Shown piece after piece: positions 1 to 26,309 of a DNA stretch of 26,309 nt. Source of the DNA: a bacterium. Its GTDB lineage: Bacteria > Armatimonadota > Zipacnadia > Zipacnadales > Zipacnadaceae. The first letter of the stretch is position 1; each line of letters begins with the position of its first letter. The stretch spans positions 1 through 26,309 of the forward strand of contig JAUVXR010000034.1 of NCBI GenBank assembly GCA_030603495.1. Direction: 5' to 3'. The notes below the pieces were generated by a model. The model searched no databases and had not been told where the DNA came from. It worked only from the letters and a program-made list of their open reading frames with translations. The translations under genes were made by a program, and so were the position numbers.

Positions 1-143
1 TGACCGCCCTGATAGGTGGTCAGCAGCAGATAAGGACGCGACATCTGAACTAATCTGAAGCTGAAATCCTAAGTCTCTTAACTCCGTTTCTGCGACGAAA
101 CCGTCTGCTGGCAATCATCGAAGGCTTTCTCAACGGTCTCAGG
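1..143. other. Leader region before the CoA-transferase, no gene recognised
   Basis: No complete gene is visible. The CoA-transferase frame is open from 54 but carries no ATG, GTG or TTG, and the translated stretch resembles nothing I know. The other two forward frames contain early stops. Confidence 0.4.
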
Positions 144-1697
144 CTAAGCAAAATCGTTTCCGCCGAAGAGGCTGCGGCCCGAATCCCTGATCGGGCGACT
201 ATCGGCTGTGGTGGATTCGTAGGCGCCGGCCATCCGGAGGCATTAACAGCAGCCCTTGAGCAGCGCTTCCTAGCCGAGGGACACCCGCGTGACCTGACTA
301 TTGTCTATGCCGCCGGGCAGGGCGACGGTAAGGGACGGGGTATTGACCACCTCGCCCACGAGGGCCTCGTAAAGCGAATCATCGGAGGCCACTGGGGACT
401 GTGCCCGGGGCTGGGTGTGCTTGCGGTCGAAGGAAAAGTAGAGGCGTATAACTGGCCCCAGGGCGTTGTCTCACACCTTTTCCGTGAGATCGCTGCCGGC
501 CGGCCCGGGCTTATTACCCACATCGGCCTCAAGACATTCGTTGACCCGCGCAACGACGGTGGAAAGCTCAACGGCAAGGCTACCGAGGACCTCGTGGAGC
601 TTATTGAATTGCGTGGCAAGGAGTGGCTCTTCTACCACGCGTTCCCCATTGACGTGGCCCTCGTGCGGGGCACAACTGCCGACGAGCGCGGGAATGTCAG
701 CATGGAGCACGAAGCGCTGTTTGGTGAAATGCTGGCCATCGCGCAGGCGGCGCGAAACAGCGGCGGCCTAGTCATAGCCCAGGTCCAACGCGTGGCTGCC
801 GCTGGCACCCTGCATCCACACGATGTGATAATTCCTGGCATTCTGGTGGGCGCCGTTGTTGTAGCGCCGCCGGAACAGCATCAGCAAACCTTCAGCGAAG
901 ACTACAATCCCGCCTATTGCGGCGATGTCAAAGTGCCCATCGGCAACATACCGCCGTTGCCGATGGACGAACGCAAAATCATTGCGCGCCGCGCTGCTCT
1001 CGAATTGTCTAGTGACGCTGTAGTCAATCTGGGTATCGGTATGCCCGAGGGCGTGGCCGCCGTTGCCAACGAGGAGGGCATCGCCGAGCGTCTGACCCAG
1101 ACCGTAGAGGCCGGGCCGATTGGGGGAGTTCCGGCAGGCGGTCTCTCATTTGGGGCTTCCGCCAACCCCGAAGCAGTGGTTGACCAGCCGGCACAGTTCG
1201 ATTTCTATGACGGCGGTGGCCTTGAAGTGGCTTTTCTCGGTATGGCGCAAGTTGATGCCAGGGGGAACGTCAATGTCAGCAAATTCGGCCCCCGGATTGC
1301 AGGCTGTGGCGGCTTCATCAATATCACCCAGACGGCCAGGAAGGTTATCTTCTGCGGCACCTTCACGGCCGGGGGTCTCCAGATAGATGTCGCCGATGCT
1401 ACGCTCACAATCGTCCAGGAGGGCAAACATCGAAAGTTCATTGAAGCAGTCGAGCACGTAACCTTCTCCGGCGAGTATGCAAACGAGAAAGGGCAGCAGG
1501 TGCTGTACGTTACGGAGCGTGCTGTATTTGAACTGGGAGACGGAAAGCTTGTGTTGACTGAAGTGGCGCCGGGTATTGACATAGAAGAGCAGCTTCTGGC
1601 TCAAATGGACTTCCGCCCCGAGATCGCGGCCACCGTAAGCAATATGGATGCCCGTGTGTTCGGCACTGGCCTGATGGGCCTGGCGGTGAAGAGCTGA
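144..1697 (+). CDS. Acetate/propionate CoA-transferase (YdiF/PCT family), start codon unclear
   Basis: Family I CoA-transferase that moves CoA between short-chain acyl-CoAs and free acids in the cytoplasm. Similarity to the family begins at about 150 ([15 protein letters not shown]) and covers both halves: an N-terminal alpha-type domain ([24 protein letters not shown]) and a C-terminal beta-type domain. The catalytic glutamate is expected in the motif [18 protein letters not shown] near 1110-1150. The C-terminus ([22 protein letters not shown]) is typical. From 150 the protein is about 515 residues, close to the family norm. There is no ATG, GTG or TTG in frame between the stop at 51-53 and GTG 417, and no convincing Shine-Dalgarno. 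Starting at 417 would remove about 90 conserved residues. I give the homology-supported extent, with the codon that aligns to Met being CTA at 144. The gene may use a rare start or may be damaged. Function of the family is confident; the start is not. Confidence 0.85.
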
Positions 1698-1729
1698 CAT
1701 TCTTGCCGCCCGGTGTCAGGATCCACTAG

Positions 1730-1761
1730 GCCCCCAAGTCAGGGACGAGGGGGCAGCTTTT
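1730..1761 (+). terminator. Probable intrinsic terminator after the CoA-transferase
   Basis: Stem GCCCCC (1730-1735) pairs with GGGGGC (1749-1754). An inner GTC/GAC pairing tightens the loop. The hairpin is followed by AGCTTTTG. It lies 33 nt after the stop codon of the CoA-transferase, the right place for a terminator, although the T run is short. Confidence 0.5.
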
Positions 1762-1985
1762 GTACCCACGCGTAGAGGGCCTCGGTGGGTTCCTCATCCA
1801 ATGGCGTGGTCTCCAGCCGCACTCGCCGCCTTCCACCTCAGTGTTCTATCATGCGGCACACCCACCTGACACAACTGGTCTTCTAGGCGGCAGCAGAACG
1901 CGGCCGGTGTCGCGACGTGGCACTGAGTAATCGCCCTTTTAACACTCCTGAGGATACAGAAGCGCAGGGAAGGTACCTTCCTGCT

Positions 1986-2444
1986 TCAGGAAGACATATT
2001 CCCGTGCCGCGGCACATCCCGCTCAATAGTTTTCGAGATGCGGAACGCCCAGTAATCTGGATTATTCAAGATTGAGCCGGTCGGCTTGAGCACGCGGTGC
2101 AGCTCGATCAGCCGAATCGCCATCATCACCAGGTACGCCATCATATCGTTGCTGCCCAGGAACTGCCGCAGCGCGTCCAGCAGCGCCCCGATTTTGCCCC
2201 CGCCGGTGACCACCTCCTGGTAGGCCGCCTGCGTGGATAGGTCCCAGTGCCAGGTATCTTCAAACGCGGCGACCTGCGCCGCCGACGCCGTCCCATTCTT
2301 CTCTTTGAACAGCACGCTATAGGTAGCTTTGGAGTTAAACGGCGGGTCCAGGTAGATGAGGTCCACACTCTCCTCGCCCACGTGGTCCCGCAGAATCTCC
2401 AAATTATCCCCAAAATATAGCTTGTTCTGCCAGTCAGTCGCCAT
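1986..2444 (-). pseudogene. Truncated beta-class DNA adenine methyltransferase (N-terminal fragment)
   Basis: The first 125 or so residues match the start of Mod-type N6-adenine (or N4-cytosine) DNA methyltransferases. They contain FGDNLEILRDHVGEESVDLI, then catalytic motif IV as DPPF in LIYLDPPFNSK, then the usual FEDTWHW segment and LHRVLKPTGSI. At this point family members continue with a strand such as YLHCDPTASHYLK. Here the frame switches to LNNPDYWAFRISKTIERDV and stops at residue 152. The target-recognition region and the AdoMet-binding FxGxG motif are missing, so catalysis is not expected. The ATG has an AGAGGAAG ribosome site. The gene lies 36 nt after the upstream membrane-protein gene on the same strand and may be co-transcribed with it. 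It is best read as a broken restriction-modification or orphan methylase gene; the identity of the fragment is confident. Confidence 0.75.
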
Positions 2445-2480
2445 GCGGTCTTCCTCTTGCCACTTAACCCGACCCTGCGC

Positions 2481-3542
2481 CTATTCGCCCGGGTGTAACT
2501 TCCCGTTCGGGTTTCGCGGCCAGAACTCCTTCCACTCATCCCCTCTGCGAGGCCGCGCGCGTTCCCAGCCGCCGCCCCATTTCCCGGCCTTCGTTTTGGG
2601 GTGTTGTACCATGACGTTGCTACTCCATTTCAAGTACCCGGGGCCCCACCAAACCAGCCCCAGTGCATGCTTATCGTCCCAGTCCTTGTCACAAACATCG
2701 GACGGCGGTTTCGGCATCAACATGAATCTCGACTCGTCTCCCCGCACCTGCCACTCGCGCCACGTGCCAATTTCTTTCTTCTCCAACTTCTCTATCTCAT
2801 CAGGTGTTGTCGCCATGCACCGCAGGTAACGCACGCACTCGCAGGCTGACCTCATACGGCCCGTTTGCTCACCTGGCGCGGCAGGAGACCCGCCCATCCA
2901 TTTTGCGCACAGCCTTACATTCGCCGCGGTGTTGTCCCCCTGGTTGGTGACCTGTATGACAAACCACTTCTCGTCAAGGAGTTCCCAACCTTCCTCGCTC
3001 GGCTTCTCCCCGTCCTTGTCCTTATCGTATTCTTCTAGGAATTCCTTCACTGTCATAGGGTCATTCACCAGTACGCCTGCACGCCCCAACAGCGTCGCCT
3101 CAACATGTTCCTCGCCCGCATCGGCGGCTCTTTTCGCCTCCCACGCGTACCACACCACAAACCCCGCTGTGACGGCCAGGACCAATGTCTGCACACCAAG
3201 CACTATTGTCTGCGCTGCGTTGGTCCCTCTACCAGTGTGCCAGAGCAACAATCCCGCCCCTCCCACAACTAACAGCCCCGCTGTAATGCCCAATACTAAT
3301 GACTTGCCCCCTAACGTCGAGTTCGGCTCCCACGGGCGCTTGCTGTTAATAATCCAGCAAATCACCGCCAACAGCCCAATCGCCACCAGGACGGGCCACC
3401 CTATCACCGCCCACAAAATGGTTGCCTCACGATCCAAGTTCAGTGCTCCCAGCGCCACAAGCCCGCCTAGGAACATGAGCAATACCCCGACGAGGAAGAC
3501 CAGAGCTACGACATACCATTCCCATATGCGCTTCACGTTCAC
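2481..3542 (-). CDS. Four-helix membrane protein with large soluble C-terminal domain, unknown function
   Basis: I do not recognise this 353-residue protein. Four hydrophobic segments are visible at about residues 10-33, 42-64, 81-101 and 112-133. A charged, probably cytoplasmic domain follows to the end. It contains WFVIQVTNQGDNTAANVRL, a beta-rich stretch like domains that describe a residue environment beside a membrane anchor, and several tryptophans. The GTG start at 3542 is chosen because AGGAGG (minus strand, 3547-3552) sits 4 nt upstream. The next in-frame GTG is two codons on. The 56-nt block just upstream is shared with the gene starting at 4849. Downstream lies the methyltransferase fragment. 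There are no metal or catalytic motifs I can name. Confidence 0.7.
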   Translation of the reverse strand: MNVKRIWEWYVVALVFLVGVLLMFLGGLVALGALNLDREATILWAVIGWPVLVAIGLLAVICWIINSKRPWEPNSTLGGKSLVLGITAGLLVVGGAGLLLWHTGRGTNAAQTIVLGVQTLVLAVTAGFVVWYAWEAKRAADAGEEHVEATLLGRAGVLVNDPMTVKEFLEEYDKDKDGEKPSEEGWELLDEKWFVIQVTNQGDNTAANVRLCAKWMGGSPAAPGEQTGRMRSACECVRYLRCMATTPDEIEKLEKKEIGTWREWQVRGDESRFMLMPKPPSDVCDKDWDDKHALGLVWWGPGYLKWSSNVMVQHPKTKAGKWGGGWERARPRRGDEWKEFWPRNPNGKLHPGE

Positions 3543-3598
3543 AACACCTCCTCGCCCCCAGTCTACGCCTGAGCGCCGGTTGCTGTCAATCGCCCCGC
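3543..3598 (-). promoter_or_regulatory. 56-nt promoter/ribosome-site block, copy 1
   Basis: Read on the minus strand, this block holds TTGACA (3584-3589), an 18-nt spacer, TAGACT (3560-3565) and then the ribosome site AGGAGGTG (3545-3552), directly followed by the GTG start at 3542. The same 56 nt recurs at 4857-4912 with one mismatch. TTGACA is a perfect -35 hexamer; TAGACT matches the -10 consensus at 4 of 6. Promoter activity is inferred from the hexamers, while the repeat itself is directly visible. Confidence 0.6.
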
Positions 3599-3636
3599 TT
3601 GTCCTGAGGTTCTCGAAGGGCCCGCTCCAAACCCCA

Positions 3637-3661
3637 TCGGGACAAGAATGTCCCTCCTACC
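3637..3661 (+). repeat. Hairpin repeat, GGGACA type
   Basis: GGGACA (3639-3644), loop AGAA, TGTCCC (3649-3654), then TCCTACC. The flanks ATC and TCCTACC are shared with the other members in this window. Confidence 0.75.
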
Positions 3662-3680
3662 CAGGGTTAAAGAAAACGAT

Positions 3681-3705
3681 GGTAGGAGCGGCATTCCTGC
3701 CGCGA
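3681..3705 (-). repeat. Hairpin repeat, GCGGCA type, reverse orientation
   Basis: On the minus strand GCGGCA, loop GGAA, TGCCGC, then TCCTACC (plus coordinates 3688-3703 for the hairpin). The framework is that of the neighbouring repeats, with a compensated base-pair change in the stem. Confidence 0.7.
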
Positions 3706-3720
3706 TTATGTTGCCTCTGA

Positions 3721-3745
3721 TCGGGACAAGAATGTCCCTCCTACC
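3721..3745 (+). repeat. Hairpin repeat, GGGACA type
   Basis: GGGACA (3723-3728), loop AGAA, TGTCCC (3733-3738), TCCTACC. The core and flanks match the copy at 3637. Confidence 0.75.
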
Positions 3746-3760
3746 GGTGTGGGGGAGAGG

Positions 3761-3783
3761 TCGGGGCAAGGGTGCCCCTCCCA
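3761..3783 (+). repeat. Hairpin repeat, GGGGCA type
   Basis: GGGGCA (3763-3768), loop AGGG, TGCCCC (3773-3778), then TCCCAC. The preceding 20 nt (CCGGTGTGGGGGAGAGG) is repeated before the copy at 5010. Confidence 0.7.
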
Positions 3784-3882
3784 CACAGAGGAAGGACCTG
3801 ATTCACCAATGGCCCTCTCACACAGAGGAATGGCCTGATTCACCAAAGCCCCCTACAGAACAAGAATCTGATTCGCCAAGAG
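3782..3882 (+). repeat. Three degenerate tandem repeats of about 36 nt
   Basis: Units at 3782-3818, 3819-3854 and about 3855-3882. The first two begin CACACAGAGGAA and share CCTGATTCACCAA. The third is diverged (CTGATTCGCCAA). No coding capacity or named family is apparent. Confidence 0.6.
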
Positions 3883-3885
3883 TTG

Positions 3886-3908
3886 TGGGAGGGGCACCCT
3901 TGCCCCGA
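3886..3908 (-). repeat. Hairpin repeat, GGGGCA type, reverse orientation
   Basis: On the plus strand GGGGCA (3891-3896), CCCT, TGCCCC (3901-3906), preceded by GTGGGAG. It is the reverse complement of the copy at 3761. Confidence 0.7.
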
Positions 3909-3970
3909 CGCTGTTGAAGTAGCCTGCCGCAGGGCCGATTGCTGTCAATCGCCCCGCCCCTCATTACGCC

Positions 3971-4849
3971 TCAAGAAAGCACCGGGGAAATCCCCGAGGG
4001 TATCCGTTCGGAGCAAGGCACCCCTGTCTGGCACAAGCCACAGCCAGAGGATTCGCCGCCGGGGATTCCGTACAATTTCTCAATGCGTGCACGTATGCTC
4101 CTGCTGAACTCCTGGCAGCGCGCCTTGTCGTGAGCACCTCTATCTCTCCTGATGGCTGCCGCGGGACAGCGGGAGGCACACGCCCGGCACGAGCCATCCT
4201 GGAAGAAAGAACAATACCCCCGCCGCTTAGGACGTGTGACTCTTGCCGCCTGCAGTTTGAGGCGCGCCACGACACTGCCACATCTCATCGCAACTCCTCG
4301 CCGGGAGATGAGGCCGCCCGACAGGCCGAAGGCCCCCAGCCCGGCCGCGTAGGCCGCGTGTCGCTCCGACCAGGTGGACGCCAGGCCAATCTGCTCATCC
4401 GTCAGTGTTGTGAAGCCCGGACCGAGGACGGGTGCAATGGCTTCGAAGCCGGCGCCAGTTAGCTCAGCAGCCACGTAGGCGCGCAACAGGTCATTGTATA
4501 CCTCGCCGTCGCGGCGGCCGTGCGCCCAGTACTCAGATGGCCCGTCAGTCTGCGTGGCGTTACTGCTGACGATCGTGTGGGTGAATGGCAGAATCCACGA
4601 GATGACCGTCAGATCATTGCCCCCGACGGTATTGCCGGTTGTCTCCCGGAATAACTCTGCCGGTGTGGGGTGAAACTCGCCGATGATAGCCTTGTATTGC
4701 ACCCAAAGCGGATCGGCGCCCGATACGAACCCCACCAGCGGCTCGTCATAGATGCAGAGCGAGGGCGCAATGCGCAGGCGATTCTGATGACTACTGGAGA
4801 CGTGCGCGCGGATAAGACTGCCCACCCACTCCTTTGTGCTGTTGTGCAT
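3971..4849 (-). CDS. QueG-like double [4Fe-4S] protein (epoxyqueuosine-reductase-related)
   Basis: A 292-residue cytoplasmic iron-sulfur protein resembling the family often labelled epoxyqueuosine reductase-like. The middle carries the family signature WSERHAAYAAGLGAFGLSGG followed by RGVAMRCGSVV. The C-terminal third has two cysteine clusters: C213, C221-x2-C224-x3-C228-P, and C245 with C270-x2-C273-x5-C279 in CGLCQTGVPCSERIP. This suits two [4Fe-4S] clusters and an electron-transfer or cobamide-linked reductase role. It lacks enough similarity in the N-terminal half for me to call it true QueG. I chose ATG 4849 because AGGAGG (4861-4866, minus strand) is 11 nt away. TTG 4858 and GTG 4861 are also in frame but lie too close to, or inside, the ribosome site. 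The leader is the 56-nt repeated block. Confidence 0.75.
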   Translation of the reverse strand: MHNSTKEWVGSLIRAHVSSSHQNRLRIAPSLCIYDEPLVGFVSGADPLWVQYKAIIGEFHPTPAELFRETTGNTVGGNDLTVISWILPFTHTIVSSNATQTDGPSEYWAHGRRDGEVYNDLLRAYVAAELTGAGFEAIAPVLGPGFTTLTDEQIGLASTWSERHAAYAAGLGAFGLSGGLISRRGVAMRCGSVVARLKLQAARVTRPKRRGYCSFFQDGSCRACASRCPAAAIRRDRGAHDKARCQEFSRSIRARIEKLYGIPGGESSGCGLCQTGVPCSERIPSGISPVLS

Positions 4850-4856
4850 GTGCGCC

Positions 4857-4912
4857 AACACCTCCTCGCCCCGAGTCTACGCCTGAGCGCCGGTTGCTGT
4901 CAATCGCCCCGC
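4857..4912 (-). promoter_or_regulatory. 56-nt promoter/ribosome-site block, copy 2
   Basis: Differs from the copy at 3543-3598 at one position. On the minus strand: TTGACA (4898-4903), 18-nt spacer, TAGACT (4874-4879), AGGAGGTG (4859-4866). It lies directly upstream of the QueG-like gene, whose coding sequence is unrelated to the gene behind copy 1. Confidence 0.6.
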
Positions 4913-4967
4913 CCCGGCCCCTGACCACCCGTAGGGGCGCTGCTTGCCGCGCCCGCCCCAGACCCCA

Positions 4968-5032
4968 TCGGGGCAAGGGTGCCCCTCCTACCGGTGTGGG
5001 GGAGAGGTCGGGGCAAGGGTGCCCCTCCTACC
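4968..5032 (+). repeat. Two hairpin repeats, GGGGCA type, in tandem
   Basis: Hairpins GGGGCA, AGGG, TGCCCC at 4970-4985 and 5010-5025, each followed by TCCTACC. The linker CCGGTGTGGGGGAGAGG is the one found before the copy at 3761, so about 40 nt (4988-5027) repeats 3741-3780 almost exactly. Confidence 0.75.
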
Positions 5033-5120
5033 GGCACTCTCCTCGCTCCCTTTACTTTTGAAAGTTTTTGCCGGCTTGTCCGCCGTAGCTGCACTTGTAT
5101 AGCGAAGGCGAGAAGGGGTG

Positions 5121-5156
5121 CGGGGAACCGGCTTTTTTCAAAAAGCGGGTTCCCTG
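5121..5156. repeat. Long inverted repeat
   Basis: Outer arms GGGAACC (5123-5129) and GGTTCCC (5148-5154), one G-G mismatch, inner arms GCTTTTT (5131-5137) and AAAAAGC (5140-5146), loop TC. The stem can be extended by a G-T and a C-G pair. The role is unknown: hairpin regulator, bidirectional terminator or repeat element are all possible. Confidence 0.65.
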
Positions 5157-5245
5157 CAAAGCTGTCCTCCTCTCGGCTATTCTGCCCGCGCCGCGGCTCT
5201 CTGGACAAACCGGCAACGAACCAGTATACCAAATGATGAAGACTG

Positions 5246-5261
5246 CAAGCCCGCGGGCTTG
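5246..5261. promoter_or_regulatory. Perfect 16-nt palindrome before the cysteine-rich gene
   Basis: CAAGCCCGCGGGCTTG is its own reverse complement. It ends 7 nt before the ribosome site (AAGGAGGTG, 5269-5277). The position fits an operator or a translation-blocking hairpin for the gene at 5283; this is an inference. Confidence 0.4.
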
Positions 5262-5282
5262 AGACTGTAAGGAGGTGCACCC

Positions 5283-5462
5283 ATGAAAGTCAAAGAGGGC
5301 GACGTGCTAGTCTGCCAGTGCGGAGATTGCGAGCTGGAGGTGACGGTTACCAAGGTCTGTGGCCCGGTCTCGTGCGGATGCGAACCCGCCTGCTGCGACA
5401 TAGAGGCGAGTTGCTGCGACGAGCCTCTGGTCGTCAAGGCCAAGGGCTGTTGCTGCAGCTGA
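5283..5462 (+). CDS. Cysteine-rich 59-residue protein, possible metal-binding miniprotein
   Basis: A short gene with a near-perfect ribosome site (AAGGAGGTG, 5 nt before ATG). The 59-residue product has 13 cysteines at 11, 13, 16, 26, 31, 33, 37, 38, 44, 45, 56, 57 and 58. The N-terminal part, KEGDVLVCQCGDCELEVTV, and the later CCDEPLVVK recall the two halves of desulforedoxin (a CxxC-bearing strand, then CCGEPM). However, it has many more cysteines, closer to a metallothionein. It is acidic and has no signal peptide or membrane helix, so it is probably cytoplasmic. Binding of a transition metal or Fe is an inference from cysteine spacing. A hairpin follows at 5505. The start is confident and the function is not. 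Confidence 0.65.
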   Translation: MKVKEGDVLVCQCGDCELEVTVTKVCGPVSCGCEPACCDIEASCCDEPLVVKAKGCCCS

Positions 5463-5504
5463 ACGCTCTCCCGGTCACGTATTGTCTCACCGCTCGTGTG
5501 GCGA

Positions 5505-5523
5505 GTAGCGACGGTGTCGCTAC
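5505..5523 (+). terminator. Hairpin between convergent genes
   Basis: Perfect arms GTAGCGAC (5505-5512) and GTCGCTAC (5516-5523) with loop GGT, between the ends of the cysteine-rich gene and the minus-strand gene ending at 5555. No T run follows on either strand, so it is a weak terminator candidate. Confidence 0.35.
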
Positions 5524-5554
5524 CGGCGACGGCCTGGGGGCTGCTGCGGTCGGC

Positions 5555-5833
5555 TTAGGCCGCGATATCCGACATATTGAGCAGGCCGTTCTCGCGCAGG
5601 ATTTCGAGAATATCCACGGCGACCCGTAGCGCCGCCAGCGCGTCCTTATCCTCGAGCTGCACAAAGAAGGCGTGCCGGGCGCTCCATTGAGTCATAGACT
5701 CGAGCGCGTCGCCCATTTGGGGCGTCACATACAAATTGGCGCGCTCGATCTCTTCGCGGTCGCCGGGGCACTCAATAAGAATGTGGGCTGCGCCGGGCTG
5801 ACTATTACCAATACTAATCCGTGCGTCCATCAT
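5555..5833 (-). CDS. Small protein of unknown function
   Basis: About 92 residues, no family recognised. The sequence starts MMDARISIGNSQPGAAHILI and has an amphipathic segment near the end (LAALRVAVDILEILREN). There is no signal peptide, membrane helix or cysteine cluster. The frame extends 11 codons further upstream, but GGGAGGT (minus strand) lies a few bases before two adjacent ATGs (5833 and 5830). One of these is therefore the likely start; spacing slightly favours 5830. The gene is downstream of hslU on the same strand, with a gap of about 180 nt, and converges on the cysteine-rich gene. Confidence 0.55.
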   Translation of the reverse strand: MMDARISIGNSQPGAAHILIECPGDREEIERANLYVTPQMGDALESMTQWSARHAFFVQLEDKDALAALRVAVDILEILRENGLLNMSDIAA

Positions 5834-6014
5834 TAGACCTCCCACCTGTTTCGTTGATTGGCTCACGGCTCACTACCGGTGAGTTCACACTGTCCATATC
5901 ACGGTAGGCCATACTGCGCCGGAGTCCCGATGTATGGTATCGGCTGCGCCTGTCGGCGTCAAGAGCTCGCGGCGGGCGCAGGTTGAGTCCTCGCAGGGCC
6001 CGTTGCCCTATCCG

Positions 6015-7436
6015 TTACAACATATACCTACTCAAGTCCTGGTCTTCGACGACGTCCTGGAGCTGCTTCTGGACGTAGTCGGCGTCAATGGGTATCTTCT
6101 GCTCGCCGATCTCGGGCGCTTCGAAGGAAAGTTCTTCCAGCAGCCGCTCCATGAGGGTATAGAGCCGGCGGGCGCCGATGTTCTCGGTCTGCTCGTTGAC
6201 CAGTTGCGCCAGCCGCGCCAGCTCGGTGATAGCGTCCTCGCCGAAGGTCAGCTCGATGCCCTCGGTGGCCAGCAGCGCGATGTACTGCTTGACCAGGGAG
6301 TTATCGGGCTCGACGAGGATGCGCGCGAAGTCCTCCTGGGTGAGGCTATCCAGCTCTACGCGCAGGGGGATGCGGCCCTGCAGTTCGGGGATCAGATCGG
6401 AGGGCTTGGAGATGTGGAAGGCCCCCGCGCAGATGAACAGGATATGGTCAGTATTTACCGGCCCGTACTTGGTCATCACCGTGCAGCCCTCGATGATCGG
6501 TAGGATGTCGCGCTGGACACCCTCGCGCGAGACGTCCGGGCCGTGACCGGTGGTTTCCCGCCCGGCGACCTTGTCAAGCTCGTCAACGAAGACGATGCCG
6601 TTCTCCTCGGTCGCCTCCAGCGCGCGCCGCCCTACCTCCTGGCCGTCAATGAGCTTGTCGGCCTCCTGGTAGGTCAGGACGCGGCGGGCCTCGGCGACGG
6701 TAGTGCGCTTGGTGGACTTGCGCGCGGGGAAGAGGTTCCCGAGCATATTCTGCATGTCCATCCCCATCTCTTCCATCCCCGCGGCGCTGAATATCTGCAT
6801 GCTCTGCATCATCGGCTCCTCCACCTCGACCTCAATCTCCTGATCCTCCAGCTCACCGGCCGCCAGGCGCTGGCGGGTGAAGTTGCGCACGCGCTCTTCC
6901 TGGCGGGCCATCTGCTCGCGGCGGTCTCGCTCGGCCGCCATCTGCTCGGGGGTGGGCGTCGGCTCGGTTGCGCCAAGCATGGCCGCCAGCGGCGGCGCCG
7001 CTTGGCTTTTCTCCACCCCGGCCAGGATATTCACCAATCGCTCGTTAGCCCGGCGCTCTGCCTCCTCTTCAACTGCCGCGAAGGCCTCGTCTTCGGCCAT
7101 GCGGTAGGCGATTTCCATCAGGTCGCGGATGATTGCCTCCACGTCACGGCCCACGTAGCCGACCTCGGTGAACTTAGTCGCCTCGACCTTGATAAAGGGA
7201 GAGTTGGCCAAATTAGCCAGTCGCCGGGCGATCTCGGTCTTGCCCACGCCGGTCGGGCCGATCATCAGGATGTTCTTGGGGATGACCTCGTCACGGAGTT
7301 CTTCATCCTCCAGCGCGCGGCGGCGGGCGCGGTTGCGCAGGGCGATAGCCACCGACCGCTTCGCATCATCCTGGCCGATTATGTAGCGGTCGAGCTGCTC
7401 AACAATTTCCCTGGGTGTCAGATCATCTATTATCAC
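6015..7436 (-). CDS. hslU: ATP-dependent protease ATPase subunit HslU (ClpY)
   Basis: AAA+ unfoldase that feeds substrates to HslV in the cytoplasm. At 473 residues it is full length. Walker A GPTGVGKT is at 60-67 and pore motif GYVG at 93-96. The variable I-domain covers roughly 110-240, with an acidic/glutamine-rich stretch and methionine-rich segment [13 protein letters not shown]. Walker B reads [10 protein letters not shown] near 275-285. The sensor-2 arginine lies in [15 protein letters not shown]. The C-terminus LSRYML is the tail that docks in HslV pockets. The start is GTG 7436, immediately after the hslV stop (7437-7439), so the two genes form an operon and are probably translationally coupled. 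Confidence 0.97.
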
Positions 7437-7970
7437 TTAGCTCACAACCTCCACGGTGATATCTTCATTGGTATAGACGCAGATGCCGGCGGCAATGGTC
7501 ACCGCTTCTTCGGCAATTTCAGCAGCCGGCTTATCGGTATACTTGAGCAGGGCCTCTGCGGCAGCCTGGGCATACCCGCCGCCGCTGCCGATGCCTACCA
7601 CGTCGCCGTCGGGCACGAGCACGTCGCCGGTCCCCGAAACCAGCATCAGGTTGTCCTTATCGGCGACGATCATCAGGGCCTGGAGCTGGCGCAGGGCGCG
7701 GTCGGTGCGCCACTGCTTGGCCAGCTCGACCACGGCACGCTGGAGGTTGCCGCTGTACTTGTCAAGCTGGCCCTCCAGGCGCTCGAACAGCGCCAGCGCA
7801 TCCGCCGCCGCCCCCGCGTAGCCGACCAGCACCTGGTCGTCACGCATCTTGCGCAGCTTCACCGCACTGGACTTGAAGATAGTATCTTCAATGCTAACCT
7901 GCCCATCGGCAGCCAGCGCCGTCTCGCCATCCCGGCGCACCGCGATGACCGTAGTTGAGCGAATTCTCAT
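7437..7970 (-). CDS. hslV: ATP-dependent protease peptidase subunit HslV (ClpQ)
   Basis: Proteasome-like threonine peptidase of the HslUV complex, 177 residues. I chose ATG 7970 because GAGGTG lies 8 nt upstream, although the frame is open 33 codons further. The product begins MRIRSTTVIAVRRDG. Removal of the first five residues would expose the nucleophile Thr6, as in homologues that begin TTIVSVRRNG. The DGQVS turn, SSAVKLRKM and the GSGGGYAQAAAEAL segment match the family. It is transcribed together with hslU downstream. Confidence 0.96.
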   Translation of the reverse strand: MRIRSTTVIAVRRDGETALAADGQVSIEDTIFKSSAVKLRKMRDDQVLVGYAGAAADALALFERLEGQLDKYSGNLQRAVVELAKQWRTDRALRQLQALMIVADKDNLMLVSGTGDVLVPDGDVVGIGSGGGYAQAAAEALLKYTDKPAAEIAEEAVTIAAGICVYTNEDITVEVVS

Positions 7971-8108
7971 AACAAAACACCTCGTTGGTATTGTGAGCAA
8001 TCCTTGGTGAAAAGTCCAGCCACCGTTGACTATTTCTCCGTGCCGGGACTTGATACCTGCCTGGAGCAAACTGTGCTGCTGTAGATGATATGCCTATCGC
8101 ACGTAAAC

Positions 8109-8138
8109 TTGACCGGTCGAGAAGACCTGTGATAGGAT
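8109..8138 (+). promoter_or_regulatory. Promoter candidate for the gene at 8204
   Basis: TTGACC (8109-8114), 18-nt spacer, TAGGAT (8133-8138). The -35 matches 5 of 6 and the -10 matches 4 of 6. The start codon follows about 65 nt later. Confidence 0.45.
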
Positions 8139-8203
8139 GTAAAAGTGGAAGGGAATTGCCGGCTGGAGCGCAGTAACACCAATCAAAGAGGGAGGGCAGA
8201 ACG

Positions 8204-9040
8204 ATGAATATCCGCTGGTACCATGTGGTAATCATACTCATAGCAGCGAGGGCGCTGACAGCAGGATATCGGTCCTTCAGGAAGGTGGAGCCCGGCTATC
8301 TTCCCCCGCCCGAAACAGCGGCGCTTAAGGAGCCTGGCAGACCGTTGCAGTTGGAGCTTGATGCCTGGCCCCCGGCAGAGCCTGTGGGAAAAGCCGCGAC
8401 AGACTGGGTAGTGGGAGCTTGGGAACTCTACGCAATAAGCCACACCCATGCCGGCCCGAAGATATATGATCTGAGCCAGGGAGAGGGTTGTGCGGCGGAG
8501 ATTCGGTTTAATGCGAACGGCACCTGGTCGGGGTCCTGGCGTTCTCCCGGTGATAGATATGCTGGCTCGGGGACATGGGTTGTGCACGGAGACAGATACA
8601 GCCTCACGGGACTGCCGGAGCCGGTGACGATATTTCGACAAGAAAAGGACCTGTACGAGATAGTGGACGACGGCCAGGGGAACCAGGCGTGGCTATGGTA
8701 CTGGCCCGTCGCCTCGCCGCTTGATATCAGAGACCCAATTGTAGGAACTTGGCAGCTTTGGAGAATCTCTGACACCTACGACGGCCCCAAGGACCCTGTA
8801 AGGCCGGGGGCAGGGACCACTTTTCGTTTTGACGCCGACGGGACCTGGTCCCTTAAAGGCAAATTCCCAGGTGGCGGCATGACTGACTCAGGCACGTGGA
8901 CTGCCCACGGAGAGAGATACATGCTCATAGACCCGGCAGGAGTACATGTGCCGCCAGTATTCAGAGAGGGAGATACACTGTACCAACTAATGGGCGAGTC
9001 CGGCGGCCTCCGGCTATATGCCTGGTTCCGCAAGCAGTGA
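8204..9040 (+). CDS. Secreted or anchored protein with two tandem lipocalin-like domains
   Basis: A 278-residue protein with a hydrophobic N-terminal segment (residues 5-20), which may be a signal anchor, then a Pro-rich linker. Two copies of a beta-rich unit follow, about residues 70-167 and 180-276. Both begin VGxWxLxxISxTxxGPK, continue with RFxAxGTWS and SGTWxxHGxRYxL, and end with a short tryptophan/aromatic strand. This pattern of GTW motifs resembles the lipocalin-like domains in many bacterial hypothetical proteins; the ligand is unknown. The ribosome site GAGGGAGG precedes the ATG by about 8 nt. The gene is divergent from hslV. Confidence 0.7.
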   Translation: MNIRWYHVVIILIAARALTAGYRSFRKVEPGYLPPPETAALKEPGRPLQLELDAWPPAEPVGKAATDWVVGAWELYAISHTHAGPKIYDLSQGEGCAAEIRFNANGTWSGSWRSPGDRYAGSGTWVVHGDRYSLTGLPEPVTIFRQEKDLYEIVDDGQGNQAWLWYWPVASPLDIRDPIVGTWQLWRISDTYDGPKDPVRPGAGTTFRFDADGTWSLKGKFPGGGMTDSGTWTAHGERYMLIDPAGVHVPPVFREGDTLYQLMGESGGLRLYAWFRKQ

Positions 9041-9057
9041 GGGCCGTAGATGGGAGC

Positions 9058-9076
9058 TGACCGTCAAGCAGGCGAC
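9058..9076 (+). repeat. 19-nt direct repeat, copy 1
   Basis: TGACCGTCAAGCAGGCGAC, identical to 9611-9629. The two copies flank the gene at 9152. Confidence 0.7.
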
Positions 9077-9151
9077 GCAGGAGCAGAACCTTTCGTCCAA
9101 TGCGACGAGGGGCAGTAGCGATCCGGCAAATCTTGAACTGGAGGAATTCCA

Positions 9152-9613
9152 ATGGCCGAGAAGATAGAATACGACGGAATCGACCGTAAGCGCACCAGGG
9201 TAGACGAAGACAATCCCAAGCTTGTAAACCTGTATCTCATACTAAAGCCAATCCCGGCGGACGACTGGGTATTGGTCTTTACGCGTCGCATGCAGTCTAT
9301 GCTGGGCGGCCTGGGTGCCCCAGCAAGATGCGTAGAGGTGAAGAAGCCCCGCGTCTATGTACAATGCCACGGTGATTTCGTCGAGAGTGTCGTCGGGCAA
9401 ATCTGTCGACGGATTGACGACACGAACGAAGAAATGGAGGCCTGGGAGAGAGAAAAAGAACGCGTGCAGCTTGGTGACCAGCACGAGGCCGAGGGGAAGA
9501 GACAGATTGCCGAAAAGACACGAGCCAAACTCGACGCAGCCATTGGCCGCCTAGAAGGTAAGTGCCAGGACGAGCTTGACGGAAAGCACCAGACGCTTGA
9601 GCCGCCACAGTGA
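9152..9613 (+). CDS. Unknown protein with C-terminal coiled coil
   Basis: A 153-residue protein of no family known to me. Residues 1-85 look like a mixed alpha/beta domain (KLVNLYLILKPIPADDWVLV). Residues 90-150 are highly charged and probably form a coiled coil (EEMEAWEREKERVQLGDQHE). There is no signal peptide or membrane helix. The ATG follows GGAGGAATTCCA, a good ribosome site. The stop codon TGA is the first three bases of the second 19-nt direct repeat. The gene converges on xerC with 23 nt between stops. Confidence 0.6.
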   Translation: MAEKIEYDGIDRKRTRVDEDNPKLVNLYLILKPIPADDWVLVFTRRMQSMLGGLGAPARCVEVKKPRVYVQCHGDFVESVVGQICRRIDDTNEEMEAWEREKERVQLGDQHEAEGKRQIAEKTRAKLDAAIGRLEGKCQDELDGKHQTLEPPQ

Positions 9614-9629
9614 CCGTCAAGCAGGCGAC
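9611..9629 (+). repeat. 19-nt direct repeat, copy 2
   Basis: Identical to 9058-9076 and overlaps the stop codon of the gene at 9152. Confidence 0.7.
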
Positions 9630-9636
9630 CAAGAAA

Positions 9637-10587
9637 TTAGGTATCGCGGCACGGCTCGTCTGTACCTGCCTCTTTTGCCAGCGGGTGTGCTTTGTGGTAG
9701 GCTTCTTTGAGCCGTTGAGTGGTGACGTGGGTGTAGATCTGGGTGGTGCCGAGGTTCTTGTGGCCGAGTAGCTCCTGGATGCTGCGCAGGTCCGCGCCGC
9801 GGTCGAGCAGGTGCGTGGCGAAGCTGTGGCGCAGGCTGTGCGGGCTGATATTGGCGCTGGCCGCCGTCTGCAGCACGTACTTGCGCACGATCTTCTGGAT
9901 GCCGCGTACCGACAGCCGCGTGCCCGAGGGATTCAGGAGCAGGGCCGGCTCGTCTTCGGTATCGGTGCGCTTACGCAGCAGTATTTCGCGACCATGCCCG
10001 AGGTACTGCTCGACGGCATTGGCTGCGGGCTGACCAAAAAAGACGATGCGCTCGCGGTTACCCTTGCCGATGACGCGAATCTCCCGCTGCTCCATATTGA
10101 GACTGGCCACATTCAGCGCCGCCAGCTCCGAGACGCGCATGCCGGTGGCATAGAGCAGCTCCAGGATGACGCGGTCGCGCTGGCCGGCGGGAGCGTTCGG
10201 GTCGGGCGCAGCGAGGAGTTGTTCCAGCTCATATTCGTAGAGCACCTCGGGCAGCGTATGGCTCTGCTTGGGGGCAGTGGCGGTAGCGGCGGGGTTGTGC
10301 TCGATTTCGTCGGAATCCACCAGGAACTTGAAGAGTGCCCGCAGGGCGGCCAGCTTGCGATTGATAGTACTGCGGGCGTACTCCATCCGATTCAGATGGG
10401 CGAGGTAGCGGCGGATGACGGGGTAGTCCACTTCGCCCAGGTCCCAGGCGTGCTCCTCGCCCCACAGTTGCCCCAGGAACGCGCAGAACTCGACGGCGTC
10501 GTGGGCGTAGGCCTCCGCGGTATTGGCGGCGACGCCGCGCACGCCGGTCATATAGGTCATAAATGCGTCAATCTGCTCGGCACCCAT
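9637..10587 (-). CDS. xerC: Tyrosine recombinase XerC/XerD family
   Basis: Site-specific recombinase, 316 residues from ATG 10587. It has an N-terminal SAM-like core-binding domain (residues about 1-95) and a catalytic domain with all active-site residues: R151 (ATGMRVSEL), K175 (GKGNRER), H250 and R253 (HSLRHSFATHLL), H276 (LGHKNLGTTQIY) and the nucleophile Y285. The expected role is resolving chromosome dimers at dif. An upstream GTG (10608) is in frame but has no ribosome site. The XerC label is favoured by the short distance to hslVU, as in the xerC-hslVU operons of Firmicutes, but XerD is not excluded. Confidence 0.9.
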   Translation of the reverse strand: MGAEQIDAFMTYMTGVRGVAANTAEAYAHDAVEFCAFLGQLWGEEHAWDLGEVDYPVIRRYLAHLNRMEYARSTINRKLAALRALFKFLVDSDEIEHNPAATATAPKQSHTLPEVLYEYELEQLLAAPDPNAPAGQRDRVILELLYATGMRVSELAALNVASLNMEQREIRVIGKGNRERIVFFGQPAANAVEQYLGHGREILLRKRTDTEDEPALLLNPSGTRLSVRGIQKIVRKYVLQTAASANISPHSLRHSFATHLLDRGADLRSIQELLGHKNLGTTQIYTHVTTQRLKEAYHKAHPLAKEAGTDEPCRDT

Positions 10588-10615
10588 GGGGTGTATCACC
10601 GTATGCACTCGGTGC

Positions 10616-10634
10616 GACGGGCGTCTCGCCCGTC
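10616..10634. repeat. Hairpin repeat, GACGGGCG type
   Basis: GACGGGCG (10616-10623), loop TCT, CGCCCGTC (10627-10634), an 8-bp perfect stem. It lies directly upstream of xerC. Confidence 0.75.
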
Positions 10635-10640
10635 GGACTT

Positions 10641-10669
10641 GGACAGGCGGGACGCCTGTCCTACCGCAA
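10641..10669 (+). repeat. Hairpin repeat, GACAGGCG type
   Basis: GGACAGGCG (10641-10649), loop GGA, CGCCTGTCC (10653-10661), then TACCGCAA. A 28-nt segment (10642-10669) is identical to 10707-10734. Confidence 0.8.
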
Positions 10670-10706
10670 GGATTGGGCTAAGTTGCTTCCGATGAAGCCC
10701 AACATT

Positions 10707-10734
10707 GACAGGCGGGACGCCTGTCCTACCGCAA
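10707..10734 (+). repeat. Hairpin repeat, GACAGGCG type
   Basis: GACAGGCG (10707-10714), loop GGA, CGCCTGTC (10718-10725), then CTACCGCAA. Same 28 nt as the copy at 10642. Confidence 0.8.
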
Positions 10735-10765
10735 AAATCGCGCTGAATTGCTCACTGTATATTTG

Positions 10766-11317
10766 CTACTGCAGATGATGTTCGATCAGGGCTATGAGCT
10801 TCTTGAAATCTTCGACCAGCGCGGGGCGCAGGCCGGGGTTGTGCAGCGCCGCAGCCGGGTGGTAAATGGGCACGTAGAGGATGCCATCGCGCTCGAAGGG
10901 GCGGCCGTGGACTTTGCCCATCGCCGCCTTGGGGTCGAGCAGCGTCTGGGTAGCGGGGCGGCCCAGCGGGCAGATGACCTGGGGGTTCAGCGCCGCGATC
11001 TGCCCGTCCAGATATTCGCGGCACGCGCGGATCTCCTCGGGTCGGGGGTCGCGGTTACCCGGCGGGCGGCACTTGATGATATTGGCGATGAAGACCTGCT
11101 CGCGGGGCAGTCCGGCATCCTGGAGCAGTTCGTCGAGCAGCTTGCCGGCCGGGCCCACAAAGGGCCGGCCCTGTTTATCCTCAGCAGCGCCGGGGCCCTC
11201 GCCGATAAACATTATGTCCGCATCGGCAGCGCCCTCGCCAGGGACGGCATTCATCCGCCCCTGGGCCAGCGCGCAGCGGGTGCACCTTCTGATCTCCTCA
11301 GCGATTGCCTCCAGCAT
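10766..11317 (-). CDS. Uracil-DNA glycosylase, family 4 ([4Fe-4S] type)
   Basis: Base-excision repair enzyme removing uracil from DNA, 183 residues. The active-site loop [20 protein letters not shown] (39-58) and the C-terminal HPAAALHN (153-160) are typical of family 4 (UDGa). Four cysteines, C12, C15, C83 ([13 protein letters not shown]) and C99, are in the pattern that binds the [4Fe-4S] cluster. ATG 11317 is preferred over GTG 11326 because AAGGGG lies 8 nt before it. The gene follows dapA by 30 nt, so the two are probably co-transcribed. Confidence 0.93.
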
Positions 11318-11347
11318 TGGTCTCACCCCTTAAGTGCGGGCAGTGGC

Positions 11348-12232
11348 TTAGACCAGCCCGAGATCCTGGCAGACCTGACGAATCCTTTCGCTATCGGCCT
11401 TGCTGGCCTCAACCAGCGGCAGACGCAGTCCGCCGCAGTCGAACCCACAGATTTGCAGAGCACGCTTGATACACGCCGGGTTGCCTGAGGGTAGGAAGGC
11501 GGCGTCAAAGATCGGCAGCAGCTTGTGGTGTATCTCCCAGGCGCGTTGGGTGTCTTTGGCGTGGAAGGCGCTGACCATCTCGGCCATCGCGCTGGCGACG
11601 ACGTGCGCTACTACGCTGATCACACCCACGCCACCGACAGCGAGCAGCGGCAGCGTCATAGCGTCGTCGCCGGAGTAGACGAGAAAATCGTCGGGCGTGC
11701 CGGCGCAGATCTCGCTGATCTGGGTGATATCGCCGCTGGCCTCCTTGACCGCGACAATGTTAGGCACGTCCTCGGCCAGGCGGATGATAGTGCTGGCCTC
11801 GATATTCTTGCCGGTGCGACCAGGGACGTTGTAGATGATGACCGGCAGATCGGTGACGGTGGCCGCTCGTGAGAAGTGCTGGTAGAAGCCCTCCGGGGAG
11901 GGCTTGTTGTAGTACGGGCCGACCAGCATGATGCCGTCCACGTCGGTTTCGGAAGCGGCCCGGGTCAGCTCCACGGTCTGTGCGTGGTTGTTGCTGCCCG
12001 TACCGGCGATTACGGTGGCGTCGCCGACGGCGTCCTTCACTACGCGGTAGAGCTCGAGTTTCTCCTCGGTACTCAGCGTGGGCGACTCGCCGGTAGTTCC
12101 ACCGACCACCAGGCCGTCGTTGCCCTCCTCGATCAACTTGACGGCGAGCGCGGCGGCGCGGTCGTAGTCTACCTGTAGGTCGCTGTCAAACGGTGTCACC
12201 ATTGCGGTGAGCAGATTTCCCATTCCAGTCAT
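11348..12232 (-). CDS. dapA: 4-Hydroxy-tetrahydrodipicolinate synthase
   Basis: First enzyme of the lysine/diaminopimelate branch, condensing pyruvate with aspartate semialdehyde. At 294 residues it is full length, a TIM barrel. GGTTGESPTLS (44-54) supplies the Thr46-Thr47 pair. YYNKP (107-111) holds a second tyrosine, and IIYNVPGRTG (132-141) gives Tyr134 and the substrate-binding Arg139. Schiff-base Lys163 is in AVKEASGD. ATG 12232 is preceded by GAGGTG at 5 nt. It is the first gene of the minus-strand run dapA, uracil-DNA glycosylase, xerC. Confidence 0.95.
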   Translation of the reverse strand: MTGMGNLLTAMVTPFDSDLQVDYDRAAALAVKLIEEGNDGLVVGGTTGESPTLSTEEKLELYRVVKDAVGDATVIAGTGSNNHAQTVELTRAASETDVDGIMLVGPYYNKPSPEGFYQHFSRAATVTDLPVIIYNVPGRTGKNIEASTIIRLAEDVPNIVAVKEASGDITQISEICAGTPDDFLVYSGDDAMTLPLLAVGGVGVISVVAHVVASAMAEMVSAFHAKDTQRAWEIHHKLLPIFDAAFLPSGNPACIKRALQICGFDCGGLRLPLVEASKADSERIRQVCQDLGLV

Positions 12233-12404
12233 GTTTGCACCTCAAGGTGTATTGGCGGATATAGTTTCTTTTCTCCAGTCGCCCTCCTTATTCCTTCCTG
12301 TCCCGCGAGTTGGGTGCTGTTTGGCGGTGCGTAGCGGGTAACGGCCCAGGGGGCGTCTGGTTTGAGCGACTGGCGCGCGGCTCTTGTATCGCTCAGGGCA
12401 GCGT

Positions 12405-12433
12405 TTATCAAGATAGGCTCGTGGGTATATAAA
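12405..12433 (+). promoter_or_regulatory. Promoter candidate for the first TadG-like gene
   Basis: TTATCA (12405-12410), 17-nt spacer, TATAAA (12428-12433), matching the sigma-70 consensus at 4 and 5 of 6. It lies 48 nt before the ATG, inside the divergent gap between dapA and this gene. I see nothing else in that gap. Confidence 0.5.
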
Positions 12434-12480
12434 ATATAGCTAAACTCAGCTTAAGCCTTCGATCGTGGAGAGGCGATGCT

Positions 12481-13563
12481 ATGAACTCACAGATGTGCCA
12501 AGCCACGAGGATAGTACCGCAGTTGGTGGTATTCCATTCATCACTCAAACGTCAGCAGGGCGTTGTTGTGGCATGGGTCACGGTTGCGCTGTTGGTGCTG
12601 CTGGGCGCGGCGGCGCTGACGGTTGACATCGGCCGTCTAGCTATTGCCGCGCAGGTCGCGCAGGATGTAGCCGACGCGGCCGCACTCGGGGCCTGCCGGG
12701 AGCTACCTAGCCACGGGACGGCACGGAGCGTGGCACTGGACCTGGTGACTGCTAACAACGAGTCGCTGGGTGGATTTACCGCCAATTGCTCGCCGGATGA
12801 CGGCGACATCACCTTCTGGGGCGCCAATGAGACTATCCCGGACTTTGGCCTGCTGGGCGATTATGCCTGGGGCATGCGGGTTACCACCCACATCCCCGTT
12901 GATTATGTCTTCGCGCCTGTGCTGGGCCTGGAGGGCGCAACAATCTCTCGTAGCTGCACGGCCGTGCGCATGCCCGTCGGGGGTATGCCGATTTGTCCCA
13001 TGTGGATCAGCTATGTAACTGATTACCAGTACGGTCAGGAACAGCAATTGCTCATGGCTGACGGGCCGCACTGCGCGAATATTCCCGGTTCGTTTGGCTG
13101 GCTGAATCCGCTCTCGGGCACAGACGATTTTGCTGACTTGCTGCGCGGCTACAATCTGACCTATGAACAGATAGTAGCCAATTATGCGGCTATCGACGAC
13201 ATTTGGTTCGCCGAAACCGGGCTAAGTGTGGGGCTCTGGAAAACGGGCCTGGATAACGCTCCCGACGGGCTGGGGCGGATGGATCGGGCCATGTGGGAGC
13301 CGTGGGCTGGAGACACTTTTGACGACTTCCACAACAGCAACCCTCGTATCGTGATCATACCGATGTGTGAGTATCTGGGTGACACGGGAGGTGGGGCACA
13401 GTTTCAGATCCGGGCCTTTGGCGCGTTCTACATCGAGTCCGTTAACAGTAAGAAGAAGCCCTATGACATCAGCGGCCGGTTCATACAGTACACCTTACCA
13501 GGCGCAGCAGGTGATCCCCTGGCGCCCGAGACCGGGCTGTGGACGACCAAGATGGTAAGATAG
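12481..13563 (+). CDS. TadE/TadG-like Flp pilus-assembly protein, paralogue 1
   Basis: A 360-residue envelope protein. The segment QQGVVVAWVTVALLVLLGAA (residues 26-45) and the following helix AIAAQVAQDVADAAALGAC form the class seen in TadE/TadG-like pseudopilins. Here a hydrophobic anchor leads into the VDxGRL motif. The outer domain then shows FAPVLGLEGATISRSCTAV and IPGSFGWLNPLSG, the G(N/S)FGWL motif known from TadG-like proteins. It ends with PRIVIIPMCEYLG and an AFYIES...GRFIQY strand. It is about 25 residues longer at its N-terminus than paralogue 2 (13888). The ribosome site is GGAGAGG before ATG 12481. Confidence 0.78.
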   Translation: MNSQMCQATRIVPQLVVFHSSLKRQQGVVVAWVTVALLVLLGAAALTVDIGRLAIAAQVAQDVADAAALGACRELPSHGTARSVALDLVTANNESLGGFTANCSPDDGDITFWGANETIPDFGLLGDYAWGMRVTTHIPVDYVFAPVLGLEGATISRSCTAVRMPVGGMPICPMWISYVTDYQYGQEQQLLMADGPHCANIPGSFGWLNPLSGTDDFADLLRGYNLTYEQIVANYAAIDDIWFAETGLSVGLWKTGLDNAPDGLGRMDRAMWEPWAGDTFDDFHNSNPRIVIIPMCEYLGDTGGGAQFQIRAFGAFYIESVNSKKKPYDISGRFIQYTLPGAAGDPLAPETGLWTTKMVR

Positions 13564-13600
13564 CCCCCCCGATTGCTTTCATACCATGTAACTTGCAAAC

Positions 13601-13636
13601 GGCCGCCGCGCCTGCTGGTGCGGCGGCCCTTTTGTT
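13601..13636 (+). terminator. Intrinsic terminator
   Basis: GGCCGCCGC (13601-13609) pairs with GCGGCGGCC (13620-13628), a 9-bp GC stem with a 10-nt loop, then TTTTGTT. It ends the first TadG-like transcript. Confidence 0.85.
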
Positions 13637-13800
13637 AGTCCCCTCGCTCGGCGAGAACCGATGCAGGTCCTCTAGACAGGCTCTTCTTGTGCCTGATCCT
13701 CCAAGCTAATACACTGTTCTGCCTCGTGGCTCCTTCGCGCATCCCTCCAACAGATGTGTGTGGCAGAAAAGTCCATTCGTGCCGCATATGTACCAGAATA

Positions 13801-13829
13801 TTGACAATAGTTGCCGTTTCGTGTATAAT
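13801..13829 (+). promoter_or_regulatory. Perfect sigma-70 consensus promoter
   Basis: TTGACA (13801-13806), 17-nt spacer, TATAAT (13824-13829): all 12 consensus positions with optimal spacing. The ATG of the second TadG-like gene is about 55 nt further on. Confidence 0.85.
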
Positions 13830-13887
13830 ATCGGAGAATATAGTTAGAGGCTGCAAATTCAGTTGCCATAGGCGAGGAGCAATGGGC

Positions 13888-14937
13888 ATGTTGACTGTCG
13901 GTAAGAGAGAGCAGGAAAAAGGTGCCATCGTGGCGATAGTGATGGTTGGCCTGATGGCCCTGTTGGGTATGGCGGCCCTGACCGTTGATGTGGGCCTGCT
14001 GGCGCTTGCGGCCCAGCAGGCGCAAGACGTGGCTGACGCCGCGGCCTTGGGGGCGGCCTTGGAGGTGCCCGACTACACTAGCGGTCGGACGGTGGCATTA
14101 TCCTTAGTTGACGCCAACAATGAGTCCTACGCTGGCTTACAGGCCGCCTGTTCATCCGCCAAAGGGGACATTCTCTTTTGGGGTCCCCACGAAACCATCC
14201 CGGATTACGGTTTGCTGGACAGCAGCACCTATGGGGTCCGCGTGAGTGTTCATATACCGGTCGACTACATGTTCGCCCCCGTGCTGGGCCTAACGGGTAC
14301 TACGGTAACACGCAGTTCCACGTGTGTGCGCAGGCGCGCTGGGGCAGCGCCTATTGCTCCCATGTGGATGAGCTATGAGCCCCCCTTAGATCCCCTCTTG
14401 GATTATGGCGTGGAGCGAGAGATGTTGATGGCAAGCGACCCCAGCGCTGCAGATATCCCCGGTTCGTTTGGGTGGCTTGAACCACTTTCCGGCGGCCAAG
14501 ACTTTCTTGAACTGCTGCGTGGCTACGACCTGACTCCTGAGCAGGTAGAGGCTAACCTAGTAGCCGAGGGCGATGTGGTGACCGCCTATACCGGTCTCAG
14601 CGTGGGGCAATGGCGAGGAGCACTTGACTATTCCAATGACGGCCTGTCCCGATTAGAGCGGGCCACGGACCCGGAGGGTCCCTGGGCGAACGATACTTTC
14701 GACAATTTCCAGAGTGATAATCCCCGGATAATCCTCGTCCCTATGGTTGAGTATCTAGGTGGCACAGGCTCCGGAGCAGAGTTTCTAATTCATGACTTTG
14801 CGGCGTTCTGGATTGAGTCAATCAATAGCCAGAACCCCCCTTATTCGATCACTGGCCGGTTCATCAAGTATCAGTTACCCGGCACCGGCACCGATGCCCT
14901 CTCCGAGAAGGTTTGGGCAGTCAGGATGGTCAAGTAG
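13888..14937 (+). CDS. TadE/TadG-like Flp pilus-assembly protein, paralogue 2
   Basis: A 349-residue paralogue of the preceding gene. It has the same N-terminal anchor (GLMALLGMAALTVDVGLLAL then AQQAQDVADAAALGA), the same FAPVLGLTGTTVTRSSTC strand, IPGSFGWLEPLSGGQDFLEL, and PRIILVPMVEYLG followed by AFWIES and GRFIKY. Long blocks are near-identical to paralogue 1, so the pair came from a tandem duplication. I chose ATG 13888 because GAGGAG (13874-13879) is 8 nt upstream; ATG 13882 is also in frame but only 2 nt from it. The open frame further upstream lies over the promoter and is not used. It is expressed from its own consensus promoter and probably works with the Flp pilin at 15060. Confidence 0.8.
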   Translation: MLTVGKREQEKGAIVAIVMVGLMALLGMAALTVDVGLLALAAQQAQDVADAAALGAALEVPDYTSGRTVALSLVDANNESYAGLQAACSSAKGDILFWGPHETIPDYGLLDSSTYGVRVSVHIPVDYMFAPVLGLTGTTVTRSSTCVRRRAGAAPIAPMWMSYEPPLDPLLDYGVEREMLMASDPSAADIPGSFGWLEPLSGGQDFLELLRGYDLTPEQVEANLVAEGDVVTAYTGLSVGQWRGALDYSNDGLSRLERATDPEGPWANDTFDNFQSDNPRIILVPMVEYLGGTGSGAEFLIHDFAAFWIESINSQNPPYSITGRFIKYQLPGTGTDALSEKVWAVRMVK

Positions 14938-15059
14938 CACGAAGAAGCGAGGGGGGATCGGATCCGTTGGCTGATCTGCCCTGACAGCTCGGGAACCGCA
15001 TGGAGCCTCTGTGGGCCAGCAGATAGCTGGACGGATCATCCACGAAAGAAGGGGGAAAA

Positions 15060-15221
15060 GTGGACAAGATCAAGGCCCTGTACTGCGATGAGGACGGCAC
15101 CACTACGGTCGAGTATGCGTTGCTGCTGACGATCATGGTCGGTGGTGCGATCACGATTTGGGTGGCGCTCCGCGATGTGATTGCCGGTGCTGTCAGCGCC
15201 GCTGCGAGTGAATTTCAGTAG
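15060..15221 (+). CDS. Flp-type prepilin
   Basis: A 53-residue type IVb (Flp) pilin with GTG start and ribosome site AAGGGGG just upstream. The leader MDKIKALYCDEDG ends at the prepilin peptidase site G13, followed by TTTVEY. This fits G/xxxxEY exactly, with Glu at +5 and Tyr at +6. A single hydrophobic helix, ALLLTIMVGGAITIWVAL, and a short polar tail follow. Mature pilin would be 40 residues and would polymerise after cleavage by a TadV-type peptidase. No tadA, tadB, tadC or peptidase gene is in the window. Confidence 0.85.
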   Translation: MDKIKALYCDEDGTTTVEYALLLTIMVGGAITIWVALRDVIAGAVSAAASEFQ

Positions 15222-15277
15222 GCCCGCACCCCGCGCTCTATAGTCCAGTCATCAGCCGCTGGTCTGCTACCGCCGAG

Positions 15278-15670
15278 TCAGTCGCTGGCCAGGGCTTTTC
15301 CTACGACATCAACGAGCTTCTCTGGGCTGACGGGCTTCTTGAGCATGGTTATCACGTTAGACCCCAGCTCGCGGAGGGCGAATTCATCTAGTTCGTACGC
15401 GGTGCAAAAGATGATATTGGCCCGAGGATCAATCTGAAGCATGGGCTTTATCCAGTGATGCCCGTCCAGGCCGGGCATGCGCCAGTCCATGATCACCAGG
15501 TCAATCTCGTCGTGCTGGTCCTGGAATATCTCCGTGCCCTCTCCGCCGTCATCGGCCGTTAGAACCCGATAGCCAACGCGCTCCAGGATTCCGCGGAATG
15601 CCATCATTACTGCTCTGTCGTCGTCTATTATCAGTACGGTTCCCGCCTCACAGTTCTCGTGCTCGGGCAT
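15278..15670 (-). CDS. Single-domain response regulator (receiver only)
   Basis: A 130-residue CheY-like protein with only a receiver domain. It has an acidic triad D16-D18 (VLIIDDDRA), phospho-acceptor Asp62 (LVIMDWRMPGLDG), Thr90 (IIFCTAYE) and Lys112 (LKKPVSPEKL). There is no DNA-binding output domain, so it probably acts by protein interaction or in a phosphorelay. The ATG is preceded by a GGGGGAAGG ribosome site. A lone gene after nth on the same strand, separated by a 138-nt gap with its own promoter candidate. The cognate kinase is not evident, although a degenerate kinase-like gene lies at 21698. Confidence 0.9.
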   Translation of the reverse strand: MPEHENCEAGTVLIIDDDRAVMMAFRGILERVGYRVLTADDGGEGTEIFQDQHDEIDLVIMDWRMPGLDGHHWIKPMLQIDPRANIIFCTAYELDEFALRELGSNVITMLKKPVSPEKLVDVVGKALASD

Positions 15671-15749
15671 GGCCTTCCCCCCTTGGTGATTCCTCAGTTG
15701 TGCAGCGAGTCTGCTAGCTGTTGGAATCAGTTGGCCGTTGTCAGATCCA

Positions 15750-15777
15750 ATTATATACCCCGTGGTCTAACCGTAAA
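15750..15777 (-). promoter_or_regulatory. Promoter candidate for the receiver gene
   Basis: On the minus strand TTTACG (15772-15777), 16-nt spacer, TATAAT (15750-15755). The -10 is perfect and the -35 matches 4 of 6. Confidence 0.45.
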
Positions 15778-15808
15778 GCTGCAACCGCAATGAGGGCTGC
15801 GGTGTGCA

Positions 15809-16471
15809 TCAGCTGGTATTCGTCTTGGGGCAAATATCTTTCAGGGGGCAGGCCTGGTGATCGGGCTTCTGGGCCATGCAGTATTGTCTACCCAGCAGGA
15901 TTAGCTGGTTAGCGAACTGACGCCACAGCCGGTTCGGCAGCAGGTGCATCAGGTCACGTTCTACCTTGTCGGGATTTTGCTCCTTGGTCAGCCCGAGACG
16001 ATATGCAATCCGTTTGACGTGAGTATCTACGACAATGCCCTCAAAGGGGCCCTCTGGCCGTATGCCTTCCTGCAATACCACATTCGCGGTCTTGCGCGCC
16101 ACACCAGATAGCTTCACCATCTCCTCCATGTTGTCTGGAACATCACCGCCCAGTTCGCCGAGCACAGCCTGAGCCATCTGCTTGATACTCTTGGCCTTGC
16201 GGCGGAAGAAGCCGGTGGAGTAGATGCTCTGCTCGAGTTCTTCCAAGCGAGCCCCGGCGTAATCCTCGGGCGTGGGATATTTCTCAAAAAGGTCCTTGGT
16301 TACCTCGTTGACAACCTCGTCAGTGCACTGCGCCGAGAGAATAGTCGCGACGAGCAGTTCGAAGGGGTTGCGCCACTGCAGGGCGGTAGCAGCGTTGGGG
16401 TATTCCTCTTGCAGCCGGCTGTTTACCTCGAGGGCGCGGTCGCGTTTGGCTTTCTTGCTCTCGCGCGGCAT
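15809..16471 (-). CDS. nth: Endonuclease III
   Basis: Bifunctional DNA glycosylase/AP lyase for oxidised pyrimidines, 220 residues. It has the helix-hairpin-helix LSGVARKTANVV with catalytic Lys127 and the catalytic Asp149 (GIVVDTHVKR). LSAQCTDEVVN is the usual N-terminal block. The C-terminal cluster segment reads C198-x6-H205-x2-C208-x5-C214, where the classical enzyme has four cysteines, so one ligand is replaced by histidine. AGGAG lies about 9 nt before ATG 16471. It follows nfo by 22 nt, forming a repair pair. Confidence 0.95.
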   Translation of the reverse strand: MPRESKKAKRDRALEVNSRLQEEYPNAATALQWRNPFELLVATILSAQCTDEVVNEVTKDLFEKYPTPEDYAGARLEELEQSIYSTGFFRRKAKSIKQMAQAVLGELGGDVPDNMEEMVKLSGVARKTANVVLQEGIRPEGPFEGIVVDTHVKRIAYRLGLTKEQNPDKVERDLMHLLPNRLWRQFANQLILLGRQYCMAQKPDHQACPLKDICPKTNTS

Positions 16472-16493
16472 TCGGCCATCTCCTGTTTTGTGC

Positions 16494-17369
16494 CTAAAGC
16501 CGCGCTGGCGGCAGCGGCGGTTGGATCTCTTTGTTGATGAGTCGGCGTATTGCGCGCATGTTGCGCAGGTCGTCGGCTTCGGTTCCTGGTGTCTCCATTA
16601 TGAAGGGTATATCCCGGAGCCGCGGGTGATTGACTATCGCGCGAAATCCCTCCCGCCCGATCTTGCCCTGGCCGATGTGCCAGTGGCGGTCCACACGGCT
16701 GGCGAAGGCTGCACGGCTATCATTGGCGTGAATCAGCACTAACCGCTGCGGCCCAAAGGTAGTATCCAGTTCCTCGAGCACCTTATCCAGGCCTTCTCGG
16801 TGGTGCAGCGGCCAGCCCGCCGCGAAGGCGTGGGCAGTATCCAGGCAGACTTGCAGGTGTTCAGGGTATTGGCTTTGACCGACTATATCCGCGATCTGGG
16901 GTATGGTGCTCCCCACGGTGTTACCCGCGCCCGCTGAGTTCTCCAGAATCAGCGGCAGACTGGTTTCTGCCTGCTCCCGGGCCACATTGAGTGCCCGCGC
17001 CCCGCGGTTGATAGCGTCATTGACTGAGCCGCCTGCGCCGCCCGACCCCAGGTGCAGCACCACTCCTGCCGCCGCGAGCAATTCAGCACGGCGAAGCTCC
17101 TCGGCGAGATGATCCACGCTGCGCTGCCAGAGCTGCCGGTCGGGGCTGGCGATATTGAGCAGGTAGACGGCGTGGACGAAATGCGGGCGGATATCGCGGG
17201 CGGCGAGTTGCTCAGCAAACTGCTGGCATTCATCAGGTTCCAACAGCGGGCGCTGCCACTGCACTGGTGAGGAGGTGAACATCTGCAGTGTAGTGCACCG
17301 CCGCTGCACCGCGCGGGGTACGACCTTCGAGATTCCGCCGGCAATTGATATGTGGAAGCCGAGGCGCAT
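16494..17369 (-). CDS. nfo: Endonuclease IV
   Basis: AP endonuclease of base-excision repair, 291 residues, a TIM barrel with three zinc ions. All nine ligands can be placed: H66 (PHFVHAVYLLNIASPD), H106 (LHLGS), E143 (LENSAG), D177 and H180 (CLDTAHAFAAG), H214 (IHANDS), D227 and H229 (VDRHWHIGQG) and E259 (IMETPG). The ATG follows the stop of the upstream small membrane protein by 2 nt. It lies directly before nth, so both steps of abasic-site processing are made together. Confidence 0.95.
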   Translation of the reverse strand: MRLGFHISIAGGISKVVPRAVQRRCTTLQMFTSSPVQWQRPLLEPDECQQFAEQLAARDIRPHFVHAVYLLNIASPDRQLWQRSVDHLAEELRRAELLAAAGVVLHLGSGGAGGSVNDAINRGARALNVAREQAETSLPLILENSAGAGNTVGSTIPQIADIVGQSQYPEHLQVCLDTAHAFAAGWPLHHREGLDKVLEELDTTFGPQRLVLIHANDSRAAFASRVDRHWHIGQGKIGREGFRAIVNHPRLRDIPFIMETPGTEADDLRNMRAIRRLINKEIQPPLPPARL

Positions 17370-17371
17370 TA

Positions 17372-17674
17372 TCAGCGGTCCCGGCAGCGGGACGAATCTT
17401 CCCTAACGGCGGCGTCCCGGGCTTGACGGAGATGCTGCTTGATTTGCCGGGCGCGGGCCTGGTAGGTAGCCTTCTGGTAGCCGTAGACGACTAGAAGCAA
17501 CAGCGCGTAAGTCAGTTGCACCGCCACAGCCGCCGCTGGCACCCACGCCCACCACGGCCAGCCGGCGGTGACAAGCTTCGCGGCGACCACGACCCCCACC
17601 GCGAGGGCGATCAGACCGCGGGTGGAGCCGTGCAGCACATACTTGGCGAATCGGTCACTTGACAACTGCACCAT
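17372..17674 (-). CDS. Small two-helix membrane protein, unknown function
   Basis: 100 residues with two membrane helices (about 20-37, LIALAVGVVVAAKLV, and 42-65, WWAWVPAAAVAVQLTYALLL). A basic amphipathic tail follows (YQARARQIKQHLRQARDAAVRE). No family recognised. It overlaps the nfo leader closely and is probably the first gene of the nfo-nth run. The ribosome site AAGGT lies 9 nt before ATG 17674. Confidence 0.6.
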   Translation of the reverse strand: MVQLSSDRFAKYVLHGSTRGLIALAVGVVVAAKLVTAGWPWWAWVPAAAVAVQLTYALLLLVVYGYQKATYQARARQIKQHLRQARDAAVREDSSRCRDR

Positions 17675-17773
17675 GTCAGCTTACCTTATATTTGATTAGC
17701 CTGGAAGCTGACTTCGCGGCTGCCGTCATAATTCCTTCATATCAAGACTGGTCTGGCAAAGAGGGAACTGAAT

Positions 17774-19027
17774 ATGAGAATTGGTTACCTGGACGTAGCG
17801 GTTGGAATAAGCGGCGATATGATGCTGGGTGCGTTGGTGGATGCGGGGGTGGACCTGGCCCAGCTCCGTGAAGCGATGCGTGGGCTGCTGGTGGATAGCT
17901 GGGACATCAGCGCGGAACAGGTGTCCAAGGGCGGCATCCAGGCGACAAAGGTTACGGTGACCGCCTCCGAGCCCGATAATCATCATCACCGTCACAATCA
18001 CCAGGAGGCTCATGATCAGCCTCATCGAACTTATGCTGAGCTGCGGGATATGATCGCCGGCGCGGAGTTGCCCGAGGAGGTCATTGAGCCTTCCCTCGCT
18101 GTGCTGAAGAGCGTGGCACAGGCAGAGTCAACTGTGCACGGTGTGCCTGTCGAGGAGGTTCATTTTCACGAGCTGGGCGGACTGGATACGCTTGTTGACA
18201 TTGTAGGTAGCGTCATAGGCCTACGGCTGCTGGGCATCGAGAAGCTCTACTGTTCAGCTTTACCTGTCTCACACGGGTATGTGGACACCATGCATGGGCA
18301 ACTACCAGTGCCACCGCCAGCGGTGGCCGAACTGCTCAAGGGTCATCCGACGGTGTCCGTGGATATCGAGGGGGAGACGGTGACCCCCACCGGCGCTGCG
18401 CTGGCCGTGACCCTTTGCGATGAAGTCGGCATGTACCCGGCGATGGTGGTCGAGCAAGTCGGCTACGGTGCCGGTGTCAAGGAGTTTCCCGGGCAGCCTA
18501 ATGTTCTGCGCCTGTGGGTGGGACAGTCAACGGCAAGCAAGTCCGACACTGTGGAAGGGCTGTGGCTGGCCGACGAGGTGGTGACCGTCGAGGCCAACAT
18601 TGATGACATGAATCCAGAGCTGCATCCGCACTTGATGGCCCAGGCTTTTGCCGCCGGTGCGCTCGATGTGTGGCTGGCCCCGATACAGATGAAGAAGGGA
18701 CGTCCGGCGGTTACCATTTCGGCGCTGGCGACGCCCGGAAATGCCGACGCTGTCGCCGAGGCTATCCTCCGGGAAAGCACCACCTTCGGCGTGCGACTGA
18801 GCCGCAGCCAGCGGCGCTGCCTTCTGCGCGAGACTATCACTGTGAAGACGCAATACGGAGAGTTGAGCGTTAAGGTCGGCTACCTGGACGGCAAGGTGGT
18901 CACCCTGGCGCCCGAATACGAGGACTGCCTGAAAGTGGCGCAGGAGCGCAACGTGCCAGTTAAGGTGGTCTACAGCGCTGCGCTGGCGGCGGCGGATGAG
19001 CTATGGAAACAGGGGCGGAGTGAGTGA
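17774..19027 (+). CDS. larC: Nickel-pincer cofactor biosynthesis protein LarC
   Basis: Enzyme that inserts nickel into the pyridinium-3,5-bisthiocarboxylate mononucleotide cofactor of lactate racemase and relatives, 417 residues. It starts with MRIGYLDVAVGISGDMMLGA and has a histidine-rich linker near residues 74-90 (HHHRHNHQEAHDQPHRTYAE). It continues with VEEVHFHELGGLDTLVDIVG, HGQLPVPPPA and TPTGAALA. The C-terminal half has EANIDDMNPE, which belongs to the LarC2 part. In Lactiplantibacillus the two parts need a programmed frameshift; here they are one frame. larB, larE and larA are not in this window. ATG 17774 is preceded by a GAGGG ribosome site. Confidence 0.93.
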   Translation: MRIGYLDVAVGISGDMMLGALVDAGVDLAQLREAMRGLLVDSWDISAEQVSKGGIQATKVTVTASEPDNHHHRHNHQEAHDQPHRTYAELRDMIAGAELPEEVIEPSLAVLKSVAQAESTVHGVPVEEVHFHELGGLDTLVDIVGSVIGLRLLGIEKLYCSALPVSHGYVDTMHGQLPVPPPAVAELLKGHPTVSVDIEGETVTPTGAALAVTLCDEVGMYPAMVVEQVGYGAGVKEFPGQPNVLRLWVGQSTASKSDTVEGLWLADEVVTVEANIDDMNPELHPHLMAQAFAAGALDVWLAPIQMKKGRPAVTISALATPGNADAVAEAILRESTTFGVRLSRSQRRCLLRETITVKTQYGELSVKVGYLDGKVVTLAPEYEDCLKVAQERNVPVKVVYSAALAAADELWKQGRSE

Positions 19028-19030
19028 GGC

Positions 19031-19060
19031 TTGAACGCGGGTTCAGTAGCGTGGTATAAT
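19031..19060 (+). promoter_or_regulatory. Promoter candidate for the YebC-family gene
   Basis: TTGAAC (19031-19036), 18-nt spacer, perfect TATAAT (19055-19060), in the 96-nt gap before the gene. Confidence 0.55.
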
Positions 19061-19123
19061 TGCCGACTATGCCGGATTCATCGCCGGGTGATGTTGGTTC
19101 CTATAGCCAGGAGTGATTGATGC

Positions 19124-19873
19124 ATGGCGGGACATTCGAAGTGGGCAAACCGAGTTCACCGAAAGACTCGGCAGGATAAGAAGCGCAGTGCCCTGTTCAA
19201 CAAGCTCTCGCGGCGCATCATCTCGTCGGCGCGCGAGGGTGGCGGCGATCCCGAGACCAATCACAAGCTGTGGATGGCCATTGATCAAGCCAGGGACGCC
19301 GATCTGCCCAACGACAAGATTGAGTACGCCATCAAACGGGGCACCGGCGAAATTGAGGGCGTCAGCTATGAGACAGTGGTCTACGAGGGATACGGGCCAG
19401 CGGGCATTGCTCTGATGATAGATGTGCTCACCGACAATGCCGCCCGTGCAGTCGCTGAGATTCGCAATGTGATGAAAGATTCAGGAGCCAGCCTGGGCTC
19501 GCCGGGCTGTGTGCAGTGGATGTTCGAGCGCAAAGGTGTGATATCAGTGGCAAAGGCGGCGGCAGACGAGGACGGGCTGTTTGCTCTGGCGGTGGACGCC
19601 GGCGCCGAGGATATGATAGATAATGAAGACTCCTGGGAGATCCGCACCGAGCCCGCTTATTACCAGCCAGTTTATGATGCGCTCAAGGGCGCAGGAATCA
19701 AGATGGAGCGCTCTGAGGTCACCATGGTGCCGGCCAATACCACGCCGGTGCCGGATGAGGATGCGCCCAAGGTGATCAGGCTGTTGGACGCTCTCGCCGA
19801 GCACGAGGACGTCCAGCAAGTCTTCTCCAATTTCGAGATTTGCGACGAGATCCTGGCGGCGCTTGAGGAGTAA
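19124..19873 (+). CDS. YebC/PmpR-family transcriptional regulator
   Basis: A 249-residue protein starting MAGHSKWANRVHRKTRQDKK, the family's invariant start. Three domains are expected. The segments GGGDPETNHKLW, YEGYGPAGIALMIDVLTDNA and GCVQWMFERKGVI match the family. YebC proteins are known as DNA-binding regulators, and some aid translation of polyproline stretches. AGGAG lies 10 nt upstream of ATG 19124. It is often beside ruvC, but no ruv gene is present here. Confidence 0.95.
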   Translation: MAGHSKWANRVHRKTRQDKKRSALFNKLSRRIISSAREGGGDPETNHKLWMAIDQARDADLPNDKIEYAIKRGTGEIEGVSYETVVYEGYGPAGIALMIDVLTDNAARAVAEIRNVMKDSGASLGSPGCVQWMFERKGVISVAKAAADEDGLFALAVDAGAEDMIDNEDSWEIRTEPAYYQPVYDALKGAGIKMERSEVTMVPANTTPVPDEDAPKVIRLLDALAEHEDVQQVFSNFEICDEILAALEE

Positions 19874-19938
19874 CCAGATCGCACTTCTACTTACCACCGC
19901 TTCCCTCCAATAATCAACCTTCGAGGCAGCAATATCTA

Positions 19939-21327
19939 ATGGCAGACCCTGATCCAGCAACTAATGTCCGAATTCCTTCAGAGCATGAGGCGTTTCATTT
20001 TCGCAGTCTGGCCGAGGTTCAGGCCCAGCTTGACAAACTGGCCCTGAGCTTGCCATTTACTGATGACATATCGCCACTGCTGGCACCGGCAGAGATTGGT
20101 GGTCGGCATTTCCCGAACCGGCTGTGTATCCAACCGATGGAGGGCTGTGACGGCACCAGCAACGGTGCGCCCGCTGAACTGGCTATGCGCCGCTACCAGC
20201 GCTTTGCTGCGGGTGGTTCGGGACTGCTGTGGATGGAGGCGACCGCGGTGGTGCCTGAGGCGCGCGCCAATCCCCGCCAGCTCTGGCTGCACGAAGAGAC
20301 CGTGAGCGAATTCGCCCGCATGCGCGAGATGCTGATGGCGGCGGCTGCCGAATCCCTGGGCGAAGACCACCAGCCCGTGACGATTCTTCAGCTCACTCAC
20401 TCCGGCCGCTACAGCAAACCGCGGGGGATTCCTGAGCCCATTATCGCCCATCATTCCGCGCCGCTCGACCCCCGCCACGATTTGGGCTCGGAGTATCTGC
20501 TCATCAGCGACGAGGAATTGGACCGGCTGCAGGACCGCTTCGTCGAAACGGCCCACTTGGCAAGACGGGCAGGCTACGACGGAATTGATATCAAAGCTAC
20601 CCACCGGTACCTGATAAACGAACTTCTGGCTTCCTATACCCGCGAGGACAGCAAGTACGGCGGCAGCTTCGAGAACCGGATTCGCTTCCTGCTCGAGGTG
20701 ATCGGGCGCATCAAGACCGAGGTACCCGGGCTACTGATCGGTTCCCGGCTGAACGTTTACGATGCTCTTCCGTATCCGCACGGCTTCGGGATGGCCAGGG
20801 ATGGGAGCATGGAGCCAGACCTGGGAGAGCCAATTGAGTTAATCCGCCGCCTGCACGAGGCTGGGCTTGATATTATCAATCTGGGGTACGGCAACCCGTA
20901 CTACAATCCGCACGTTGAGCGACCCTTTGACACGCTCGCTTCCGGCGGATACATTCCCCACGAGCATCCGCTGGCCAGTATTGCTACAATGGTGGAGATT
21001 GCTCGCGAGATTCACGAGGCTGTCCCAGAAATGCCGTTGGTTGCTACCGGCTTGTCGTGGCTGCGGCAGTTCTTCCCAGCGGTAGCCGCAGCGATGCTCG
21101 AGCAGGGCTGGTGCCAGTTTGCCGGGGTGGGCCGGCTGGGACTGGCGTGCCCGGATTTCGCCCGGGACTTGATCGAGTGCGGGAAGCTCGTGCCTACCAA
21201 GCTGTGCATCACGTGCTCCTCGTGCACGCAGATCATGCGCGACGGCGGCCGCACCGGCTGCGTCGTGCGCGACCGCGAGATCTACGCGCCTATCTACCAG
21301 AGATGCCGCTTCCGCGATCCTGACTAG
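19939..21327 (+). CDS. NADH:flavin oxidoreductase of the old-yellow-enzyme family with [4Fe-4S] motif
   Basis: A 462-residue FMN TIM-barrel protein. It has the QLTHSGRYSKP loop, the segment IDIKATHRYLINELLASYTR and the invariant DSKYGGSFENRIRF. The C-terminal C423-x2-C426-x2-C429-x11-C441 resembles the cluster of 2,4-dienoyl-CoA reductase. It lacks the C-terminal FAD/NAD domain of that enzyme, and a partner protein probably supplied it (see the remnant at 21328). A lysine stands at the position usually held by His in the EIH motif, so the substrate is uncertain. ATG 19939 is chosen from the frame; the ribosome site is weak. Confidence 0.85.
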   Translation: MADPDPATNVRIPSEHEAFHFRSLAEVQAQLDKLALSLPFTDDISPLLAPAEIGGRHFPNRLCIQPMEGCDGTSNGAPAELAMRRYQRFAAGGSGLLWMEATAVVPEARANPRQLWLHEETVSEFARMREMLMAAAAESLGEDHQPVTILQLTHSGRYSKPRGIPEPIIAHHSAPLDPRHDLGSEYLLISDEELDRLQDRFVETAHLARRAGYDGIDIKATHRYLINELLASYTREDSKYGGSFENRIRFLLEVIGRIKTEVPGLLIGSRLNVYDALPYPHGFGMARDGSMEPDLGEPIELIRRLHEAGLDIINLGYGNPYYNPHVERPFDTLASGGYIPHEHPLASIATMVEIAREIHEAVPEMPLVATGLSWLRQFFPAVAAAMLEQGWCQFAGVGRLGLACPDFARDLIECGKLVPTKLCITCSSCTQIMRDGGRTGCVVRDREIYAPIYQRCRFRDPD

Positions 21328-21621
21328 GTTCGGGAGATTGCCAGGTGTTGCCGTAATTATGCCGCGACGACCTGCCAGCAGGGTTACCCCGCAGGTGTGA
21401 ATGTGCCCGGCTTTGTAACCGCCATAGCTGACGACAACGACCGGCGGGCCTACGAAATCCTGCGCCCAGCTAATGTCCTGCCTGAGATATGGACTGGGCT
21501 GAGGTTGCCTGAGCAGTCCAGTGGGCTGCGGGCGACGGTCGTCGAAGCCGTGGCCGATGGCATGCAAGCAGCCAGGGGCATTGACTGCTACCTGCGACCA
21601 GATCTATTGGGGCTGGCGTAG
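21328..21621 (+). pseudogene. Collapsed remnant of a glutamate-synthase-small-subunit-like flavoprotein
   Basis: The frame runs directly on from the stop of the reductase. Its first part, CCRNYAATTCQQGYPAGVNV then PGFVTAIADDNDRRAYEIL and RPANVLPEI, matches the N-terminal FeS domain of the GltD/NfnB-like flavoproteins (canonical C..C...C..GCP.G.dvP.f.). Its last part, LRATVVEAVADGMQAARGID, matches the end of the same kind of protein (ATVVEAVADG..AA..I). Everything between, some 350 residues with both dinucleotide-binding domains, is missing and several cysteines are lost. A GTG at 21397 allows a 74-residue product, but function is unlikely. It explains how the reductase upstream may once have received electrons. 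Confidence 0.65.
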
Positions 21622-21697
21622 GGCGTTAACCGCGACAAGGGTGCAGACTCGTCTACAGCGCGGGGCTGATTACACTCCCGGTTGCGCTCAAGCATTT

Positions 21698-22576
21698 ATG
21701 GACTTTGACCGATATTCTTCCAAGGACAGTTACCAGTCGGGTGATGCTGGCCTTATGGGGGGAATAGCTCTGGTCATGGGCAACGAAACTGCCGAACTGA
21801 CTTATCACGGAATTGAGACGGCCCTCCCTGGGAGAGACCGATGGGACCGAGGTCAACAGGCGGTGATCCGGGGAGCCGCCCACGAAATTCGCTCCACACT
21901 GGCTTCGGTGACCATCAGCGCCGAGATGTTAACCGCCGTGCCTGCCCCTCCGCCACAGCGAGTAAGGCACCATGCAGGGGTCATCGCCCAACAGGCTCAC
22001 CAGATCGGTCATCTGCTGGACGATCTAATTGCCGTAGTCAGTGACCAACTCCAGGATAGTGCGACTGGCGTGGTAGATGTCAACGAGGTTATCTGGGAGG
22101 CTGCGCAACAGCTTTGGCAAGTGGCTAAGCAGCGTTTGATCAAGCTAGCGGTCCTGCCCAGCCCCGAAGTGGTGGTGGTCCAAGGCAAGCGCAGCTATCT
22201 CACCCAGGCGGTACGTGGCTGTTTGGAGAATGGGCTGCTTAACCTCCCGGAAGGCAGCCAGATCAGCATCAGCGTGAAGCCCCGAGTGGCGGAAGACGGG
22301 ACCGAAGCAGTGGAGATTCTCCTGGAGCATACCAGCGCCGCCGCGGAGCAAGAGTTGCCCCGCAGTACTAGTGCAGCGACGTGGGATCAGGTGACGATGC
22401 TCGCAGTCCGGCGCATTGTCGAGACTCACCAGGGCGATGTAGCACCGCTCGGCGACGGGCGCGAGGGGCTGCGTATGCTCCTACCCCGCCATCAAGCGGC
22501 CGGCGCCAAGCAGATGACCTGGAATAGCCGGGCTGACAGTCCTCCCCTCGATGAATCTGCCTCCGCCGTAGCCTGA
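21698..22576 (+). CDS. Degenerate histidine-kinase-like protein
   Basis: A 292-residue protein from ATG 21698, with no transmembrane or sensor domain. Residues 57-80 form an H-box-like helix, RGAAHEIRSTLASVTISAEM, with candidate phospho-acceptor His62. A dimerisation helix follows. Around 172-185 a weak N-box (GCLENGLLNLPEGS) appears, and 228-250 holds the G2-region relic WDQVTMLAVRRIVETHQGDV. The DxGxG and GLGL motifs that bind ATP are missing, so autokinase activity is doubtful. It could act as a phosphotransfer scaffold or be decaying. The frame extends upstream to 21521 without homology, overlapping the flavoprotein remnant in another frame. Confidence 0.6.
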   Translation: MDFDRYSSKDSYQSGDAGLMGGIALVMGNETAELTYHGIETALPGRDRWDRGQQAVIRGAAHEIRSTLASVTISAEMLTAVPAPPPQRVRHHAGVIAQQAHQIGHLLDDLIAVVSDQLQDSATGVVDVNEVIWEAAQQLWQVAKQRLIKLAVLPSPEVVVVQGKRSYLTQAVRGCLENGLLNLPEGSQISISVKPRVAEDGTEAVEILLEHTSAAAEQELPRSTSAATWDQVTMLAVRRIVETHQGDVAPLGDGREGLRMLLPRHQAAGAKQMTWNSRADSPPLDESASAVA

Positions 22577-22637
22577 ACTTGCCTTCTGTCTGCTCAAAGC
22601 GCTTCCGGCGGCAGCCCGCTTGCTCGCGACCTCCCTC

Positions 22638-22666
22638 TTGTCATCCTGCCAGATTCGTGGTAGACT
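22638..22666 (+). promoter_or_regulatory. Promoter candidate for the fli genes
   Basis: TTGTCA (22638-22643), 17-nt spacer, TAGACT (22661-22666). It uses the same -10 variant TAGACT as the repeated blocks at 3560 and 4874, 80 nt before fliO. Confidence 0.45.
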
Positions 22667-22745
22667 TCCTCCTCACTGACTAGGTTATCGCAGGGAGGCC
22701 CGGTACGCGGTGAGAAACCCGGATATGGGCAGGGAGGACTGACTG

Positions 22746-23165
22746 ATGCGCTTTGCTCTACGGCCTCTGGTGCTTCTCTGGTCGTGCATGGTGCTCTGGT
22801 GTATCCCCGTTTTCGCACAGGAAGGCGCGGTGACATCAGCCGGTCACGGTTCACTCTATTACCTGCTCCGGGCCTTGGTCAGCCTCGGCGTAGTCGTCGC
22901 CCTTATCTACGCCATATACTTCGGCCTGCGTCGGCTCTCCTACACGGGACTGCCCCGGGGGCGGACAGGTCTGCGGGTGCTCGAAAGCCTGCACCTCGGC
23001 GGCGGACGGTGGGTCTATGTTGTGGAGGTTGCCGACCGCATCCTGGTGGTTGGCAGCGGAGCAGACGGACTGCGGACGCTGGCGGAGCTATCGCTGGGCG
23101 AGTATGAGAAGACTCAGTCGCAGGCTCGTCAGCGTGGAGTTGCGCACAATGATAGCTACGATTGA
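22746..23165 (+). CDS. fliO: Flagellar biosynthesis protein FliO
   Basis: A 139-residue single-pass membrane protein assisting assembly of the flagellar export gate. A signal peptide ends near FAQEG (residue 26) and the membrane helix is LVSLGVVVALIYAIYFGLRR. It has the FliO core GLRVLESLHLGGGRWVYVVE with RILVVGSGADGLRTLAEL. The ribosome site GGGAGG is 8 nt before the ATG. FliP overlaps its end by 17 nt. Confidence 0.85.
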   Translation: MRFALRPLVLLWSCMVLWCIPVFAQEGAVTSAGHGSLYYLLRALVSLGVVVALIYAIYFGLRRLSYTGLPRGRTGLRVLESLHLGGGRWVYVVEVADRILVVGSGADGLRTLAELSLGEYEKTQSQARQRGVAHNDSYD

Positions 23166-23907
23166 CGCGAGGTTGCGCAGTTGGCGGCGCCGGATTCTCG
23201 CGGTGGGAGCGGTGACCGCGACAAGTGCCGGTGCGGCTTGCGCTCAGGCGCCGGGGGGGACGCTTCTAGAAATCGGGGGGGTGGGCGAAAGCGGCTACCT
23301 GCGGCTGCTGTTGCTCTTTGCGGCGGTGGCGCTGGCTCCTGCGCTGCTTGCAGTGATAACTTCCTTCGCCCGCATCGTCATCGTTCTGTTCTTCCTGCGC
23401 GCAGGGCTGGGCACCCAGCAAATCCCGCCCAACTACGTCATCGTCGGCCTGGCGATCTTTCTGACGCTCATCACCATGCTCCCGACGCTCGACCAGATCT
23501 ATGCCGAATCGGTGACGCCATTGCTGGCGGGCAAGATTGACCTGGCGGAAGCTGGTAGGCTGGGCGAATCACCCCTGCGACAGTTTATGATCCGACAGGT
23601 GCGCGACGACGACCTGGCGATGTTCCGCAAGATGGCGCAGGTCCCGGCGGAACTCACCCGCGCGAACGTGCCGATGACCGTGCTCATTCCCAGTTTCGTG
23701 CTGAGCGAGTTGCGCGCCGCCTTCATTATAGGCTTCATCGTTTATCTGCCCTTCGTGATAATTGACTTAGTTGTGGCTAGCACGGTGGCATCGATCGGGC
23801 TGATAACCCTTCCCGCTTCAGCCGTTGCCCTGCCCTTCAAGCTACTACTATTCGTGATGGTGGACGGCTGGAAGCTGCTGACCGAGTCGCTGCTGGCGAC
23901 GTTCTAG
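23149..23907 (+). CDS. fliP: Flagellar export apparatus protein FliP
   Basis: A 252-residue core component of the export gate. An N-terminal signal sequence (RRRILAVGAVTATSAGAACA) is followed by hydrophobic helices. The hallmarks are TSFARIVIVLFFLRAGLGTQ, QIPPNYVIVGLAIFLTLITM, then PLRQFMIRQVRDDD and VLIPSFVLSELRAAFIIGF. ATG 23149 is chosen because GGAG lies 9 nt before it and the length then fits the family. The longer upstream frame belongs to fliO in another register. Confidence 0.95.
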   Translation: MIATIDARLRSWRRRILAVGAVTATSAGAACAQAPGGTLLEIGGVGESGYLRLLLLFAAVALAPALLAVITSFARIVIVLFFLRAGLGTQQIPPNYVIVGLAIFLTLITMLPTLDQIYAESVTPLLAGKIDLAEAGRLGESPLRQFMIRQVRDDDLAMFRKMAQVPAELTRANVPMTVLIPSFVLSELRAAFIIGFIVYLPFVIIDLVVASTVASIGLITLPASAVALPFKLLLFVMVDGWKLLTESLLATF

Positions 23908-24000
23908 GCAAAGAACTCTTCAACAGCGGGTGCGGTGGGACTGTACGAACGGCCGACCATTCAACGGGAAGCGCCGCTTACTAAGCCGTTGGGAGTGAGG

Positions 24001-24267
24001 ATGACCGCATCGGAAGCTCTCGAACTTGTGCAGCGCGTGCTGGTACTGACTTTTTATACGGCCCTGCCGCCGCTGGGGGCCGCGTTTCTAGCTGCCCTGG
24101 GGGTCAGCTTGATCCAGGTGCGTGTCGGCGCAGATCCGACTATCTCCACGGTGCCCAAGATCCTGGCGGCGGGCGCGGCCCTATTGATCTTCGGGGGCTG
24201 GATGGTGGCGCTGATGAGCGACTTCTGGCTGGACCTGTGGCAGAGCCTGCCGGAGATAGTCAAGTAG
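24001..24267 (+). CDS. fliQ: Flagellar export apparatus protein FliQ
   Basis: An 88-residue protein with two membrane helices, the normal length. It has the conserved LIQVRVGADPTISTVPKILA, equivalent to LFQAATQINEQTLSFVPKLLA. ATG 24001 fits both family length and ribosome site GGGAG; the frame is open further upstream. It lies 93 nt after fliP. Confidence 0.93.
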   Translation: MTASEALELVQRVLVLTFYTALPPLGAAFLAALGVSLIQVRVGADPTISTVPKILAAGAALLIFGGWMVALMSDFWLDLWQSLPEIVK

Positions 24268-24280
24268 CGGTGACAAGCCA

Positions 24281-25039
24281 ATGACCGAGTGGCAATCCCT
24301 GAGTATGGCTGGCTTCCTCCTGGTCTTCGCGCGCTGTGCCGGGGCACTGCTCCTGCTGCCGCCGTGGAACTGGCGTCACGTACCCGTGACTGTGCGTCTG
24401 GGTCTGGCGGGGGCAGTGACGCTGGCGATTGCGCCGCTGCTGGGCGCGGAGCTTGCTGCTCCGGCGGAGTTTGTCGCCCTGCTCGCTGGTATCGTCCGCG
24501 AGCTAACCATCGGGCTGGTGATCGGTTTCCTCGGCGCGCTGGTCTTCTGGGGCTTACTACTGGCGGGCCAGGTCATCGAGCACTATGTGGGCGGTAGCGC
24601 CGCCGGCGGCTTCGGGGACGAACAGCTTGGTCCTATCGCCCAGCTTTATTACGTATTGGGGCTGGTTCTGTTCATCATCATTGGCGGTCATCGCTGGCTC
24701 GTCGAGCAGCTTTGCACCAGCTTCACCACTGTGCCGGTTACTGGGCCGATATCCAGCAGCGGGATTGTGACCGGTATTACTGGTGCTGCTACGCAGATGT
24801 TCCTGATCGGTGTGGTTGTCGCTGCGCCAGTGATAACAGCACTCTTCCTCGCTGATGTCGTGCTGGCGATGCTCGCGCGGGCATTACCCAATCTGATCTG
24901 GGCGCCGGCGATACCGGCAGTACGCTGGCCGGTGGCTATCGTCGCCCTGATAATTACCTTACCGCTGCTGGCGGAGTTCGTCGGCTGGCAGTTCGCCACC
25001 ATCCAGACCGACCTGACCACGCTGCTCGGCAGTATGTAG
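24281..25039 (+). CDS. fliR: Flagellar export apparatus protein FliR
   Basis: A 252-residue integral membrane component of the export gate. It has GFLLVFARCAGALLLLPPW, then PVTVRLGLAGAVTLAIAPLL, the segment ELTIGLVIGFLGALVFWGLL and GGFGDEQLGPIAQLYYVLGL. Six hydrophobic stretches and the late LADVVLAMLARALPNL motif fit FliR. It starts 13 nt after the fliQ stop. Confidence 0.93.
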   Translation: MTEWQSLSMAGFLLVFARCAGALLLLPPWNWRHVPVTVRLGLAGAVTLAIAPLLGAELAAPAEFVALLAGIVRELTIGLVIGFLGALVFWGLLLAGQVIEHYVGGSAAGGFGDEQLGPIAQLYYVLGLVLFIIIGGHRWLVEQLCTSFTTVPVTGPISSSGIVTGITGAATQMFLIGVVVAAPVITALFLADVVLAMLARALPNLIWAPAIPAVRWPVAIVALIITLPLLAEFVGWQFATIQTDLTTLLGSM

Positions 25040-25062
25040 CAGTATTGCCTAAGGGGATGCTG

Positions 25063-25782
25063 ATGGCTGGCGACCTGCGCCAACATGCCCCTACTGCCCG
25101 CCGCCTGAGCCAGTTGCGTCAGGCGGGGATCTTCCCGCACAGCCGGGTGCTGAGTGCGGCCACTGTCTTCGCTGTGGCTGTACTGCTCATAGCGGCTCTT
25201 GGCGACGTGTTGCTGGACATCCTCCAGCAGCCTTTCCTCGAATGGCTCAGCCAAGCCAGTGCCGTAGGACCGACCGCAGCTTTGCCGTTGACGGGCGGGC
25301 TTCGTATTGGCCTGGCACTCGCGGGGCTGTTGGTCATTGTCTGGTTGGCAGCGATGGGCATCGCTGCACTGCAGCGTTGGGGGGCGCCCGGAGCTCAGGC
25401 CGTTGGCATGACGCCTTTCGCGGCCGGGAAGCTCGGCTTTCACCGCCCGCACGGGGCAGACTTGGCCTGGGAACTGCTGATGTTGGCCGTGATTCTGGCG
25501 GGTGGGGCAATCATAATCTATGCCCAACTGCCCGCGCTTGTGCAGGTCTCCGGGATCGAGCCGGCGGCAGTAGCCGGTGTCATACGGCAGGTCATTTGGG
25601 CGTTCGCCTGGCGCTTCGGGCTGCTGATGGTCGGCTTGGGCTTGTGCGACTACCTCTACCAGCGGGCGATATTCGGCCAGGCGGCGGCAATGACCCACTC
25701 CGAGCTCCAGCAGGAAGTCCGCGAAACCGAGGGCCCGTGGCTAGTGCGCTGGTGGCGGCAACAGCGGATGAGGAGCCGCTGA
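25063..25782 (+). CDS. flhB: FlhB, truncated to the membrane domain
   Basis: A 239-residue FlhB-like protein. The N-terminus, APTARRLSQLRQAGIFPHSR, replaces the usual EKTEKPTPKKLRDARKKGQ and is followed by four hydrophobic segments. The end of the membrane part, DYLYQRAIFGQAAAMTHSEL then QQEVRETEGPWLVRWWRQQR, aligns with the conserved DYxYQR, MSKxEVKxExKxxEGDP. There the protein stops. The autocleaving NPTH motif and the C-terminal specificity-switch domain, about 100 residues in typical FlhB, are absent, and no such motif is visible downstream. ATG 25063 is preceded by AAGGGG at 6 nt. No flhA follows; tRNAs do. Confidence 0.85.
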   Translation: MAGDLRQHAPTARRLSQLRQAGIFPHSRVLSAATVFAVAVLLIAALGDVLLDILQQPFLEWLSQASAVGPTAALPLTGGLRIGLALAGLLVIVWLAAMGIAALQRWGAPGAQAVGMTPFAAGKLGFHRPHGADLAWELLMLAVILAGGAIIIYAQLPALVQVSGIEPAAVAGVIRQVIWAFAWRFGLLMVGLGLCDYLYQRAIFGQAAAMTHSELQQEVRETEGPWLVRWWRQQRMRSR

Positions 25783-25790
25783 GGAGCCTC

Positions 25791-25819
25791 TTGCCTACCT
25801 CCTGCAGATGTGCTAAAAT
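25791..25819 (+). promoter_or_regulatory. Promoter candidate for tRNA-Ser
   Basis: TTGCCT (25791-25796), 17-nt spacer, TAAAAT (25814-25819), matching 4 and 5 of 6. It lies 12 nt before the tRNA. Confidence 0.5.
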
Positions 25820-25831
25820 ACAAGTCCGTGT

Positions 25832-25925
25832 GGAGAGGTGGCCGAGCGGCTGAAGGCGGTCGCCTGCTAAGCGACTATGGGGGTATAAGCCTCCATCGAG
25901 GGTTCGAATCCCTCCCTCTCCGCCA
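25832..25925 (+). tRNA. tRNA-Ser(GCT)
   Basis: Acceptor GGAGAGG pairs with CCTCTCC and CCA is encoded. Anticodon stem GTCGC/GCGAC encloses CTGCTAA with anticodon GCT at 25866-25868. A long variable arm and GTTCGAATC T loop fit a class II serine tRNA. Confidence 0.97.
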
Positions 25926-25933
25926 GTGGACGA

Positions 25934-25950
25934 CAGGTATAACGACAGGT
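25934..25950 (+). repeat. 17-nt spacer repeat, copy 1
   Basis: CAGGTATAACGACAGGT, identical to 26064-26080. It follows tRNA-Ser just as the second copy follows tRNA-Arg. Confidence 0.6.
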
Positions 25951-25979
25951 GACACGACAGGCAAGGGCAGAAACAAGGC

Positions 25980-26055
25980 GCGTCCGTAGCTCAGCGGATA
26001 GAGCACTGGCCTCCGGAGCCAGGGGTCGAGCGTTCGAATCGCTCCGGGCGCGCCA
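25980..26055 (+). tRNA. tRNA-Arg(CCG)
   Basis: Acceptor GCGTCCG pairs with CGGGCGC (one G-T pair) and CCA is encoded. Anticodon stem CTGGC/GCCAG encloses CTCCGGA with anticodon CCG at 26013-26015. T arm GAGCG/CGCTC. Confidence 0.96.
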
Positions 26056-26063
26056 CTATACAG

Positions 26064-26080
26064 CAGGTATAACGACAGGT
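26064..26080 (+). repeat. 17-nt spacer repeat, copy 2
   Basis: Same 17 nt as 25934-25950, placed 9 nt after the CCA of tRNA-Arg as the first copy is after tRNA-Ser. Confidence 0.6.
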
Positions 26081-26173
26081 ACAACAGCAGGGACAACGAC
26101 AAAGGCTTTCTATGTCCCAGAGGAGACAGGGTGATGAGGTTGCTCATTCTCGCCTCTCACCTCTAATAACGGT

Positions 26174-26188
26174 GCGTCCGTAGCTCAG
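26174..26188 (+). pseudogene. 5' fragment of a tRNA-Arg-like sequence
   Basis: GCGTCCGTAGCTCAG is identical to the first 15 nt of tRNA-Arg(CCG) (25980-25994). The match then ends and BY-kinase coding sequence follows. No other tRNA arm is present. Confidence 0.6.
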
Positions 26189-26191
26189 ACA

Positions 26192-26309
26192 ATGGCCCGA
26201 GACGGCAGGGAAGTCATTCTTGTTGATAGTGACCTTCGCCGACCAACGCTTCATAAGTTGTTTGGCATAGACAACGCCCAGGGCCTAAGTAATGTGCTGG
26301 TTGGTGAAC
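26192..26309 (+). CDS. Partial BY-kinase (CpsD/Wzc-like tyrosine kinase)
   Basis: Coding sequence open to the window end. It translates as AQTMARDGREVILVDSDLRR (the last residues before P), from about 26183. ILVDSDLRRP is the Walker A' motif of bacterial tyrosine autokinases, and LHKLFGIDNAQGLSNVLVGE follows as usual. These enzymes control exopolysaccharide polymerisation. The P-loop (GEGKST), which should lie about 20 residues upstream, is absent here, replaced by tRNA-like sequence. ATG 26192 is the first methionine but lies inside the domain, so the gene is 5'-truncated by the junction and cut at the 3' end by the window. Confidence 0.75.
   Translation, partial: MARDGREVILVDSDLRRPTLHKLFGIDNAQGLSNVLVGE

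Follow-up and report, generated by a model that had tools for sequence, protein, structure and literature searches.

The two near-identical blocks that stand before unrelated genes in the window, the whole 26,309-nt stretch analysed here (contig C21 of a 2.67-Mb metagenome bin, G000), share a core that is best explained as the cargo-slot promoter and ribosome-binding site of a family of ParA/RPA plasmid-like elements and of islands derived from them. In one genus of uncultured bacteria, this core would also serve as a recombination joint, a reading to which we assign a probability of about 0.6. Observed directly are the number of copies, their orientation relative to open reading frames (ORFs), the one-sided sharing of flanks, four combinations of flank and cargo, and a slot next to parAB in four contigs. 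The comparison covers 25–28 copies from the genus and from two single contigs binned elsewhere; the material consists throughout of draft metagenome bins and is sequence only.

Core copy 1 lies at 3542–3598 on the minus strand (E 4.3e-30 against itself), with TTGACA at 3589–3584, an 18-nt spacer, TAGACT at 3565–3560 and the Shine-Dalgarno sequence AGGAGGTG at 3552–3545. Copy 2, at 4856–4912 on the same strand, has TTGACA at 4903–4898, TAGACT at 4879–4874 and AGGAGGTG at 4866–4859. An earlier note on this DNA had described two near-identical promoter blocks before ORFs, and so they are: both follow the order TTGACA, 18 nt, TAGACT, 7 nt, AGGAGGTG, then ORF, and they agree at 56 of 57 bases (98% over 57 nt), the lone mismatch being C at 3559 against G at 4873 on the plus strand. 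In a BLAST search of its own genome with copy 1, copy 2 is found at E 1.9e-22; the likeness of the two is therefore not due to chance. The third, partial copy without a gene start that the note had reported is present at 3931–3957 on the minus strand. It holds only the left half (GGGGCGATTGACAGCAATCGG) without the -10 hexamer, and no ORF starts directly 3' of it. The left edge proposed for the block, at about 3598 and 4912, is correct for the similarity between the window pair, but only GATTGACAGCAACCGGCG-N2-CAGGCGTAGACTGGGGGCGAGGA is general to all compared copies. The promoter core that these have in common amounts to roughly 45 bases, and the shared stretch may extend beyond AGGAGGTG into the first codons (GTGAAGCGnATG); first codons resembling GTGAAGCGnATG are common to three copies, after which the proteins diverge.

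As had also been noted, the coding sequences behind the two full window copies are unrelated. Copy 1 precedes a gene for a 353-aa membrane protein (2481–3542, minus strand), which matches no Pfam, PADLOC or NCBIfam family and is 44% identical, over residues 93–351, to the product of a gene placed between a core and a methyltransferase in a relative (G006:C51). Copy 2 precedes a gene for a 296-aa Fe-S protein (3971–4861, minus strand) with a sub-threshold match to Fer4_16 (4Fe-4S) and weak QueG/RDH matches; its sole other relative in 60 genomes (50%) is from another family of the order. A 5' remnant of an N6_N4 DNA methyltransferase gene, about 133 residues long, lies at 1986–2444 on the minus strand, and behind other cores this gene is found at full length with a C-terminal Mrr_cat domain. 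The chromosomal neighbour is hslU (6015–7436, minus strand).

The non-coding DNA around the window copies is itself repetitive. Repeats of the form GGTAGGAGGG(A/G)CA..TTG(T/C)CCCGA occupy 3636–3785 upstream of copy 1 and, as members of the same family, 4967–5031 upstream of copy 2, all on the minus strand. A hairpin repeat, GGGAACCCGCTTTTTGAAAAAAGCCGGTTCCC, at 5118–5160 (minus strand) also adjoins other core copies, and within a 68-nt piece it folds at -23.2 kcal/mol. Elsewhere in the window, 5283–5462 encodes a small Cys-rich protein of 59 aa with several CC motifs, divergent from the island and without a Pfam match, and two adjoining paralogues at 12481–13563 and 13687–14937 (72% DNA identity over 103 nt) resemble, by eye, the TadG-like proteins associated with Tad-type pili.

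Beyond the window, the core recurs in its own genome, in which eight matches were found at E ≤ 0.01, partial ones counted: two full copies and one half on C21, the others on C28, C16 and C24. Among relatives in the genus there are 10 copies in G006, 2 in G004, 1–3 in G001 and 1–2 in G005, and across 46 genomes of the class further copies occur only singly, in G011 and G036. A 32-nt core pattern searched against a collection of named genomes matched in only two bins, on the same contigs as in G006 and G004. The pattern has no exact match among the 2.9 million viral contigs of IMG/VR, and on this ground a phage origin of the core was set aside; PLSDB holds no DNA match to window positions 3480–5160. 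The earlier note had suggested that the block may be a portable expression module, an idea against which few copies, or a random placement relative to start codons, would have counted. With about eight copies in the genome, and the genes behind them listed, scarcity is refuted.

The placement of the copies is likewise far from random. An ORF begins no more than 110 nt downstream of at least 15 of the 24 fuller copies, whereas 5 of 24 have one at that distance on the reverse side and the intergenic background is 22.8% (P 3.6e-5); the figure of 15 is conservative because the ORF caller missed the CBS genes. The same core thus stands before many unrelated genes in the genome and the genus, non-randomly with respect to ORF starts, which supports the portable module. 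The genes are of mixed kind, accessory for the most part and often antiviral. On C16, the core is followed by a pair of genes for an AAA ATPase and a DUF4435 protein that match AriA and AriB of the PARIS system; on C24 by a gene for an SLFN_AlbA_2 protein, then an SspA/DndA-like cysteine desulfurase, SspB and SspC; and on G006:C37 by a gene for a GmrSD-type enzyme, which lies behind a methyltransferase remnant. Further cargo includes genes for DUF3800, HEAT-repeat and CBS proteins and for several proteins without a family, while some copies (L056, L061) have no gene and run into a hairpin. At many loci, one DNA methyltransferase gene, whose product has a C-terminal domain of the Mrr type, lies 30–100 nt 3' of the cargo, in some cases as no more than a 5' or 3' remnant. 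It was ruled out as an obligatory partner, since it is absent from the vicinity of several core copies and, in other families of the order, occurs without this core. At locus L051 (4733–3519, minus strand), an in-frame fusion at a shared IYLD motif links the methyltransferase 5' end (FGDNLEILRDHVGDE) with a cysteine desulfurase of the SspA/DndA type, and SspB and SspC come next.

The core has the appearance of a constitutive promoter of the sigma-70 type with a ribosome-binding site, and its activity is predicted from its sequence. In the window's own genome, perfect TTGACA-N16-18-TATAAT sites number 48, against 0 for a reversed control, which indicates that the organism uses this promoter type. 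Substitutions are rarer in the hexamers (14/288) than in the spacer (48/432; P 0.004), a difference that is not significant once the free positions 26–27 in mid-spacer are left out (P 0.12). The spacer is thus kept nearly as well as the hexamers, and recent copying, rather than selection alone, explains much of the identity. Damaged copies tend to retain the hexamers, as in L161, which reads TTGACA-N18-TAAACT with several spacer changes, and in L061_361, where TTGACA and TAGACT are retained around a different 17-nt spacer. The most conserved piece of the core is its left part around the -35 hexamer. Over this lies an imperfect dyad, CGATTG-ACAG-CAACCG, with one unpaired position in nearly all copies; the partial copy at 3931–3957 has the perfect form, CGATTG-ACAG-CAATCG. 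The dyad (CGATTG-ACAG-CAAYCG) could be an operator.

Comparing the flanks of the copies reveals how the core relates to the DNA on either side. Among 300 pairs, 11 share only the upstream flank, 9 share only the downstream flank and none shares both under an ungapped 20-nt criterion; about 0.3 two-sided pairs would be expected under independence. Since zero agrees with that expectation, the result shows reshuffling, not an avoidance of two-sided sharing nor a preference for the core over other homologies. The core is thus not part of a larger duplicated segment, with a single exception in gapped alignment, the CBS copies of G036 and G005. Flank similarity breaks at the two edges of the core, at an end position that differs between pairs, and the compared copies have no constant terminus; half copies break near the core middle. 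For this reason the core does not appear to be the edge of a mobile element, as the earlier note had worded it. A constant right edge is found in a second repeated promoter of G000, TTGACAGCAAGCCCCCC..CTATAAT (C22:88, C27:908, C32:123, C34:87, C38:90, C60:137037(-), C24:25845(-) and C28:29742(-); L171–L179). Six of its copies have about 90 nt of constant upstream sequence, the right edge ends in CAACAGTCTC and several contigs begin there, so that this family looks like an outward promoter at the end of a mobile element. For the core, a link with gene capture is plausible, with the promoter acting as a joint and not as an element end.

Particular combinations make the exchange concrete. The 93-nt upstream flank of copy 1 is 90% identical to that of the parAB-side copy in G006, at the GmrSD locus. 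This type of flank (class A) occurs with membrane-protein, GmrSD and CBS cargo, being shorter and more diverged before CBS, while a second type (class D), identical over 55 nt, occurs with CBS and HEAT cargo. As classes A and D are each found with CBS and with other cargo, four combinations in all, recombination at the core is needed. The CBS unit of G006 matches that of G036 over 591 nt with 92.7% identity, a stretch that begins with the left edge of the core and stops 5 nt short of the following G006 core. The joint of one locus falls within the methyltransferase gene, at GGGCGAGGAG, 10 nt that also occur in the ribosome-site block. On the basis of the flank comparison, a role of the core in gene exchange is well supported, and its behaviour is that of a promoter-RBS hinge where flanks and genes appear to have been recombined.

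The elements to which the core belongs are best seen on C16 (locus L050), a 10.98-kb plasmid-like contig with ParA, an RPA-type initiator and the PARIS-like AriA/AriB pair. Its initiator matches the Pfam RPA family at 5.4e-14, its partition protein is a ParA-type AAA_31 ATPase and a second small gene occupies the parB position; initiator and partition genes thus occur together, as expected of an RPA-type plasmid, and homologs lie on three further contigs. ParA (66–75% identical), ParB-like and RPA genes are common to C16, G001:C64, G006:C37 and G036:C445, the initiator being partial on the last, and three of the four contigs also have an OsmC gene. In all four, a core copy lies 0.4–1.1 kb downstream of parAB. 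The ends of C16 do not overlap; those of G006:C37 overlap by 98 nt, which consist of a 23-nt tandem repeat. The coverage of G006:C37 (L054/L053) is 19, compared with 13–14 on other contigs of its bin, and it may be a separate replicon. Contig G036:C445 (L064) is likely misbinned, because its neighbours are those on G006:C37, a contig from a bin of another family, and its own bin is 8% contaminated. Transfer between families was set aside on the same grounds, the neighbours of the CBS unit on G036:C445 being those on G006:C37.

Core copies do lie at the boundary between the plasmid-like backbone, or the island, and the cargo genes. The non-coding DNA of the window matches C16 in many pieces, and within the genome exact matches to the repeat GGTAGGAGGGACATTCTTGTCCC are confined to C16 and C21. 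The GGTAGGAG repeats were considered as a possible genome-wide background, an idea rejected in the case of the ATTCTTGTCCC form: its exact matches number only four, on these two contigs, and those on C21 lie upstream of copy 1. The window would accordingly be a chromosomal island beside hslU that received units from a ParA/RPA-type element; we infer this direction, from element to chromosome, for the window copies, transfer direction as such not being polarised in the data. In G004 and G005, the position immediately downstream of hslU also has core copies, with other cargo behind them; G006 has none there. A common empty site beside hslU was considered and is not clean, the region being rearranged in relatives, and the window loci have no clean empty site among these relatives.

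Other explanations account for parts of this pattern. The high conservation around the -35 hexamer and the perfect dyad of the partial copy speak for an ordinary regulon, in which a selected promoter-operator stands before co-regulated accessory genes and moved with them, with no special role in recombination. This is rather unlikely: the identity spans the spacer, the leader and some first codons, unrelated genes are joined at different downstream points and the same gene is found behind different upstream flanks; in nearly all copies, moreover, one position of the dyad is left unpaired. Apparent mosaics could also stem from misassembly or misbinning of a repeat, given that the data are metagenome bins and that the neighbours of G036:C445 and G006:C37 are nearly the same in different families. 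We consider this very improbable, as the copies lie within long contigs (226 kb for G006:C21, 130 kb for G000:C24) with ORFs running straight from the core, and several independent bins agree.

Three further readings give the core a place in a mobile or site-specific system. It could be an integron- or att-like crossover site at which a site-specific recombinase moves cassettes of promoter and gene. Cassettes in direct repeat are present in the window and at L053, L054, L055 and L051, the CBS unit in G006 is flanked by cores at both ends, half copies are broken close to the core midpoint and, at L051, a serine-recombinase-like N-terminus was seen in translation directly upstream of a core copy. 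However, a reading by eye of the ORF translations from the four ParA/RPA contigs, with a Pfam scan of some of these ORFs, revealed no intact recombinase, and this makes a site-specific system less likely; in addition, no attC-like structure was seen in a survey without a dedicated attC model, junction positions vary and one joint uses short homology. Altogether we hold this reading to be improbable. We give a similarly small chance to the core being a dedicated exchange site, its promoter an attachment site whose -35 dyad a recombinase of the element or the host recognises; if it were, every captured gene would be expressed at once. Finally, a transposon or MITE with an outward promoter at its end would explain a small dispersed repeat of this kind, and the second promoter family of the same genome looks exactly so. 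The block, in contrast, has no fixed ends and no terminal inverted repeats, no transposase was recognised beside it and similarity between copies stops at varying positions; lacking constant ends, it was rejected as a transposon or MITE edge, a reading that has very little probability left.

Among known systems, the closest are the putative mobile promoters of Matus-Garcia, Nijveen and van Passel (2012, Nucleic Acids Res 40:10032) and van Passel et al. (2014), cited in PMC8049555, and the best reading of the core is as a variant of these. As that article presents them, they are short, near-identical promoters that precede non-homologous genes of one genome and have no transposase themselves; here, too, a near-identical short promoter sequence precedes several non-homologous genes in one genome. 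Measured against that account, the core differs in carrying a ribosome site and sometimes first codons, in being tied to ParA/RPA elements and defence-type cargo, and in that the flank comparison points to the promoter as a recombination joint. The promoter-stem-loop (PeSL) cassettes of T4-type phages (Arbiol et al. 2010; Comeau et al. 2014), as discussed in PMC4503421, are likewise a repeated promoter between exchangeable modules and a proposed place of recombination, and some cores have a hairpin just upstream. Unlike the cassettes of that discussion, the core does not sit in a phage, having no match to its 32-nt pattern in IMG/VR, lies on contigs with chromosomal genes such as hslU, has the hairpin within 400 nt upstream in only 6 of 25 copies and resembles a bacterial promoter of the sigma-70 type. 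With integron cassettes, the core units share a tandem arrangement of single genes in one direction and mixed accessory cargo, whereas each has its own promoter, and neither an integrase (by eye, on the four ParA/RPA contigs) nor attC (without a dedicated model) was seen. As in defence islands and hotspots, PARIS, Ssp, GmrSD and methyltransferase genes are concentrated at a few sites, yet here a single common promoter, rather than a tRNA, phage or integrase site, marks the slot. As far as a non-exhaustive search of the literature goes, the combination of ribosome site, ParA/RPA element family and anti-phage cargo has not been described.

In the cargo-slot reading that we prefer, the core at the entrance of the slot would drive the gene, or the gene and DNA methyltransferase, placed behind it. 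The same sequence in the same orientation before many slots would offer a stretch of homology at which copies recombine, so that an upstream flank becomes joined to a new downstream gene; alternatively, a unit of promoter, gene and hairpin may be copied to another place. The most probable route of exchange is ordinary recombination, homologous or based on short homology, without a dedicated recombinase, and selection would favour joints that bring immediate expression of the gene. This bears on how defence genes, once newly acquired, come to be expressed: a gene recombined in this manner would be transcribed and translated without delay. Should the reading be confirmed, the core could serve as a search tag for unknown defence genes, as several cargo genes have no family, and would provide a bacterial counterpart to the promoter-mediated shuffling of modules that has been proposed for T4-type phages.
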